Both the position numbers and the translations under genes were made by a program. This document shows, one piece after another, positions 1 through 64,000 of a DNA stretch of 64,000 nucleotides (its first letter is position 1; the number at the start of each line of letters is the position of its first letter). A model generated the notes under the pieces. The model did not search any database and was not told the DNA's origin. It saw only the letters and a program-made list of their open reading frames with translations. This DNA comes from Alphaproteobacteria bacterium HGW-Alphaproteobacteria-7 (lineage in GTDB: Bacteria > Pseudomonadota > Alphaproteobacteria > Sphingomonadales > Sphingomonadaceae), in contig PHEB01000008.1 in assembly GCA_002842735.1 (NCBI GenBank), positions 1 to 64,000 on the forward strand, read 5' to 3'.

Positions 1-129
1 AATTATGGGCGGCGGCTGAAGACCCTCAAGGGCCTCACGCCCTTCGAATACATCTGCAAAATGTGGACAATCGAGCCAGACAGATTTAACCTCAATCCAG
101 CCCATCAAATGCCGGGACTAAACACCTAA
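1..129 (+). mobile_element. IS481-family transposase, C-terminal end (cut by window edge)
   Basis: The first 42 codons are open to a TAA at 127-129 and encode a tail with RRLKTLKGLTPFEYICK near its start and HQMPGLNT at the very end. This ending is characteristic of a common alphaproteobacterial IS481-type transposase (DDE integrase core). The catalytic part lies to the left of the window, so it is not known whether the element is intact. I could not identify the terminal inverted repeat with certainty; the element probably ends within the next few tens of bases, before the REP-like pair at 161. Confidence 0.72.
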
Positions 130-160
130 ACCACCCCAAGCCCCCCAGCCTGCCCACCAA

Positions 161-254
161 CCGTTCGTCCTGAGCTTGTCGAAGGACTGCACTTCTGCAT
201 CCGGCACCGCGCCTGAAGTGAAGGACAACCCTTCGACAAGCTCAGGGCGAACGG
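161..254. repeat. REP-like inverted pair, family A, copy 1
   Basis: Two arms face each other: 161-186 reads CGTTCGTCCTGAGCTTGTCG and onward, and 229-254 reads CCTTCGACAAGCTCAGGGCG and onward, close to its reverse complement. The 40-base middle is unrelated. The same unit occurs at 12399-12517 and 43201-43270. Such palindromes are widespread between genes in sphingomonad genomes. This copy sits between the transposase end and the 3' end of the FAH-family gene. Confidence 0.85.
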
Positions 255-271
255 GAGAAGAGGTGAAAACT

Positions 272-1282
272 TTAGACCTCCACCACGTCCTGTTCAATCG
301 CGCCAAAGATCGAACGGCCTGCCGCATCGCGCATTTCGATCCGCACCGTGTCACCCGCCTGCATGAACGGCGTCACTGCCGCGCCGCCAGCAATGGTTTC
401 GATCATGCGGATTTCGGCAATGCACGAATAGCCTGCGCCCCCTGCCGAAACCGGGGTGCCCGCGCCGCCATCGGCGCCCTTGTTCGATACCGTGCCGCTG
501 CCGATCACCGTGCCAGCGCCAAGGTTGCGGGTTTTCGCCGCGTGGGCGACCAGTTGCGCCAGATTGAAGGTCGCATCCTGCCCGGCGTTCGCGCGCCCGA
601 ACGGCTGGCCGTTGTAATCCACCATCAGCGGCAGATGGATCAGGCTGTCGGCCCAAGCTTCGCCCAATTCATCGGGCGTGACCGCCACCGGAGAAAACGC
701 GCTGGCGGGCTTGGACTGGAAGAAGCCGAAACCCTTTTCCAGTTCTGCCGGGATCAACCCGCGAAGGCTCACGTCATTCACCAGCATCAGCAGCTTGATA
801 TGCCCTGCGGCATCGCCTGCCGAAACGCCCATCGGCACATCATCGGTGATAACCGCGATCTCGCCCTCCATGTCGCAGCCCCACGCGGGATCGGCCAAGG
901 GTATGGCCCCACGCGGCGGTAGGAAAGCATCCGATCCGCCCTGATACATCAGCGGGTCAGTGTAGAAGCTGTCGGGAACCTTGCTGCCGCGTGCCTTCCG
1001 GACGAGTTCGACATGGTTGATATAGGCGCTGCCATCGGCCCATTGGTAGGCGCGCGGCAGCGGCGAATGCGCCTGCCGTTCGTGGAAGCGTTCGCACGGC
1101 ACGGTTTCATGCTCGACATCGCGGGCGAGCACTTCCAATTGCGGCGCGATCCGCGCCCAATCATCCAGCGCGGCTTGCAGCGTGGGGGCGATATAGCCTG
1201 CCGCGCAGCAGCGGGTGAGGTCTTTGGATACCACCACCAATTTGCCATCGCGGGTGCCGTTGTTGATTGTTGCGAGTTTCAT
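272..1282 (-). CDS. Fumarylacetoacetate hydrolase family protein
   Basis: This 336-residue protein belongs to the FAH superfamily, which cleaves C-C bonds in acylpyruvate-type substrates such as fumarylacetoacetate. The metal-binding acid cluster is visible as C-D-M-E139-G-E141, followed by the LVND170VSLRG segment, the K191 region QSKPASAFSP and the conserved GTVIGSGTVSNKG loop (257-269). The length is near the two-domain fungal/bacterial type rather than the 220-residue short type. Its ATG overlaps the maiA stop by four bases (ATGA), so the two are translationally coupled. With maleylacetoacetate isomerase upstream, the last steps of homogentisate (tyrosine/phenylalanine) catabolism are the natural role; hmgA and hpd are not in the window. 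The substrate is inferred from context. Confidence 0.9.
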   Translation of the reverse strand: MKLATINNGTRDGKLVVVSKDLTRCCAAGYIAPTLQAALDDWARIAPQLEVLARDVEHETVPCERFHERQAHSPLPRAYQWADGSAYINHVELVRKARGSKVPDSFYTDPLMYQGGSDAFLPPRGAIPLADPAWGCDMEGEIAVITDDVPMGVSAGDAAGHIKLLMLVNDVSLRGLIPAELEKGFGFFQSKPASAFSPVAVTPDELGEAWADSLIHLPLMVDYNGQPFGRANAGQDATFNLAQLVAHAAKTRNLGAGTVIGSGTVSNKGADGGAGTPVSAGGAGYSCIAEIRMIETIAGGAAVTPFMQAGDTVRIEMRDAAGRSIFGAIEQDVVEV

Positions 1283-1950
1283 GTCTGGCCTCTTTCCGGG
1301 GAATCGATCTGGTTATCGGGATGCGCGTTGATGAACGCGGGCAGGGCAAGGCAGGCGGCCTCGATCCGGGCCATGTGCGGGCTGTCTGACAGGTCGTAAT
1401 CGAACCGCCGCGCATTGGCGAGTTGCGGGATCAGCACCACTTCAAACAGGCCGGGCGCGTCGCCGTGGAGGAAATCGCCGGTTTTGAGCAGCGCCAACCG
1501 CGCCTCCACCGGCTTGAGCGTGCGCGCCAGCCAGTGACGATACCACACGTTGATTTCATCCTGCGTGTGGCCGAGCGGGTCTTTGAGATATTTGAGCACC
1601 GGCAGGTTGTTGATCGCATGAATCTCGGTCGCGATGCCGTAGGTCAGTTCGCGCACGGTGTAGCGGGCTTCGATATCGCGCGGCAGCAAAGCCGGGTCGG
1701 GATAGGCTTCGTCGAGCCATTCGAGCAGCGCCATCGACTGCGCCCGGTCACGCCCGTCGACCTCAAGCATGGGGAGCGATCCGAACGGATTGCGCGCCGT
1801 AAAGGCGGCGTCCTTGTTTGCGCCCGTGACGAGGTTGACCGGGATATTCTCGAACGCCAGCCCCTTGAGGTTCAGCGCGATCCTCAGGCGGTAGGAGGTC
1901 GAGGAGCGGAAGTAGCCGTAGAGTTTGATAGGTGAACCCTCCTTCGTCAT
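1279..1950 (-). CDS. maiA: Maleylacetoacetate isomerase (zeta-class GST)
   Basis: This glutathione-dependent isomerase converts maleylacetoacetate to fumarylacetoacetate, the substrate of the coupled downstream gene. It has the zeta-GST N-terminal motif YGYFRSSTSYRLRIALNLKG, the GSH-contacting QSMALLEWLDE segment and an all-alpha C-terminal half, about 223 residues. The start is uncertain. The frame stays open far upstream, but that part comes from a REP element. The ATG at 1950 lies inside the REP arm and has no Shine-Dalgarno sequence before it. A strong one (AAGGAGGG, 1937-1944) lies after this ATG, seven bases before an ATC at 1927-1929, exactly where homologues have their Met (M-K-L-Y-G-Y). 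Translation may therefore begin at ATC. Confidence 0.88.
   Translation of the reverse strand: MTKEGSPIKLYGYFRSSTSYRLRIALNLKGLAFENIPVNLVTGANKDAAFTARNPFGSLPMLEVDGRDRAQSMALLEWLDEAYPDPALLPRDIEARYTVRELTYGIATEIHAINNLPVLKYLKDPLGHTQDEINVWYRHWLARTLKPVEARLALLKTGDFLHGDAPGLFEVVLIPQLANARRFDYDLSDSPHMARIEAACLALPAFINAHPDNQIDSPERGQT
1937..1944 (-). promoter_or_regulatory. Strong Shine-Dalgarno followed by ATC, not ATG
   Basis: On the minus strand AAGGAGGG is followed after seven bases by ATC (1929-1927), the codon aligned with the usual initiator Met of this family. No ATG, GTG or TTG lies at a suitable distance. This suggests either a rare non-AUG start for maiA or decay of the original start with use of the upstream ATG supplied by the repeat. 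Confidence 0.6.
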
Positions 1951-2047
1951 TGCGAGCCTGCGATGCAGGCGCGGCAATCCAGCATCCGCCGGTTCCGGTC
2001 TTGCGCCGCTCTTGATTGCCGCACGGCTGCGTCGCTCGCAATGACGA
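1944..2047. repeat. REP-like inverted pair, family B, copy 1
   Basis: The arms CGTCATTGCGAGC (left, from 1945) and GCTCGCAATGACGA (right, to about 2047), each with an inner GGCAATCCA / GATTGCCGC box, face each other around a short centre. The unit fills nearly all of the gap between gcdH and maiA, which are read in the same direction. A second copy at 48762-48869 fills the gap between astA and astB in the same way. As RNA the pair could fold into a long hairpin. Confidence 0.85.
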
Positions 2048-2053
2048 ACATCA

Positions 2054-3295
2054 TCAGAACGCTGCAATCCCGGTGATGGCGCGGCCCAGAATCAGCGCGT
2101 GGACATCATGTGTGCCTTCGTAGGTGTTGACCGTTTCCAGGTTCACCATGTGGCGGATTACCTGATATTCTTCGGAAATGCCGTTGCCGCCATGCATATC
2201 ACGCGCCGCGCGGGCAATATCCAATGCCTTGCCGACATTGTTGCGTTTAACGATCGAAATCATGTCGGGGGCGAACCGGCCTTCGTCGATCAAGCGGCCA
2301 ACGCGCAAGGACGCTTGCAGACCCAGCGCAATATCGCTCATCATGTCGGCGAGTTTTTTCTGGAACAATTGCGTCGCGGCAAGCGGCCTGCCGAATTGCT
2401 GGCGATCCAGCCCATATTGGCGCGCGGCGGCAAGGCAGAACTCGGCCGCGCCCATCGCGCCCCACGAAATGCCGTAACGCGCGCGGTTGAGGCAGCCGAA
2501 CGGGCCTTTCAACCCTTCGACATCGGGCAGCAGCGCGGATGCGGGCACGCGCACCTCGTCCATCACGATCATCCCGGTGGTGGAGGCACGAAGGCTGATC
2601 TTGCCTTTGATCTTGGGCGCGGAAAGCCCCGCCATGCCCTTTTCCAGCACAAACCCGCGGATCGCGCCGCCGTGGGCATCGGATTTAGCCCAGACCACGA
2701 ACACATCGGCAAATGGCGCGTTGGAGATCCACGTCTTGCTGCCGGAAATGACGTAATCATCCCCGTCGCGTCGCGCGTGGGTTTTCATGCCGCCGGGATC
2801 GCTGCCGGCATCGGGCTCTGTCAGGCCAAAGCAGCCGATCAATTCGCCGCTCGCCAATCCGGGCAGATATTGGCGGCGCTGTTCGTCCGATCCGTAGGCA
2901 TAGATCGGATGCATCACGAGGCTGGATTGCACGCTCGCCATCGAACGGTATCCGCTGTCCACCCGCTCAATTTCGCGCGCGATCAGCCCGTAAGCGACAT
3001 AGCTTGCGCCCGCGCCGCCGTATTCTTCGGGCAGGGTCGCGCCGAGCAGCCCGGCCTTGCCCATCAGCGGGAACAGTTCGGGCGCGTCTGTTTCCTCGCG
3101 GAAGGCGTCAATCACGCGCGGTTGCAGCTCGCTTTGGGCAAAACCGTGGGCGGCGTCGCGGATCATCCGCTCTTCCTCGGTCAGCTGGCTTTCAAGGTCG
3201 AAGGGGTCTTGCCAGTTGAACGCGGAAAGGCGCGAAGTGGGCGGGTGCGAAGTGTCTGGCGTGGTGCCGTGCACGGAGATGCTCCTGCTGTTCAT
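2054..3295 (-). CDS. gcdH: Glutaryl-CoA dehydrogenase (acyl-CoA dehydrogenase family)
   Basis: This 413-residue FAD enzyme oxidises and decarboxylates glutaryl-CoA to crotonyl-CoA in lysine/tryptophan breakdown. The acyl-CoA dehydrogenase N-domain, beta-domain and C-domain occur in order. The flavin loop [12 protein letters not shown] is at 155-166. R117 in SGYRSM matches the glutaryl-specific arginine. The catalytic glutamate is E393 in [20 protein letters not shown], the typical GcdH C-terminus. The first 25 residues are extra and poorly conserved, so an internal start is possible. It is the first gene of a minus-strand run with maiA and the FAH-family gene, separated from maiA by a REP pair. 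Confidence 0.93.
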
Positions 3296-3372
3296 ACTTC
3301 ACAGCCATTGCAGGCTTCAAGCTGCGGGGCAAGGGGGCGGCGGGGCGGTAGAGTGCGCCCGCACAGCGCCGG

Positions 3373-3729
3373 TCAGGCGGGCGCGAGCAGGCGGCAGGCG
3401 GCATCGAGCAGATCGGCCGGGGGGCAGGGTTTGTGGACGGTTACGGCGCGCGGGAAGCGGGCGGCGAGTTCGCGCGCTTCATCGTGTTCGGAATGCAGGA
3501 TTACCGGCACATCATCGTCAATCAGGGTTTGCGCCAGTTCGTAAGTCAGCCCGTCGACCAGCTCGATATCGAGGATGGCGAGATCGGGCTTGTGTTTCTG
3601 GCAGGCGAGCAGCGCAGCAGAAATGCCCGCGTGCGGCCCTTCGATCTCGTAGCCCGCTTCCTCGAAGGTATCGCACAGGTCGACAGCGGTGATGAATTCA
3701 TCCTCAGCCACCAATATCCGCAAGCCCAT
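3373..3729 (-). CDS. Single-domain response regulator (receiver only)
   Basis: This 118-residue protein is one CheY-like receiver and nothing else. The acid pocket is E9-D10, the phosphoacceptor is D54 in AILDIELVDG, the switch residue is S80 in VILHSEH and the conserved lysine is K100 in VHKPCPP, so it should be phosphorylatable. There is no output domain and no histidine kinase nearby. In sphingomonads such stand-alone receivers often act in phosphorelays or as kinase sinks; the partner cannot be told from here. It stands alone on the minus strand between gcdH and the HhH gene. Confidence 0.88.
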   Translation of the reverse strand: MGLRILVAEDEFITAVDLCDTFEEAGYEIEGPHAGISAALLACQKHKPDLAILDIELVDGLTYELAQTLIDDDVPVILHSEHDEARELAARFPRAVTVHKPCPPADLLDAACRLLAPA

Positions 3730-3805
3730 CCACCCTCTCCTCGCGTGAGCGACTCCCCCGAAGAGCGGGAATGTAACACGGATTGGGGGTCAGGCTTGGG
3801 GAATA

Positions 3806-4321
3806 TTATCCATTCCTGCCAAATTTGTCAGTGAAGGCCGCTTCGTCGCCCGCTGCGAGCAGTTTGGCCTGTTCGATCCACTGATCGCGGGTGATGCGGC
3901 CCTTGAACCGGCCCAGCTCGGCATCGATGCGTTCGACATCCGCATCGCTCCACGCGGCGATCTGCGCGTAGGAGGTGACGCCAAGCTCGCCCAGCAGCAC
4001 CGCCAGCTTGGGGCCGAGGCCCTTGATGCGGGTGAGATCATCGGCGGCGGCAGGCGCGGGTGCGGGGGCAGGCATGGGCATGGGAACCGGGACAGGCTCC
4101 GCCATCACATTTACCGCCGCCGGAGCCGCATCGATCAACGCCTGATTACGGCGCGCTTTTTCAGCGCCTTCGTCCAGCACGTCACGCGCCAGCGCGGGGG
4201 CGCTGCCATCTTCGACCACCTTCGCCTTGCGGTTGCGGCGGGTAAGCAGCCACACCGCCACGACCAGCAGCGCAAGGCCCAGCAGGATCAGCGGCAGGGC
4301 GGCGGAAAAATCAAGGGACAT
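3806..4321 (-). CDS. Membrane-anchored helix-hairpin-helix protein
   Basis: This 171-residue protein of unknown function has one N-terminal membrane segment (about 7-27) followed by a basic stop (RRNRKAK), a charged stretch, a Pro/Ala/Met-rich linker (76-93) and a helix-hairpin-helix motif DLTRIKGLGPKLAVLLGELG (95-114) of the kind that contacts DNA backbone or mediates protein contacts. Similar HhH tails occur at the ends of some NuoE-like and ribosomal-L21-like fusions in this group. The C-terminal 40 residues are charged and helical. No operon partner is evident. The function is not known. Confidence 0.7.
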   Translation of the reverse strand: MSLDFSAALPLILLGLALLVVAVWLLTRRNRKAKVVEDGSAPALARDVLDEGAEKARRNQALIDAAPAAVNVMAEPVPVPMPMPAPAPAPAAADDLTRIKGLGPKLAVLLGELGVTSYAQIAAWSDADVERIDAELGRFKGRITRDQWIEQAKLLAAGDEAAFTDKFGRNG

Positions 4322-4405
4322 GGCGCGGCAATCTCCGGCAAAAGGGAATCAATCGCTGCGACCTTAGCAGGCGCACCCGGTCTTGCCCAAGCCCCTTGGC
4401 GCGGC

Positions 4406-6052
4406 TCAGCCGCCCTTCATGCTGCCGGCGAGTGCGTTCAACCGCAGGAATTCCTGCCTCCAGAAATTGTCCTGCCTGCCTGCGAGCGTGCCGATATCGC
4501 TGAAGCCAAAGCCGTTCATCAATTCATCCCCGCGCAGCACCTGGCCGTAGGCGGCGACCGCTGCGGCGAAGGCGAAATCGCCTTGCGGGGCGGCGGCGGT
4601 CTTGAACGCGCTGGACGCCACCACTTGTTCGATCAGTTTCGAGGTGTCGCTTGTCGGCAATTTGTAGCGCAGCTTGACGGTCGCGGCCTCGGCCAGCTTG
4701 GCCTGCGCGGCGGCGGCGGGCGCATCTTCATACTTGCGCGGCGCGATCCAGCCCTTGCTGCCAACGGGGACGACTTCGTAGATCGCTGTCACCTGATGGC
4801 CCGCGCCAATGTCGCCCGCATCGACCCGGTCATTGTCGAAATCTTCTTCGCGAAGCGCGCGGTTCTCATACCCGACCAGCCGGTATTGCGCGATCACGGC
4901 GGGGTTGAATTCGACCTGGATTTTCACATCCTTGGCGATGGTGAACAGCGTGCTCGACATTTCTTCGCCCAGCACCTTTTTCGCTTCCAGCGCAGAATCG
5001 ATATAGGCGTAGTTGCCGTTACCCTTGTTGGCGACCTGCTCCATCATCGCTTCGTTGTAATTGCCCTGCCCAAAGCCCAATGTGGTCAGCGTGATGCCGC
5101 TATCGCGCTTGTTCTCGATCAGTTCGATCAGCGCCTTGGTGTTCGATACGCCGACATTGAAATCGCCGTCGGTGGCAAGGATCACGCGGTTGACCCCGTC
5201 ACGCACGAAATTGTCCTCGGCAACCCGATACGCCAGTTCGATCCCCGCGCCGCCTGCGGTGGAACCGCCCGCGCTCAGGCTGTCGAGCGCGCGGCGGATC
5301 TTGGCGGTGTCATTGGTGGGTTCAAGCACAAGGCCCGCGGCCCCTGCATAGACCACGATCGAAACCCTGTCCTGCGGCGACAATTCGCCCGCAAGGCCAG
5401 CCAGCGCGGTTTTGACCAGCGGCAGCTTGTCCGGGCTGTTCATCGATCCCGATACGTCCATCAGGAACACAAGGTTGGCAGGCGGGCGTTCTTCGCTGTC
5501 GATATCATAGCCGCGCAGCCCGATCCGCATCAGATAGGAACCAGCATTCCACGGGCTTTTCGCGACATCGGTGGTGACGGTAAATGGCTGGCTGCGATCT
5601 TTGGGCTTGGCATAATCATAGCGGAAATAGTTGATCATCTCCTCGGTGCGCACCGCGTCTTTGGGCGGCATCATGCCCTGGGTCAGGAACCGCCGGGCAT
5701 TGGCATAGGCCCCGGTATCGACATCGACCGAGAAGGTGGACACAGGTTCAACCACGGTCAGTTTGACGGGCGATACTTCCTTGCCGTCATATTGCTCACG
5801 CCCCGGATCGGTCGCGACGATGACCGGCGGGACGAAATAGCTGCGCTCTGCGGCAACTGCATCGCCGCGCACCCGCGAACCTGTGACTACCACCGCGTCT
5901 TGCGGTGCATAGGCGATGTCCAGCGGAGGGGGCGGAGCGACCACCGGCGGCGGCGGAGGAGGAGCCTTTGCCAGTTCTTCGGGCGCTTTGCTGGCGCAAC
6001 CTGCGATCACAGCGCACAGCGCCGCCATTCCTACCAACCGAACTGCGCGCAT
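4406..6052 (-). CDS. VWA-domain lipoprotein, YfbK type
   Basis: This protein of about 548 residues starts at the ATG at 6052, preceded by GGGGAG seven bases upstream; an in-frame GTG at 6067 overlaps that ribosome site. A lipobox LCAVIAGC ends at Cys19, giving a short tethered proline-rich linker. The YfbK N-terminal domain (about 90-185, with STFSVDVDTGAYANARRFL) follows, then a von Willebrand A domain (about 193-370) with an intact MIDAS DVSGS beginning at D199, and a C-terminal DUF3520-type domain. The family is periplasmic or surface-exposed, with proposed but unproven roles in metal-dependent protein binding. It is monocistronic. Confidence 0.88.
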   Translation of the reverse strand: MRAVRLVGMAALCAVIAGCASKAPEELAKAPPPPPPVVAPPPPLDIAYAPQDAVVVTGSRVRGDAVAAERSYFVPPVIVATDPGREQYDGKEVSPVKLTVVEPVSTFSVDVDTGAYANARRFLTQGMMPPKDAVRTEEMINYFRYDYAKPKDRSQPFTVTTDVAKSPWNAGSYLMRIGLRGYDIDSEERPPANLVFLMDVSGSMNSPDKLPLVKTALAGLAGELSPQDRVSIVVYAGAAGLVLEPTNDTAKIRRALDSLSAGGSTAGGAGIELAYRVAEDNFVRDGVNRVILATDGDFNVGVSNTKALIELIENKRDSGITLTTLGFGQGNYNEAMMEQVANKGNGNYAYIDSALEAKKVLGEEMSSTLFTIAKDVKIQVEFNPAVIAQYRLVGYENRALREEDFDNDRVDAGDIGAGHQVTAIYEVVPVGSKGWIAPRKYEDAPAAAAQAKLAEAATVKLRYKLPTSDTSKLIEQVVASSAFKTAAAPQGDFAFAAAVAAYGQVLRGDELMNGFGFSDIGTLAGRQDNFWRQEFLRLNALAGSMKGG

Positions 6053-6127
6053 CAATTTTCTCCCCACAACCTGAGCGATGCCCGAAAATCACGCCGCAGC
6101 CGTGAATAACGACTGAACGTGCGCGGG

Positions 6128-7678
6128 TTACGGCAGGTCGTTGACGGGATCGGGGACAACCTGCTTGCGGAACAGCACCTTGTCCTCCTCACCAAACCCG
6201 CGCCGCCAGATGACGAAGGCATAGGTGGCCAGCACCGCCGGCACGCCGATCAGCAGCTCGATCCATTCGGGCATGAAGGTGAAGGCATAACCCACGACCA
6301 CCGCAGGCGCAGCGGCATAGACCAGCGCCCAGCGCCAGTTCGAAACCGGGGCCTTGAGCAGATGTTTGAGCATCAGAGCCTTGATCAGGCTGGATAGCGC
6401 CAGCGCAATCAGCAGCGCGCCCGCTGCGCTGGCCGCTTGGTATCCTGCGCCCAGCCCGTAACGCCCGGCCAGTTGGATCAGCACGATGGTCAGCGCCGCT
6501 TGCAACGCGATAATCCCGACCGAAATCGCCAGATTGCGTTTGCGCGCGATATAGACCAGCACGCTTTCCGACACGACCGCCATCGATGCTGCGACCTCGG
6601 CCGCCAGCAGCAACGACAGCGCCGCTGTGCCCGCGACATAATCCGGCCCCCACAGGCCCATCACCGCTTCGCCCGGCACGCCCAGCACCAGCGCGATGCC
6701 CAATTGCACCGCGATGATCCAGAACCCCACCTGCCGCACCTGCGCAGCAATCGCGCCCATATTGCCGATCCGCAGGTTCTTGGTGATGACCGGCGACAGG
6801 ATCGGTTCAAATGACGTTTTCAGCTTTTGCGGCAGGCTGGCGATTTGCTGGGCGGCGTAATATATGCCGACCGCCGATGGCGGGGCGAACAGGCCTAGGA
6901 TGAAGATATCGAGCAGCCGTGTGCCGCGCTCAATCGCATCGGCCCCCACCAGCGGAAAGGCGCGGCTCGACATCGCCAACATCGCGCGGCCCTGCGGCTG
7001 CCAGCCTTTGGGCAGGCCATAACTGCGCAGAAACGGCCACAACGCGGTCAGCAACCCGGCATAGATCGATGCGATGAACGCCAGCGCCAGCCCCGCATCG
7101 CGGGTGGCGGGGATGAAAAAGAACACCCCGGCACCGATTGAAATCGTCCACGGTTCAACAATCGCGCGCGCGCGCACCGTGGTGGCGATATCGAACCGGT
7201 AAGCCTGCGCGGCGAGCAAAATCTCGGTCACGGCAAAGGCGGGGATGGCGGCGATCAGCCAGATATCCAGCGGGCTGTTCATGCCGTTGGGGAACATCGG
7301 TTCCGGAAAGGCCAGCAGCAGCAGCGCGGCGGCGGTTGAATAGGCCAGCGCCAGCACAATGCCATCATAGACCAGGTTGGTTTCGGCAGCGCGGTTATCT
7401 CCCGCGCCCACCGATAGCCGCTGCGCCAGCCCGCGTTTTTCGCCGAGCGAACAGATCAGCGCGATAATCTCGATCAGCACCAGTGCCGATGCAAAGCGAC
7501 CCAGCGATTCGGCCCCATAAAGGCGCGTGGCGATCACCAGAAACGGGATGCGCGCCACCAGCCGGATGGCGAAACCCATGGTATTGGTGCGCCCGCCCTT
7601 GGCCAGCGTGGCCAGATCATCGCCGCCCTTGTCAGGCGCGGCGGGCGCGGCGGGGGCGTCGGCGGGCGGTTGGCTCAC
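6128..7678 (-). CDS. Polysaccharide/lipid-linked oligosaccharide flippase (MATE/MOP superfamily)
   Basis: This 516-residue protein has a hydrophilic Ala/Pro-rich N-terminus of about 28 residues followed by roughly 12-14 membrane segments. The layout and the phrase GFAIRLVARIPFLVIATRLYGAESLGRF resemble Wzx-type flippases and O-antigen/teichoic acid exporters of the MOP superfamily, which move undecaprenyl-linked sugars across the inner membrane. Its start overlaps the gpsA stop by four bases, so it is the last gene of the tsaD-gpsA-flippase operon. The substrate is unknown, and no glycosyltransferases are nearby. Confidence 0.8.
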   Translation of the reverse strand: MSQPPADAPAAPAAPDKGGDDLATLAKGGRTNTMGFAIRLVARIPFLVIATRLYGAESLGRFASALVLIEIIALICSLGEKRGLAQRLSVGAGDNRAAETNLVYDGIVLALAYSTAAALLLLAFPEPMFPNGMNSPLDIWLIAAIPAFAVTEILLAAQAYRFDIATTVRARAIVEPWTISIGAGVFFFIPATRDAGLALAFIASIYAGLLTALWPFLRSYGLPKGWQPQGRAMLAMSSRAFPLVGADAIERGTRLLDIFILGLFAPPSAVGIYYAAQQIASLPQKLKTSFEPILSPVITKNLRIGNMGAIAAQVRQVGFWIIAVQLGIALVLGVPGEAVMGLWGPDYVAGTAALSLLLAAEVAASMAVVSESVLVYIARKRNLAISVGIIALQAALTIVLIQLAGRYGLGAGYQAASAAGALLIALALSSLIKALMLKHLLKAPVSNWRWALVYAAAPAVVVGYAFTFMPEWIELLIGVPAVLATYAFVIWRRGFGEEDKVLFRKQVVPDPVNDLP

Positions 7679-8691
7679 GCCTCGATATCCTTCGCGTCGC
7701 TTTCCAGTTCAGCGCGCAAGGGGCGGGCGAGCAGTTCGGCCACCACTGCACGCGCGCTTTCCCCGGTCAGGATTGCGTCAACCGCCGCGACAATCGGCAT
7801 CGCGATCCCGCGTTCGGCTGCGATTGCGGCGAGCACGGGGGCGGTGTGCGCGCCTTCGGCCACGGTGCGGCGATCCGCCATCAGGGCGGCGGGGTTGGCG
7901 CCTTCGCCAAGCGCCTTGCCCAGTGAAAAATTGCGGCTGGCTGTGGATGAACAGGTCAGCACCAGATCGCCCAGCCCGCACAATCCGGCCAGCGTTTCGC
8001 CCTGCGCGCCCAGCGCCTCACCAAAGCGCAACATTTCGGCGTATCCGCGCGCGATCAGCGCGGCGCGGGCGTTCTGCCCCAGCGCCAGCCCGTCCACCAC
8101 CCCGCAAGCGATGGCGAGCACATTCTTGACCGCGCCGCCAATCTCCGCGCCGGTCACATCGTCGCTGTAATAGGGGCGGAACGCGGGGCGCGCGATGGCG
8201 GGGGCGATGCGTTCCCACTGTTCGCCGCCGCCGCCGCACGCCAGCGTGACGGCGGTGGGCAGGCCAGCGGCGACTTCATGCGCGAAGGTTGGCCCGGACA
8301 GCACGGCGATGGCGCTGCCGGGGCAGGCCGCGCGCGCGACATCGTTCATCAACCGCCCGCTGCCCGCCTCGATCCCCTTGGAACACAGCACCAGATCGCG
8401 CGGCGGGGTGGTGAGGCCCGCCAGCACGCGCCCCAGCACCTGCGCCGGGGTGACGACCAATGCGGTTTCGATCGCGGCGAAATCGGCAAGATCGCCGGTC
8501 GCGCGGATGGTCGGCGCGAGGGTGGCGGATGGCAGATAGAGCGGGTTGAGATGATCGGTATTGATCGCGGCGACCACTTCGGGTTCGAACGCCCATAGCA
8601 GCACATCGCGCCCGTCGCTCGCCAACATTTGTGCGAGCGCGGTGCCCCATGCGCCTGCGCCGATGACGCCGATGGTTTCGCGCCCAATCAT
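7675..8691 (-). CDS. gpsA: Glycerol-3-phosphate dehydrogenase (NAD(P)+)
   Basis: This 338-residue cytosolic enzyme reduces dihydroxyacetone phosphate to sn-glycerol-3-phosphate, the backbone of phospholipids. The Rossmann motif [13 protein letters not shown] (8-20), the SKGIE loop (104-108), [10 protein letters not shown] (131-140), the catalytic lysine K189 in [12 protein letters not shown] and the C-terminal [14 protein letters not shown] segment (237-250) are all in place. It is coupled by ATGA overlaps to tsaD upstream and to the flippase downstream. The tsaD-gpsA neighbourhood is common in alphaproteobacteria. Confidence 0.96.
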
Positions 8692-9785
8692 GCCTTTACC
8701 CCCGCTCCGCGCGCTGTTTCTGCCTGCGGATCAAGCGGCCAGCGCGGGCGCGCGACGAAATCGAGTGGGTCGCCGGTGAAGTCTGCGCCAGCGCCCCATT
8801 CCTCTGACGCCAATCGCTCGCACCCCGCCCAGGCGATCATCGCGGCATTATCGGTGCACAGTGCCAGCGGCGGCGCGGTAAAGCGCATCGCGTGCCGGTG
8901 CGCAAAGGCTTCGAGCGCGGCGCGCACGGTCTGGTTGGCCGCCACCCCGCCCGCCACCACCAGCGCCGGGAAAGGGCCTGCGCGGGTCAGGGCATAGTCC
9001 AGCCGGTCGATCAGGCAATCGACGGCGGCCTGCTGGAAACTCGCGGCGATATCGGCGGGGTCATGCGCGCCGCTTTCCACCGCCCGCAGCACCGCGCTTT
9101 TCAGGCCCGCGAAGGAGAAATGCGGTTCGGCTGATCCCTTCAGCGGGCGCGGCAGCGGCACCGCCTTGGGGTCGCCGTCGCGCGCCAGCCGCTCCACCGC
9201 AGGCCCGCCGGGATAGCCGAGGCCGAGCAGCTTGGCAGTCTTGTCAAACGCTTCGCCCAGCGCATCGTCAATCGTGGTGGCAAGGCGGCGATATTGCCCG
9301 ACCCCGTCCACCGCAAGGATCTGGCAATGCCCGCCCGATACCAGCAGCAGCAGATAGGGGAACGCCAGCCCTTCGTCCGCCAGTCGGGGGGACAGCGCGT
9401 GGCCTTCCAGATGGTTGATCGCCAGCAGCGGCTTGCCCGATGCCATCGCCAGCGCCTTGGCGCTGACGAGGCCCACCATCACCCCGCCGACCAACCCCGG
9501 CCCGGCGGTGGCGGCAATTGCATCGACATCATCCAGCGTCAGCCCCGCTTGCCCCATCACGGCTTCGATCATCGGCGCGACCCGTTCGGCGTGGGCGCGC
9601 GCGGCGATTTCGGGGACGACCCCGCCATAGGGCGCGTGTTCGGCTTCCTGGCTGGCGATAGCTTGCGCAATGATCGTGCGATCCGCGCGCACCAGCGCCA
9701 CCGCGGTTTCATCGCAGCTCGATTCGATCCCGAGCACGATTGGCCCAAGGCCTGTGGCGTCAGAGGTGTGCGTTGCCGATCCCAT
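8688..9785 (-). CDS. tsaD: tRNA N6-adenosine threonylcarbamoyltransferase
   Basis: TsaD transfers the threonylcarbamoyl group to A37 of ANN-decoding tRNAs, acting with TsaB, TsaE and TsaC. The protein has 365 residues with the ASKHA fold. The opening strand [16 protein letters not shown] is at 17-32, the metal-binding histidines H125 and H129 lie in NHLEGH, and the ATP-binding VSGGHCQI and [12 protein letters not shown] loops follow. The first 14 residues are a variable extension. It is the first gene of a coupled operon with gpsA and faces hemC across only 44 bases, so the divergent promoters must be very compact. Confidence 0.96.
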
Positions 9786-9829
9786 CCCGCTTCCATCTAG
9801 ACTTTGTGAAGGCTAGAGCAAGCATAGCT

Positions 9830-10710
9830 ATGAACGAACCATCCCAAAGCGCCCCGCGCCTGCGACTGGGCACTCGCAATTCCCCCCTCGCAATGGCGCA
9901 GGCGGTCGAAACTCGCAACCGCCTGTGCGCGGCCCACGGTTGGGGAGAGGACGCCGTCGAACTCGTCCCCGTGCTGGCGAGCGGCGACAAGGTGCTCGAC
10001 CGGCCTCTGTCCGAAATCGGCGGCAAGGCGCTGTGGACCAAGGAACTGGATCAGTGGCTGGGGGAAGGGCGGATTGATCTATCGGTGCATTCGGCCAAGG
10101 ATGTCGAAACGATCCGGCCCGATGCATTCCATTTCGCCGCCTTCCTGCCGCGCGCTGACCGGCGCGATAGCCTGGTGGGGGCGGCCAGCATTGCCGCGAT
10201 CCCGCAAGGCGCGGTCGTCGGCACCAGCGCCCCGCGCCGCGCTGCGCAGTTGCTCAACCTGCGGCCCGATTGCCGGGTGGTGACGTTGCGCGGCAATGTC
10301 GCGACGCGGCTGGCGAAATTGCAGGCGGGGGAGGCCGATGTGACCTTCCTTGCCGCTGCCGGGCTGGAACGGTTGGGGCAGAGCGATGTGGGCGCGCCGC
10401 CGATGATGTGGCGACCACCGCGCTCCTCGCCGCGATAGACGATGCGCCGACGCGCGCCGAACTGGAGGCTGAACGCGCGCTGCTGGCGCAGCTGGGCGGC
10501 ACCTGCCATTCGCCGGTCGCGGTGTTGTGCGAAACAGGCGGCGGCGCACTCGTGATGCGCGCCGCGCTGTTCAGCCCTGACGGTGTCGAGCGGATAGAAG
10601 GCACCGTCACCTTTGCGCCGCACGACCATGCGCCGATCCGCGCGCTCGCCGCTGATCTGCTGGCGCGCGCCACGCCGGGGATTGCCCCGCATTTCCGCAA
10701 GCACCAATGA
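9830..10710 (+). pseudogene. hemC: Hydroxymethylbilane synthase (porphobilinogen deaminase), frame broken
   Basis: The 5' part (9830 to about 10390) encodes a normal HemC N-terminus: LRLGTRNSPLAMAQA at 11-25, the HSAKDV motif with catalytic D91, and GTSAPRRAAQLL plus LRGNVATRLAKL. After GLERLGQSDVG the frame runs into a TAG at 10436-10438. From 10393 another frame carries the rest: RAADDVATTALLAAID, then LGGTCHSPVAVL with the cofactor cysteine, to the stop at 10710. The conserved hinge block that normally lies between (LPA.QGAIGIEC-like, about 17-24 residues) is absent in every frame. The total span of 881 bases is shorter than a normal gene and not a multiple of three. This points to an out-of-frame deletion of roughly 50-70 bases, real or from assembly. 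As written, no functional HemC can be made from this copy. Confidence 0.85.
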
Positions 10711-11423
10711 ACTTGCAGCTGCTTGCGCTGCGACCCGAACCGGGGCCGACCGCGACGCTCGACAAAGCCCGCGCGATGGGCCTTGCGATCACCTGCCACG
10801 CGCTGTCGCAAATCCGGCCTGTGGACTGGGATTGCCCCGACCCTGCGGGGATCGACGGGTTGTTGATCGGCAGCGCCAATGCGTTTGCGCATGGCGGGCC
10901 GAACCTCGCGCTGCTGACCGGCAAGCCGGTGTTCGCCGTGGGAGAGGCCACCGCCGATGCCGCACGCGCGGCGGGCTTTGCGGCGGCGATGGTGGGCAGC
11001 GGCGGGTTGCAAGGTGTGCTCGATACTATACCCGCGCCCGCTCACCTGCTGCGCATCGCGGGTGAGGAGCACGTTGCGCTGACCGCGCCCGCTGGCGTGA
11101 CCTTTGACGAAGTGATTGCCTATCGCAGCGTGCCCCTGCCGCTTGATCCGGCAGCGTCACTACTCAGGGCAGGCGGCGTGTTGGTGCTGCTCCATTCCGC
11201 CGCTACCGCACGCCATTTCGCTAGCGAATGCGACCGGCTCGGCCTCGCCCGCAGCGCCGTTACGCTCGCCGCGCTTGGGCCGCGGATTGCGGCGGCAGCG
11301 GGGGGAGGCTGGGCCGCTGTCCACACCGCCGCCCGCCCGGATGAGGCCGCGCTGCTGGAAATGGTGTTTGACTTGTGCAACAAGCCGCGCTCCATTCCCG
11401 TTTCCCCGCCCGGCAAGCCGTAA
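10707..11423 (+). CDS. hemD: Uroporphyrinogen-III synthase
   Basis: This 238-residue HemD-fold protein closes hydroxymethylbilane to uroporphyrinogen III. Family features are the N-terminal LLALRPEPG, IDGLLIGSANAF (typically FTSxNA), GKPVFAVGEATADAARAAGF at about 71-90, and a second-domain LVLLHSAATARHFAS then TLAALGPRIAAAA. The sequence is loosely conserved, as usual for HemD. Its ATG overlaps the hemC stop by four bases (ATGA at 10707), so its translation normally depends on ribosomes finishing hemC. The break in hemC may therefore also lower HemD output. Confidence 0.9.
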   Translation: MNLQLLALRPEPGPTATLDKARAMGLAITCHALSQIRPVDWDCPDPAGIDGLLIGSANAFAHGGPNLALLTGKPVFAVGEATADAARAAGFAAAMVGSGGLQGVLDTIPAPAHLLRIAGEEHVALTAPAGVTFDEVIAYRSVPLPLDPAASLLRAGGVLVLLHSAATARHFASECDRLGLARSAVTLAALGPRIAAAAGGGWAAVHTAARPDEAALLEMVFDLCNKPRSIPVSPPGKP

Positions 11424-11472
11424 TCGCGGCGACGGCGCGGCAATAGCAATCAGGGTCGCAGAACGGATCAAA

Positions 11473-12384
11473 ATGGCACCGGACTACGCAAACCTCCGCA
11501 AGCCGTCATCTGGCAGAGGCATCATCATTGCCGCGCTCGCCGCGTTTATCGCGGGCGGGGTGCTGGTGGGGTATATGATGTGGAACAATTTCCAGCCTGA
11601 TCGCGTGCCCGCGCCGGGAACTGAGTCCAGCGTTGCGGCAGAGGCGGCGGCTGGCGGTTCGCCCCCCGCGCTTGCCGAAGCGCCGACTGCGCTTTCCCAG
11701 GCGATCAAGGCTGAAAATGCCGAAAAGGCGGTTGAACGCGTCGCGGAACAGCAAGGCGGGCTGGATCAGCGGCTGGCGGCGGCGGAGCAACGCCTGACCC
11801 AGCTTGATCTGCAAGCGCAGGCGGCGGCAGGCAATGCCGCGCGCGCCGAAAGCCTGCTGATCGCCTTTGCCACGCGCCGCGCGGTCGAACGCGGGGCGGA
11901 ACTGGGATACCTTTCCGATCAGTTACGGCTGCGGTTTGGCGATCAGTGGCCCAACGCGGTGGCCACCATCATCGAATTTTCGCGCAATCCGATCCGGCTG
12001 GATGGGCTGGTTGCGCGGTTAGAAGGTTTGGGGCCGCAGCTGCGCGAAAGCAGCGATGGGCCGTCATGGGCCTCGTTCGAGCGCGAGTTGAGCCAGTTGT
12101 TCGTGTTCCGGCGTGAAAGCACCCCATCGCCAGAACCGCAACGGCGGCTGGAACGTGCGCGCTGGGCGCTGGAACAGGGCCGCTATCAGAACGCGATCGA
12201 TGAAGTGAAAGGGATGCCCGGCGCGGACAAGGCCGAAACCTGGATCGCCGATGCCGAACGTTTTCGCAAGGCGATGGAGGCGCTGGAGGTGATCGAAACC
12301 GCCGCCGTGCTCGATCAGCGCGGCCTGCGCGACGGGGCGGGCAACCCGGTGCGGCAGTTGAATAGCCCGTTGGTTATGCCTTAG
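11473..12384 (+). CDS. Mic60/mitofilin-like inner-membrane protein
   Basis: The start is taken at the ATG at 11473; the open frame further upstream overlaps hemD and is not conserved-looking. The 303-residue protein has a short cytoplasmic N-terminus, one membrane helix (15-36), a linker rich in Ala, Gly and Glu, a coiled-coil region (about 73-125) and a C-terminal helical domain that ends in the LERARWALEQGRYQNAIDEVKGM type of helix seen in alphaproteobacterial mitofilin relatives (COG4223). Position after hemC-hemD is typical for this family. In alphaproteobacteria Mic60 homologues shape intracytoplasmic membranes and contact the outer membrane. The protein is shorter than many relatives. 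Confidence 0.75.
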   Translation: MAPDYANLRKPSSGRGIIIAALAAFIAGGVLVGYMMWNNFQPDRVPAPGTESSVAAEAAAGGSPPALAEAPTALSQAIKAENAEKAVERVAEQQGGLDQRLAAAEQRLTQLDLQAQAAAGNAARAESLLIAFATRRAVERGAELGYLSDQLRLRFGDQWPNAVATIIEFSRNPIRLDGLVARLEGLGPQLRESSDGPSWASFERELSQLFVFRRESTPSPEPQRRLERARWALEQGRYQNAIDEVKGMPGADKAETWIADAERFRKAMEALEVIETAAVLDQRGLRDGAGNPVRQLNSPLVMP

Positions 12385-12398
12385 GCAAACCCCATCTC

Positions 12399-12517
12399 CG
12401 TTCGCCCTGAGCTTGTCGAAGGGTCGCTTTTCTTTGAGGCGGGTGCTTGGCTTCGTAAGCAGTACAGCCCTTCGACAGGCTCAGGGCGAGCGGGTGTGGG
12501 AGGCTCAGGGCGAACGG
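12399..12517. repeat. REP-like inverted pair, family A, copy 2, plus a partial third arm
   Basis: The left arm is 12399-12422 (CGTTCGCCCTGAGCTTGTCG and onward), the right arm 12468-12493 (CCTTCGACAGGCTCAGGGCG and onward), and a further GGCTCAGGGCGAACGG at 12502-12517 repeats the outer part. It fills the gap between the Mic60-like gene and the convergent hydroxylase gene, where it could act as a bidirectional transcription barrier. Confidence 0.85.
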
Positions 12518-12523
12518 AAGTGG

Positions 12524-13750
12524 TTAAGCCCGCAAGATAGCCGGCAAATCGCCCGCCACCCCGCGCGCTTCGTCCATGAAAAAGCTCTTGAGCATCGGCG
12601 TGCGCTGCACCGCTGCCATCCCCAGCCGCCGCACCGCCGATGCGGTCTTGCCCCGCACTCCGAACAGGCGCGTCAGCCCATCGGTCGCCAGCGCCACCAT
12701 GAAGCTATCAAGCCCGCGCCAGTTTTCATAGCGTTTGAGCAATTCGGGATCGCCCGGATCAAGGCCGAGCCGCGCGCCTTCGCCCAGCACTTCGGCCAGC
12801 GCGCCCACGTCTCTCAGGCCAAGGTTCAGCCCCTGTCCCGCAATCGGGTGAATGCCATGCGCCGCATCGCCGATCAGCGCGAGCCGCTGTGCCGTGATCT
12901 TGGCGGTGTGGTGGAAGCCGAGCGGGTAGGATGAGCGCTGGCCGACGCTGAGCACCTTGCCCAGCACCCCGCCCATGCGTTTTTCCACCTCGGCCAGAAA
13001 CGCCCGGTCGCCCAGCTTCATCACGCCCGCGCCGTCGGCTTCGGACACCGTCCACACCAGCGATGATCGATGGGTGCCGTCGGCGTCATCGCGCATCGGT
13101 AGCAGCGCAAACGGCCCGGCGGGGTAGAAGATTTCCCACGCGACATTGTCATGCGGCTTTTCGTGCGTCAGCCCGGTGATGATCGCGCGGTGTTTGTAAT
13201 CCCACTTGGCGATGGTGATACCCGCCTGATCCCGCGTCGGCGATTGGCGGCCCTCGGCAGCGATCATCAACCGGCCTTTCAGCTTGCGCCCATCAGCAAG
13301 TATGGCGGCGACGCCATATTCGCTGCGCTGGCGTTCGGTGACGTTGGCCTTGGCGGTCCAGTGGATCAGCGGCTCCTTGGCCGCAGCCTCGAACAATGCG
13401 AGCCTCAGCCGCCGGTTGGGCAGCATCCGCCCCAACGTGCCACCTTCGGGGCCGGGTTCGAAATCCAGCCTGCCGGGCTTGTTCTGATCGGTCACCGCGA
13501 TGCTGGCGATGTCGCAGGCGAATTGGTCAAGGCCATCAGCGATCCCGATATTTTCGAACAGGTGCCAACTGGCGGTGGAAATCGCGGTGGCGCGGTCGTC
13601 AAACCCCTCGGCGGTCAGTTCCGCCGGGTCGGCGCGGTCGATCACGTGGCTGGAAAGGCCCTTTGTCGCGGCGGCGAGCGCCATCGTCATCCCGCCCAAT
13701 CCTCCGCCAAGGATCACGAGGTCGCGGGTTTCATTTTCAGGCTTGGTCAC
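12524..13750 (-). CDS. UbiH/COQ6-family FAD monooxygenase (ubiquinone hydroxylase)
   Basis: This protein of about 408 residues belongs to the flavin hydroxylases of ubiquinone ring modification. The dinucleotide motif DLVILGGGLGGMTMALAA opens the fold, DDRATAIS is the family's RxxALS-like site, and GDAAHGIHPIAGQGLNLGLRDV is the second FAD motif. I chose the GTG at 13750 because GGAG lies seven bases before it; an ATG ten codons upstream has no such site. It is divergent from the DsbD-like gene with about 50 bases between. Which ring position it hydroxylates cannot be read from sequence. Confidence 0.88.
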   Translation of the reverse strand: MTKPENETRDLVILGGGLGGMTMALAAATKGLSSHVIDRADPAELTAEGFDDRATAISTASWHLFENIGIADGLDQFACDIASIAVTDQNKPGRLDFEPGPEGGTLGRMLPNRRLRLALFEAAAKEPLIHWTAKANVTERQRSEYGVAAILADGRKLKGRLMIAAEGRQSPTRDQAGITIAKWDYKHRAIITGLTHEKPHDNVAWEIFYPAGPFALLPMRDDADGTHRSSLVWTVSEADGAGVMKLGDRAFLAEVEKRMGGVLGKVLSVGQRSSYPLGFHHTAKITAQRLALIGDAAHGIHPIAGQGLNLGLRDVGALAEVLGEGARLGLDPGDPELLKRYENWRGLDSFMVALATDGLTRLFGVRGKTASAVRRLGMAAVQRTPMLKSFFMDEARGVAGDLPAILRA

Positions 13751-13799
13751 GGGTTCGCTCCGATTGCGAAGATTGCGCACGCAGCCTAGAGGGTAGGCT

Positions 13800-15911
13800 G
13801 TGTCCCGCGCAAGAACCTTCCCGCTTTCCGCCCGTCAATTCGCTGCATGGATGCTTGCGCTGATCGCAAGTGTGATGCTGGCCGCGGCGGCCCATGCGCA
13901 GGAGCCGGAGCGTCGGGCGCTCTATGGCGATAAGAACATCGCGGTGACGTTGTTTGCCGATGGCGCGCCGGTGGCGGGCAAGCAATGGATGCTGGCGCTG
14001 CGCTTCACGCCCAGCGCGCACGAATGGCACGGATATTGGTCCAACCCCGGTGATGCGGGGCAGGGGATGAAGCTGACGCTCGACCTGCCCGATGGCTGGC
14101 AGGTGGGTGAGGCGCGCTATCCGGTGCCGCAGCGGCTGACCATCAGCGGGCTGATGAACCACATTTATGAAGGCACTTACGCCGTGCTGGTGCCGGTGAT
14201 TGTGCCGCCGGGCGCGGATGTTGGCGCGCTGCCGCGCATCACCGGTCATGTCGAATACCTCGCCTGCACCGACAAGATTTGCGTGCCGCAGGACGCGCTG
14301 CTTGACGCGCGTCAAGGCGGTGACTTTGCGCGCTGGCGGGCCGAGGTGGTGCCGCCGCTTAGCGCCGGGGCGGATTTCGCGATCACGCGCAGCGCCTTGC
14401 GACTGGCGATCCCCTTGCCCGCGAGCGTGGCGCTCAATGATCCGCACGTGTTCATCAGCAACGCCAATCTGGTCGATTACGCCGCCACGCAGACCTTCCG
14501 CCGCGCAGGCGATATGCTGACGGTGGAGATTCCGCTGGCCGAATACCGCCCCGATACGCCGAGCGCGATCGGCGGAATTCTGGCGTTTGACGCGGACGCG
14601 GGGGTGGAGTTTGGCGCGATCCCCGGCGACGTGCCGAGCGGGGGCGATCTGGTCGCCGGGCCGCAGGGCGCGCTGATCCCGCCACTGTGGACGCTGGTGC
14701 TGGGCGCGCTGGCGGGCGGCCTGCTGCTCAACATCATGCCCTGCGTGTTCCCGATCCTCAGCCTCAAGGCGCTGAGCCTTGTGCGTGCAGGTGGCAGTGA
14801 GGCGCAGGCGCGCGCCGAGGGGCTGGCCTATACCGCAGGCGTGGTGATCGCGAGCCTTGCCCTGGGCGCGGTGATGCTGGCTTTGCGCGCGGCAGGCGAA
14901 CAGGTGGGCTGGGCGTTCCAATTGCAGGAACCCGGCGTGGTGGTGGCGTTGCTGGTGCTGGCGGCGGTGATTACCGCGAACTTTGCCGGGGTGTTTGAAC
15001 TGCCCGCATTGCCCATCACCAGCGGGGGCGAGCCATCGGGCGCATTTGCCACCGGCTTGCTCGCCGCTTTCGTCGCCACGCCGTGCACCGGCCCGTTCAT
15101 GGCGGCGGCGCTGGGTGCGGCGCTGTTGCTGCCGGTGCCGCAAGCCTTGTTGCTGTTCGCATTGCTGGGGCTGGGGCTGGCGCTGCCGTTTCTGGCGCTC
15201 GGCTTTATCCCGGCACTGCGGCGGATGCTGCCGAGGCCGGGGCCGTGGATGGAGCGGTTCCGGCGGATCATGGCGATCCCGATGGGGCTGACCGCGCTCG
15301 CGCTGGTGTGGCTGACCGCGCAGGTCGGCGGGCGACCGTTTGCGCTGATCGCGCTGTTGCTGGTGCTGGGCGTGATGATCGCGCTGTCGGTGGTCGGGCG
15401 GCTTCAGCGCAGCGGCAAGATGGCATGGCCCGCATTCGGCCTGATCGCCGCGCCGTTCCTGGTGGTGGCCGTGATTGCCCTGCCATCGACCTACGCGGTG
15501 AAGGGCAAGGAGGTGGCAGCAAGCATCCACAACCCCGCCGCCTTCAGCCGCGCGGCGCTGGCCAAGGCGCGCGCCAGCGGCAAGCCGGTGTTCGTGTGGT
15601 TCACCGCCGATTGGTGCGTCACCTGCAAGGTCAATGAAAGCGTCGCAATCGAACGCGAGGCGGTGCGTGATGCCTTCGCCGCAGCGGGCGTGGTGACGAT
15701 GGTGGGCGATTGGACGGTGCGCGACGAAGCGATCACCGCCTTCCTGACGCAGCAGGGCGTGGCGGGCGTGCCGCTGTACCTGTGGTATGCACCGGGAGCC
15801 TCAGCGCCGCGGCAATTGCCGCAGGTGTTTACGCAGGATCTGCTGATTGATCTGGCTGACCAATCCCCCGGCACGACTCCACCAACGCCAGCGGCAGCGG
15901 GCTTGGATTAA
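13800..15911 (+). CDS. DsbD/ScsB-like protein-disulfide reductase
   Basis: This 703-residue protein moves electrons from cytoplasmic thioredoxin to periplasmic thiol partners. A signal peptide (1-34, cut after AHAQ) leads a periplasmic alpha domain with a cysteine pair C156-x4-C161 (ACTDKIC). A membrane domain (about 295-565) follows with C315 in NIMPCVFP and C429 in ATPCTGPF, then a C-terminal thioredoxin-like domain with C606-V-T-C609 in FTADWCVTCKVNES. All six redox cysteines are present. The start codon is GTG. Its last 83 bases overlap, convergently, the end of the lipoprotein gene on the other strand. Family members serve cytochrome c maturation or copper/oxidative stress resistance. 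Confidence 0.9.
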   Translation: MSRARTFPLSARQFAAWMLALIASVMLAAAAHAQEPERRALYGDKNIAVTLFADGAPVAGKQWMLALRFTPSAHEWHGYWSNPGDAGQGMKLTLDLPDGWQVGEARYPVPQRLTISGLMNHIYEGTYAVLVPVIVPPGADVGALPRITGHVEYLACTDKICVPQDALLDARQGGDFARWRAEVVPPLSAGADFAITRSALRLAIPLPASVALNDPHVFISNANLVDYAATQTFRRAGDMLTVEIPLAEYRPDTPSAIGGILAFDADAGVEFGAIPGDVPSGGDLVAGPQGALIPPLWTLVLGALAGGLLLNIMPCVFPILSLKALSLVRAGGSEAQARAEGLAYTAGVVIASLALGAVMLALRAAGEQVGWAFQLQEPGVVVALLVLAAVITANFAGVFELPALPITSGGEPSGAFATGLLAAFVATPCTGPFMAAALGAALLLPVPQALLLFALLGLGLALPFLALGFIPALRRMLPRPGPWMERFRRIMAIPMGLTALALVWLTAQVGGRPFALIALLLVLGVMIALSVVGRLQRSGKMAWPAFGLIAAPFLVVAVIALPSTYAVKGKEVAASIHNPAAFSRAALAKARASGKPVFVWFTADWCVTCKVNESVAIEREAVRDAFAAAGVVTMVGDWTVRDEAITAFLTQQGVAGVPLYLWYAPGASAPRQLPQVFTQDLLIDLADQSPGTTPPTPAAAGLD

Positions 15912-16398
15912 GCCGCACCAGCCCCGCGCCGGGAACGGTGGCGGTGGCTTCACGCGGGCCTTTGAAGGCGTCCCATCCGGGCGCGATTGCGGGCACATCG
16001 CCCTGCCACATCAGCCTGTCCCCGCGCGGGGTCGCATCGACGGGGAAGCGCCCAATCCGGCCATTGCCGATCAGCGCCAGCAGCGCCCCCACGCCGCTAT
16101 CAGCCGGGGCATGGCGGGTGATCCGCAGCGTGGCAGCGGGCGTTTCGGCTCCGATGCATTCAATCGCCAGCAGCACCGGCTCACCCGGAGCGCCGTAAAC
16201 CAGCCGCAGCGGGCCACCGCTCTGCGCCCATACCGCATCGGTGGTATCGGGGGAGGGCAGCGGGGTGGATGGCCCACCCGCATCCGGCATGATCGCCGCG
16301 CGCGCCACCGCCGCATCGGTCGGCGGCGGCTTGCATGCGGGCAGTGCCAGCGCAGCGATCAGCGCAGCGGCCAAGGCAGGTTTGCGCATCTCCATCAC
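15829..16398 (-). CDS. Putative lipoprotein of unknown function
   Basis: This 189-residue protein has an N-terminal hydrophobic stretch and a lipobox-like ALALPAC ending at Cys22, so it is likely an exported lipoprotein. The mature part is small and beta-rich, with an LRLVYGAPGEPVLLAIECIG segment, but I recognise no named domain. Its ATG overlaps the stop of the S10 peptidase gene by four bases, so it is the second gene of that operon. Its 3' end runs 83 bases into the dsbD-like gene on the opposite strand. Confidence 0.72.
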   Translation of the reverse strand: MMEMRKPALAAALIAALALPACKPPPTDAAVARAAIMPDAGGPSTPLPSPDTTDAVWAQSGGPLRLVYGAPGEPVLLAIECIGAETPAATLRITRHAPADSGVGALLALIGNGRIGRFPVDATPRGDRLMWQGDVPAIAPGWDAFKGPREATATVPGAGLVRLNPSPLPLALVESCRGIGQPDQSADPA

Positions 16399-17903
16399 CG
16401 CGCCCGGATAAAGGCGCGGATATCGGCGGACAGCTTCGCGCGGTCTTCATCGCGGATATACATCATGTGACCCGCATCATAGTAAGCCCAGGTGATCCGG
16501 TCTTGCGGAATCCCGGTGCGTTTCAGCGAATATTCCGCGCCGAAAAACGGCGTGGCAAAATCATACCAGCCTTGCGCGTTGAACAGGCGCAGCCCGCTGT
16601 TCTGCCGCATCGCCCGCCCGATCAGCGGAGCGACATTCAAATAGGCCTCACGCCCCTGACCGCCAAGGCTCCAATCCCATAACCGCCCCGGTTCACGCCC
16701 GATCGACTGGTATTCGCGGGTTGTCTGATAGCCCAGGCTCTCACGCGCCCAGACATTGATCGCGGCGGTGTAGCCTGCATCGATCCCGTAAAAGCTGGGG
16801 TCATTATCGGGGCGTTCCCCGGCGCTGTCGTAATCCACGCCGGTATAGCGCGAATCCAGCCGCCCGATGGTCTGCCCCCGGTCGCGCAGCAGTTCCTTGT
16901 AGAACCGCTGATCGGTGACGCGCAGGTTTGCCTGTTCCAGATAGGTTTCGGACAGCCCGGTGAGCCGCGCGAGTTCGCGGCGCACGGCGGCGCGTTCGTC
17001 GGCGGGCAGATCCTGCCCTTTCAGCAGCGCGCTGGCGAATGGGCCGATGGCGAACTGGCGCGCTTCTTCGGCGATGGCTGCGGCTGATGGTGCCTGCACC
17101 TTGCCATGGAAATAAGCCGCCGTCGCCATGTTCGGCAGGGTGACGATATAGGCCATTTCGTTGCCCGGCGTCGGTTCCCGCCCGGCAAAATCGAGGATGG
17201 TGGAGATCAGGATCAGCCCGTTGAGGCCAACATCATTGAAAGTGCCGCCTTCCAATTCATCCACCACCATCGCGGTGCGGCTGGTGCCATAGCTTTCCCC
17301 GCCGATATATTTGGGGCTGTTCCAGCGGCCATTATTATTGAGCCAGCGGCGGATCACATCGGCCACCGCGCGGCCATCCTGTTTCAACCCGTAATATTTC
17401 TTGGGGTCGGTGCCTTGCGTCAGATAGCTGAACCCCGTGCCCGGCGGGTCGATGAACACCAGATCGGCGACATCGAGCAGGCTGTCGGGATTGTCTAGCA
17501 GCGGATAGGGCGGCGCGCCATCATCGCGCGCGTCCGAAGGGATCGCCACCCGCTTTGGCCCGAACGCCCCCATCTGCAACCACACCGATCCCGAACCCGG
17601 CCCGCCGTTGTAGATAAAGAACACCGGGCGCGATGGGTCAGCGGGGTTTTTGACGTAGGACGTGGTGACGATGACGGCTTCGGGCTTGCCATCATCGCTG
17701 GTCAGGATCGTGTCGGCAATGGTCGCACGATAGGCAACGCGCTGCCCGCCGAAGGTGCCCGAAAGATCGCGGGTTTTAACTTGCGCGACCGGCGCGGCGG
17801 GCTTGGCAGCCTCAGATTTGGGCGAAGAATCCTGCGCAGCGACGGGCACGGCAACAGCGGCGAGCGTGAGCGCAGCAAGGCGCAAAGGAAGCGAATGTTT
17901 CAT
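16395..17903 (-). CDS. Serine carboxypeptidase-like peptidase, family S10
   Basis: This 502-residue secreted alpha/beta-hydrolase peptidase removes C-terminal residues. A signal peptide ends near VAAQ (23-24). The oxyanion segment FFIYNGGPGSGSVWLQ is at 95-110, the nucleophile S204 lies in GGESYGTSR, and the catalytic histidine is in YYDAGHMMY near the end; the acid is likely in the NAQGWYD / TPFFGAEY segment just before. The family is frequent in sphingomonads and acts in the periplasm. It is coupled by ATGA overlap to the lipoprotein gene. Confidence 0.9.
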   Translation of the reverse strand: MKHSLPLRLAALTLAAVAVPVAAQDSSPKSEAAKPAAPVAQVKTRDLSGTFGGQRVAYRATIADTILTSDDGKPEAVIVTTSYVKNPADPSRPVFFIYNGGPGSGSVWLQMGAFGPKRVAIPSDARDDGAPPYPLLDNPDSLLDVADLVFIDPPGTGFSYLTQGTDPKKYYGLKQDGRAVADVIRRWLNNNGRWNSPKYIGGESYGTSRTAMVVDELEGGTFNDVGLNGLILISTILDFAGREPTPGNEMAYIVTLPNMATAAYFHGKVQAPSAAAIAEEARQFAIGPFASALLKGQDLPADERAAVRRELARLTGLSETYLEQANLRVTDQRFYKELLRDRGQTIGRLDSRYTGVDYDSAGERPDNDPSFYGIDAGYTAAINVWARESLGYQTTREYQSIGREPGRLWDWSLGGQGREAYLNVAPLIGRAMRQNSGLRLFNAQGWYDFATPFFGAEYSLKRTGIPQDRITWAYYDAGHMMYIRDEDRAKLSADIRAFIRAR

Positions 17904-17952
17904 GGCCGCAAGGAGTGGCAGGCTTGGCCGCGCGGTTCAAGTCCGCGGATGG

Positions 17953-18243
17953 TCAGGCGGCGCGGGGTTGCACAGTCAATTGCAGCCCCAGCGCGTCAAG
18001 CACGCCGAGGAGCGTTTCCAACGTCGGATTGCCGTCTTCCGACAACGCCCGATAGAGCGCCTGTCGTCCGAGACCGGATTTCTTGGCGATCTCGCTCATG
18101 CCTTTGGAGCGCGCAACATCGCCCAGTGCGCGGGCGATATGCTTGGGGTCATTCCCCTCCATCGCCGCCTCGAGATAATAGAGGATATCTTCCTCAGTTT
18201 CGAGGTAATTGGCGGGGTCAAAAACGCATGACTTGAGCGGCAC
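17953..18243 (-). CDS. Addiction-module antidote, COG3636 (HI1420/HigA-like) family
   Basis: This 96-residue helix-turn-helix protein has the family signature: YLETEEDILYYLEAAM near the start and the HTH segment DVARSKGMSEIAKKSGLGRQ, ending in NPTLETLLGVLDALGLQLTV. Normally it pairs with a RelE/HigB-type toxin directly upstream. Here no such toxin exists; instead it starts three bases after the hicB stop, giving a hicA-hicB-antidote operon. It might regulate the operon or be a relic whose toxin was lost. Confidence 0.85.
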   Translation of the reverse strand: MPLKSCVFDPANYLETEEDILYYLEAAMEGNDPKHIARALGDVARSKGMSEIAKKSGLGRQALYRALSEDGNPTLETLLGVLDALGLQLTVQPRAA

Positions 18244-18246
18244 AGA

Positions 18247-18471
18247 TCACGCAGCAGCATAAATCGCTGGACGGTAACGCGCTTCCGGGATCGCAAGGTT
18301 CCCCGCGCGCGCCGATTCCAGCCAAGCATCGACGGCCAATCGCGCCTCTGCGATTGCTTCTTCGGGGGTATCACCAAAGGCGGAGCATGATTTCAGATCA
18401 GGCACGTCCGCGACCCAGCATTCGTCACGCTGAGACCAGAACACATTAATATGGTAGCGGTGATTCATCAC
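18247..18471 (-). CDS. hicB: HicB-family antitoxin
   Basis: This 74-residue protein has the HicB partial RNase-H-like fold: YHINVFWSQRDECWVADVPDLKSCSAFGDTPEEAIAEA, which matches the canonical pattern of a degenerate RNase H strand set followed by a helix. It neutralises HicA. There is no C-terminal DNA-binding domain, so operon autoregulation may be done by the third gene of the operon, the HTH antidote. The start overlaps the hicA stop by four bases. Confidence 0.88.
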   Translation of the reverse strand: MMNHRYHINVFWSQRDECWVADVPDLKSCSAFGDTPEEAIAEARLAVDAWLESARAGNLAIPEARYRPAIYAAA

Positions 18472-18719
18472 TTGCTCATTTCAAGGCCGAACTCTTCGAC
18501 CATATCAAGAAACTGGTCGATTTGGTAGGGCTTCGCTTGGCCGCCACGCGGCTGAATGCTGAGGCGACGCGGAACAGCCGCGTGCTTGTAGATGTGGTGA
18601 CTTCCGTTGATGCGGTCAAGCTCAAACCCAAAGGCCGTGAGGATGCGCTCGAAATCGGCGAATCGCATGGCGGCGCGAGACTGGACGAGGCGCGTGTAGA
18701 GTTTTTCGAGTTGGGTCAT
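18468..18719 (-). CDS. hicA: HicA-family mRNA interferase toxin
   Basis: This 83-residue dsRBD-like toxin cleaves mRNA independently of the ribosome. The core FERILTAFGFELDRINGSHHIYKH carries the conserved histidine (H41 in GSHH), and the fold continues with LSIQPRGGQAKPYQIDQFLDMVEEFGL. It is first in a three-gene operon with hicB and a COG3636 antidote. An inverted repeat 62-85 bases upstream is a likely operator, and the leader also holds a short hairpin (CGCTTT-GAT-AAAGCG at about 18747-18761). The start region has only a weak purine-rich ribosome site. Confidence 0.9.
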   Translation of the reverse strand: MTQLEKLYTRLVQSRAAMRFADFERILTAFGFELDRINGSHHIYKHAAVPRRLSIQPRGGQAKPYQIDQFLDMVEEFGLEMSK

Positions 18720-18780
18720 TTTTCTTCAACCGTTGGAGGATTGCCGCGCTTTATCAAAGCGGCGGGTCATGTGTTCTCTC

Positions 18781-18804
18781 TGTTAATGTATGACCACAAT
18801 AACA
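18781..18804. promoter_or_regulatory. Inverted repeat, candidate operator of the hicA operon
   Basis: TGTTAATGT, six bases, ACAATAACA: nine-base arms with a single mismatch, centred about 74 bases upstream of the hicA start, where its promoter should lie. Toxin-antitoxin operons are normally repressed by their own antitoxin at such palindromes. The HTH antidote encoded as third gene is the best candidate binder; this is inference. Confidence 0.6.
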
Positions 18805-18850
18805 GTTTGTGTCTCTTGCCGGGTCAGGAGCCCTCAACAAATTTTTTGCG

Positions 18851-19801
18851 CTAGGCCTGACGCACGACGGCGTCTGGCCAATTAGACAAGCGAATTGAAC
18901 GTCCTTTTGTTGCACTGCTCCAGCGCTGCTCAAGGGCGTGAAGATCCGGCGTATTCGCGTCGTCGGGAAAAGTGGCTTGCACAAACTGATGTATCAAACT
19001 CCACGGTGGCGAATGATCAGAGGTAAGTTCCCCGGCGAGGCTATCATTGCTGGGCAGTGGGGTGTCAGGCCTTAGTGCCAGACCGAGGGCTTTTCTGAGA
19101 CGGGCAACCAGCGCGAGAATTGCAAGTTGCCGTGAACCTCTCTGGGATATTGCATTATCCGTGAGAGGGGGCTCGAACCAGGCTGGCCCGATCCTCCGAC
19201 CAACCTGAAAGCCTTCATGTAATTCAGATAGTTCTGACAGTAATGCTTGAACCCAATCATCGAACCGAACGATAAACAGTCGGGCAAGCAACTGAAGTTC
19301 GACCGCCTGGGTGACACGTCCACCTGTTGGCACCTCAAATCCGCCTTCAGGTAGATTAGGGTCTGGCATAACTGCTACTGATTCGTGGACAGGAGAAATG
19401 GCGATTTGTGCGCTACGGTAAAATATGTTCCGAAGATCATAGCCTTGTCGACCGTCGAGATTTTTCAGCACTTTTGCAAAACGAGTAACAGTCTGCATGG
19501 TCGTTCTGGAAGTCTTGATCCATTCATGCGTAGCTCTCTGAGGATCGTCTTTTTCGTCCCAGAGTCTCTGCCACAGTTTCGCCATCTCGCATTCGTGAAC
19601 AAGAAGAATGTTGAAGCGGTGTCTGGCTGCTTTATCAATGTGCGAGCGGACACGATCCAATTGAGCGTTGGTGGATTTCAGCGCCTCGAAATACGGCCTG
19701 CTGCTCGAAAAAAATTCGGGGCCGTAGGAATAATCACGTGACCTAAGACCCTCTTGGATCGGCGCTTCCCTAACTTTCGGACGTCCCTTCACTTGTTCCA
19801 C
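18851..19801 (-). CDS. Orphan protein of unknown function
   Basis: This 316-residue protein has no domain I recognise. It appears largely alpha-helical: a basic N-terminus, a helix pair around [36 protein letters not shown], a central [28 protein letters not shown] helix and a charged C-terminus. No signal peptide or membrane helix. The GTG start at 19801 overlaps the uvrB stop by 13 bases; a second GTG at 19792 is possible. Base composition is clearly lower in GC than the neighbours and codon use is less biased, which, with the adjacent toxin-antitoxin genes, suggests a small acquired patch (about 17.95-19.8 kb). Confidence 0.65.
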
Positions 19802-22002
19802 TTCGCCCGCACCTTCCCATACCGCGTCTTGCGCGTCCCCGGTTTACCCTCGTTGCTCCGCCCCACAATCGGCGCGCGTCTTTGTTGGCCTACCGCTCCG
19901 CTGCTTGAGGCCCCATCCGGTATCCCCAGTTCGTCCGCTTCCAGCCGCCGGATTTCGTCGCGCAGGCGGCCTGCTTCTTCGAATTCAAGGTTTGCCGCCG
20001 CGTCGCGCATCCGTTTTTCGAGGTCTTCGATGTAGCTTCTGAGGTTGTGGCCGACGAGGTTGTTGCGTTCATCATCGCCGGTATCCACCAGCACGCTATC
20101 CTGCGCCGCTGTATGCGCGACGATGTCGTGGATGTTGCGCTTGATCGACAGCGGCGTGATGCCGTGTTCGGTGTTGAACTCTTCCTGCTTGGAACGGCGC
20201 CGGTCAGTCTCCGCGAGCGCGCGTTCCATGCTGCCCGTGATGCGGTCGGCATAGAGGATCACCCGCCCATCGACATTGCGCGCCGCGCGGCCGATGGTCT
20301 GGATCAGGCTCGTCTCGCTGCGCAGGAAGCCTTCCTTGTCCGCATCCAGGATCGCCACCAGCCCGCATTCGGGGATGTCCAGCCCTTCGCGCAGCAGGTT
20401 GATCCCGATCAGCACGTCATAGACGCCGAGCCTGAGGTCACGGATCAGCTCAATGCGTTCGAGCGTTTCCACGTCCGAGTGCATATAGCGCACCCGCACC
20501 CCGGCCTCGTGCATGAATTCGGTGAGGTCTTCGGCCATCCGCTTGGTCAGCGTGGTGACGAGCGTGCGATAACCCTTGGCCGCCGTGGCTTTGCATTCGA
20601 CGATGCAATCCTGCACCTGATCTTCGACCGGGCGGATTTCCACCGGGGGGTCGATCAACCCGGTGGGGCGGATCACCTGTTCGGCGAACACCCCGCCGGT
20701 CTGCTCCATCTCCCAACGCCCCGGCGTGGCGCTGACGGCAAAGGTTTGCGGGCGCATCGCGTCCCATTCGTTGAAGCGTAAGGGGCGGTTGTCGATGCAG
20801 CTTGGCAGGCGAAAGCCATATTCGGCCAGCGTCAGCTTACGGCGATGATCGCCCTTCGCCATCGCGCCGATCTGCGGCACGGTCTGGTGACTTTCATCGA
20901 CGAATAGCAGCGCATTTTCAGGGAGGTATTCGAACAGCGTCGGCGGGGGTTCACCCGGCAGCCGCCCGGTGAGGAAGCGCGAGTAATTCTCGATCCCCGC
21001 GCAGCTTCCCGTCGCCGCGATCATTTCCAGATCGAAATGGGTGCGCTGTTCCAGCCGCTGGCGTTCGAGCAGCTTGCCTTCCGCCTCCAGTTCCTTGAGC
21101 CGTTCTTCCAGCTCGAATTTGATCGCAGCCGCTGCCTGTTTCATCGTCGGGCCGGGCGTGACATAGTGCGAATTGGCATAGACCCGCACCTTCTCAAGGC
21201 TCGCGCCCTTGCTGCCGGTCAGCGGGTCAAACTCGGCAATATCCTCGATCTCGTCCCCGAAGAAGCTGACGCGCCAGGCCATGTCTTCATAATGCGAGGG
21301 GAAGACTTCGAGATTGTCGCCGCGCACGCGGAAGGTGCCGCGCGTAAACGCCGCGTCATTGCGCTTATATTGCAGCGCTACCAGCTTACGGATCAATTCA
21401 CGCTGATCGACCGTTTCGCCCGCCTTGATGTCGAAAATCATCGCTGAGTAGGTCTCGACCGAGCCGATGCCATACAGGCACGACACAGAGGCAACGATGA
21501 TCACGTCATCGCGTTCGAGCAAGCTACGGGTGGCCGAGTGGCGCATCCGGTCGATCGCTTCGTTTACCGAGGATTCCTTCTCGATATAGGTGTCAGACCG
21601 CGGGACGTAGGCTTCGGGCTGGTAGTAATCGTAATAGCTGACGAAATATTCGACCGCGTTTTCTGGAAAGAAGCTCTTGAATTCGCCGTATAACTGCGCG
21701 GCGAGGATTTTGTTGGGCGCAAGGATCAATGCGGGGCGTTGCAGCGTTTCGATCACCTTGGCCATGGTGAAGGTCTTGCCTGAGCCTGTGACGCCGAGCA
21801 GCACCTGCGTGTTCTCGCCCGCCAGCGCGCTTTGCGTCAGCTCTGCAATCGCGGTCGGCTGATCGCCTGCGGGCTCGTATTCGGACACCAGTTTGAACGG
21901 GATGCCGCCCATCGACTTGTCGGGGCGGGCAGGGCGGTGTGGGGTGAAGTCCGCGCCCGTGTCGGGCTCGTCCAACCCCCTGCGGATCACGAGTTCGGCC
22001 AT
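19789..22002 (-). CDS. uvrB: Excinuclease ABC subunit B
   Basis: UvrB is the damage-verifying helicase of nucleotide excision repair. From the preferred start MAELVIRRG at 22002 it has about 737 residues. Walker A GVTGSGKT is at 70-77, the DNA-clamping beta-hairpin [12 protein letters not shown] follows near 120-131, and the DExx box is LLFVDESH. The helicase half contains [22 protein letters not shown] sequence ([19 protein letters not shown]) and [11 protein letters not shown]-terminal UVR motif ([28 protein letters not shown]) binds UvrC. The tail beyond the UVR motif is basic. An in-frame ATG 32 codons upstream is open but not conserved. Confidence 0.96.
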
Positions 22003-22138
22003 GCATCGCCATATGCGGCGCGCGTGCGCGAATGTGAAGGGCCGCGAGGCTGGCCGGATGCGCAATTTTGCAGGGTCGGCGTGGATGAATTGTGACATTT
22101 CAGCGAAGGTTCATCCGCTGCGTGGCTTAGAGGCGCAT

Positions 22139-22972
22139 ATGGCTCCGTTGCGCTCCGTTCCTGAAATGCCTCGCCTTCCCGGCCCGTGGATGGCTGCCGC
22201 CGCTGCGGCCGGGGCTGGTGCGCGGCAGGCCTATGCGGCCAGCGCCTTTGCACGGCGCGTGGCGCTGGCGCGTGAAGTCATCCCTGAAGAACACGAAGCG
22301 GGCAAGCCCCGGCTGGTGCGGATGCTGGCAGAGGCTGACATCCTGCTCGAACCGCTGCGCCGCCCCCGCCGCACACTGGAAATCGCGCCCAGCGCCAACC
22401 CGCAGACGGCGATGATTCTGCCCGGTTTTGGCACGCGTCCGGGCCGGATGCGCTATCTCGCGCGGCAGCTTGAGGCGGCAGGCCACGTTGCCAAGCGTTG
22501 GGGGCAGGGCCGCAACTGGGGGCCGGATCAACAGCGATTTGAACTGTTGGAGGCACGGCTGCTTGATCTGCACGCGCGCCACGGGCGTAAGGTGGTGCTG
22601 ATCGGCTGGAGCCTGGGCGGGCTTTATGCGCGCGAACTGGCCAAGCGTCAGCCGCAAGCGGTGGCCAAGGTCATCACCATGGGATCGCCGTTTTCGGGCA
22701 GCCCGCGCGCCAATAATGTCTGGCGCGCCTATCAATTCATCACCGGCCATTCGGTCGATGCGCCGCCGATCGAGGCGGAACTGGCGGTCAAGCCTCCGGT
22801 GGAAACGGTCGCTTTGTGGAGCGCCAATGACGGCGCGATTGCCCCGCGCTGCGCGGCAGGCCGACCGGGGGAGCGCGACCGTGCGATTGCGGTGCGCTGC
22901 ACCCACATGGGGTTCACCTATGAACCGCAGGTGATCCATGCCGTGCTGAGCGAGCTTGAGATTACCCGCTAG
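22139..22972 (+). CDS. Alpha/beta hydrolase (lipase-like fold)
   Basis: About 277 residues from the ATG at 22139 (a start at 22166 is also possible). The fold begins with AMILPGFGTRPGRMRYLARQL (91-111), where PGFG is the oxyanion turn. The nucleophile elbow is GWSLG with S158, followed by D231 in WSANDGAIAP and H256 in CTHMGF, so the triad is complete. No signal peptide. The first 80 residues are a helical extension. Relatives are annotated only as hydrolases; the substrate is unknown. It diverges from uvrB. Confidence 0.82.
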   Translation: MAPLRSVPEMPRLPGPWMAAAAAAGAGARQAYAASAFARRVALAREVIPEEHEAGKPRLVRMLAEADILLEPLRRPRRTLEIAPSANPQTAMILPGFGTRPGRMRYLARQLEAAGHVAKRWGQGRNWGPDQQRFELLEARLLDLHARHGRKVVLIGWSLGGLYARELAKRQPQAVAKVITMGSPFSGSPRANNVWRAYQFITGHSVDAPPIEAELAVKPPVETVALWSANDGAIAPRCAAGRPGERDRAIAVRCTHMGFTYEPQVIHAVLSELEITR

Positions 22973-23052
22973 AACACTTTCCAAGACCGCTTTTCTTTTG
23001 CGCAACAGCGGTTAGACTGCCGCATGCCCATGCCGGGCAGCAGCGGGGGTCA

Positions 23053-24483
23053 ATGCACGCAAGCAGCGGCAATTTTGACGAGATGTTCGATGGCGGCGGC
23101 CATACAAGGCCGGCCTATGCCGAATATCGCCGCTGGTATGATGAGCAGCCCGGCGAATTCCTGCGCCGCAAAAACCGTGAGGCGGATGACGCCTTTCGCC
23201 GCACCGGGATCACCTTCAATGTCTATGGCGAGAACGAGGCGGAAGAACGCCTGATCCCGTTCGACATGGTGCCGCGCATCATTACTGCGGCCGAATGGCG
23301 CAAACTGTCACGCGGGATCGAACAGCGGGTGCGCGCGCTCAATTCGTTTCTCTATGATCTGTATCACCGGCAGGAAATCGTGCGCGCGGGCCGCCTGCCC
23401 GAACGTCTGCTGCGCGGCAATGATGCGTGGCTGGCGAACATGGTCGGCTTTACCCCGCCGGGCGGGATTTATACCCACATTGTCGGCATCGATCTGGTGC
23501 GCACCGGGCCGGATGAATTTTTCGTGCTCGAAGACAACGCGCGCACGCCTTCGGGCGTGTCCTATATGCTCGAAAACCGCGAAACGATGATGGGGATGTT
23601 CCCCGATCTGTTCAGCCGGATCGCGGTGGAAAGCGTGTCGAACTATCCGCGCCGTCTCGCGCGCAGTCTGGCCGCCTGCGCGCCGCCTGCGTTCACCGGG
23701 GGCAAGCCGACGGTCGCGGTGCTGACACCGGGGATTTATAACTCGGCCTATTTTGAACACGCCTTTCTGGCCGATCAGATGGGGGCCGAACTGGTCGAAG
23801 GCAACGACCTGCGGGTGGTCGGGGGCAGGGTGCAGATGCGCACCACGCTGGGATACAAGCCGATCGACGTGCTCTACCGCCGCGTCGATGATGATTACCT
23901 TGATCCGCTGACCTTCAATCCCGATTCTGCGCTGGGCGTGCCGGGGATCATGGATGTGTACCGTGCGGGCGGGATCACCATCGCCAATGCGCCGGGGACG
24001 GGCGTGGCCGATGACAAGGCGATTTACAGCTTCATGCCCGAAATCGTCGAATTCTATACTGGTGAAAAGCCGCTGCTGCCCAATGTCCAGACCTGGCGCT
24101 GCGCCGATAAGGATGCGCTTGCCTATGTGCTCGACAACCTTGCCGAACTGGTGGTGAAAGAGGTGCACGGATCGGGCGGATACGGGATGCTGATCGGGCC
24201 GACATCATCGAAGCGTGAAATCGCCGCCTTCCGTGAAAAGCTGATCGCGCGGCCCGATAATTACATCGCGCAGCCGACATTGGCGCTGTCGACCTGCCCG
24301 ATTTACACAGCCAAGGGCCTGTCCCCGCGCCATCTTGATCTGCGCCCCTTCGTGCTGGTTTCGCCCGAAGGGATCGACATTACGCCGGGGGGCCTCACGC
24401 GGGTGGCGTTGAAAAAGGGATCGCTGGTGGTCAATTCCTCGCAAGGGGGCGGCACCAAGGATACCTGGGTGCTGAAAGACTGA
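23053..24483 (+). CDS. Circularly permuted ATP-grasp protein (COG2308; DUF404/DUF407)
   Basis: This 476-residue protein belongs to the circularly permuted ATP-grasp family predicted to form amide bonds between amino groups and carboxylates. Diagnostic segments are RTGITFNVYGENEAEERLIPFDMVPRII (from about 54), DLYHRQEIVRAGRLPE, FFVLEDNARTPSGVSYMLENRE and VVKEVHGSGGYGMLIGP. It is the first of four plus-strand genes (alpha-E, transglutaminase, Anbu) that co-occur across many bacteria. No substrate is established; peptide synthesis or tagging is a proposed role for the cluster. Confidence 0.92.
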   Translation: MHASSGNFDEMFDGGGHTRPAYAEYRRWYDEQPGEFLRRKNREADDAFRRTGITFNVYGENEAEERLIPFDMVPRIITAAEWRKLSRGIEQRVRALNSFLYDLYHRQEIVRAGRLPERLLRGNDAWLANMVGFTPPGGIYTHIVGIDLVRTGPDEFFVLEDNARTPSGVSYMLENRETMMGMFPDLFSRIAVESVSNYPRRLARSLAACAPPAFTGGKPTVAVLTPGIYNSAYFEHAFLADQMGAELVEGNDLRVVGGRVQMRTTLGYKPIDVLYRRVDDDYLDPLTFNPDSALGVPGIMDVYRAGGITIANAPGTGVADDKAIYSFMPEIVEFYTGEKPLLPNVQTWRCADKDALAYVLDNLAELVVKEVHGSGGYGMLIGPTSSKREIAAFREKLIARPDNYIAQPTLALSTCPIYTAKGLSPRHLDLRPFVLVSPEGIDITPGGLTRVALKKGSLVVNSSQGGGTKDTWVLKD

Positions 24484-24504
24484 CATGGAGGATTACCCCG
24501 CCCC

Positions 24505-25449
24505 ATGCTAGGCCGCACCGCCAACAGCCTGTTCTGGATGTTCCGCTATCTTGAGCGGGCAGAGAACACCGCGCGCCTGCTCGACGCCGCATTGCGGATG
24601 GCGCTGACCCGTGATGTGGCCACGGCTGAGGCGGAATGGCGATCGGTGATCGCGACGCTCGGCCTGCAAGCGGCCTATGAGGCAGCGCATGATGGCTATG
24701 ACGGGTTGCAAGTGTGGAACTTCGTGCTGCGCGGGGCCTCCAACCCCGGCAATATCCGCGCAATGTTCGGCGCGGTGCGTAGCAATGCGCGCACGGCCCG
24801 CACCAATATTTCTTCCGATGTCTGGGAAGCGGTCAATGATAACTGGATGAAGCTCGATGCAATGCTCGCCCGCCCGGTCGGGCAGACCGCTGTGGGCGAG
24901 GTGCTGGGCGCAATCCGGCGCGCTGGCACGCAGGTGCACGGCGCGTTCGAAGGTTCGATCCTGCGCGACGAAGGCTATCACTTCGCGCGTGCCGGCACCT
25001 TCATCGAACGCGCAGACAGCACCGCGCGCATTCTCGACATGAAGTATTTCCTGCTGCTGCCATCGCTGTCTTACGTGGGTTCCAGCCTCGATACCGGGCA
25101 ATGGGAACAGGTGCTGCGATCGGTCGCGGGCGCGCGGGTCTATAGCTGGCTCAACGCCGGGCAGATCGAAGCGCGCGGGATTGTCGAATTCGTGGTGCTG
25201 GATGATCGCTTCCCGCGCAGCCTTGCGTTTTGCCGCAATGCGCTGCGCGAAACCTTGGCCGCGCTGGCGCGGATGCATGGGGCAGACGGGCAGTGCAATG
25301 CCTTGATGCGCGATGCCGATACCCGCATCAGCCACCTTACCGTCGATCAGATATTCGAGGCTGGGCTGCACGAATTTCTGATCGATTTCCTCGCCCGCAA
25401 CGCCGCCATCGCGCACGCGATTGCGCAGGATTATCGGTTCCACGCATGA
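24505..25449 (+). CDS. Alpha-E domain protein (COG2307; DUF403)
   Basis: This 314-residue all-helical protein has the family opening LGRTANSLFWMFRYLERAENTARLLDA and the repeated acidic-helix pattern, e.g. FARAGTFIERADSTARILDMKYF around 165-190. Its biochemical role is unknown; it always travels with the COG2308 ATP-grasp gene, here 21 bases upstream, and overlaps the transglutaminase start by four bases, so the three products probably act together in one complex. Confidence 0.92.
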   Translation: MLGRTANSLFWMFRYLERAENTARLLDAALRMALTRDVATAEAEWRSVIATLGLQAAYEAAHDGYDGLQVWNFVLRGASNPGNIRAMFGAVRSNARTARTNISSDVWEAVNDNWMKLDAMLARPVGQTAVGEVLGAIRRAGTQVHGAFEGSILRDEGYHFARAGTFIERADSTARILDMKYFLLLPSLSYVGSSLDTGQWEQVLRSVAGARVYSWLNAGQIEARGIVEFVVLDDRFPRSLAFCRNALRETLAALARMHGADGQCNALMRDADTRISHLTVDQIFEAGLHEFLIDFLARNAAIAHAIAQDYRFHA

Positions 25450-26294
25450 GCACGATGACACTCTCGATCCGGCACACCACGCATTACGCCTTTGCGCAGC
25501 CGGTGGTGCACGCGTTGCAGCGGTTGCGGCTGACGCCCAAGGAAACGCAGGGACAGCGGATCATCGATTGGTCGATGGCGCTGGAAAACGCCCATGCCGA
25601 GCTTGAATATGACGATCAGCATTTCAACCACGTCACGCTGATCGCGCTGGACCCCGGCGCGCGCGAGGTGACGGTGACCTGCGCAGGCACGGTTGAGACG
25701 GATGATAATGCCGGGGTGATCGGCCGCCATTCGGGCCATCTGCCGTTGTGGAGTTTTCTGCGCCAGACCGCGCTCACCCGTCCGGGCGCAAAGCTGCGCG
25801 CCTTGCTGCGCGAGGTGTCGGGGCCGGTTGATGAAGCGCCGCTCGATTTCCTCCACGCGCTGTCGGGCCTGATCCGTGACCGCGTTGCTTACGAGGCCGG
25901 GCGCACCCATTCGGCCACCACCGCCGAAGAAGCGATGCAGCATGGTTACGGCGTGTGTCAGGATCACGCGCATATCTTCATCGGTGCGGCGCGGGCGGCT
26001 GGTATCCCGGCGCGCTATATCAGCGGTTATCTGATGATGGATGACCGGATCGAACAGGAAGCGACCCACGCCTGGGCCGAAGCCCATGTCGAAGGGCTGG
26101 GCTGGGTCGGGTTTGACGTGTCGAACGGCATTTGCCCCGATCCGCGTTACGTCCGCGTGGCGACCGGCAGCGATTACCGCGATGCCGCCCCGATCACCGG
26201 GATCAGCATTGGAGCGACTGCCGAAGTGCTGACCGTCGGCGTGGCAGTGGAATCGCGCCCAACGGGGCAGCAGCAAGATCAATCAACGCAATAG
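25446..26294 (+). CDS. Transglutaminase-like cysteine protease (COG1305)
   Basis: The 282-residue protein starts at the ATG at 25446, overlapping the alpha-E gene's TGA. An N-terminal beta domain (1-90, beginning LSIRHTTHYAFAQPV) precedes the papain-like core with the catalytic triad C171 (HGYGVCQDHAH), H208 (THAWAEAHV) and D224 (GFDVSNG). In this cluster it is thought to cleave or transfer the peptide bonds made by the ATP-grasp partner. No signal peptide, so it is cytosolic. Confidence 0.92.
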   Translation: MSTMTLSIRHTTHYAFAQPVVHALQRLRLTPKETQGQRIIDWSMALENAHAELEYDDQHFNHVTLIALDPGAREVTVTCAGTVETDDNAGVIGRHSGHLPLWSFLRQTALTRPGAKLRALLREVSGPVDEAPLDFLHALSGLIRDRVAYEAGRTHSATTAEEAMQHGYGVCQDHAHIFIGAARAAGIPARYISGYLMMDDRIEQEATHAWAEAHVEGLGWVGFDVSNGICPDPRYVRVATGSDYRDAAPITGISIGATAEVLTVGVAVESRPTGQQQDQSTQ

Positions 26295-26357
26295 ACCGCC
26301 TTTGCCTAGGCGCGCGCTTCGGTATAGGGGCACCGCGCTGCTGAAAAAGGATATGGC

Positions 26358-27104
26358 ATGACCTATTGCGTTGGCATGGTGCTGGATAAGGGGCTGGTGC
26401 TGATGAGCGACACCCGCACCAATTCGGGCGTCGACAACATCTCCACCTTCCGCAAATTGTTCCATTGGAACGTGCCGGGCGAACGCATGATCGCGGTGAT
26501 GACCGCGGGCAACCTTGCCACCACGCAGGCGGTGATCAGCCAGCTTGAAGAACGCACCAAGGCGCCGGAGGAACGTGACAACGCGCTGCTTAAAGGGCCG
26601 ACGATGTTTCAGGTCGTCACTGAAATCGGCCGCTTGCTGCGCGCCACCATCGAAGCCGCGCAAAGCGGCAATGGCGACAGCGGCAAGGGGCGCTTTACCG
26701 CCACCATGATCGTGGCCGGGCAGATCGCCGGTATGCAGCCGCGCCTGTTCATGATCTATCCCGAAGGCAATTTCATCGAAGCCAGCTGGGACACGCCGTT
26801 TTTCCAGATTGGCGAAACCAAATATGGCCGCCCGATCCTGATCCGCGGCTATGATCGCGACATGAGTTTTGAAGATGCGGTGAAATTGCTGATGGTGAGT
26901 TTCGATTCCACCCTCAAGGCGAACCTGTCGGTCGGGCTGCCGCTGGATCTGCTGGTAATCGACAAGGATGGGTTCGAGCCTGCCCACGAACACCGGATTA
27001 CCGCCGATGATCCATATTTTGAAACGATCTCATCGGGTTGGGGAAATGCGCTGCGATCCGCGTTCCATTCGCTTCCACCTTACCAATTTGCCGACAAGGG
27101 CTGA
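26358..27104 (+). CDS. Anbu proteasome-type protease (COG3484)
   Basis: This 248-residue protein is related to HslV and proteasome beta subunits. It starts MTYCVGMVLDKGLVLMSDTRTNSGVDN: removal of Met would expose Thr2, the expected N-terminal nucleophile, and the D17-T-R pattern and the lysine-bearing region of Ntn hydrolases follow (FRKLFHW). No propeptide and no ATPase partner in the window, as known for Anbu, which forms helical or ring assemblies on its own. It closes the ATP-grasp/alpha-E/transglutaminase cluster 63 bases after the transglutaminase gene. Confidence 0.92.
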   Translation: MTYCVGMVLDKGLVLMSDTRTNSGVDNISTFRKLFHWNVPGERMIAVMTAGNLATTQAVISQLEERTKAPEERDNALLKGPTMFQVVTEIGRLLRATIEAAQSGNGDSGKGRFTATMIVAGQIAGMQPRLFMIYPEGNFIEASWDTPFFQIGETKYGRPILIRGYDRDMSFEDAVKLLMVSFDSTLKANLSVGLPLDLLVIDKDGFEPAHEHRITADDPYFETISSGWGNALRSAFHSLPPYQFADKG

Positions 27105-27246
27105 ATCTTTACCATAATCAAACTCCGATATGGATGAAAATATCCAAGCAATTTCAATGGTAAGATGCTTTCCGGATATGGTGAATGCTCCAGATCGGCG
27201 GCGCTACTGCGTGTATCCCTTAAGGGACTGCCGCAAGCCTGTGTCC

Positions 27247-27867
27247 ATGACACGAAAAGCCACGCTCCACTTCATCGATTCCTGCAGCCGCCAACGTGCC
27301 GAACTGGCCCGGATAGGCTTCGCGCTGGGCCATCATTGCGAAGTGTATGGCGATCTGTCCGAATTGGCGGCTCACCCGCCGCGCGAAGGCATCATCATCG
27401 CCCGCGACACTGCCGAAGATGGCGGGGTCGGCATGATCTTCGATCGGCTTGGGCGGCTGGGTATCTGGCTCCCGCTGATCGCGGTCGATGAGCAGCCGCG
27501 CCCCAATCGCATTGTCGAAGCGATCAAGGCCGGGGCGCTCGATTACCTTGCGCTGCCGTTTGATCCTGAACGTTTCACTCGCTGCCTCGACCGGATCGAG
27601 AAAGAGGCCGAGCAATTCGGCGTGGCGCGCCGCCGGATGATCGAAGCGCGTGACCGCATTTCCACCCTGTCGACGCGCGAACGCGAGGTGCTCGATTGGT
27701 TGGCGATCGGCAGCAGCAATAAAGTGATCGCGCGCGAACTCGAAATCAGCCCGCGCACGGTCGAAATCCACCGCGCCAACATGATGACAAAGCTGGGCGC
27801 ACGCCACGCGGCTGAAGCGGTGCGGCTGAAACTGGAAGCCAAGCTGGAACCGAAGCTGACAGCGTAG
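27247..27867 (+). CDS. LuxR/FixJ-type regulator with a degenerate receiver
   Basis: About 206 residues from the ATG at 27247; the frame is open to an ATG at 27130, but that extension looks non-coding and has no ribosome site. The N-terminal domain keeps D11 and D54 (IIIARDTAEDGG), but the invariant receiver lysine is replaced: the usual K-P-F reads A-L-P-F-D around L103-F105, and the switch Thr/Ser is not evident in LIAVDEQ. Phosphorylation control is therefore doubtful. The C-terminal LuxR HTH (140-195, LSTREREVLDWLAIGSSNKVI) is intact. It may respond to another signal or be constitutive. It lies after the Anbu cluster on the same strand. Confidence 0.85.
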   Translation: MTRKATLHFIDSCSRQRAELARIGFALGHHCEVYGDLSELAAHPPREGIIIARDTAEDGGVGMIFDRLGRLGIWLPLIAVDEQPRPNRIVEAIKAGALDYLALPFDPERFTRCLDRIEKEAEQFGVARRRMIEARDRISTLSTREREVLDWLAIGSSNKVIARELEISPRTVEIHRANMMTKLGARHAAEAVRLKLEAKLEPKLTA

Positions 27868-27917
27868 AGCATCGTGCTGAAAAGTGGGAACCGGTTTTCA
27901 GCTTTTTACGATGCGAC
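27868..27917. repeat. Short palindromic repeat element, family E
   Basis: GAGCATCGTGCTGAAAAGTG at the left and an imperfect reverse complement ending TTTTTACGATGC at the right, with GGGAACCGGTTTTCAGC between, form one long hairpin. Very similar GTGGGAACCGGTTTTC units are scattered through alphaproteobacterial genomes. It starts directly after the stop of the LuxR-type gene and could act as its terminator. Confidence 0.75.
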
Positions 27918-28027
27918 AACAAAGGCTAGAGCGGGCGACCTGCGTCAGATTTAGCGCAGCCCGCTCATAGAGCGATGGCGGCCCGTCCAGCTTTCGCTTA
28001 ACTTGACCGGATGGGGTTTGGCTCTGC

Positions 28028-28750
28028 TCAGCGGCAGAAGGTCGCGCCGGTGCCTTCGAGGTGGAAATGATCTTTGTGCGCGGCGTTGTATTCGGGGCCA
28101 AGCACAGTGCCAAACCGCTTGCACGCGCTTTTGTGCACCACCCGCAGGAATTCGCGCGTGGCCGCATCGCCGCCGTCCCAATCGCGCTGCAACACGATCC
28201 GGCGGCCATCGGCCAGCACAAAGCCAGAAACGTCGATCGCCTCTGCACGGGCGTGGGCGGAACGGCGTTCAGTCCCGGCGACATTGCGGCAGGAATAGCT
28301 GCCCATCGTTTCGATCCGCGCGACCGGGCTGCCAAGGATCTGGCGCGCAGCGCGGTCAACGCCAAACCGCGCCCAATCATTGAACGCCTTGGCGGTGCCG
28401 CAACGCACTGCGCCGATATTGCTGACGCTCAGCGGAGCACGGTCGCCTGCCAGCGCCATCAGTTGCACCGTGCCCAGCTTGTTGCATCCGGGGGCGGCGT
28501 AGGCATCGGGCAGGGCATCGAACCGCGCACCGCTGGCACCAAGATCAGCAAGGCAGCTCGCATCTTCGGGGCGTGGGGCATAGGATTGCGGGGCGGAACT
28601 GACGCGGGTGGCCGGGCGGGCCGCAGGGGTGCGGTCTGATGTGCTGACGGAACCGGGCGCCGCGCCGCCGGGGATCAACGAACCGCACCCCGCCAGCGCC
28701 AGCGTGGCTGCAAGCAGCGTCGTTCCGCGAATCTTGCCTGTGCCTGTCAT
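28028..28750 (-). CDS. Extensin-like family lipoprotein
   Basis: This 240-residue protein has a lipobox LALAGC (Cys22), a low-complexity Pro/Ser/Ala linker and a C-terminal extensin-like domain (about 65-240). Conserved points of that domain are CLADLGASGARF, a cysteine pair around PGCNKLG and GAVRCG, the SYSCRNVAGTERRSAHARAEAIDVSGF segment and the final KDHFHLEG. The HARAEAID / HFH pattern resembles D-Ala-D-Ala carboxypeptidases of the VanY/MepA kind, so cell-wall action in the periplasm is plausible but not shown. Confidence 0.88.
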   Translation of the reverse strand: MTGTGKIRGTTLLAATLALAGCGSLIPGGAAPGSVSTSDRTPAARPATRVSSAPQSYAPRPEDASCLADLGASGARFDALPDAYAAPGCNKLGTVQLMALAGDRAPLSVSNIGAVRCGTAKAFNDWARFGVDRAARQILGSPVARIETMGSYSCRNVAGTERRSAHARAEAIDVSGFVLADGRRIVLQRDWDGGDAATREFLRVVHKSACKRFGTVLGPEYNAAHKDHFHLEGTGATFCR

Positions 28751-28851
28751 TGCTAAGGACTATTGCCCAGCAATGGTTAACAGACCGGAAACGAATGCGG
28801 ATAGGCGATGGTTTTAAGTGGGGTAGGGAAAAGGTCTTAGAGGCCGCGCGC

Positions 28852-30366
28852 TCAGATAATCCCCGGTTTTGGCCGGGTAACCTTGCTGACCACGATGATC
28901 GCCGCCATCGCTGCTGCAAAACCCGGGACGATTTCGTAAAGGCCGGGGCCGCCGCCCAGCGCGGCGGGTAGCTGCGCGTTCCAGCCCAGCGCGATCCATC
29001 CGGCCACCACGCCCGCACCCGTCACCAGCCCGGCCACCGCGCCCGCCCCGGTCATGCCCGTGCCATGCGTGCCATGCGTGCCATCTTTACCATGCCACAT
29101 CAGCGCCAGCAGGATCAGCGGGCCGAACGCCGCGCCAAACCCGGCCCAGGCATTGGCGACCAGGCCCAGCACCTGGCTGTTCGGATCAGCCGCAATCACT
29201 ATCGCGGCGATGGCGACCAATGCGACCGCGCCGCGCGAGACATTGACCGCCTCACGCTCGCTGGCGTTACGGCGCAGGAACAGGCGGTAGAAATCCTCGG
29301 TCAACGAACTGGAGCTGACCAGCAGCTGCGATGAAATCGTGCTCATGATCGCGGCCAGCAGTGCGGCATACAGGAACCCTGTTACCGCCGGGTGGAACAG
29401 CAATTGCGCCAGCACGATGAAGATCGTTTCGGGGTCGTCCACCACCAGCCCGTTGCGTTCCGCATAGGCCCGCCCCGCGATGCCCAGTCCGATCGAGCCA
29501 AGCAGCGCAATGCCCATCCAGCCCATCCCGAACGCCGCCGCGCGGCGCACGTTTTCCACACGGTTAATTGCCATGAAGCGCACAATGATGTGCGGCTGAC
29601 CGAAATAGCCCAGCCCCCATGTCACCGCGCTGATAAAGCCGATAGCGGTGAGGCCGTAAGTGAGGTCGAGAAACCCCTCTTGCGGCACCGCCACGACACT
29701 CCCGCCCGCCTCGCCGCCGGGGCCGAACATCACCACCAGCGGCATGATGACCAGCGCCCCCATCATGATCAGTCCCTGCACGAAATCGGTCAGGCTGACC
29801 GCCAGAAACCCGCCAACCATGGTATAGGCCAGCACGATCCCGGCAGTGATGACGATGCCGAGCATATAGTCGCTCAGCCCGGTGTTCGGGAGGATTCCGG
29901 CAAAGGCGGTTTCAAACAGCTTCCCCCCGCCGACAAGGCCGGCCGCGGTATAGACGGTGAAGAAGGCGACGATGATGATTGCCGATGTCACCCGCAGCGC
30001 GGTGCCGCGTTCGGGGAAGCGGTTGGCGAGGAATTGCGGGATGGTGAGCGCGTTGCCGATCCGCTCGGTCTGTTCGCGCAGTCGCGGGGCAACCAGCACC
30101 CAATTGGCGAGCGCGCCGATGAACAGCCCGATCCCGATCCACGCTTCGACCAGCCCGGTGGCATACAGCGCGCCGGGCAGGCCCAGCAGCAGCCATCCCG
30201 ACATATCGGATGCGCCTGCGCTCAGCGCGGCGACCGATGGCGGCAGGTTGCGCCCTGCCAGCAGATAGCCGGCAGAATCCCCGGTCGATCTGCGCCAGGC
30301 GTAAAGCCCGATGGCGAGCATCACGACAAAATAGGCGGCGAGGGAAGCGAGAGTGGCACTGTTCAT
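28852..30366 (-). CDS. putP: Sodium/proline symporter
   Basis: This 504-residue member of the solute:sodium symporter family imports proline with Na+. About 13 membrane helices are visible; family landmarks are ASDMSGWLLLGLPGALYATGL near 52-72, a sodium-site helix with the SSS pattern STISSQLLVSSSSLTEDFYR, and NRFPERGTALRVTSA after the first gate. Close to the C-terminus a hydrophilic GTHGTHGTGMTG stretch encoded by a 9-base tandem repeat interrupts a loop. No putA in the window; the gene is monocistronic. Confidence 0.92.
   Translation of the reverse strand: MNSATLASLAAYFVVMLAIGLYAWRRSTGDSAGYLLAGRNLPPSVAALSAGASDMSGWLLLGLPGALYATGLVEAWIGIGLFIGALANWVLVAPRLREQTERIGNALTIPQFLANRFPERGTALRVTSAIIIVAFFTVYTAAGLVGGGKLFETAFAGILPNTGLSDYMLGIVITAGIVLAYTMVGGFLAVSLTDFVQGLIMMGALVIMPLVVMFGPGGEAGGSVVAVPQEGFLDLTYGLTAIGFISAVTWGLGYFGQPHIIVRFMAINRVENVRRAAAFGMGWMGIALLGSIGLGIAGRAYAERNGLVVDDPETIFIVLAQLLFHPAVTGFLYAALLAAIMSTISSQLLVSSSSLTEDFYRLFLRRNASEREAVNVSRGAVALVAIAAIVIAADPNSQVLGLVANAWAGFGAAFGPLILLALMWHGKDGTHGTHGTGMTGAGAVAGLVTGAGVVAGWIALGWNAQLPAALGGGPGLYEIVPGFAAAMAAIIVVSKVTRPKPGII
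29052..29096. repeat. 9-base tandem repeat inside putP
   Basis: TGCCATGCG twice in a row (29061-29078), then TGCCATCTT and TACCATGCC, with a related unit before them. It keeps the frame and encodes GTHGTHGTGM-like residues in a loop near the C-terminus of PutP. Unit number probably varies between strains. Confidence 0.8.
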
Positions 30367-30435
30367 GGCGCGGTGGGTAACAAGCGCGCGAGCGCTTGGC
30401 CACCGCTAGCCGGGATTTTTTCCCGCCTGCGCCGA

Positions 30436-32271
30436 TCAGCCGTCCTTGCGGCGGCGTGCTTTCTTGCGTTCGTTGGGGTCGAGGATCGCCTTGCGTAGAC
30501 GGATCGATTGCGGGGTCACTTCGACCATTTCATCGTCGTCGATATAGGCGATGGATTGTTCCAGGCTCATCCGGCGCGGCGGGGTCAGGCGGATCGCTTC
30601 GTCCTTGCCCGATGATCGCACGTTGGAAAGCTGCTTGGCCTTCATCGGGTTGACTTCAAGATCATCGGGCTTGGCGTTTTCGCCGATGATCATGCCTTCA
30701 TACAGCTTCATCTGCGGGGCGACGAACAGTTCACCGCGTTCTTCGAGCATATTGAGCGCATAGGCATTGGCATCGCCATCGCCGTTTGAAATCAGCACGC
30801 CGTTCTGCCGCCCTTCGATCGAGCCCTTGTAGGGGCCGTATTTTTCGAACAACCGGTTCATGATCCCGGTGCCGCGCGTGTCGGACAGGAATTCGCCGTG
30901 ATAGCCGATCAGCCCGCGTGACGGGGCGGAAAAGGTGATGCGGGTCTTGCCAACGCCCGACGGGCGCATTTCGGTGAGGTCAGCCTTGCGGCGCTGCATC
31001 TTTTCCACGACCGTGCCCGAATGTTCGTCATCCACGTCGATGACCACGGTTTCGTATGGCTCCATGCGCTTGCCGTCTTCCTCGCGGAACAGCACGCGCG
31101 GGCGGCTGATGCCGAGCTCGAACCCTTCGCGGCGCATCGTTTCGATCAGCACGCCCAACTGCAATTCACCGCGCCCGGCGACTTCGAAGGCGTCCTTGTC
31201 CTCGGATTCGGTGACGCGGATGGCGACGTTGGTTTCGGCCTCGCGCAGCAACCGGTCGCGGATGATGCGGCTGGTCACCTTGGTGCCTTCGCGCCCCGCC
31301 ATCGGGCTGTCATTGACCGAAAAGCGCATCGCCAGCGTCGGCGGGTCAATCGGCTGGGCGGCGATCGGTTCGGACACCGAAGGATCGCAGATGGTGTTCG
31401 CAACGGTCGCCTTTTCAAGGCCTGCCAGAGCAATGATGTCGCCCGCCTGTGCGGTTTCCACCGGCACGCGTTCCAGCCCGTCAAAGCTCATCAGCTTGGT
31501 CGCGCGGCCCACTTCGATCACCTTGCCGTCCATATCGATGGCGTGGATCGGATCATTGACCTTGATCGTGCCCGACTGCACCCGGCCGGTAATCACGCGG
31601 CCCATGAAGTTGTCACGATCAAGCAGCGTGGCAAGGAAGCTGAACTTCGCATTCGGGTCGAGGCCGGGGGCGGGGACGTGTTCGATGATCTTTTCGAACA
31701 GCGGGGCAAGGCTGCCTTCGCGGCGATCCTGATCTTCGCTGGCATAGCCATCGCGGCCCGATGCATAGAGCACCGGGAATTCGAGCTGATCGTCGGCAGC
31801 ATCAAGGCTGACGAACAGATCGAACACTTCGTCCAGCACTTCCTGCGGGCGACCATCGGGACGGTCGATCTTGTTGACGACGACAATCGGGCGCAGGCCC
31901 AGCGCCAGTGCCTTGCCGGTCACGAACTTGGTCTGCGGCATCGCGCCTTCGGCACTGTCGACCAGCAGGATCACGCCGTCCACCATGCTGAGGATGCGTT
32001 CCACCTCAGCGCCGAAATCGGCGTGGCCGGGGGTGTCGACAATGTTGATGCGCGTGGTGGTGCCATCCGCGCCATGCCATTCGACGCTGGTGCACTTGGC
32101 AAGGATCGTGATCCCGCGTTCCTTTTCCAGATCGCCCGAATCCATTGCCCGTTCTTCGACCCGCTGGTTTTCGCGGAAGGTGCCCGATTGGCGGAACAAC
32201 TGGTCGACCAACGTGGTCTTTCCGTGGTCAACGTGGGCGATAATCGCGATATTTTTCAGGGCAGACGACAT
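30436..32271 (-). CDS. typA: Translational GTPase TypA/BipA
   Basis: This 611-residue ribosome-binding GTPase of the EF-G family is needed for ribosome assembly and stress or low-temperature growth. The G1 motif is [15 protein letters not shown] near the start, followed by RGITI (G2), DTPGHADF (G3) and NKIDR (G4); the TypA-specific C-terminal domain includes [21 protein letters not shown] and the final [18 protein letters not shown]. Length and order are normal. It is monocistronic and faces away from the TonB receptor. Confidence 0.97.
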
Positions 32272-32686
32272 TCGGGAAACTTCCGGTAAAAAAGCCGGTC
32301 GCGGGGCGTCCGGTGCATGAAATACGGGCAGCGCGCGCCGGGCACGATGCGTTAGGCGGTGTTTGTGGCGAGTTAGCGACAGGCCTTAACGCTACGGCAA
32401 GCTGCCATAGGCATCAGGCTTGCTGCGATGCAACATTGCCGCGCCGCCTAGCGCAAGCGCGCGCGCGGGGCAAGCGCAGGGCTTTGTGGAGCGATGGGCG
32501 GTGGGCGTGGCGGTGTGACTCTTGCGCAACACTCTGCCGTTTTGCCTTGGAAAAGCGTGGGTCTGCGGCTTGCTGCTGGCGCAACGCTGGCTTATCACCG
32601 GCGCTGCACGACCACGGGAGAGAACGCATCTTGAGATGTGGGCCCTAACCGGCGCCGGGGTCGCGGGATTTAGGAGAGGAGCTTCC
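32272..32686. other. Intergenic region between typA and the TonB receptor
   Basis: This 415-base gap must hold both divergent promoters. A weak sigma-70-like pair upstream of the receptor is TTGCTG (32570-32575), 17 bases, TATCAC (32593-32598). The motif GCGCAAC occurs at 32524 and 32580. I see no tRNA, riboswitch or small gene with a convincing ribosome site. Confidence 0.35.
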
Positions 32687-35293
32687 ATGCGTTCGACCAC
32701 CACCGGCTTTGCCGGATCATATCGATTCACCCTGCTTGCTGGCGCAGCGGCTTTTGCGCTTGCAGCACCGGGCGTAGCCTTTGCGCAAGATGAGACGCCC
32801 GAAGCCGAGGCACCGGAAAGCAGCAACGTCATTATCGTGACCGCGTCCAAGCGCGAACAGACGCTGCAGGAAACCCCGATTTCGGTTTCGGTGACCAGCG
32901 GCGAAACACTCGAAAACGCGCAGATCCGCGACGTGCTCGATCTGCAGACGGTCACGCCATCGCTGCGGGTCAGCCAGCTGCAGAATGCTTCGTCGACCAC
33001 GTTCATCATCCGTGGCTTTGGCAACGGGAGCAACAATTTCGGGATCGAACCGTCGGTCGGCGTGTTCATCGACGGTGTGTTCCGTTCGCGTTCGGCCGCT
33101 TCGCTGTCCGATCTCAACATGGTTCAGCGCATCGAAGTGCTCAACGGCCCGCAATCCACGCTGTTCGGCAAGAACGCCAGCGCTGGCGTGATTTCGGTGA
33201 TCACCAAGGAACCGCAATACACATTCGGCGGCCAGGTCGAAGCCAGCTACGGCAATTATGATGCGGTCGTGCTCAAGGGTGAAATCACCGGCCCGATCAG
33301 CGAAAATATCGCGTTTTCATTGGACGGCAGTTACAACCGTCGTGATGGCTATGCCCGGATCGTCAACCTCAACGAAGACATCTCCGACCGCAACCGCTGG
33401 TCGGCGCGCGGCCAGTTGCTGATCGAACCGACGGCTGATCTCAAAATCCGTGCGATCGCCGATTACAGCAAGATTGACGAAGCATGTTGTATGGTCAGCA
33501 CGCTGGTGGCCGGGCCCACGGCCGGGGCTACTTTTGCGGTTGGCGGTCAGCTGGATACTGATTTTTTCAGCTTCAACACCTTCCTCAACAAGGTTCCGAT
33601 CAACGAAGTCGAAAATTATGGCGGTTCGGTGCAGGTTGATTGGAATGTCGGCAGTCTGACGTTGACATCGATCACCTCCTATCGCGAACTCGATAACTTT
33701 GTCGATCAGGACGTTGATTTCACAAGCGCCGACATCGTGAACGAGCTTCGTGATCAGGCGGTTGAAACCTTTACCCAGGAACTGCGCATCGCGTCCGACT
33801 TTGATGGGCCGATCAACTTCCTTTTAGGTGGGTTTTATTTCGACGAGACGGTTACGCAAAACAGCGGTTTGACCACAGGGGTAAATTCGCGCGCGTTCTT
33901 CGATCTGTTGGCGGGGGGTGGTGTGCCGGGCACCCTCAGCTTCGTTGAAGGCGCGCTGGGCCTTCCGCAGAACAGCATATTCTCGCCCGGCGCCCTGACT
34001 GCCGAGCAGTTCTCCATGGACAATGAAGCATGGTCTGTATTCGGCACCGTGGATTTGGAACCGATTGACGGCCTCGTCTTCACCGCCGGGTTCAACTACA
34101 CCGACGATAAAAAGAACTTTGCATTCGCCCAGCAATCCTTCGATGAATTGTCGAACATCAATCTGGTCGATGCGTTCATTGTTGGTGGTATTGCGCAGAC
34201 ACTCGCGATCCCACCGAGCCAGGTGACGCCGGCGGTGATTTCCGGGTTTGCCAGCAACCCTGCGACGGCACCGATCTTCAACGCCATTGCCGGACAGGCA
34301 ATTAATCCGGCGACCAATCCGCTGCTTGGCTTGACCCCCTTGCAATTCCAGCCGCCGTTCCTTGCTCTGCCCAACGCGGTGGAGCCAGGCCGGACAAATG
34401 ACGACAAATTGACCTATCTGCTGCGCACGTCGTATCAGGTTTCAAACGAGGTCAATGTTTACGCCAGCTACTCGACCGGCTTCAAGGCAAGCTCTATCAA
34501 CCTGTCGCGTGATAGTCGCCCGGTGTTCGGCGATTTCATCCCCGGGCCCGGCGGTTCGACCATCCTTGCTCCGTCCTCGCCAATCCGCGATGCCGGACTG
34601 GCGGTGCCCAACCTCGGCACCGGGTCGCGTTTTGCCGGGCCGGAAAAGGCGGAAGTCTATGAAATCGGCGTGAAGGCGCAGTGGCCGGGCTTTGGTTTCA
34701 ATCTCGCGCTGTTCGACCAGACGATCAAAGGCTTCCAGAGCTTCCTGTTCACCGGCACCGGCTTCCAGCTCAACAACGCAGGCGAGCAATCGGTGAAAGG
34801 GTTCGAACTTGATACCACGATCAGGCCAGCTGATGCGCTGGTGCTGACGTTTGCGGTGACTTATCTTGATCCGCTGTTTGACAGCTTTCTCGAAAGCCCG
34901 GTGGGCGACCTTACCGGTCAGCGGCCCGGCGGGATTCCGGCGTGGAACCTTTCCACCTCGGCAACCTACACCCACGAATTCGGGGCGAGCGGCAACAAGC
35001 TGATGACGCGCGTCGATTTCAGCCATGAAAGCAACACGCCAATCAACAATGGTTTGCCGACTTTCAATGCTGGATTGGGCAACACCCAGATCTTCAATAC
35101 TGAAGTGAACCTGGTGAACGCCTCGATGATCCTGCAGCTCGATAACGGGCTGGAAGTGGGCGCTTGGGCGCGCAACCTGCTTGATGATAAATACATCATC
35201 ACGGTGTTCGACTCCACCGCACAGGCAGGTTCTGTTTCAGGCTATCCGAACCAGCCGCGCACCTACGGCGGTCTGGTGCGCTTCAAGTTCTGA
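32687..35293 (+). CDS. TonB-dependent outer-membrane receptor
   Basis: The 868-residue receptor begins at the ATG at 32687, preceded by AGGAGAGGAG. A signal peptide ends at AFAQ (about residue 35). A plug domain follows, with NVIIVTASKREQTLQETPISVSV as the TonB-box-proximal segment and FIIRGFGNGSNNFGIEPSVGVFIDGV, then VLNGPQSTLFGKNASAGVISVITKEP. The 22-strand barrel ends with the terminal GGLVRFKF aromatic. It resembles the large sphingomonad family taking up siderophores or plant/algal compounds; no neighbour indicates the ligand. A strong terminator follows. Confidence 0.92.
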   Translation: MRSTTTGFAGSYRFTLLAGAAAFALAAPGVAFAQDETPEAEAPESSNVIIVTASKREQTLQETPISVSVTSGETLENAQIRDVLDLQTVTPSLRVSQLQNASSTTFIIRGFGNGSNNFGIEPSVGVFIDGVFRSRSAASLSDLNMVQRIEVLNGPQSTLFGKNASAGVISVITKEPQYTFGGQVEASYGNYDAVVLKGEITGPISENIAFSLDGSYNRRDGYARIVNLNEDISDRNRWSARGQLLIEPTADLKIRAIADYSKIDEACCMVSTLVAGPTAGATFAVGGQLDTDFFSFNTFLNKVPINEVENYGGSVQVDWNVGSLTLTSITSYRELDNFVDQDVDFTSADIVNELRDQAVETFTQELRIASDFDGPINFLLGGFYFDETVTQNSGLTTGVNSRAFFDLLAGGGVPGTLSFVEGALGLPQNSIFSPGALTAEQFSMDNEAWSVFGTVDLEPIDGLVFTAGFNYTDDKKNFAFAQQSFDELSNINLVDAFIVGGIAQTLAIPPSQVTPAVISGFASNPATAPIFNAIAGQAINPATNPLLGLTPLQFQPPFLALPNAVEPGRTNDDKLTYLLRTSYQVSNEVNVYASYSTGFKASSINLSRDSRPVFGDFIPGPGGSTILAPSSPIRDAGLAVPNLGTGSRFAGPEKAEVYEIGVKAQWPGFGFNLALFDQTIKGFQSFLFTGTGFQLNNAGEQSVKGFELDTTIRPADALVLTFAVTYLDPLFDSFLESPVGDLTGQRPGGIPAWNLSTSATYTHEFGASGNKLMTRVDFSHESNTPINNGLPTFNAGLGNTQIFNTEVNLVNASMILQLDNGLEVGAWARNLLDDKYIITVFDSTAQAGSVSGYPNQPRTYGGLVRFKF

Positions 35294-35322
35294 GCCCACG
35301 CTTCGGCTGACAAGCAAAAGAG

Positions 35323-35354
35323 GCCCCGCGCAGATGATGCGCGGGGCTTTTTTT
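35323..35354 (+). terminator. Rho-independent terminator after the TonB receptor
   Basis: A nine-base stem (GCCCCGCGC / GCGCGGGGC) with a seven-base loop is followed directly by seven T residues, 30 bases after the receptor stop codon. Confidence 0.92.
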
Positions 35355-35421
35355 ATGTTTGCGTTACGCGCGCGATTGTGTTGATTTGCCAAGGCTTCAT
35401 AAGGGCGAAGGGGATCACATA

Positions 35422-35853
35422 ATGCGATGGATGATTTTGCCTTTCAACCGATATGCCGATTTTCACGGGCGTTCGCGGCGAATGGAATACTGGATGTTTC
35501 AGCTCCTCAATTCGGTGGTGACGCTGGTACTGATAACACCGTTCATCTACACGATCGTGAGTGTGACGATGGCACTACCTGATGATCCGAACATATTAGC
35601 TGCCGCATACTTGGAAATAACTACAAACTGGATGAGCCTTCCTATGATCTGTCTGGCCCTTCTCGGTCTGTATATATTAGCCTCCTTCATTCCCTTGCTT
35701 GCGGTTACCGTGCGGCGGCTGCATGATCGCGACATGTCAGGCTGGTTATATCTTGTCGCCGGTTTGGTGCCGTTGGTGTTGCCGGGAACGGTAGGCCCCA
35801 ACCGCTATGGCCCTGATCCCAAAGACCCATACGGTGGATACGTTTTCGCCTGA
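35422..35853 (+). CDS. DUF805 membrane protein
   Basis: This 143-residue small inner-membrane protein opens FNRYADFHGRSRRMEYWMFQLLN, the DUF805 hallmark, and has about three further membrane segments; VTVRRLHDRDMSGWLYL is the conserved loop with the R-L-H-D-R motif, and the tail NRYGPDPK also fits. The function of the family is unknown. The gene is lower in GC than its neighbours. It converges on the ABC permease gene, 27 bases away. Confidence 0.88.
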   Translation: MRWMILPFNRYADFHGRSRRMEYWMFQLLNSVVTLVLITPFIYTIVSVTMALPDDPNILAAAYLEITTNWMSLPMICLALLGLYILASFIPLLAVTVRRLHDRDMSGWLYLVAGLVPLVLPGTVGPNRYGPDPKDPYGGYVFA

Positions 35854-35880
35854 GTCTGATCGCGCGGGCGCTGCCGGGGG

Positions 35881-38406
35881 TTACAACTCCCGCAGCGCCT
35901 GCGCCGGTTTCGCCCGCAGCAACGGCAGCGATCCGGCGAGGGCGAAGGCGAGAACTAGCGCCACGCCAAACCCGAGCACGCCGAGCACCTGGCCCCAATC
36001 GGGCAGCCAGTCGAAGCTGAACAGTTGGGTGATCACCACCCACGCCAATGCCGATCCGAGCCCCAGCGCCACCAGCGCCAGAACGCCCGCGATCAGACCA
36101 TATTCGGCCAGTTGCAGCAGCAATATCTGCCGCCGGCTGGCCCCCAGCACCCGCAGCATGACCGTGTCATAGGTGCGCGCCGCCCGCGCCGCCGCGATTG
36201 CGCCCATCAGCACCGCCAGCCCCGCCAGCACAGTCACCGCCGCCGCCGCCAGCGTGGCGAGGCTTACCTGTTCAAGGATGGTGCGCGCCTCGTCCAGAAT
36301 GCTGCCGACTTCGATCACTGAACTCGACGGCATTTCGCTGACCAATGCGCGCAGCAACCGCCCGCGCGCGTCGCTATCCGCGCCTTCGGGCAGGTCGATG
36401 GTGGCCGACAGATTGTGCGGCGCATCGCTGATCGCATTGCGGCTGAACACCAGCAGGAAGTTGAACCCCATGCTTTCCCAATCAATCTTGCGCAGCGATG
36501 CGATGCGCGCGGTGCGTTCCACGCCGAGGATGCCGATGGTGATGTAATCGCCCACCTCCAGCCCGGCGGCGTTGGCCAGATCAACGTCCATCGACACCAG
36601 CGACTCGCCATCGTGCATCGGGCTCCACCATTCGCCCGCCACCACGCGGTTGCCCTGCGGCAGCGTGTCGGAATAGGTCAGCCCGCGTTCGCCGCGCAGG
36701 CCCCACGCGCCGTCGGGGATCTGATCCAGATCGGCAACCCGCACCATCGCGTCCTTAGGCCCGAAAGCCAGCACTGCGCCGCGCATGGTCGGCACGGTGC
36801 GGATTGCGGCCTTGGGGAAATCCTGCTGGATCAGATCGAAGAACCGCGCCTCCTTATCGCGCGGCACGTCGAGCACGAAGTAATCGGGCGCATCGCGCGG
36901 CACGCGGCTTTGGATATTGCCGTCAATCGCGCTTTGCACGGCGGCCAGCAGCACGAAGGCGGCAAGGCCAAAACCCAGCGCCGTGACCAGCGCCCCTGTT
37001 GGCGCGCCGGGGCGGTGGATGTTCGACAATGCGCTGCGCAACAAGGGATTGGCCGGACGCGGCAGGCGGCGGGCGAGTTGCTGGATGCCCCAGCCAAGCC
37101 CCGCCAACAGCGCCAGCGCGCCGCCTGCACCGATCAGGAACCCACCCGAAAGTCGCGGTTGCGCGGTGGTCAGCAGCGCCAGCGCGCAGATCGCGGCGAT
37201 CCCCAGCCCGGTGGCAATCAGCGCGCGTCTGTCACGCCCCAGCGGCACAATCCCCGACCGCATCAGCGCCATCGCCGGATAGCTGCGCGCGCGCAGCAAG
37301 GGCGCAGCGGCGAATGCAAAGGCGACCAGCAAGCCATAGGCCGCCGCCAGCGCTAGCGGGGCCGGAGCGATGATAAACCCGCTTTCCACCGGCAGCAGCC
37401 CCTGCAACGCCGCGCCCAGCACGGGCGTGATCAGCACGCCCGCGGCCAGCCCGGCAAGGCTCCCCACCAGCGCCGCAACCCCGATCTGCATTGCATAGAT
37501 GCGCACGATATCGCCCGATGTCGCGCCCAGCACTTTCAGCGTGGCGATGCTGGTGCGCCGTTGATCGAGATAGGACGACACCCCGCCCGCGATCCCGATG
37601 CCCGCGATCACCAACGCAGCCAGCCCCACCAGCGTGAGAAAATCGCTCATCTGCCGCACGAACCGATCGGTGCTGGGCGATGCGCGGTCGCGGGTGCGGA
37701 TGTCGAACCCGGCATTGGGGAAGGCGTCTGTCAGCGCCTCCTCAACCGCCTTGGGATCGCGCGCGGGATTGGCGAAAGCGACGCGGTGCTTGCTTTGATA
37801 AAGCGCGCCGGGCTGTAGCAATCCGGCGGCGGCAGGCACGCCTTGCGCGACGATCACCGTCGGGCCCATCTGGAACCCTTCGGACAGGCGATCAGGCTCG
37901 TCCTTGATCACGCCAGCGGCTGTGAGGGTGGCGGTGCCGACGGTGAAACTGTCACCCAAGGCGATGCCGAGCCGGTCAATCGCGGTTTGCGCAATCCATG
38001 CGTTGCTGCCCGAAGGCGCGCCAACCTCGCGCCCGTCGGCCAGCACCAACGCGCCGAACATCGGCCATTTGGCGTCCACCGCCTTGAGCTCAATCGGCGC
38101 GGCGGCTTGCGCCGTGCTGGCCATCGCCTGCAACCGGAACCCGCTCGAAACCTCGCCATATTCCTCCAGCGCGGCGCGTTGATCGGGGGCAAGGTCGCGC
38201 TGCCATATTTCGACTTCGAGATCGCCGCCGAGCAGTTCCTGCCCGGATGCGGCCAATTCGCGTTCGATCGCCGATGTCAGCGTGCCAATTGCCGCGAGCG
38301 CGGCGGTGCCGAGGAAAATGCACATCAGCAGCAATCGCAAGCCCCGGAACCGGGCGTTGAGATCGCGCCGGGCAATGCGCCACGCCGTCTTGAGAGGAAG
38401 GCTCAT
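35881..38406 (-). CDS. FtsX-like ABC transporter permease (YbbP type)
   Basis: This 841-residue permease has an N-terminal membrane helix, a large periplasmic domain, a block of three helices, a second periplasmic domain and a final block of three helices, i.e. two FtsX-type units (about 240-400 and 720-835). This is the layout of the YbbA-YbbP exporter. Its start overlaps the ATPase gene's stop by four bases. With the divergent esterase the set mirrors E. coli tesA-ybbA-ybbP. The substrate is not established. Confidence 0.9.
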   Translation of the reverse strand: MSLPLKTAWRIARRDLNARFRGLRLLLMCIFLGTAALAAIGTLTSAIERELAASGQELLGGDLEVEIWQRDLAPDQRAALEEYGEVSSGFRLQAMASTAQAAAPIELKAVDAKWPMFGALVLADGREVGAPSGSNAWIAQTAIDRLGIALGDSFTVGTATLTAAGVIKDEPDRLSEGFQMGPTVIVAQGVPAAAGLLQPGALYQSKHRVAFANPARDPKAVEEALTDAFPNAGFDIRTRDRASPSTDRFVRQMSDFLTLVGLAALVIAGIGIAGGVSSYLDQRRTSIATLKVLGATSGDIVRIYAMQIGVAALVGSLAGLAAGVLITPVLGAALQGLLPVESGFIIAPAPLALAAAYGLLVAFAFAAAPLLRARSYPAMALMRSGIVPLGRDRRALIATGLGIAAICALALLTTAQPRLSGGFLIGAGGALALLAGLGWGIQQLARRLPRPANPLLRSALSNIHRPGAPTGALVTALGFGLAAFVLLAAVQSAIDGNIQSRVPRDAPDYFVLDVPRDKEARFFDLIQQDFPKAAIRTVPTMRGAVLAFGPKDAMVRVADLDQIPDGAWGLRGERGLTYSDTLPQGNRVVAGEWWSPMHDGESLVSMDVDLANAAGLEVGDYITIGILGVERTARIASLRKIDWESMGFNFLLVFSRNAISDAPHNLSATIDLPEGADSDARGRLLRALVSEMPSSSVIEVGSILDEARTILEQVSLATLAAAAVTVLAGLAVLMGAIAAARAARTYDTVMLRVLGASRRQILLLQLAEYGLIAGVLALVALGLGSALAWVVITQLFSFDWLPDWGQVLGVLGFGVALVLAFALAGSLPLLRAKPAQALREL

Positions 38407-39110
38407 GCTGCGTCAGCTGCGCTTGGCGCGGTGTCCGATACGATCACTCCGTCGGCCATCGTCAACACCCGCTCGCACCGCGCGGCTAGCTGTGCATCAT
38501 GGGTGATGATCAGCAACGTTGCCCCCGTTTCGGCGCGGCGGGCAAATAGCAGGTTGATGATCTCCTCCCCGGTGGCGGCGTCAAGATTGCCGGTCGGTTC
38601 ATCAGCGAAGATCAGATCGGGGCGCGGCGCGGTGGCGCGGGCGATGGCGACGCGTTGCTGTTCGCCGCCGGAAAGCTGGGTGGGATAATGTCCGGTGCGG
38701 TGGCCAAGGCCGACAGCGGCAAGTTCCGCCTGCGCGCGCGGCGCGGCGTCCGCCATTCCGGCAAGTTCCATCGGGGTGGCGACGTTTTCGGCTGCGGTCA
38801 TGGTGGGGAGCAGATGGAACGCCTGAAGCACAATTCCGATACGCCCCCGGCGCGCGGCGGCAAGGCCATCTTCGGACAGGGCGGCGAAATCCGCGCCCGC
38901 CACCGTCACGCTGCCGCCGCTGGCGCGTTCAAGCCCCGACAGCACCGCCATCAGCGAGCTTTTGCCCGAACCCGATGGGCCAAGCAGCGCCACCACCTCA
39001 CCGCGCGCAATGTCCAGATCAATCCCGCGCAGGATCGTGACCGGCGCAGCTTGGCTGCCGAGGGTGAGGGTAAGGTTGCGGGCGCTGATCGCGAGAGAGG
39101 GACTTGTCAC
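38403..39110 (-). CDS. ABC transporter ATP-binding protein (YbbA type)
   Basis: The ATPase partner of the coupled FtsX-like permease, about 235 residues from the GTG at 39110; an ATG at 39146 is possible but would intrude on the divergent esterase promoter. Walker A LLGPSGSGKSSL, Q-loop LQAFHLLPTM, signature LSGGEQQRVAIARA and Walker B DLIFADEPTGNLD are intact. It belongs to the LolD/MacB-like group of mechanotransmission transporters. Confidence 0.93.
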   Translation of the reverse strand: MTSPSLAISARNLTLTLGSQAAPVTILRGIDLDIARGEVVALLGPSGSGKSSLMAVLSGLERASGGSVTVAGADFAALSEDGLAAARRGRIGIVLQAFHLLPTMTAAENVATPMELAGMADAAPRAQAELAAVGLGHRTGHYPTQLSGGEQQRVAIARATAPRPDLIFADEPTGNLDAATGEEIINLLFARRAETGATLLIITHDAQLAARCERVLTMADGVIVSDTAPSAADAA

Positions 39111-39170
39111 AGGTTTCCGATGGCATAGTTGGTGGGGTGCGGGCAAGTTACTCGCAGGGGAGGTTCACGG

Positions 39171-39911
39171 ATGCACAAGCGCGGTTGGTCGAATATTGCA
39201 GGGTTTGGCGCGTTTGCGCTGGTGTTGGCGCTGGTGTTGGCCCTGATGTTGACAGCGTGCAGCGACAGCGCGGGCGAGGATGCGACCCGCTCTCCCGCAG
39301 CGGCTGCGGACGCTGCGGCCCTGCCAGCGATCCCGGTGATGGGGCCGGAACGGCGGATTATCGCCTTTGGGGATAGCCTGTTTGCCGGATACGGCCTCGA
39401 TCCGGCGCAAAGCTACCCGGCGCGGCTGGAAGCGGCCCTGCGGGTGAAAGGCATCAATGCCGCGATCACCAATGCCGGGATTTCGGGCGATACGACCGCC
39501 GCGGGCCTGCAACGGCTGGCCTTCACGCTCGATGCACAAGAACGCAAGCCAGATCTGTTCATCCTTGAACTGGGCGGGAATGATCTGCTGCGCGGATTGT
39601 CGCCGGATGAAACCAAAGCCAATCTGGCCAAGATGCTCGATGAATTGCGCGCGCGCGATATTCCGGTGTTGCTGATGGGAATGCGCAGCCCGCCGAATTA
39701 CGGGCCGGAATATCAGGCGCAGTTTGATGTGCTCTACCGCGATCTTGCCAGCGAATATGGCGCAGACCTGATCCCGTTCTGGCTGGAGGACATCTACCGC
39801 GAGCCGGAGCTGTTCCAGTCCGACCGGATCCACCCCACGGCTGAAGGGATCGACCGGCTGGTTGCGGCGACCATGGGCGAGGTTGCGGAGGCTTTGCCGG
39901 AGAAGAAGTAG
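39171..39911 (+). CDS. GDSL-family lysophospholipase/arylesterase (TesA type)
   Basis: This 246-residue SGNH hydrolase has an N-terminal hydrophobic stretch ending LTAC (Cys30), hence a lipoprotein or periplasmic enzyme. The catalytic S69 lies in block I IIAFGDSLFAGYGLD, the glycine in block II NAGISGDTT, the asparagine in LELGGNDLLRG, and the DxxH of block V is SDRIHPTAEG. It shares its promoter region with the ybbA-type gene on the other strand, as in E. coli. E. coli TesA hydrolyses acyl-CoA and lysophospholipids. Confidence 0.92.
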   Translation: MHKRGWSNIAGFGAFALVLALVLALMLTACSDSAGEDATRSPAAAADAAALPAIPVMGPERRIIAFGDSLFAGYGLDPAQSYPARLEAALRVKGINAAITNAGISGDTTAAGLQRLAFTLDAQERKPDLFILELGGNDLLRGLSPDETKANLAKMLDELRARDIPVLLMGMRSPPNYGPEYQAQFDVLYRDLASEYGADLIPFWLEDIYREPELFQSDRIHPTAEGIDRLVAATMGEVAEALPEKK

Positions 39912-39922
39912 CCAATTGCGCA

Positions 39923-39952
39923 CCCCGCCTGCGCGGGGACTCACATTTTTTC
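39923..39952 (+). terminator. Candidate terminator of the esterase gene (half of a repeat)
   Basis: CCCCGC-CTGC-GCGGGG (39923-39938) is followed by ACTCACATTTTTT; the T run begins about eight bases after the stem, so it is not ideal. The unit is also one arm of a repeat related to 46659-46738. It reaches into the end of recF on the other strand. Confidence 0.45.
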
Positions 39953-41029
39953 CACTTCCCCCCCGCTAACCCGCCAGATCGCGGCCTCACCCCTGATCGC
40001 GTCAAAGGGGGCAAGTTCCGTGCCAGTCATCCACACCTGCGCCCGCCCTTCGCGCAAACGGCGGAACAATTCGGCGCGGCGCACCGGGTCGAGATGCGCG
40101 GCGACTTCATCGAGCAGCAGCACGCTGGGCCGCCCGGCCGAGGCCAGCACGCCGTGAGCCAGCGTGATCGCGATCAGCATCGCCTTTTGCTCGCCGGTTG
40201 AACAGGATGCGGCGGGCTGACGGGTGGAGGCCATCACCACCTCCAATTCATCGCGCTGCGGCCCGGTGAGCGCGCGGCCCGCCGCCCGGTCGCGCGGGCG
40301 ATTTCTGGCAAGGTCTGCGCGCAGCGCCACCTCGTCCACCGGCCCGCCGGGGCGATAGGTCAGCGCGGGGCGGGCGAAAGGTTCGGGCGGCAGCGCGGAA
40401 AGTTCGTCCGCCAATCGTGTCACCAGTGCGGCGCGGGTGCGCGCCACCGCCGCGCCGTGATCGGCCGCCTGCGCCTCCACCGCGTCCATCCAATGCGGAT
40501 CGCCGCCGCTTTCCAGCACGCGCCCGCGTTCGCGCAAGGCGGTCTCCAGCGCGTTCACCCGCCGCGCATGGTCGGGCGCTATGGCGAGCGCCATGCGGTC
40601 GATGAACCGCCGCCGCGCACCCGCGCTGTCGGTGAACAATCCGTCCATCGCAGGGGTCAGCCAGCTTAGCGCCAGCCATTCGGCCAGGCTCGCCGCGCTG
40701 GCAGGCGCACCATTGACCCGCACCAGCCGCCGTCCGGGCTGCCCCGCTTCGGTATAGGTGCCGAGCCGCGCAGAGATGGTGCCCGCTTCGGTCAGGCTCG
40801 CCCCGATGGCAAAGGGCAGGGGCGGGTCGTCCGGCGCAGCCCTGCGCGCCACCTCGCCAAGGTTGGCGCGCCGCAGCCCGCGCCCCGGCCCCAGCAGCGA
40901 GAGTGCTTCGAGCAGGTTGGTCTTGCCTGCCCCATTCTCGCCCACCAGCAGGTTGAAATGCGCCGTATCCGCCAGCGTGGTCGCGGCGTGATTGCGGACA
41001 TTTTCAAGGCTGATTTTGCTGAGCGCCAT
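39941..41029 (-). CDS. recF: DNA replication/repair protein RecF
   Basis: This 362-residue SMC-like ATPase loads RecA at gaps with RecO and RecR. Walker A is VGENGAGKTNLLEAL (29-43), the signature region carries STGEQKAMLI, Walker B is VLLLDEVAAHLD. The family opening is ISLENVRNHAATTL. It is separate from dnaA/dnaN here, which is normal in this group. It faces the sigma-54-like promoter region upstream of the two tiny membrane proteins. Confidence 0.95.
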   Translation of the reverse strand: MALSKISLENVRNHAATTLADTAHFNLLVGENGAGKTNLLEALSLLGPGRGLRRANLGEVARRAAPDDPPLPFAIGASLTEAGTISARLGTYTEAGQPGRRLVRVNGAPASAASLAEWLALSWLTPAMDGLFTDSAGARRRFIDRMALAIAPDHARRVNALETALRERGRVLESGGDPHWMDAVEAQAADHGAAVARTRAALVTRLADELSALPPEPFARPALTYRPGGPVDEVALRADLARNRPRDRAAGRALTGPQRDELEVVMASTRQPAASCSTGEQKAMLIAITLAHGVLASAGRPSVLLLDEVAAHLDPVRRAELFRRLREGRAQVWMTGTELAPFDAIRGEAAIWRVSGGEVEKM

Positions 41030-41171
41030 CGTGTCAGCGCGGGTAGCACAGGCGCGCGATTTGGCCAGTGCGGCACGCCTGAAATCCGCAATCCCAATCC
41101 TTGGTGAAAATTCCCAAGCTTTCGTTTGCCTGAACGGGCTGTCGCGGCGGCGAAAGCAAGGAAATGGCGCA

Positions 41172-41184
41172 AATCAGCCATTTT
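41172..41184 (+). promoter_or_regulatory. Possible IHF site upstream of the sigma-54-like promoter
   Basis: AATCAGCCATTTT agrees with WATCARNNNNTTR at all but the final position. It sits seven bases before the -24 element. In sigma-54 promoters IHF bends DNA between activator and polymerase. Short degenerate sites occur by chance, so this is only supportive. Confidence 0.4.
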
Positions 41185-41190
41185 TCGAGT

Positions 41191-41207
41191 TTGGCACGGC
41201 CCGTGCA
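41191..41207 (+). promoter_or_regulatory. Sigma-54-type (-24/-12) promoter
   Basis: TTGGCACGGCCCGTGCA has the invariant GG and GC with ten bases between, and differs from the consensus TGGCACGNNNNTTGCW by one base (GTGC for TTGC). The start of transcription would be near 41218, 52 bases before the first small gene. The inner GCACGG-C-CCGTGC is also a perfect palindrome, so a repressor site is an alternative reading. Confidence 0.62.
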
Positions 41208-41269
41208 AAGTGTTCTGCGTCCCCGGGATGGTCCCGCCGGACAGTAAAATACACCAAGGAGTTACCACC

Positions 41270-41383
41270 ATGTTTGCCCAGGAAGTTTCAAACCGTCTGT
41301 TCGCTGCCGCTTTCTCGGTCGTCATTTCGGCCGCGTTTTTTGCCTATGCGATCGTACCTGCCAGCCCCGGCCTTGTTGCCTGA
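41270..41383 (+). CDS. 37-residue membrane protein, first of a tandem pair
   Basis: The ATG at 41270 follows AAGGAG eight bases upstream. The peptide has a polar N-terminus (MFAQEVSNR), one hydrophobic helix of about 20 residues ending FAYAIVPASPG and a very short tail. It is 37 residues long, like its neighbour at 41423, and the two share the frame MF-x2-E-x3-R ... AAF-x-VV ... FAYAI-x-PASPG. This is too small for routine gene finding. I know no named family. The position behind a sigma-54-like promoter and ahead of a PspC protein suggests a part in envelope stress. Confidence 0.78.
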   Translation: MFAQEVSNRLFAAAFSVVISAAFFAYAIVPASPGLVA

Positions 41384-41422
41384 GCCTGACCTCACCCAAC
41401 TTTCTTAAAAGGATCATTTCCC

Positions 41423-41536
41423 ATGTTCGGCCCCGAAACCAGTGCCCGCTTCGTCTCTGCCGCCTTTGCTGTCGTGTTGACGGTTGCTAGCTTCGCCTAT
41501 GCGATCATCCCCGCCAGCCCCGGCATGATGGCGTAA
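41423..41536 (+). CDS. 37-residue membrane protein, second of a tandem pair
   Basis: The ATG at 41423 is preceded by AAAAGGA at a suitable distance. The peptide MFGPETSAR... ends FAYAIIPASPGMMA and is clearly a paralogue of the preceding one: the same length, a conserved Arg at position 9, the same helix and the same PASPG end. DNA identity is also high, so this is a tandem duplication kept under selection at protein level. Forty-four bases separate it from the pspC-type gene. Confidence 0.78.
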   Translation: MFGPETSARFVSAAFAVVLTVASFAYAIIPASPGMMA

Positions 41537-41580
41537 CCCGCCGCGCCTGCTTCACTATTCGGATATGAGGGATTTTTGAC

Positions 41581-41796
41581 ATGAGCAACATCACCAACCC
41601 CCCCGGTGGCAAGCCGCCGCGCGCCAGCTTCCATCTCGACAAGACCAACGCCAAGGTATTCGGCGTGTGCGCCGGGATTGCCGACTATTTCGGCATTGAT
41701 GCGATGCTGGTGCGGATCGGGTTCGTCGCCGCCACCCTGTTCGGCTTTGGCGCCCCGGTGCTGATCTACCTCGCCGTCGCGCTAATCGCGGATTGA
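41581..41796 (+). CDS. PspC-domain protein
   Basis: This 71-residue protein consists of one PspC domain: FHLDKTNAKVFGVCAGIADYFGIDAMLVRIGFVAATLFGFGAPVLIYLAVALI, with the typical basic start, the GVCAGIADYFG turn and a C-terminal membrane helix. PspC proteins sense membrane stress and, in enterobacteria, recruit PspA. pspA and pspF are not in the window. It appears to be the third gene of the sigma-54-like unit. Confidence 0.9.
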   Translation: MSNITNPPGGKPPRASFHLDKTNAKVFGVCAGIADYFGIDAMLVRIGFVAATLFGFGAPVLIYLAVALIAD

Positions 41797-41808
41797 TTTT
41801 TCTGGCAG

Positions 41809-41832
41809 GCGGGCACCTCCAACGGTGCCCGC
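41809..41832. terminator. Hairpin between convergent pspC-type and SDR genes
   Basis: A perfect nine-base stem, GCGGGCACC / GGTGCCCGC, with a six-base loop. There is only a short T run on the plus strand, so termination efficiency is uncertain; position between converging genes supports the role. Confidence 0.6.
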
Positions 41833-41842
41833 TGCCCGGGTT

Positions 41843-42625
41843 TCACATCGCCGAGATGCCACCATCCAGTTTCAGTTCAGCCCCGGTCATGAAGCGGCTT
41901 TCGTCGCTCGCCAGATAGAGCACCGCATTGGCGATATCGTTGGGTTCGCCCACGAATTTGAGCGGGATCTGCCGCGCCAGTTTTTCCAGCAACACCCCCT
42001 TGTCGAGCGACGCCGCCTTGGCGGTCCCGTCAAGGATCGGCGTGTCGACAAAGGTCGGATGCACCGAATTGCAGCGGATGTTCATGTTTTTCTTCGCACA
42101 ATGCAGCGCAATCGACTTTGACAGCATCCACACCGCCGCTTTTGAGGCATTGTAGGCGGGCATGGTATCGCTCGCGATCAGGCCCGCGATGCTCGAAATG
42201 TTGATGATCGACCCGGGCGCGTGTTCGCGCATCAACGGCAGGGCTTTCTGACAGCCGTGGAAAATCGAATTGACGTTGATGTCGAAACACCGCTGCCAAT
42301 CGGCAAAATCGCAGGTTTCGATATTGCCCGCCACCCCGATCCCGGCATTATTGACCAGCACGTTAAGCCCGCCGAGGTGTTCGCGCGCGGCATCGACTGC
42401 GGCTTCCCACTGCACCGGATCGGTCACGTCATGCGCGATGGCAAAGGCGGTGCCTGCGCCCATTTCGGCATTGATCAGCGCCGCTGTTTCCTGCGCCCCC
42501 GCAGCGTTGATATCGGTCGCCAGCACCCGCGCGCCTTCCTGCGCCAGTCGGATGCAATGCGCGCGGCCCAGCCCCTGCGCCCCGCCGGTTACCAATGCGA
42601 GCTTGCCCGCTACACGTCCTGCCAT
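41843..42625 (-). CDS. SDR-family NAD(P)-dependent oxidoreductase
   Basis: This 260-residue classical short-chain dehydrogenase has the cofactor motif TGGAQGLG (13-20), NNAG (92-95), and the catalytic S144, Y158 and K162 (YNASK). The acidic residue after the second strand (ATDIN, D38) favours NAD over NADP. Relatives include 3-beta-hydroxysteroid and cyclohexanol dehydrogenases; the exact substrate is open. It is last in a minus-strand run after the NUDIX gene, four bases away. Confidence 0.88.
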   Translation of the reverse strand: MAGRVAGKLALVTGGAQGLGRAHCIRLAQEGARVLATDINAAGAQETAALINAEMGAGTAFAIAHDVTDPVQWEAAVDAAREHLGGLNVLVNNAGIGVAGNIETCDFADWQRCFDINVNSIFHGCQKALPLMREHAPGSIINISSIAGLIASDTMPAYNASKAAVWMLSKSIALHCAKKNMNIRCNSVHPTFVDTPILDGTAKAASLDKGVLLEKLARQIPLKFVGEPNDIANAVLYLASDESRFMTGAELKLDGGISAM

Positions 42626-42628
42626 GAT

Positions 42629-43189
42629 TCAATCCTCTCCCAAATATTCCGGTGTTTGTAACATTGCGATGCGCACGTCCACCGCGTGGCCCGCGCGCCG
42701 CCACTCAGCGACGAAGCGCGAAAGATCGCGCAAGGCGACCCGGTGGACGGTGATGTTTTCGCCTTCAGTCCCCCCGCCTTCACCGACGCGGGTAAGGTCG
42801 CGCGCGCGCAGCAGGGTGAAAGCTTCGGACACCATGCCGGGTGAGGAATAGAACTCGCCCAGCACCTCCAACCGCGCAGCGCGGTAGCCGGTTTCCTCCT
42901 CCAGCTCGCGCGCGGCGGCGGTCAGTGCATCTTCGCCTTCGCCGCCGGCATCATCGTCGACCAGACCGGCCGGCAACTCGAGACAGAAGCGGCCCAGCGG
43001 CACGCGGTATTGGCTGACGAGGATGACGTGGCGGGTGCCGTCGGCGTCATCATCCAGCGCGATGATCACCGCCGCACGAATGCCGCGTGCGCGCCCGACA
43101 TATTCCCACCGCCCGCGTTTCTTGGCGGTGATAAAGCGGCCTTCCCACATTACCTGTTCGGGAAGATCAGCGTCGCGGTCTTTTTGCAA
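42629..43189 (-). CDS. NUDIX hydrolase (ADP-ribose pyrophosphatase-like)
   Basis: This 186-residue protein has a full Nudix box from 83: G-x5-E-x7-REL-x-EET-GY (RELEEETGY at 94-102). The preceding FCLELPAGLVDDD is typical of ADP-sugar pyrophosphatases. A housekeeping role in clearing ADP-ribose is likely. The next gene, the SDR, follows after three bases; upstream a REP pair separates it from the TPM operon. Confidence 0.88.
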   Translation of the reverse strand: MQKDRDADLPEQVMWEGRFITAKKRGRWEYVGRARGIRAAVIIALDDDADGTRHVILVSQYRVPLGRFCLELPAGLVDDDAGGEGEDALTAAARELEEETGYRAARLEVLGEFYSSPGMVSEAFTLLRARDLTRVGEGGGTEGENITVHRVALRDLSRFVAEWRRAGHAVDVRIAMLQTPEYLGED

Positions 43190-43200
43190 GATGAGAGTCC

Positions 43201-43270
43201 CCGTTCATCCTAAGCTTGTCGAAGCATGGTCGGCACAGCGAGCGCCCTTCGACAGGCTCAAGTCGAACGG
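43201..43270. repeat. REP-like inverted pair, family A, copy 3
   Basis: The left arm is 43201-43224 (CCGTTCATCCTAAGCTTGTC and onward) and the right arm 43245-43270 (CCTTCGACAGGCTCAAGTCG and onward). It is the most diverged of three copies and sits between the TPM gene and the NUDIX gene, both on the minus strand. Confidence 0.8.
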
Positions 43271-43297
43271 GTCAAGCGCGAATTGAGGGGAGGGAAC

Positions 43298-43972
43298 CTA
43301 AACCTCGATCAGGCGGTCAGGCAGTTCGTTCACATCATCCGCGCCGCGCGGGAAATGCTGTGCCAGCACAAAGCCGACATCGCCGATGCCCACCGCCAGC
43401 CCTTCGGCAATCCGGCCTTTGCGGATTTCGATCAGCATATCGCCCATCGCCTCGCCCCACACCTCGGCGGAGACAACCGCAGCGATGCTTTCATCGGCGA
43501 CGATTTCCGCGCGGTGTTCGCGCATCGACAGATAGATCATCACCCCGGTGCGCCCTGTGGTGCGGCGATCCGCGCCCACCTTGAACTGGCGCACTGCCTG
43601 CGCGTGGACGCGGATGGTCTTGGTGGGGCCGGGGATGAGCGCGAATTTGAGCGGCTCCCACTGCTGCACCAGCATCACCGCTAGGAAAGTGAGCAGCCCC
43701 AACCCGATCACCATGCTGGCCAGCTCGCCCGTGCTCCATTGATGGCCCCAGCCGCCGATCAGGCGATCCCACAGGTCAAGGAACGGTAGCGGAAAGGCTG
43801 CGAACAGGCTCATCACGGTGAACGCCGCGCCCACCGCCCACAGCAAGGCGACATCGGTATAGCCATCGGATCGGTCAGCCAGCACGGTGACGATTTCGCC
43901 CGAGGTCTGCGCCTCGGCTGCGGTCACGGCGTCAGCCACCAGCTTGCGCCCGGCATCATCAAGATAGGCCAT
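43298..43972 (-). CDS. TPM-domain membrane protein
   Basis: This 224-residue protein has an N-terminal part of a TPM-like fold (AVTAAEAQTSGEIVTVLADRSDGYTDVA), two membrane helices in the middle (about 42-65 and 85-105) and a C-terminal soluble half (RTGVMIYLSMREHRAEIVADESIAAVV). It is the last gene of a four-gene lemA operon, three bases after the YgcG-like gene. TPM domains occur in photosystem II repair and in bacterial envelope proteins; the function here is not known. Confidence 0.85.
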   Translation of the reverse strand: MAYLDDAGRKLVADAVTAAEAQTSGEIVTVLADRSDGYTDVALLWAVGAAFTVMSLFAAFPLPFLDLWDRLIGGWGHQWSTGELASMVIGLGLLTFLAVMLVQQWEPLKFALIPGPTKTIRVHAQAVRQFKVGADRRTTGRTGVMIYLSMREHRAEIVADESIAAVVSAEVWGEAMGDMLIEIRKGRIAEGLAVGIGDVGFVLAQHFPRGADDVNELPDRLIEV

Positions 43973-43975
43973 TTT

Positions 43976-44857
43976 TTACCACCCCCCCGATGCGCCGCCG
44001 CCGCCGAACGACCCGCCGCCGCCGGAAAAGCCCCCACCGCCGCCAAATCCACCGCCAAAGCCGCCGCCGCCCCAGCCATCATCATCGCCGTCCGACAGCG
44101 CGCCGCGCAAAATCGCGCTGCCCACTTCCCACAGGATAATGTCGCGGGCGGTGTCGCCCATGTCGCGGCCCAGCGAACCTTCGCGCGCGCCCCACGGGCC
44201 AGCGCCCTTGGAACGATATTTGCGCCGCCGCCTGCGCCCGGACATGATCGGCAGGATGAAAAAGAAGACCATGAACGCCAGCCAGATCAGCACGCCCACG
44301 GGAAATCCGCCGTCGCCTGCGCGCTTTTTGCCCGCGTCGGCGGCGATTTGCGCGGCTTCTTCGGGGGGCAATTGCAACTGGGTGATGATCGCGTCGGTGC
44401 CTGCCTCGATCCCGCCGGGGAAGTCCCCGTCGCGGAAAGCGGGAAGGATTTGGTTCTGGATGATCAATGCCGACAGCGCATCGGTCAGATAGCCTTCGAG
44501 GCCATAGCCAACCTCGATCCGCACCTTGCGATCATTGGGCGCGACCAGCAGCAGCGCGCCGTCATTGCGGCTTTCATCGCCAAGGCCCCAAGCCCGGCCG
44601 AGCTGATAGCCGTAATCGGATATGTCATAGCCGTTGAGGTCGGGAATCGTGGCGATCACCAACTGGCGCTGCGATTGGGTTTCGAGCGCTTCCAGCTTGG
44701 CGGTGAGCGCCGCTTCGGCTTCGGGCGTCAGAATGTCGGCATTATCGACCACCCGCCCGGTGAGTTCGGGAAATTGCGGCTGCGCGGCAAGGGGCGCGGC
44801 AAGCCACACCCCCGCCAGCGCGAGCACCGCAGCGAAGAGGAGGGTGAGGCGCTTCAT
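43976..44857 (-). CDS. YgcG-type TPM-domain protein with Gly-rich tail
   Basis: This 293-residue protein has a signal peptide (1-25), a TPM domain (about 30-150: VDNADILTPEAEAALTAKLEALE and RNDGALLLVAPNDRKVRIEVGYGLEG), one membrane helix near 190-210 and a tail made almost entirely of glycine, serine and phenylalanine (GGFGGGGGFSGGG type). This is the classical partner of LemA. The Gly-rich tail ends in the cytoplasm or periplasm depending on topology; its role is unknown. Confidence 0.9.
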   Translation of the reverse strand: MKRLTLLFAAVLALAGVWLAAPLAAQPQFPELTGRVVDNADILTPEAEAALTAKLEALETQSQRQLVIATIPDLNGYDISDYGYQLGRAWGLGDESRNDGALLLVAPNDRKVRIEVGYGLEGYLTDALSALIIQNQILPAFRDGDFPGGIEAGTDAIITQLQLPPEEAAQIAADAGKKRAGDGGFPVGVLIWLAFMVFFFILPIMSGRRRRRKYRSKGAGPWGAREGSLGRDMGDTARDIILWEVGSAILRGALSDGDDDGWGGGGFGGGFGGGGGFSGGGGSFGGGGASGGW

Positions 44858-45453
44858 GTCGCAGGTGCGCCGTCACCATCGTCAGTTGGCGGCGCTCCCG
44901 GTTGATTGGCTTCATCGAGGTGGGATTCCAACGCATTGACGCCTGCGCGCAAACCGGCTTGCCATTGATCCGCCTTGAAGTGCGGCACAACGGCTTCCTC
45001 GAAAAGAGTGGCAAATATTCGTCCAACTACCAACTTTTCCTCATCTTCCATGCTCTGAAAGGCATCGGCAGTGTCTTTGTCTTTGATGGCGAAGGAGGCG
45101 CTGAATACTCGATCTGCTGGGACGAGCACGAATACAACCCAATGCTTGCCGATCTTGCCAAGCTTCTCAAGCTTTTCTCCCACGGACGACGACAGTTTCC
45201 CCGAGTCGGCTCCCTGAAGCCCCGGAGATGTCACTAGGACGACGGCGACTCCGGCCCGCTCCTGAAGCTGCGCTAATCGCTCTTGCATTTCCTCTTTGAA
45301 TTCTGCCGTCAATACGCCCGCATCGTCGGCAACGAGGTCGTCGAAGCTGAGTGTCAGCTTGTTCGAACCAGTTGGCATGGCAGCGGCGGGCGATGTAAAC
45401 AGCACCCCCGCCAGCGCGAACACCAAGAGCAGGTAACGAAACACGCCGATCAA
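44854..45453 (-). CDS. Third TPM-like exported protein, atypical base composition
   Basis: This 199-residue protein has a signal peptide ending about residue 25 (PAAA-MP) and a TPM-like domain: FDDLVADDAGVLTAEFKEEMQERLAQLQERAGVAVVLVTSPGL, with the GKHWVVFVLVPADR strand. Unlike the canonical gene downstream it has no membrane tail and no Gly repeat; the end is Pro/Asp-rich. GC content and codon use are visibly lower than in lemA and ygcG on either side. Both ends overlap by four bases, so it fits the operon exactly. It may be an acquired or fast-evolving copy. Confidence 0.78.
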   Translation of the reverse strand: MIGVFRYLLLVFALAGVLFTSPAAAMPTGSNKLTLSFDDLVADDAGVLTAEFKEEMQERLAQLQERAGVAVVLVTSPGLQGADSGKLSSSVGEKLEKLGKIGKHWVVFVLVPADRVFSASFAIKDKDTADAFQSMEDEEKLVVGRIFATLFEEAVVPHFKADQWQAGLRAGVNALESHLDEANQPGAPPTDDGDGAPAT

Positions 45454-46052
45454 TTCGACGTCATATCAAGCGTTGGTGCGGCTTCGGCGCCTTCGGTCAC
45501 CGCCTTGTAAGGCACCATCGGTTCCGCGCCGTGGATGATGTTTGCGCCGATGGTGTCAGGGAAGGTGCGGATCGTGGTGTTATATTTGCGCACCGCTTCG
45601 TTGTAGTCGCGCAGCGCCACCGCGATGCGGTTTTCGGTGCCTTCAAACTGGCTCTGGAACGCGAGGTAGTTCTGGTTCGACTGGATCTGCGGATAGGCTT
45701 CGAAACTGGCCAGCAGACGCCCGATCCCGGCGCTCATCTGCGACTGCGCGGCAGCGAATTGCTCCATCTTGGCCGGGTCATTCAGATCATCTCCGGTGAT
45801 GTTGACGCTGGTCGCCTTGGCGCGCGCCTCGGTCACTTCGCGCAGGATGGTTTGTTCGTTTTCAGACGCGCCCTTCACAATCTCGGCAAGGTTGGGGATG
45901 AGATTGGCGCGGCGCTGGAACTGGGCTTCGACATCGGCCCATTTGGCCTTGGCTTCCTCCTCGGCAGCGGGGACAGAATTGATCCCGCAGGCGGCAAGGC
46001 TAAGCGCAGCGGCAGCGGCCAATGCGCCGCGCAGCATGGTGGTGAATTTCAT
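45450..46052 (-). CDS. lemA: LemA-family lipoprotein
   Basis: About 200 residues from the ATG at 46052, preceded by AGGAGGG. A lipobox LSLAAC sits at residues 16-21. The helical LemA domain follows with the family core KWADVEAQFQRRANLIPNLAEIVKG, NYLAFQSQFEGTENRIAVALRDYNEAVRKYN and FP. It is first in the operon lemA-TPM-ygcG-TPM. LemA proteins were named from antigens; the cellular role is still unclear. Confidence 0.92.
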   Translation of the reverse strand: MKFTTMLRGALAAAAALSLAACGINSVPAAEEEAKAKWADVEAQFQRRANLIPNLAEIVKGASENEQTILREVTEARAKATSVNITGDDLNDPAKMEQFAAAQSQMSAGIGRLLASFEAYPQIQSNQNYLAFQSQFEGTENRIAVALRDYNEAVRKYNTTIRTFPDTIGANIIHGAEPMVPYKAVTEGAEAAPTLDMTSN

Positions 46053-46229
46053 CGAAATGATCCCTCCTGATGGCGCTGACCCGCCAATAGCGGGCAGCGC
46101 GGCAACTCCTGTATTGTGGATATAGCACACCACTTTGCGGGTTCAAGCGGCGGGGTGCGGAAAGCTTGGCGCTTGGCAGCGCGCAAATGGAGTGCCAGAA
46201 GGACAGTATTGCGGATAAAGGGGATCAAT

Positions 46230-46649
46230 ATGCTATCGGATTTCAAGGCTTTCATCGCCAAGGGCAATGTCATGGATCTGGCCGTGGGGGTGATTATCGG
46301 CGCGGCATTCGGCGCAATCGTCAAATCGCTGACCGACGAAATCATCATGCCGGTGGTCGGCGCGATTTTCGGCAATATCGATTTTTCTGATCGCTACCTC
46401 GTGCTGTCCGGCGAAGTTGCGGATGGCACCACGCTGGCCGCAGCGCGCGAAGCGGGCGCAAATGTGATCGGGCTGGGGGCGTTTGTGTCGGTGCTGATCA
46501 ACTTTGTGATCCTCGCCTTCATCATCTTTCTGATGGTGCGGTATGTCACCAAGGTGAGCACGCAGTTCAGCAAGCCCGAAGAGGCAGCACCCGCAGGCCC
46601 AAGCGAAGTGGAGCTGCTGACCGAGATCAGGGACGCGTTGAAGAAATAA
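46230..46649 (+). CDS. mscL: Large-conductance mechanosensitive channel
   Basis: This 139-residue pentameric tension-gated channel releases solutes on osmotic downshock. The start ATG at 46230 opens the amphipathic helix [23 protein letters not shown]1 carries the gating stretch [17 protein letters not shown], a periplasmic loop follows, then TM2 [14 protein letters not shown] and the C-terminal helix [15 protein letters not shown]. Everything expected is present. Monocistronic. Confidence 0.96.
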
Positions 46650-46658
46650 CCTTTGCTG

Positions 46659-46738
46659 CGTGAGCCCGCGCGCAGGCGGGGGCCTCCCAAGGCTTGGCGC
46701 TAATTTGCCGGGAGGTTCCCGCCTTCGCGGGAACGCAC
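46659..46738. repeat. Repeat pair with GC-rich palindromes, family D
   Basis: GTGAGCCCGCGCGCAGGCGG on the left and GGTTCCCGCCTTCGCGGGAA on the right; each arm is itself a hairpin (CCCGC / GCGGG). It sits directly behind mscL and ahead of the ssrA promoter and could terminate mscL transcription. A related single arm is at 39920-39944. Confidence 0.7.
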
Positions 46739-46753
46739 AATAGGGCTGCTCAC

Positions 46754-46781
46754 TTCACATTCAGGATTGGCGCGCTATATC
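46754..46781 (+). promoter_or_regulatory. Probable sigma-70 promoter of ssrA
   Basis: TTCACA (46754-46759), 16 bases, TATATC (46776-46781). It stands a few bases upstream of the expected 5' end of the permuted tmRNA precursor. No other promoter-like pair is closer. Confidence 0.5.
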
Positions 46782-46787
46782 GGCGGT

Positions 46788-47125
46788 GTCGGGCAACCGA
46801 CTATGGCGATAAATTGCTGCGTGCAATAGATGCAACGGACCCGGGGGCAGTACCCGGCGGCTCCACCAGAAACGGCGACTTTTCGCCCGTTCTGATGGGG
46901 CCGAACCAGGATCGACGTGTGTTGAAAAGCGTAGTTTTTGCCCGGGCTGAGTAACCCGCATAAGGCTCAAAAACCATAAGTGCCAACGATAACGAAGCAC
47001 TCGCAATCGCTGCGTAATTGATGGGCTAACGCCCTGATATTATTAGGCTAAAAAGCGCGGTTGGACCGACCGGGCAACAGAACGGATACCGGGGCTCCGG
47101 GGGTAGCTAGCAACAGAAACCCCCA
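46788..47125 (+). ncRNA. ssrA: tmRNA, circularly permuted two-piece type
   Basis: The tRNA-like half lies first: a T arm (CCGGG / CCCGG at 46841-46857), the 3' acceptor strand CGGCTCC (46858-46864), A and CCA (46866-46868). After a short spacer the 5' acceptor strand GGGGCCG (46897-46903) pairs with it, including a G-U at the third pair, the alanine identity mark. The coding half follows, with GGATCGACGTGTGTTGAAAAGC typical of alphaproteobacteria. The resume codon is GCC at 46982 and the tag is ANDNEALAIAA with a TAA at 47015-47017. Pseudoknot-forming GC-rich stretches continue to about 47125. The ends are estimates. The product rescues stalled ribosomes with SmpB; the two pieces arise by excision of the spacer. 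Confidence 0.93.
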
Positions 47126-47143
47126 CCAAACTGATGGCGCAAG

Positions 47144-47395
47144 CTACTGACGATCCGAATTGGCGGCCCGCAGCTCGGCCACTTCCTTTTCCAGCTTGAT
47201 CGCATCGAGGATCTTCGCCCCCGCCAGAAACACCGCGCCAGTGGTCGCCAGAAACAGCAGCTTGCCGCCAAAGCCGGGATATTCGGTCAGATAGGCGCTG
47301 CCCCGCGCCGTAGCGCCAAGTGCCAGCGCATAGATGATCGCGAACGCCTCAAAGCGGTTCTTGATCACAAACAGCCGACCGATCTTGCGTAGCAT
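47144..47395 (-). CDS. Small membrane protein of unknown function
   Basis: About 83 residues from the ATG at 47395 (MLRKIGRLFVIKN); the open frame extends nine codons further. Two membrane segments are likely (about 14-31 and 43-62), with AYLTEYPGFGGKLLF between them and a coiled-coil-like tail KLEKEVAELRAAN. I know it only as a conserved hypothetical of sphingomonads. It converges on the tmRNA gene. Confidence 0.72.
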   Translation of the reverse strand: MLRKIGRLFVIKNRFEAFAIIYALALGATARGSAYLTEYPGFGGKLLFLATTGAVFLAGAKILDAIKLEKEVAELRAANSDRQ

Positions 47396-47485
47396 GGCGA
47401 CTCCCGAACCTGCGCGACCCATTGCGTTGAGTCGCTTTAACAGTTTGGTAACTCTACGCCCAAGCGCAGTCTTCGCGCAAACGCG

Positions 47486-48748
47486 TTAACCAAGCTGTGC
47501 CAGATTGAGCGCATCGAGCAAGGCCAGCCGTGCCGAAATGACGCTGTTTGCGAGATTTTCCGAACCCAGATCGGCCGGATCGATCTGTTCGGGCCAATGC
47601 GCAGCGATGGTGCGTTCGATCAGTTCGGCTTTGGCTTCGGTAAGCAGGAAGCGCGGATCGACTGTGGCCGGGTCGCATACCACTCGCAGCCGCAGGCAGG
47701 CCGGGCCGCCACCGTTTGCCATCGACTGTTTCACATCGACCGGGATTACCTGCCGGATCGGGCCATTCCCGGCGAGCAACGCTTGCGCCCAAGCCCATAC
47801 GCTGGCGCTTTCACGGCATTCCTCGGGCACGATCAGCGTCATGCTGCCATCGGGAAGAGTCAGGAGCTGCGCGTTAAACAGATAGGTGCGGATCGCCTCT
47901 TGCAGCGAGACGGCGCTCGACGGCACCTCGACCACTTCGAGCGCAGGGAAGGCGGTGCGGATTGCGTCATAGGCCCGCTGCTGGTTGGCAAAGGCTTCGG
48001 CATGGGTGAACAGCACCGGGCCATTCGCGACCGCGACCACATCATTGTGGAACGCGCCTGCTTCAATCGCAGCCGGATTCTGTTCGATGAACACGGTGCG
48101 CGCCGGATCAAGCCCGTGCGCGCGCGCCACAAGACGGCTGGCCTGTTCGTGCTGGCGCGCGGGGAAGCGCCCGCCCCCCGTCTCAAAAGGCTGTTTGCCA
48201 TAGACGAACACCTCGACACCCGGCGCAGCGTGGCTTTCGCACAATCGCATATGATTGGCCGCGCCTTCATCGCCGAAGCTGGGCGGAACGGCATCGTGGA
48301 TCGTGAAGTGCCGCGAATCGCCGAATGCGATTTCCAGCTGGCGTTTGGTATCGGGCCATTCCTGCGCGCGGTGGAGCATGGTGACGAGGTTGGCCGGCGT
48401 CAGGTGGCAACGCCTGTCGGCGGTATCCGGGGCGGGGCTGACGGTGGCGGCATTGGCAGTCCACATCGACGATGCCGACCACGGCGCGGCGCGCAATTGC
48501 GGCAGCTCGCTGCCGTCCAATGCCAGCGCCTGCACCAATGCATGGTTGGGGCGAGGCAGGGGCAGCAGGAACCCCTGCACGCCCAGCCGCGCGAGGTTCC
48601 CGCGCATCTTCGCCACCCCCTGCAACGCCGCCGCGCGCGGGTAAGACGGATCGCCCGCATGGCTGGCGCTGGCGATATTGCCGAGGCTGAGGCCGGCATA
48701 ATTGTGGCTGGGGCCAACGATCCCGTCAAAATTGATTTCGGTGAGCAT
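47486..48748 (-). CDS. astB: N-succinylarginine dihydrolase
   Basis: This enzyme of about 420 residues makes succinylornithine, CO2 and two ammonia from N2-succinylarginine, the second step of the arginine succinyltransferase (AST) pathway. The start is placed at MLTEINFDGIVGPSHNYAGLS (48748; an ATG at 48760 is also possible); the frame upstream is repeat sequence. The C-terminal SMANGGGPACLRLRV carries the catalytic cysteine, and the family asparagine and histidine loops (AAWPSSMW-like: APWSASSMWTANAATVSP) are present. It lies downstream of astA with a REP pair between. Confidence 0.93.
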   Translation of the reverse strand: MLTEINFDGIVGPSHNYAGLSLGNIASASHAGDPSYPRAAALQGVAKMRGNLARLGVQGFLLPLPRPNHALVQALALDGSELPQLRAAPWSASSMWTANAATVSPAPDTADRRCHLTPANLVTMLHRAQEWPDTKRQLEIAFGDSRHFTIHDAVPPSFGDEGAANHMRLCESHAAPGVEVFVYGKQPFETGGGRFPARQHEQASRLVARAHGLDPARTVFIEQNPAAIEAGAFHNDVVAVANGPVLFTHAEAFANQQRAYDAIRTAFPALEVVEVPSSAVSLQEAIRTYLFNAQLLTLPDGSMTLIVPEECRESASVWAWAQALLAGNGPIRQVIPVDVKQSMANGGGPACLRLRVVCDPATVDPRFLLTEAKAELIERTIAAHWPEQIDPADLGSENLANSVISARLALLDALNLAQLG

Positions 48749-48761
48749 TCCTGTGTCCATC

Positions 48762-48869
48762 CCGTCATTGCGAGCGACCGCAAGGTCGCGCGGCAATCCA
48801 TGATCGAACCTTGCGGCAAGCGGGCGGGCCATGGATCGCCGCGTCGCTGCGCTCCTCGCGATGACGAGG
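48762..48869. repeat. REP-like inverted pair, family B, copy 2
   Basis: The left arm is CCGTCATTGCGAGC with an inner GGCAATCCATGATCG; the right arm is CCATGGATCGCCGC then CGCGATGACGAGG. It occupies the 126-base gap between astA and astB almost completely, as copy 1 does between gcdH and maiA. Confidence 0.85.
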
Positions 48870-48874
48870 GAGAG

Positions 48875-49891
48875 TTACCGCGCCACGCTCCACACGGTAT
48901 CGCCCTCGCTCACATCGAGCAGATCGGCGCTGGCCGAATCGATTGCGATGCCGCCGTCTGCGTCCAGCACCCTCGCACCAAAGCAGGCGCGGAAGGTGCC
49001 GAGCTGGCCGGTGGCAAGGATCGCCCGTTCACCTTCGCTGGCTGAAAGCGCGGTCACACTCGCCCGAACGCTGCCCTTCACGCTGGTCACATCATCGGTA
49101 TGCGCAACCATGGTCGGCCCGCCATCGAAGATATCGACATAGCCATCGTGGCGGAAGCCTTCGTTTTCTAGCATCCGCATCGCCGCGCGTCCGGTGGGGT
49201 GGGGCACGCCGATCACGCTGCGCGCATCATCATCAAGCATGGCGATATAGACCGGGTGTTTGGGCATCAGATCAGCGATGAACTGGTTGCCGTTGATCGC
49301 GTTGAAATAATCCGCATCCTGAAAACTCATCCCGAAGAACCGGCCTGCGACCCCGTCCCAGAACGGCGATCCGCCGCGTTCGTCAATGATCCCGCGCAGC
49401 TCCGCCAGAAGGCGATCGGCAAACCGCGCGCGGTGCATCGCCACGAACATATAACGCGACCGGGCGAGCAACAGGCCAAGCCCGCCCGCGCGTTCATTGG
49501 GGTGGAGGAATAACCCGCCGACTTCGCTCGATCCCTCAAGGTCGGTCACGAGGCTGAGCAGCTCGGCGCGCACGGTGCGGTCAAGTTCCTGCGAATACTG
49601 GGTCAGGGTGTTGAGGCGATAGGAATAGAACGGCCAGCGTTGCCCCACCTTGGTCATCAGCTGACAGGTGCCGCGCACCGTGCCGGTGCGGGCGTTTTCG
49701 AGCACCAGCACGAATTGTTCGTCCACCAGCTCATCGGCCTCGCGGGCAAAGGCCGCCTCGGCGCGTTCGAGCTTGGCCTTCAATGCGGCGCGGTCTGGCG
49801 GCAGGTTGGTGAAGCCCCCGCCGGTCAGCTTGGCCATTTCGTAGAGCGCCTCAAGATCGGCGGCACGCGCGGCGCGCAGGCGGAAGGTCAC
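48875..49891 (-). CDS. astA: Arginine N-succinyltransferase
   Basis: This 338-residue GNAT-fold enzyme transfers succinyl from succinyl-CoA to arginine, the first AST step. The family start FRLRAARAADLEALYEMAKLTGGGFTNLPPDR and the central YSYRLNTLTQYSQEL, GLFLHPNERAGGLGLLLARSRYMF and GRFFGMSFQDADYFNAINGNQFIADLMP are all recognisable. Its ATG overlaps the stop of the upstream M20 hydrolase gene by four bases, so the order M20-astA-astB is one operon. Confidence 0.95.
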   Translation of the reverse strand: MTFRLRAARAADLEALYEMAKLTGGGFTNLPPDRAALKAKLERAEAAFAREADELVDEQFVLVLENARTGTVRGTCQLMTKVGQRWPFYSYRLNTLTQYSQELDRTVRAELLSLVTDLEGSSEVGGLFLHPNERAGGLGLLLARSRYMFVAMHRARFADRLLAELRGIIDERGGSPFWDGVAGRFFGMSFQDADYFNAINGNQFIADLMPKHPVYIAMLDDDARSVIGVPHPTGRAAMRMLENEGFRHDGYVDIFDGGPTMVAHTDDVTSVKGSVRASVTALSASEGERAILATGQLGTFRACFGARVLDADGGIAIDSASADLLDVSEGDTVWSVAR

Positions 49892-51096
49892 GATATTGCT
49901 CCCTGTTCTAAATGGCCCATTGCGAGTCGCTCGATCACGCGGGCGGATAACGCCGCGCGCTCCGCAAGGCTGGGGACGATCAGATATTCGTCAGGGCTGT
50001 GGATCGCGCCGCCGCGCACGCCCATGGTGTCGACCACCGGGACGCCGCAGGCCGCGATATTATTGCCATCGCACACCCCGCCGGTCGATTGCCAGCGGAT
50101 ATCCTGCCCCAGTTCGGCGCCGCATTGGCGCACCAGATCGAACAGCTTTTGCGCGGCGTCATCGACCTTCTTGGGCGGGCGGGTCACGCCGCCGTGGCGA
50201 TGGGTGGTGACTTGATGAACGGCTTCAATATCGTCTAACAACGTGCTGAGATAACGCTCGAACCCTTCCATCGCCGTGGTCGATTTCGGGCGGATGTTGA
50301 AACGCAAAACCGCATGGTCGGGCACGACATTATTCGCCGCGCCGCCTTCCAGTTTGGCCGGGTTGATGGTGAGATCATCACGCTCCAGCGCCTTTAACCG
50401 CAGGACCAGATCGGCGGCGGCGACAATCGCATTGCGCCCTTCATGCGGATTGCGCCCGGCGTGGGCGGATTTGCCGGTGATCGTGATCGAATAATTGCCC
50501 GTGCCGCCGCGTTCATGCGCCAGCGTCCCATCGGGCAGGGCGGCCGGTTCATAGGTCAGCGCGGCGAGTTTGCCTGCTGCCAGTTCGGCAATCAGCGCGG
50601 AGCTGGCGAGCGAACCGGTTTCCTCGTCGGCATTGACCAGCACATCATAGCCGAGGCTGGAGGCGCTGGCGGTCTGCTCAAACGCGATCAGCGCGTGCAG
50701 CATCACCGCGATCCCGCCCTTCATATCGGCCACGCCGGGGCCGTTCAGTGTTTGATCGTCCAGCCAGCGCTGCTGCTGGAAGGCATGATCGGCGGGGAAC
50801 ACCGTGTCCATATGCCCGGTCAACAGGATGCGGCGGTTGGCCTGCGGGCGCACCCGCACCACCAGATGCTGGCCGTGCGGCTTGTCGAACGCGCTGCCAT
50901 CGGCGGCAATCGCGGTGACGGGGGCGGGGGCGATCATCTCCACCGTGCCGGGCAGCGCGGCGAATGCCTCAGCCAGTGCGGCGGCCTGCTGGGCGAGGCC
51001 GGGCAGATTGCCGGTGCCGGTGTTGATCGCGCTCCACGCCTGCACCTGCGCCAGCATGGCGGCGGCATCAAAGGCGGACGGTGTGATCGCGGTCAT
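49888..51096 (-). CDS. M20-family metallohydrolase, first gene of the ast operon
   Basis: This 402-residue di-zinc hydrolase of the ArgE/DapE/carboxypeptidase G2 type has the motifs LLTGHMDTVFPA (metal H and D), GPGVADMKGG (bridging D), NADEETGSLAS (catalytic E-E) and a final ligand H in AIHSPDEY. The dimerisation lid (from about 195: NYSITITGKSAHAGRNPHEGRNA) is present. Because astE and astD are absent here, and this gene is coupled to astA, it may take the place of succinylglutamate desuccinylase or act on another N-acyl amino acid. That role is inferred. Confidence 0.88.
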   Translation of the reverse strand: MTAITPSAFDAAAMLAQVQAWSAINTGTGNLPGLAQQAAALAEAFAALPGTVEMIAPAPVTAIAADGSAFDKPHGQHLVVRVRPQANRRILLTGHMDTVFPADHAFQQQRWLDDQTLNGPGVADMKGGIAVMLHALIAFEQTASASSLGYDVLVNADEETGSLASSALIAELAAGKLAALTYEPAALPDGTLAHERGGTGNYSITITGKSAHAGRNPHEGRNAIVAAADLVLRLKALERDDLTINPAKLEGGAANNVVPDHAVLRFNIRPKSTTAMEGFERYLSTLLDDIEAVHQVTTHRHGGVTRPPKKVDDAAQKLFDLVRQCGAELGQDIRWQSTGGVCDGNNIAACGVPVVDTMGVRGGAIHSPDEYLIVPSLAERAALSARVIERLAMGHLEQGAIS

Positions 51097-51219
51097 CCCC
51101 CACCTCTAGCCGCGTGTGCGCGCCAGTCCAACCCGTTGCAAAGTGCGCAGCCCTGCGCCATAGGGTCAGCCGTCCTCTCCTCCCCAGGTCTGCCCCACGC
51201 CAGCACCACGAGGACTTGA

Positions 51220-53322
51220 ATGACTGACATGACCACCCGCGCCGGAATTGCGATTGATTCCCGCTTGGCGGCTTTCCTTGAAACGCAAGTTTTGACCCCG
51301 CTGGGCCGCGATGTTGCGGCGTTCTGGCAGGGCTTTGCCGCGCTGCTGGCGGAGTTTGCCCCGCGCAATGCGGCGCTGCTGGCGAGGCGCGATGAATTCC
51401 AGGCGCAGATCGACGCATGGCACGTCGCGCAGGCTGGAAAGCCTCATGATCCAGCGTCTTACAAGGCATTTCTCGAAAGCGTCGGATATCTGGTGCCCGA
51501 GCCGGGTGACTTCCAGATCGGTACGCAGAATGTCGATCCCGAAATCGCCACGATGGCCGGGCCGCAGTTGGTGGTGCCGATCCTCAACGCGCGGTTTCTG
51601 TTGAATGCGGCAAATGCGCGCTGGGGCAGCCTGTATGATGCGTTTTACGGCACCGATGTGCTCGATGCGCCTCCGGCACAGCCAGGCGGCTATGACGCGG
51701 CGCGCGGCGCGGCGGTGATTGCGCGCGGGCGGCAGTTTCTTGATTCTGCCTTCCCACTCGCAGGCGGTGCCAGTTGGGCGGATTTGACCGCGCGCGAGGG
51801 CATCACGCTGGCCGACCCGGCGCAGTATATCGGCAGGACTGAAAAGGGCGTATTGTTTAAAAATAATGGCCTGCACGTCGAAGTGGTGTTCGATTCCACC
51901 ACTCCTGTCGGCGCGACTGACCGCGCCGGGATCGCCGACATCATGGTCGAATCCGCGCTCACCACCATTGCCGATTGTGAAGATTCGGTCGCTGCGGTCG
52001 ATGCCGAGGACAAGCTTGCCGCCTACACCAACTGGCTGGGCGTGATCCGCGGCACGCTGGAGGAAAGTTTTGAAAAGGGCGGGCGCACGCTCACCCGAAG
52101 GCTGGCGGGCGACAAGGTCTATACCGCGCCCGATGGCTCCACCCACGCGCTGCCGGGCCGCAGCCTGCTGTTCGTGCGCAATGTCGGCCACCTGATGACC
52201 AATCCGGCGATCCGGCTTTCCGACGGCTCCGAAGTGCCGGAAGGCATTATGGACGCGGTGTTCACCAGCGCGATCAGCACGCTCGATGTCGAGGGCCACG
52301 GCATCTACGGCAACTCGCGCTGCGGATCGATCTACATCGTCAAACCCAAGATGCACGGGCCGGAAGAATGCGCCTTCACCAATGACCTGTTCGATGCGGT
52401 GGAAGACCTGCTCGGCTTGCCGCGCCACACGATCAAGGTGGGCGTGATGGATGAAGAACGCCGCACCAGCGCCAACCTTGCCGCCTGTATCCATGCGGTG
52501 CGTGACCGGATCGTATTCATCAACACCGGCTTTCTTGATCGCACCGGGGACGAGATTCACACCTCGATGCGCGCCGGGCCGATGCTGCGCAAGGGCGCGA
52601 TGAAGGGGGCGGACTGGCTGCGCGCCTATGAAGCAAGGAACGTCGCCATCGGCCTCAAGCACGGCCTGTCGGGCAAGGCGCAGATCGGCAAGGGCATGTG
52701 GGCCGCGCCCGATCTGATGGGGCAGATGATGGTCGAGAAAATTGGCCACCTGAAGGCGGGTGCGAACACCGCGTGGGTGCCATCCCCCACCGCCGCGACG
52801 CTGCACGCGCTGCATTATCACGCGGTGGACGTGTTCGCGGTGCAGAAGGAATTGCCCGAAGCGCCGGGGCTGGACGCGCTGCTGACGATCCCGCTGGCTG
52901 GTGGTGCGAACTGGTCGGACGAGGAACTGCGCGAGGAAATCGACAATAATTGCCAGGGGCTGCTTGGCTATGTGGTCCGCTGGATCGATCAGGGGGTGGG
53001 CTGTTCCAAGGTGCCCGACATCAATGATGTTGGCCTGATGGAAGACCGCGCGACCTTGCGCATCGCCTCGCAACACATCGCCAACTGGCTGCTGCACGGA
53101 GTGGTTTCCGAAGCGCAGGTGATGGATTCGCTCGCCCGCATGGCCGCCAAGGTCGATGCCCAGAACGCGGGCGATCCGCTCTATGTGCCGCTGACGGGGA
53201 ACGAAGACGGCGCGGCATTCAGCGCGGCAAAGGACTTGATCTTCAAGGGGGTGGACCAGCCGAGCGGCTATACCGAACCGCTGCTCCACGCGTGGCGGCA
53301 GGTAGCGAAGGGGCAAGGCTAA
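51220..53322 (+). CDS. glcB: Malate synthase G
   Basis: This 700-residue enzyme joins glyoxylate and acetyl-CoA to malate in the glyoxylate shunt or glycolate use. The length fits isoform G. Recognised segments: RKLDDFQA-like opening ([19 protein letters not shown]), the [28 protein letters not shown] core with the Mg-binding acids, [59 protein letters not shown] with the catalytic arginine and aspartate, and [25 protein letters not shown] near the end. No isocitrate lyase or glycolate oxidase gene lies beside it. Confidence 0.95.
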
Positions 53323-53385
53323 GACGCGCCGTTGCCGAGCGCGACGAAGGCAACTCGGAAAGTGGGTAGTTTTTGCCCGTCTGCG

Positions 53386-53468
53386 TCACCCCAGCGAAAG
53401 CTGGGGCCCAGGGCTACAAGGTGCTGCGCTGGCCGCCTGAGATCCCAGCCTTTGCTGGGATGACGATG
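53386..53468. repeat. Repeat pair with CACCCCAGCGAAAGCTGGGG arms, family C
   Basis: The left arm at 53387-53406 is a palindrome-like unit; the right arm GATCCCAGCCTTTGCTGGGATGA (53441-53463) faces it. The pair lies between glcB and the convergent rsmA and could halt transcription from both sides. Similar units are frequent in alphaproteobacterial intergenic regions. Confidence 0.8.
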
Positions 53469-53487
53469 GACAGCAGCCATGTGGCCG

Positions 53488-54318
53488 CTAGCGGTTATTC
53501 ACCAAGGCCCGCGCCACGCTCACAAACTCGTCCACACTCACCGTCTCTGCCCGCCGCGTCTCGTCGATCCCCAGCGCCGCCAAGGCTTCCAGCGCTCCCG
53601 GAACGCCCTTCAGGCTCTGGCGCAGCATCTTTCGGCGTTGGCCGAAGGCGGCTTCGCTCAACCGTTCGAGCATTCGGGCCGATACGCCATCGGGCATCGC
53701 GGTGGGGGTGACGTGGACAACCGCGCTCATCACCTTGGGCGCGGGGGTGAAGGCGCTGCGGTGGACTTTCATCGCAAGGCGTGCGTCGGAGCGCCACTGC
53801 GCCAGCACCGCCAACCGCCCATAGGCATCGTCGCCTGCTGCGGCCACGATTCGGTCGGCCACTTCGCGCTGGAACATCAGGGTGAGCGATTGCCACAGCG
53901 GCGGCCAATTTTCGCCCGATAGCCAGCGCACGAACAGCGCGGTGCCGACATTGTAGGGCAGGTTCGACAAGACGTGGAACGGCGCGCCAAGCATCAGTGC
54001 ATTGTGATCGATTTTGAGCGCATCGCCTTCGATAACAGTGAGTTGCCCGGGGAAGCTGCCCCCCAGTTCAACCAGCGCGGGCAGGCAGCGACGGTCCATT
54101 TCGATCGCGGTGACGCGCGCTCCGGCCCTGAGAAGCGCTCGCGTCAACCCGCCGGGGCCGGGGCCAACTTCGAGCACCTGCGCGCCCGCAAGATCGCCCG
54201 GCAGCGCCGCGATCCGCGCCAGAAGCTGTTCATCGAGCAGGAAATTCTGTCCCAACGCCTTGGACGCGGCGAGGCCATGGCGTTGAATAACCTCACGGAT
54301 CGGGGGAAGGTCAGGCAC
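53488..54318 (-). CDS. rsmA: 16S rRNA dimethyladenosine transferase
   Basis: This 276-residue methyltransferase (KsgA) dimethylates A1518/A1519 and checks 30S assembly. The start KALGQNFLLDEQLLARIA, the SAM motif EVGPGPGGLTRALL, the acidic EMDRR, EGDALK and the catalytic NLPYNVGT are present. The helical C-terminal domain includes RRKMLRQSLKG. It is the last gene of the lptD-surA-pdxA-rsmA run and overlaps pdxA by eight bases. Confidence 0.96.
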   Translation of the reverse strand: MPDLPPIREVIQRHGLAASKALGQNFLLDEQLLARIAALPGDLAGAQVLEVGPGPGGLTRALLRAGARVTAIEMDRRCLPALVELGGSFPGQLTVIEGDALKIDHNALMLGAPFHVLSNLPYNVGTALFVRWLSGENWPPLWQSLTLMFQREVADRIVAAAGDDAYGRLAVLAQWRSDARLAMKVHRSAFTPAPKVMSAVVHVTPTAMPDGVSARMLERLSEAAFGQRRKMLRQSLKGVPGALEALAALGIDETRRAETVSVDEFVSVARALVNNR

Positions 54319-55342
54319 GCGCCGCCGCCCGCGCCTTCGCCATATCCGCCGCCATCACAATCGCCGCCGCCATCGCGCCGGGATCGGCGACGCCTTTGCC
54401 TGCGATGTCGAAGGCGGTGCCATGATCGGGTGAGGTGCGGATGATCGGCAGGCCCAGCGTCACGTTCACGCCTTCATCAACCTCCAATGCTTTCAGGGGG
54501 ATAAGCGCCTGATCGTGATACATGCACAGCGCCGCGTCATAGGTTCCGCGCATCCTTGGCGTGAACAGTGCATCGCCGGGGACGGGGCCGAAGGCGGCGA
54601 TCCCATCGGCCTGCAAGGCGGCGATGGCGGGCGCAATCACGCGCGCTTCTTCATCCCCGAATTGCCCGCCTTCGCCCGCGTGGGGGTTCAGCGCCGCAAT
54701 CGCAAGGCGCGGGGCCAACACCCCGAAATCGCGACGTAATCCGGCTGCGACAATGCGCGCCTTGTGGGCGATCAGGTCGGACGAAAGCAGCCCCGGCACC
54801 TTGGCCAGCGGCACGTGGACGGTCAGCGGCACGGTGCGCAAAGATGGCCCCGCCAGCATCATCACCGCATCGCGCCAACCCATGCCGCAGGCGTCGGCGA
54901 GAAATTCGGTCTGCCCCGGATAGTCCCAGCCGATGGCGGACAAGGCACCCTTGGCCACCGGCGCTGTCACCAGCCCTACAGCGACCTCGGTCAGCGCGAA
55001 TTTTGCCCCCCGGTTTAGCGAGGCAAGCGCCATTCGAGCGCCCTCCGAAGTCGGGCAACCGGGGGTCAAGGGGGCATCAAGCCCGGTCAAGACCGGCAGT
55101 CCTACAGCCGCAGCGGCGATTGCCTCGGCTGGATCGGCAATCGGCACGATCGGGCAGTCGATCCGCAGCCTTTCAGCGCACGCGCGCAGCAATTCCGGCC
55201 CGCCGACCACAAAGGCGAGCGGTGCGCGCCGTTCTGCCCGCAGCCGCGCCCACGCGCCAAGGATGACCTCAGGCCCGATCCCGGCCGGATCGCCAAGTGT
55301 GATCGCCAACGGGCCGAGCGGAGATGTGGGCGCCGCGTTCAA
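54311..55342 (-). CDS. pdxA: 4-hydroxythreonine-4-phosphate dehydrogenase
   Basis: This 343-residue enzyme oxidises 4-phosphohydroxy-threonine in pyridoxal phosphate synthesis. Key parts are ITLGDPAGIGPEVIL, the substrate-binding TAPVAKGAL, the metal-binding histidine in NPHAGEGGQFG, and the third metal ligand in MYHDQALIPLKAL, then NVTLGLPIIRTSPDHGTAFDIAGKG. Start and stop overlap surA (four bases) and rsmA (eight bases). The linkage with surA and rsmA is conserved in most proteobacteria. Confidence 0.96.
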   Translation of the reverse strand: MNAAPTSPLGPLAITLGDPAGIGPEVILGAWARLRAERRAPLAFVVGGPELLRACAERLRIDCPIVPIADPAEAIAAAAVGLPVLTGLDAPLTPGCPTSEGARMALASLNRGAKFALTEVAVGLVTAPVAKGALSAIGWDYPGQTEFLADACGMGWRDAVMMLAGPSLRTVPLTVHVPLAKVPGLLSSDLIAHKARIVAAGLRRDFGVLAPRLAIAALNPHAGEGGQFGDEEARVIAPAIAALQADGIAAFGPVPGDALFTPRMRGTYDAALCMYHDQALIPLKALEVDEGVNVTLGLPIIRTSPDHGTAFDIAGKGVADPGAMAAAIVMAADMAKARAAARA

Positions 55343-56712
55343 TTGTACTCGATATAGGCGTCGTTACGCAGATCGCGCAGGTAGCGCAGGGCGCGCTTGT
55401 TGACGCGTTCCTCCTCGATCTGGTCCATCACCGCCGCGAAGGTCGGTGCGCCTGCATCTGCCGGATCATCACGCCCGCACACCATCAGCACCCGCACGCC
55501 TTCCTGAATCCCGCCAAACAATGGGGTCGCCTGACCGATCTGGAGGTTGAGGATGATCGCGCGCAGCTGTTCGGGCAGCGTCGCGGCCTTGATCTGCTCG
55601 TTTGTGACGACATCGGCCCCGATTGCGGCGGCGCCGGCCTCCACATCCCCGCAACCGCGCAGACTTTCGATATAGGCACTAAATTGCGTGACCCGCGCTT
55701 CGGCCTGTTCCTGCGTCACATCGGGAGCGAAACTGATCGAGATCTGTTTGAGGCTGAGCAGTGCCTCGTTGGGATCGGCCATCAGCACCTGGCGTTTGTT
55801 GATCAGATAGAGGATCGAAAAACCGCCGGGAATCTCGATCGGGCCCTGCAATTGGCCCGGAATCATCGTTCGCGCTGCGGCACCCAGCTGCGGCGGCAAT
55901 TGCCCCAGCCTTACCCAGCCCAGATCGCCGCCGACCACCGCTGTGGTCGCTTCGGAAAATTGCCGCGCATAGGCGACAAAGCTGCCGCCCGCCTGCAATT
56001 GTTCCATAATCTGCTGCGCGTTGTTCAACACCGCAGCGCGGTTTTCCGCCGTGGATGTCAGGAAGATTTCGCCCAGCCGGTATTCATCGGTGCCCTTGGC
56101 TTCATTGAGCCGTTGGAGGACGTCGTTGACCTCGTCGGCCGAGACATTGACGAACGGCATGATATTGCGCCGCACCAGATTTTCCCACGCCACTTCGCCT
56201 TCGATCTGGCGTTTGAGCGATGCGGGCGAGGAACCGACTGAGATCAGGTATTCGTCCATCTTCTTCGGTTCACTGCCGAAATTCTGCCCGGCGAGCTGTT
56301 GATAGGTTTGTTCAACCTCCTCGCGCGCTACTGCCATATCGGCAGCGGCGGCGGCCTGAATCTTGAGCGTTTCGTCGATCAGGTTGCGCAGCACCTGCAC
56401 CCGCAGCCGCAGCAATTCCTCGCCCTCGATCGGGGCGTCGGATGCCGCGGTGACGAGCGCGACGCGCTGATCAATATCGGTGCCGGTGATGACAAAACCA
56501 TTGACCACCGCCGTTGCCGTGCGGCGGTCGGGATCAGCCTTGCCGAACAGGGTGATATCTTCGGGCAGGCCAAAGGGATTATCGGCGGTCGGAACTGCTA
56601 CGGTCTGCGCCGGAGCAGCGACCGGCGCCACCGCCAGCCCGACAAGGCCCACCGCCACCATCGCGGCTGCGGTTCTGCCCAACTGGGTCTTGGAAAACAG
56701 CTTCACATTCAC
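55339..56712 (-). CDS. surA: SurA-type periplasmic peptidyl-prolyl isomerase/chaperone
   Basis: This 457-residue periplasmic chaperone escorts unfolded outer-membrane proteins to the Bam complex. A signal peptide ends around AAPAQ (35). A SurA N-terminal domain follows (about 60-190, with VVNGFVITGTDIDQRVALV and LRLRVQVLRNLIDETLKIQ), then one clear parvulin region (about 205-310: YRLGEIFLTST, GGDLGWVRLGQLPPQ) and a second, weaker one. The start is GTG, with a second GTG two codons on. LptD, encoded upstream, is a known SurA client. Confidence 0.9.
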   Translation of the reverse strand: MNVKLFSKTQLGRTAAAMVAVGLVGLAVAPVAAPAQTVAVPTADNPFGLPEDITLFGKADPDRRTATAVVNGFVITGTDIDQRVALVTAASDAPIEGEELLRLRVQVLRNLIDETLKIQAAAAADMAVAREEVEQTYQQLAGQNFGSEPKKMDEYLISVGSSPASLKRQIEGEVAWENLVRRNIMPFVNVSADEVNDVLQRLNEAKGTDEYRLGEIFLTSTAENRAAVLNNAQQIMEQLQAGGSFVAYARQFSEATTAVVGGDLGWVRLGQLPPQLGAAARTMIPGQLQGPIEIPGGFSILYLINKRQVLMADPNEALLSLKQISISFAPDVTQEQAEARVTQFSAYIESLRGCGDVEAGAAAIGADVVTNEQIKAATLPEQLRAIILNLQIGQATPLFGGIQEGVRVLMVCGRDDPADAGAPTFAAVMDQIEEERVNKRALRYLRDLRNDAYIEYN

Positions 56713-56881
56713 TCGATCAATCCCGCCTTATGGTCGATAATCCTGCGCAAGCCTTTACGCATAGGGTGCTGTTAGCTCGCATCGGCTGAATGGCAGATGA
56801 GTCCTGTCCATCCAGGGTAACACGTTAGAGTAACACGGCCAGCCACCCATTGGCGTGCCCTTTAACCCGATTTATCCGCGC

Positions 56882-56917
56882 TGCCAATTCATGTGCCAAT
56901 TCATGTGCCAATTCGTG
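56882..56917. repeat. 12-base tandem repeat, three copies, after lptD
   Basis: TGCCAATTCATG at 56882, 56894 and 56906 (the third with one change). It ends four bases before the lptD stop codon, so it is transcribed into the lptD-surA spacer. It may vary in copy number by slippage. The rest of the 209-base spacer shows no other feature. Confidence 0.85.
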
Positions 56918-56921
56918 CGCC

Positions 56922-59192
56922 TTATCGGAAGCCGAGATTGCGCAGCGCGAAGAACACCTGAAACGTGTTGCCGCGTGTCGCGTCGCCCGCTCCGACGAAA
57001 TCGCGCCGCCAGGTTGCGCCGAATTCCATCGTATCATCCTGATAGGCGAAGCCCAGCCGGGTGCGGATCGGTTCGAACCCGTCGGGCATGAAAATCGGGT
57101 CGTCTTCGGGATCAGTAAGATTGAATACCCCCGATCCGAACACCGACCAATTGCGGGCAATCGCGACCCGCGCTGCCGCGCGCAATTCTTCACGGTCGCG
57201 CAGGTCTTCGACCGTCTGAATGTCGCGGTTCAATTCCAGGTAGCCCACTTCGATATAGGTGTGGCGTGAACCAACCGCCGCGTCGATTTCGTTGCGGCGA
57301 ACGGCGAAACTGTCCTTGTCGAGGCGGAACCGGTGGGTGAAGGAGATGAGGTTGCGAAACCGCACTTCGGTGCGGCCGACAAAATCCGACACCCGTTCCG
57401 AAAGACCCGTGCCTTTGGGGAACAGATCATCCGATTCCGCTTCGATCCGGAACGATTGGCCGATGGTCGTCTTGATCCGCCAGCCGGGGCGCTGCAATTC
57501 CCAGTCGGCCCCCCAGGTCATCCGTGTGCCGTCCTCAACCTGATCATAGCCGGGGAAGCGGTTGAGCGCGAACAGGTTGGAATCCTCAAGATCGATCGCG
57601 CGCGAATCTTCGTTGGGTACGGCGAGGTTGCGGATATTGGGGGTGGCGACGAATTGCAGGCGCGGTTTGAACACCTGCGATCCGCCGAACGCCTCACCCA
57701 CAAACGGCCATTCGATATCGAGCGCAGCGGTGGCAACCCCGCGCGCAGTCCAGCCTTCGTTGCCGCGATAGCTGATCGTGGTGGTCGCTTGGGTGTTGTT
57801 GGTGTGGAAAACATCGCCGCGCACCAACCCGGTCAGCGTTATCACCTGACCCATGCCGGTCAACCGCCGCAGGTTCCACTGCGCCCCGGCAAAGGCGCGC
57901 TGCGTATCCTGCCCGTCATCGCGCAGCAGGGCGACGCTGTTGGCCTGAAACTGCAGGTCGCCGCCCAGCACCGGATGGGCGAGTTTCTGGCGGTAATCAA
58001 TCGCGGGCAGCGCCACCGGGATCTGGCCCTGATCGGCATTGATGCGCAGCGTCTGCGTCGCCCAGCCGGCAATCGACAGATAGGACAGATCGGTTATCCG
58101 TTCGAGATCGATGGTCGAACGCAGCCGGTCATCGCGGCTGATATCATAACGCCTTAAAAAGGTGCGATCACTCGCCAGCCGGAACGAACCGGACAATGTC
58201 CAGTCGGGCGAGAGCTGGAAGCGGCCGTTGCCTTCGATATGGCCGCGCAGATCGCGTTCCACGCTTGGCGCGCCGGTCAGATCGGTCAGCCGGTCGCTGG
58301 ATGTAACGTAGCCGGTGACCTGATAAGCACCCTTGTCGGTCAGTTGTCGCCATTTAGCGCTGACCATTGGCGCGACCTTGGTGAATGCAAAGGCCCCCAA
58401 TGTCAGATCGGCGTTGTCGGCCACGCGCACGTAATATTCGCTGCTCAGTTCCAGACCGTTGACCCGCGAGATGCGCACGTCGGGGACCAGAAAGCCTGAC
58501 GTGGCCTTGCCATCGGTGCGCAGCGATAGCCCCGGCATCGGCAGGACGCGGGCACCGAACAGTTCGAGCACCGCGCCCTTGAAGCGCACGATGTTTTGAT
58601 CCTGATCGTAGATCACCCGGTCGGCGGTGACGCGCCAGCTGGGGTCTTGCGCGCAGCTTTGCGGGTCGATGACAGGGCAGGCGGTGTAGGCAGCGTCGGT
58701 AAAAACCGCCACGCCGTTATCGCCGCGATCGGCTGATCGCGCAGCCAGCCTGCCGCCCGCACGCAGCACGATCAGCAATTCGGACATGGCGCCGGTATCG
58801 AATGTTTCGGTCAGTTCGACCTGATCGGTGAACAGTTGGTTGCCCGTTTCGTCCACCAACCGGATATTGCCGGTGGCGATGATCCGGCCGGTGCGGCGAT
58901 CCCACGTCACTTCATCGGCGCGCACGGATCGGTCTTCGGAACGCAGGATCACATTGCCGCGCGCGATGATGGTTTCGGCCTCTTTGTCGTAGGCAATCTG
59001 GGTCGCTTCGAAATCGATTGCGCGCGGTGCTGTTTCCGCGGCCTCGACGGGCGGCGGTTCCTGAGCGGCCACAGGCGCGGACAATGCGATCAGCGCAAAG
59101 CCCAGCGCTACGCACGGCACCGCGCCCCGCGCCGGGAGGCGCAGGCCATAGCGCGCGGCGCTGCGCGATCCATTCAACGAGCCTCCCGACAT
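56922..59192 (-). CDS. lptD: LPS-assembly outer-membrane protein LptD
   Basis: About 756 residues from the ATG at 59192; the frame is open further upstream into the pepA leader. A signal peptide ends near PVAAQ. An N-terminal OstA/LptA-like beta-jellyroll (about 50-165: FEATQIAYDKEAETIIARGNVILRSEDRSVRADEV) receives LPS from LptA, and the C-terminal beta-barrel (DLTLGAFAFTK..., QVTGYVTSSDRL...) inserts it in the outer leaflet with LptE. The ending NLGFR* is aromatic-plus-basic. Cysteines CPVIDPQSC and C-terminal partners for the disulfides appear reduced in number. It is divergent from pepA. Confidence 0.92.
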   Translation of the reverse strand: MSGGSLNGSRSAARYGLRLPARGAVPCVALGFALIALSAPVAAQEPPPVEAAETAPRAIDFEATQIAYDKEAETIIARGNVILRSEDRSVRADEVTWDRRTGRIIATGNIRLVDETGNQLFTDQVELTETFDTGAMSELLIVLRAGGRLAARSADRGDNGVAVFTDAAYTACPVIDPQSCAQDPSWRVTADRVIYDQDQNIVRFKGAVLELFGARVLPMPGLSLRTDGKATSGFLVPDVRISRVNGLELSSEYYVRVADNADLTLGAFAFTKVAPMVSAKWRQLTDKGAYQVTGYVTSSDRLTDLTGAPSVERDLRGHIEGNGRFQLSPDWTLSGSFRLASDRTFLRRYDISRDDRLRSTIDLERITDLSYLSIAGWATQTLRINADQGQIPVALPAIDYRQKLAHPVLGGDLQFQANSVALLRDDGQDTQRAFAGAQWNLRRLTGMGQVITLTGLVRGDVFHTNNTQATTTISYRGNEGWTARGVATAALDIEWPFVGEAFGGSQVFKPRLQFVATPNIRNLAVPNEDSRAIDLEDSNLFALNRFPGYDQVEDGTRMTWGADWELQRPGWRIKTTIGQSFRIEAESDDLFPKGTGLSERVSDFVGRTEVRFRNLISFTHRFRLDKDSFAVRRNEIDAAVGSRHTYIEVGYLELNRDIQTVEDLRDREELRAAARVAIARNWSVFGSGVFNLTDPEDDPIFMPDGFEPIRTRLGFAYQDDTMEFGATWRRDFVGAGDATRGNTFQVFFALRNLGFR

Positions 59193-59342
59193 GGCCTTGC
59201 CTATTGCACCGCTCGCGCCTAATCGCAATCGCGTTTGCGGCCCGTCGCGCGCGCTTGTTGGTAAGTGCCCGATGGGCTGCTTTTGCGCCGCGCGAAAGCA
59301 TATGCCGATCCGGCGCGTCGACCACAAAATTGCGGAGAACCC

Positions 59343-60803
59343 ATGCAGATTATTTTCACCTCCACCCCGCCTTCCACCGTCCGCCTGCACGCCCGCGTGG
59401 TCAATCAGGGGGCGGCGTTGACCGGGCTGGACGCGGCATTGGTCGAAGGGGCTGCGGCATCGCGCTTTTCCGGGCGCGCGCGGCAGGTGTTTGAAGGTTT
59501 CGCTAGCGTCGAAGGCGCGGTGAAACGGATTGCACTGGCGGGCGCGGGAGAAGCTGACGGAGCCGACCGGCGGCTCGATTGCGAACGCGCGGGCGCGGCG
59601 CTGACGGCGAAATATCTGGTTTCAACCGAGCGTGCGATGGCGCTCGATCTGGGGCAGGCGGGTCTGTCAGCGGACGATGCGGCGGCGGTTCTGCTCGGTC
59701 TCAGGCTGCGCGGCTGGCGGCATGACAAGTATCGCACCAAGCTGGCCGCCGACAAGCGCCCCAGCCTTGAAACCGTGCACGTCATCAATGCCCCCGCGGG
59801 CACCGAAGCCGCGTGGGAACGCGAAGCCGCGCTGGCCAAGGGCGTCGAATTCACCCGCGATCTGGTGACGGAAGCGCCCAATGTGATCTACCCCGAAACC
59901 TTTGTTGCCGCCTGCCAGAAAGCCTTTGCCGGGACGGGCGCGGACATCACCGTGCTGAGCGAGGCCGAAATGGAAGCGCTCGGCATGGGCGCGCTGGTCG
60001 CGGTGGGACGCGGTTCCGAACGCGAATCGAAACTGATCGCGATCCGCTGGAACGGCGGCGCAGCGGACGAAAAGCCGACCGTGTTCGTCGGCAAGGGCGT
60101 GACCTTCGATACCGGCGGCATCTCATTGAAGCCCGGCCCCGGCATGGAAGATATGAAGTGGGACATGGGCGGGGCAGGCGCGGTGGCTGGCGCGATGCTG
60201 GCCATCGTCACCCGCAAGGCCAAGGCCAATGTGATCGGCGTGATGGGTCTCGTTGAAAATATGCCCGACGGCAAGGCGCAGCGCCCCGGCGATATCGTCA
60301 CCACCATGAGCGGGCAGACGGTCGAAGTGCTCAACACCGATGCCGAAGGGCGGCTGGTATTGTGCGACGCGCTGCACTGGGCGCAGGAACAATATGACGC
60401 GGCGCGGATCGTCGATCTTGCCACGCTGACCGGCGCGATGATCATTGCGCTGGGCAATGAACATGGCGGGATGTTCGCCAATGATGATCGGCTGGCAGAG
60501 CAGCTGGCTGCGGCAGGCAAGGCCAGCGGTGACAAGCTGTGGCGGATGCCGCTGGGCGCGAATTACGACAAACTGATCGATTCGCAGATCGCCGACATGA
60601 AGAATGTCGGCCCGCGCGAGGGCGGATCAATCACCGCTGCGCAGTTCCTTGGGCGCTTCATCAAGGACGGAACGCCGTGGGCGCATCTCGACATTGCCGG
60701 GATGGTGTGGGCGGCCAAGCCGGGTCACTCGTGGGAGAAAGGCGCAACCGGATACGGCGTGCGCCTGCTCGAACAATTCGTGCGCGACGTGGTGGAGAAA
60801 TAA
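59343..60803 (+). CDS. pepA: Leucyl aminopeptidase, family M17
   Basis: This 486-residue hexameric di-metal aminopeptidase starts at the ATG at 59343. Metal and catalytic residues are K251 and D256 in VGKGVTFDTGGISLKP, D274 in KWDMGGAG, D333 and E335 in NTDAEGRLVLCDAL with R337. The N-terminal domain (1-165) is the usual variable regulatory part. In E. coli PepA also binds DNA. pepA-holC linkage is conserved. A 35-base direct repeat separates the two genes. Confidence 0.95.
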   Translation: MQIIFTSTPPSTVRLHARVVNQGAALTGLDAALVEGAAASRFSGRARQVFEGFASVEGAVKRIALAGAGEADGADRRLDCERAGAALTAKYLVSTERAMALDLGQAGLSADDAAAVLLGLRLRGWRHDKYRTKLAADKRPSLETVHVINAPAGTEAAWEREAALAKGVEFTRDLVTEAPNVIYPETFVAACQKAFAGTGADITVLSEAEMEALGMGALVAVGRGSERESKLIAIRWNGGAADEKPTVFVGKGVTFDTGGISLKPGPGMEDMKWDMGGAGAVAGAMLAIVTRKAKANVIGVMGLVENMPDGKAQRPGDIVTTMSGQTVEVLNTDAEGRLVLCDALHWAQEQYDAARIVDLATLTGAMIIALGNEHGGMFANDDRLAEQLAAAGKASGDKLWRMPLGANYDKLIDSQIADMKNVGPREGGSITAAQFLGRFIKDGTPWAHLDIAGMVWAAKPGHSWEKGATGYGVRLLEQFVRDVVEK

Positions 60804-60805
60804 CC

Positions 60806-60880
60806 GTCCTCAAGTAGCGAAGCGGTAGGACAGCAAGAACTCTTGTCCTCAGGCAGCGAAGCGGTAGGGCAATAAGGAAC
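60806..60880. repeat. Tandem direct repeat between pepA and holC
   Basis: GTCCTCA-x2-AGCGAAGCGGTAGG begins at 60806 and again at 60845, period 39, each about 35 bases with only a few differences. The second copy ends in AAGGAAC, which serves as the ribosome-binding site of holC; the first ends in CAAGAAC. The repeat thus duplicates a translation-start region. Confidence 0.85.
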
Positions 60881-60885
60881 GCCCC

Positions 60886-61320
60886 ATGAAGCTCGATTTC
60901 TGGCAATATACCGATGACCCGCTCGAAAAGGTTGTCGCCCTGATCGCCAAGCGGGTGTTGGGCGATGGCGCGCGGTTGCTGGTGGTGTCGGATGATGCCG
61001 AGCAACGCGCCGCCATTGCCCGCGCGCTGTGGCAGGCGGGGCCGGAAAGCTTCCTTGCCAATAGTGAGGCTGATGCGCCTGGCGGGGCAGATCAACCGAT
61101 CCTGCTGTCCGCCGAACCCGCTGCCAGCAACGGGGCGAGCCACCTGATCCTTGCCGACGGGGTGTTTCGCGATACCCCCGGCTTTGCCCGCGTGTTCCTG
61201 TTGTTCCCGCCCGATGCCGCACCCGCCGCGCGGGCTGCATGGCGCGCGCAGGATGGCCGCGAGGATGTGGAACGCGCTTATTTCGCGCAGGAAGACGGGC
61301 GCTGGGTCAAGAAAGGCTGA
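60886..61320 (+). CDS. holC: DNA polymerase III subunit chi
   Basis: This 144-residue protein joins the clamp loader to SSB. Conserved segments: LDFWQYTDDPLEKVVALIAKRVLGDGARLLVVSDDAEQRAAIARALW and DQPILLSAEPAASNGASHLILADG, and FLLFPPDAAPAARAAWRAQ at the end. This matches the small HolC family. Same strand as pepA and 82 bases after it. Confidence 0.92.
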   Translation: MKLDFWQYTDDPLEKVVALIAKRVLGDGARLLVVSDDAEQRAAIARALWQAGPESFLANSEADAPGGADQPILLSAEPAASNGASHLILADGVFRDTPGFARVFLLFPPDAAPAARAAWRAQDGREDVERAYFAQEDGRWVKKG

Positions 61321-61402
61321 AAGGGTCAAAAAAGGGTTGAGGGCTTGCGGCAGCAACCCGAATCAATGATATTGATGCGCGTGATGTGATGGGGGATTGC
61401 AG

Positions 61403-61918
61403 ATGCGTAAGGTGGCATTGGTATTGGCAAGCAGCGCGGCATTTTTGCTCGCCGCCTGCGGCGGTTCGGAAACTTCGGGCGAATTCACCACCGAGGACGG
61501 CGAAACCGCCGAATACACCATCGACAAGGCAACCGGTGAAACCAGCATGACGGTCGAAGGGCCGGATGGCACCGCCACCTTGCGTTCGGGCGCGGATGTG
61601 CCGGTCAGCCTGCCAGCCGGCTTCAGCCTGTTCCCCGGATCAAAGGTGATCACCAACACCGTTGTCAACCAGCCCGGCGGGCAGGGGACAATGGTGATGT
61701 TCGAGGCAGACGCCGCCGCCGACACGGTCATCGGCCATTACCGCGATCAGGCCAAGGCCGCCGGGTTCGCGATCCAGATCGAAATGAACACCAACGGCAC
61801 CCTGATGATCGGCGCAGAGCGCGAACGCGACGGTTCAACCCTGTCGATCACCGCGACCGACAATCAGAAGGATGCAACCACCGGACAGATCATCATCGGC
61901 AGCAAGACTGCGGGCTGA
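61403..61918 (+). CDS. Lipoprotein of unknown function
   Basis: About 171 residues from the ATG at 61403. A lipobox LLAAC (Cys19) follows a typical hydrophobic core. The mature part has an acidic segment (SGEFTTEDGETAEYTI), a beta-rich middle (ADVPVSLPAGFSLFPGSKVITNTVV) and a helix with GHYRDQAKAAGFAIQIE. I recognise no named family; resembling proteins in sphingomonads are hypothetical. Its gap to ndk contains a nested stem-loop. Confidence 0.75.
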   Translation: MRKVALVLASSAAFLLAACGGSETSGEFTTEDGETAEYTIDKATGETSMTVEGPDGTATLRSGADVPVSLPAGFSLFPGSKVITNTVVNQPGGQGTMVMFEADAAADTVIGHYRDQAKAAGFAIQIEMNTNGTLMIGAERERDGSTLSITATDNQKDATTGQIIIGSKTAG

Positions 61919-61956
61919 TCCTCCGCCTACCCTGCACGAGTGCGAAAGTGCACGCC

Positions 61957-62002
61957 ATGCTGCGCCGCCTGTTCAGGCGCTTGCCATTTTGCAGCGCAGC
62001 AT
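61957..62002 (+). terminator. Nested stem-loop between the lipoprotein gene and ndk
   Basis: An inner perfect hairpin CGCCTG-TT-CAGGCG (61966-61979) is flanked by ATGCTGCGC (61957-61965) and GCGCAGCAT (61994-62002), which can pair as an outer stem. There is no strong T run; TTTT lies between the stems. It could be a terminator, or an mRNA structure upstream of ndk. Confidence 0.5.
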
Positions 62003-62054
62003 CTACGGGCGCGGCCAACATCCCCCATAAAAATACGTCCACAGGAGCATAATC

Positions 62055-62477
62055 ATGGCGGTTACCCGCACCTTTTCGATCATCAAGCCCGATGCCACCC
62101 GTCGCAACCTGACCGGCGCTGTTACCAAGATGCTGGAAGACGCCGGCCTGCGCGTCGTCGCGTCCAAACGCATCCACATGACCCGCGATCAGGCCGAAGG
62201 TTTCTACGGCGTCCACCGCGAACGCCCGTTCTTTGGCGAACTCGTTGATTTCATGATGAGCGAGCCGGTGGTGGTGCAGGTGCTCGAAGGCGAAGACGCC
62301 GTAGCCCGCAACCGCGAAGTGATGGGCGCGACCAACCCGGCGGACGCTGCCCCCGGCACGATCCGCAAGGAACTCGCCCTGTCGATCGGTGAGAACACCG
62401 TTCACGGTTCGGATTCGGAAGAAAACGCCGCCATCGAAATCGCGTTCTTTTTCAAGGATGAAGAGATCGTGGGGTGA
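62055..62477 (+). CDS. ndk: Nucleoside diphosphate kinase
   Basis: This 140-residue enzyme transfers phosphate between nucleoside di- and triphosphates through a phosphohistidine. The opening [18 protein letters not shown], the [17 protein letters not shown] segment, and [18 protein letters not shown] then [20 protein letters not shown] with the active histidine are all intact. A GTG overlapping its TGA starts the next gene. Confidence 0.97.
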
Positions 62478-63064
62478 ATGATTATTCACACCTTGCCGGG
62501 TGGGCACGGATCGTAAATCAAATTCTCGACGGCCGTGTCCTCCAGCAACCTTACATTCATATCGGACCAACGCCAAAAATCTTGCGAAGCTATGGGTTGG
62601 GTCCACATGATTTGACGATTACAGCTGGTAAGGTTGTAAGGGTATCGAAGGATCATCCTGAAATTACGCGATTGATCTGGCAGGCCCTACCTCAGATATT
62701 AAGCGACCCGGTCGCAGTGATGCCGTCCCAGAAGCGTGATGGATCGGTCATTCCAGTTTTGGTGTGTAAACCGGAAGTCGACTGCCCGGTGTTTGTACCG
62801 ATTATGCCGACTGGTTCAGCCAATATCGTCTTATCGGTCTACGGCAGAGACGATGCCGCTCATTGGGTTGCGCGCGAAGCAGCGATCGCGTCTGAAGACG
62901 GAAGCAAGTTCTACATAAGAGAGGACTTCGCCGCCACTATGCCAAAGCCGGGGTCTGATTCTATCGAACCTATCCCCTCGTCATCCGGTGTATTTCCAGC
63001 AGACGGGACGGCGAAGCCACGTAGACAAATACTCACGCTACGTGAAAAGTCAATAGACACGTAA
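62474..63064 (+). CDS. Orphan protein resembling PBECR/MuF C-terminal toxin domains
   Basis: A 196-residue protein coupled to ndk (GTGA overlap at 62474). The middle resembles the phage/polymorphic-toxin PBECR and MuF-C domains: [18 protein letters not shown], then [15 protein letters not shown], an XLVC / VFVPIMPT strand pair and GRDD. In those families a similar fold is joined to phage head proteins or secreted toxins and is thought to be an RNase. Here it stands alone; the C-terminal 60 residues look disordered. GC and codon use are lower than in ndk, which suggests transfer. The assignment is from pattern memory and is tentative. Confidence 0.5.
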
Positions 63065-63075
63065 GGTCAGAGATA

Positions 63076-64000
63076 CTAGCCCGCCTTGGCAAAGCGCGCC
63101 AATTGCTGCGAATGCGCGTGGTGCTGTCCGCCCTTGCTTGCCGCCATCAGCTTGCGCATTGCCGCCAGTGCTTTGGGTGAGAGGGTGAGGCCAAGATCGG
63201 CGTAGCAGCGCCTGATCGCGGCCTCCCAATCGGTATTCAATTCATCGAACGCAAGCCGCGTCACCGGGCCATGCCAATCGGCCAGCGCGTCGGCCATGCG
63301 CTCATCACGCAGCGCGATCTTGCGGCGCCAGCGCGCTGTAATCGCATCAAGATCGCAAGCATCGGACTGCATCGCCATCTGGTTCGCCGCCAGCGATACC
63401 GCGCTGCGCAGCACCGCGTCGGGATCGCGCTGCGCGATCACAAGCCGGGCGTCAGGGAACGCGGTGAGCAGCGCGGGCAGATCCTCGGCAAAGGCGGGCA
63501 CCTTCATCACGCGGGGCTTTGTCGCCAGCGCGCGCGACGCGGAATCGGTGCGCAGGATGCGGGCCATCTCGCGGTAAATCGGCGCAGGGTCGCGCGCTTC
63601 GCTCCACGCCGAAAAAGTCGGGATGTGCCACTGCGATTCGTAGATCGAATGGTGCAGCGCGGCTGAAATCCACGCCAGCTCCTCCTCCACCGCGCCCGGA
63701 GCCATCGGATGGATCGCCTGCATCCACGGATTGAGCGCGCCGAGCATGGCGAGTTCGACCGCCGCCTTGACCCGGTTCATCCCGAACCGCGCGGGCACCG
63801 GGTGATAGGCATCGCAATAGCGGGTGTGTGAATGCGCCGGGTCAGCCGCCAGCAGGGTGTGGATGCGGGTTGTCCCGCTGCGCATATGACCGATGACGAT
63901 GATCGGCGGGGCGAGACGCGTTTCGAGCAATGCGGGCCGCTTCAGCCACAGCGCGCCGAAAGCGAGGCGGTTTTTGACCACGCGCGACAACTGCCCCCAC
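63076..64000 (-). CDS. Sulfotransferase-family protein, N-terminus beyond window
   Basis: At least 304 residues are read, and the frame stays open to the window edge, so the true start lies to the right. The PAPS 5'-phosphosulfate loop is VIGHMRSGTTRIHTLLAADP, and the 3'-phosphate region is near PDARLVIAQRDPDAVLRSAVSL with its arginine and serine. The C-terminal half (RLAFDELNTDWEAAIRRCYADLGL) fits the family. Substrate unknown; relatives in sphingomonads are common. The gene converges on the PBECR-like orphan with 11 bases between. Confidence 0.88.
   Translation of the reverse strand, partial: WGQLSRVVKNRLAFGALWLKRPALLETRLAPPIIVIGHMRSGTTRIHTLLAADPAHSHTRYCDAYHPVPARFGMNRVKAAVELAMLGALNPWMQAIHPMAPGAVEEELAWISAALHHSIYESQWHIPTFSAWSEARDPAPIYREMARILRTDSASRALATKPRVMKVPAFAEDLPALLTAFPDARLVIAQRDPDAVLRSAVSLAANQMAMQSDACDLDAITARWRRKIALRDERMADALADWHGPVTRLAFDELNTDWEAAIRRCYADLGLTLSPKALAAMRKLMAASKGGQHHAHSQQLARFAKAG

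Follow-up and report, generated by a model that had tools for sequence, protein, structure and literature searches.

Two genes of 37 codons each stand in tandem behind a sigma-54-type promoter and ahead of a gene for a PspC protein, in a window (the whole stretch of 64,000 nucleotides that was analysed) that holds no pspA. Does such a locus belong to the phage-shock response, and if so, what would its very small proteins do there? The features on which the answer turns are listed below with their positions in the window.

41101-41117, plus strand: PspF-type enhancer (UAS); inverted repeat of 17 bp, TTGGTGAAAATTCCCAA, with a gap of 73 bp to the -24/-12 element
41191-41207, plus strand: sigma-54 -24/-12 element TTGGCACGGCCCGTGCA, predicted start near 41218
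41219-41242, plus strand: leader hairpin at the 5' end of the predicted mRNA
41270-41383, plus strand: tiny gene 1, 37 aa, one predicted transmembrane helix
41423-41536, plus strand: tiny gene 2, 37 aa, paralogue of tiny gene 1
41581-41796, plus strand: one-domain PspC, 71 aa, without the C-terminal tail of the 125-aa second PspC
41809-41832, no strand: perfect 9-bp inverted repeat without a T run, in the gap where the PspC gene and a short-chain dehydrogenase gene converge

On the upstream side a gene on the minus strand (39941-41029) points away from the operon; from its translation we take it to be recF-like, and the convergent downstream gene is presumably, again by translation, short-chain dehydrogenase-like. 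The repeat at 41809-41832 is a possible transcript end.

The Tiny Genes and the Short PspC

The original prediction, made from the DNA letters, had pointed to two 37-codon reading frames with good ribosome sites and called them paralogues; both frames are present at 41270-41383 and 41423-41536, and the likeness of their products is clear. We regard them as real genes because their dN/dS is low (about 0.26 for tiny gene 1 and 0.19 for tiny gene 2, indicating purifying selection), most substitutions affect third codon positions, and both alternative frames give a pN/pS above 1. These values come from 17 related loci for each gene, namely the first 20 loci minus L011, which has one gene, and L016 and L018, in which the length differs.

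Pfam and NCBIfam scans of the tiny proteins, with E values up to 1, matched no family, those of PspG, PspB and PspD included, in line with the earlier remark that the two sequences match no familiar Psp protein; a comparison with solved structures likewise gave no match. The product of tiny gene 2 is one of two matches to the family profile in the source genome. When a 40-residue member of the family was used as query, 15 database proteins were retrieved, none with a Pfam domain, and their source names are 'hypothetical protein' throughout, apart from one enzyme name that resembles a misannotation.

The third gene had been assigned to a one-domain PspC, and the assignment is borne out by Pfam PF04024 (E=1e-17, 64.1 bits vs a cut-off of 25). 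It fails the full-length model TIGR02978 (57.1 bits vs a cut-off of 104), and an alignment of 52 residues with the long 125-aa PspC of the same genome shows 44% identity. Set against the PspC family as these two models describe it (PF04024; TIGR02978), the short protein has the membrane domain and stops right behind it. Its AlphaFold model (pLDDT 55) is too poor for use.

Promoter, Enhancer and Leader

The -24/-12 element TTGGCACGGCCCGTGCA is found at 41191-41207 just as first described. By itself it is not above chance: 0.27 such elements are expected in the window, 22 of 100 shuffled windows contain one, and genome-wide there are 5 sites vs 4 in the reversed control. The enhancer, which the original prediction had not pointed out, carries more weight. 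When the window is scored with a matrix derived from the pspF/pspA repeats of 12 other genomes, position 41101 comes first of 127,968 window positions, at 22.4 bits vs 16.1 for the runner-up, and the combination of the enhancer half-site CCCAA at 64-80 bp with a -24/-12 element occurs in none of 100 shuffled windows. In a close relative (L002) the enhancer is degenerate, and 101 window positions score equally high.

The gap between enhancer and promoter is also informative. The 73 bp found here equal the 73 bp at the pspA promoter of the source genome, where the pspF-pspA intergenic region, on another contig, holds ATAGTGAAATTTCCCAA at that distance from its own TTGGCAC. In front of E. coli pspA the repeat TTAGTGTAATTCGCTAA, which we take to be the PspF binding site, lies at 63 bp, about one helical turn nearer.

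Control of the promoter by an enhancer-binding protein other than PspF, such as NtrC, has to be considered. The source genome has rpoN, and the PspF model gives seven matches in it with one alone above the cut-off, a count that speaks for such an alternative; that one scores 482 bits (cut-off 443.55) and shares 48% identity with E. coli PspF in an alignment of 337 positions. Against it, the enhancer matches the one between pspF and pspA at equal spacing and resembles the repeat before E. coli pspA, and two other sigma-54-like sites of this genome (L041 and L042) have no such repeat by eye. We therefore give control by another activator hardly any credence.

An IHF-like site had been placed ahead of the promoter as well. 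The strict consensus WATCARNNNNTTR occurs only once in the window, far off at 47027-47039, and an IHF site between enhancer and promoter was thus rejected, the strict consensus being absent at the locus. What stands where the site was claimed is a conserved upstream block, GAATTCxGCCxTTTTT, partly common to the pspA promoter. The phage-shock promoters of E. coli have an IHF site between enhancer and promoter, a trait that we do not treat as defining outside E. coli.

The predicted mRNA begins with a hairpin of -13.5 kcal/mol (z -1.4). Six of 29 leaders were folded, and in the other five, from divergent relatives, a hairpin of different bases is retained (z -2.1 to -3.1). The hairpin may, as a guess, protect the transcript.

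A Probable Second Target of PspF

Within the source genome, CCCAA combined with a promoter at 64-80 bp has two sites, one at the tiny/PspC operon and the other at pspF/pspA. The remark that pspA is missing is thus true of the window and not of the genome, since pspF-pspA lies on another contig with matching enhancer and promoter. Across 61 genomes the same pattern yielded 62 sites and none in the reversed control, and at least one site is present in 33 of the 37 genomes of the genus. By position, 26 sites lie beside pspF/pspA (one genome, G023, is counted here by the neighbouring pspF alone, as its contig ends there), 24 lead to tiny genes with a short PspC, 8 to tiny genes only, and 4 to something else. 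From this pattern we strongly infer that the operon is regulated as a second PspF/sigma-54 operon besides pspF/pspA.

The 8 tiny-only promoters, found by the DNA pattern in 7 genomes of the genus, are followed by one to three tiny genes each, and the roughly 1.4-1.9 kb of sequence read behind them contain no PspC match; all 7 genomes carry a short PspC elsewhere. In a separate case (G021:C1 2686453-2722299; L025, L098), about 35 kb separate the tiny operon from its apparent promoter, which is counted among the 4 other sites; an insertion or rearrangement has perhaps split them.

The pspABC operon of the source genome (G000:C21, L040) resembles our locus in its enhancer and its -24/-12 element, and shares with it the 73-bp spacing and a PspC. 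It differs in that its PspC has 125 aa and a C-terminal tail, it encodes PspA and PspB-like proteins, and a 61-aa leader protein comes first. This leader (L040 1881-2066) is of a conserved hydrophobic kind, about 50-74 aa and of the FWSSKLGHAAMASIAAM type, found between the psp promoter and pspA in all 13 genus loci that were read. Kinship of the 61-aa protein with the tiny family found no support, as the profile comparison gave a probability of 0.2 on a percent scale.

Behind pspC in the same operon we noticed four small ORFs (L040 3776-5014), each with, by eye, a hydrophobic stretch and a coiled-coil-like tail. Together with the PspB-like gene before pspC, they perhaps form an expanded PspB-like set, which would fit the duplication of PspB in some operons that is reported in the accessible part of a survey (PMC11237479).

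A third conserved sigma-54-like site, 10 kb from pspA, was considered as a member of the regulon and set aside: its upstream motif differs (TGTCGGGATNCTTTACA), and a terminator, not a gene, follows. This site (L040 12618-12500, minus strand; G000:C21 near 39101) adjoins grx-like and NUDIX-like genes and precedes about 100 nt with conserved GGTC-bearing stretches and then the strong terminator. The region can be aligned in 9 loci, all of which were chosen for holding the site, and Rfam gave one match to it, below the cut-off (E 0.88). We consider it a candidate sigma-54 small RNA.

Distribution in the Genus, Family and Order

The closest genus-named relatives are Erythrobacter and Porphyrobacter. 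A short PspC is present in 34 of the 37 genus genomes and was not found in G002 (99% complete), G015 (82%) and G023 (72%); as a profile search of G002 gave no tiny-family match either, the operon is dispensable. Each of the best 30 genus loci contains one or more tiny genes, with two or three in 29 of them, and the promoter is found at 29/30. In the best 80 of 129 relatives, all named loci with a short PspC, tiny genes occur in 77 and the promoter in 76, and a lenient pattern detects an enhancer-like site in 71, always at 72-74 bp. The original prediction had made its case depend on conservation beyond the source genome, and the tiny-family profile does find matches in 67 of 298 genomes of the family, belonging to 24 of 96 genera. 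An order-wide profile search detected the tiny family in 49 of 246 genomes, all 49 within Sphingomonadaceae, in a set whose make-up by family was listed only in part.

A search that starts from the promoter reaches further. The near-fixed pattern (CCAA, 71-76 bp) is present in 135 of 199 family genomes, vs 16 of 199 in the reversed control. We took as a sample the first 45 among the matches listed, minus 5 already in hand, leaving 40 unselected hits. Among these listed matches, the first gene encodes a small hydrophobic protein and has a ribosome site in 31 of the 40. By destination, 14 hits lead to pspA (12 of these with a small leader gene first), 16 to small or tiny genes with PspC (14 recognised by motif and 2 by comparison with the tiny-only loci), 3 to a first gene of the leader type, behind which no pspA was seen, and 7 to nothing comparable.

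The nine sampled hits without a small first gene, again among the matches listed, are L220-L224, L231, L242, L243 and L245, of which L242 and L243 are pspA promoters. The enhancers were scored with a second matrix, for which 13 pspA sites and 29 tiny sites from the genus were used, and the remaining seven proved to have the weakest enhancers among these matches, at most 0.9 bits; two of the seven hold unrelated palindromes, and the matrix score was used as the criterion. An eighth low scorer, L225, is a pspA promoter with its repeat at a different spacing. Of the 32 listed hits with at least 2.9 bits, 30 begin with a small gene and the other 2 have pspA directly behind the promoter. In an additional set of 20 loci, chosen by eye with apparent pspA promoters avoided and therefore not a fair sample, all 20 promoters (one a pspA promoter) are followed by a small gene, vs 0.2% of random window positions and 5.5% of random positions in the same loci.

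The small proteins at the family hits are from 27 aa upward and are encoded in arrays of up to four; many have sequences that the tiny profile misses genome-wide. At L244 (G167) and L246 (G227), arrays of four hydrophobic genes of 28-29 aa stand ahead of a PspC-like gene. Two further promoter hits (G043:C4 and G008:C17) were discarded, with a spacing outside 71-76 bp and no tiny match. In another family, a sigma-54-like site (L181, G038:C59) lies ahead of a 130-aa exported-looking protein and probably belongs to a different regulon.

Sequence Pattern and Predicted Topology

Residues were counted in 219 tiny sequences; since the family profile served to pick them, part of the conservation is a product of that choice. 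Small residues occupy positions 12, 13, 16, 20, 25, 27 and 31 in at least 99% of them. Arginine or lysine is found at position 9, ahead of the hydrophobic stretch, in 199/219, while P30 and P33 are almost invariant and form a Pro-x-x-Pro tail, and K/R is absent beyond residue 28. For tiny protein 1, AlphaFold2 predicts a single helix from residue 2 to 28 with a mean pLDDT of 84. The spacing of four residues between positions 12, 16 and 20 is of the kind used in helix packing.

With the positive-inside rule as a guide to membrane topology, the N terminus is probably inside and the short Pro-x-x-Pro tail outside. This orientation is predicted from the single Arg/Lys and the K/R-free tail, because the charges at the N terminus almost cancel (K/R 212 vs D/E 194 over the 219 sequences).

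Alanine is found at position 25 in 217/219 sequences and at position 27 in 209/219, followed mostly by I-V/I-P-A-S-P. An A-x-A motif is a mark of signal peptidase I sites, and the conserved A25-x-A27 would also suit such a site, which would contradict an intact membrane protein. The tiny proteins would then be precursors with a signal peptide of residues 1-27 ending in A-x-A, from which a peptide of about ten residues is freed as a damage signal in the periplasm. The alanine pair and the Arg/Lys ahead of the hydrophobic stretch both fit this account. It sits poorly with residues 34-36 being among the least conserved, and with the divergent small proteins under a like promoter that have no clear A-x-A, for instance those of 27 and 28 aa; we judge it improbable.

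What the Tiny Proteins May Do

We put a probability of about 60% on the reading that the locus is a second, unlinked PspF/sigma-54 (phage-shock) operon of Sphingomonadaceae, which encodes tiny single-pass inner-membrane effectors and a tail-less PspC. Damage to the inner membrane would cause PspA to let go of PspF, as described for E. coli, and free PspF would bind the enhancer at 41101-41117 and activate sigma-54 polymerase at 41191-41207, pspA being switched on too. The operon would yield the two tiny single-pass membrane proteins and a PspC cut down to its membrane domain. Through their conserved small-residue face (A12, S/A16, S/T20) the tiny proteins could oligomerise, and they might act as membrane effectors, the part ascribed to PspG in E. 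coli, and stiffen or seal the bilayer or limit leakage. The tail-less PspC might bind or place them without signalling to PspA. The role as membrane effectors is a hypothesis based on analogy with PspG and YohP, on the tandem copies and on the tiny-only operons. The partnership with PspC is uncertain, given that at the 8 tiny-only promoters no PspC is adjacent.

The original prediction had the tiny proteins modulate PspC, and in a stronger form they would be regulatory partners of both the short and the long PspC, binding the transmembrane part and tuning the release of PspF, that is, feedback and not protection. The gene order lends this some appeal, with tiny genes before a short PspC at 24 of the 62 promoter hits in 61 genomes and with PspC at 16 of the 40 family hits among the matches listed; moreover, the 7 genus genomes with tiny-only operons also carry a short PspC. 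Those same 7 genomes provide the objection, as eight of their promoters drive tiny genes with no PspC match in the downstream sequence read, so the tiny proteins are not simply cis-acting accessories of PspC. Tandem duplication to 2-4 copies suggests in addition that amount matters and not one-to-one partnering. Regulatory partnership is a possible reading that we consider doubtful.

Membrane damage by the tiny proteins themselves is the opposite conception, in which they would lower the proton-motive force and bring about dormancy under stress; the comparison class is type I toxins such as TisB. Size, hydrophobicity and a stress-type promoter all fit, and E. coli YohP, in the accessible part of its description, lowers the membrane potential and induces Psp proteins (PMC12719787). 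Purifying selection, tandem copies with their own ribosome sites and the frequent link to PspC speak against it, and an Rfam scan bearing on an antitoxin RNA gave no match. We see very little likelihood in this conception.

The effector reading could be extended to a family-wide second arm of the phage-shock response. Arrays of one to four tiny transmembrane proteins would differ so much from genus to genus that their sequences are no longer recognisably related, with promoter, place, size and the usual tail-less PspC staying constant, and some members may be processed at A-x-A, giving a periplasmic peptide that reports inner-membrane damage to PspC. Taken as a whole, this extension is speculative and we think it unlikely.

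Significance and Comparison with Known Systems

The proposal of a phage-shock-type operon of sphingomonads behind a sigma-54 promoter, to which a PspF-type enhancer can be added, is supported by inference; as for its being undescribed, we found no published account of the tiny family or the operon in the collection of open-licence PubMed Central papers searched, and absence beyond these is unproven. A large survey of Psp partners (PMC11237479), in the portion accessible, contains no tiny proteins of such kind, and Sphingomonas and Erythrobacter are unmentioned in the accessible main text of this survey and of PMC9239133. A well-studied stress response thus seems to possess an undescribed branch in many Sphingomonadaceae, and much of the PspF regulon of this family, with two main operons named, is predicted from DNA alone. 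The branch brings with it a family of very small proteins of the membrane, for which an inducing condition can be predicted. In E. coli the roles of PspD and PspE are described as unclear and PspG as incompletely understood, according to the accessible part of PMC9239133; having small proteins in their own separate operon makes the role of small Psp proteins directly testable. The promoter-first search is also a route to short genes that similarity searches overlook.

The nearest known thing is E. coli pspG, a separate PspF target. Like the tiny proteins as predicted here, PspG is small, resides in the inner membrane and is expressed from a PspF/sigma-54 promoter of its own at a distance from pspA, and it is regarded as an effector with no major regulatory role in the accessible parts of two papers (PMC2763126; PMC9239133). 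It has two predicted helices, whereas the tiny proteins have one, are encoded in tandem, usually with PspC, and have no Pfam match. By description, the 27-aa YohP of E. coli is a further likeness, being a tiny stress-linked membrane protein that dimerises and alters membrane fluidity and potential, as stated in the accessible part of PMC12719787. The two differ in their place in the response: YohP acts as an inducer of the Psp response, while the tiny genes are apparently members of the Psp regulon.
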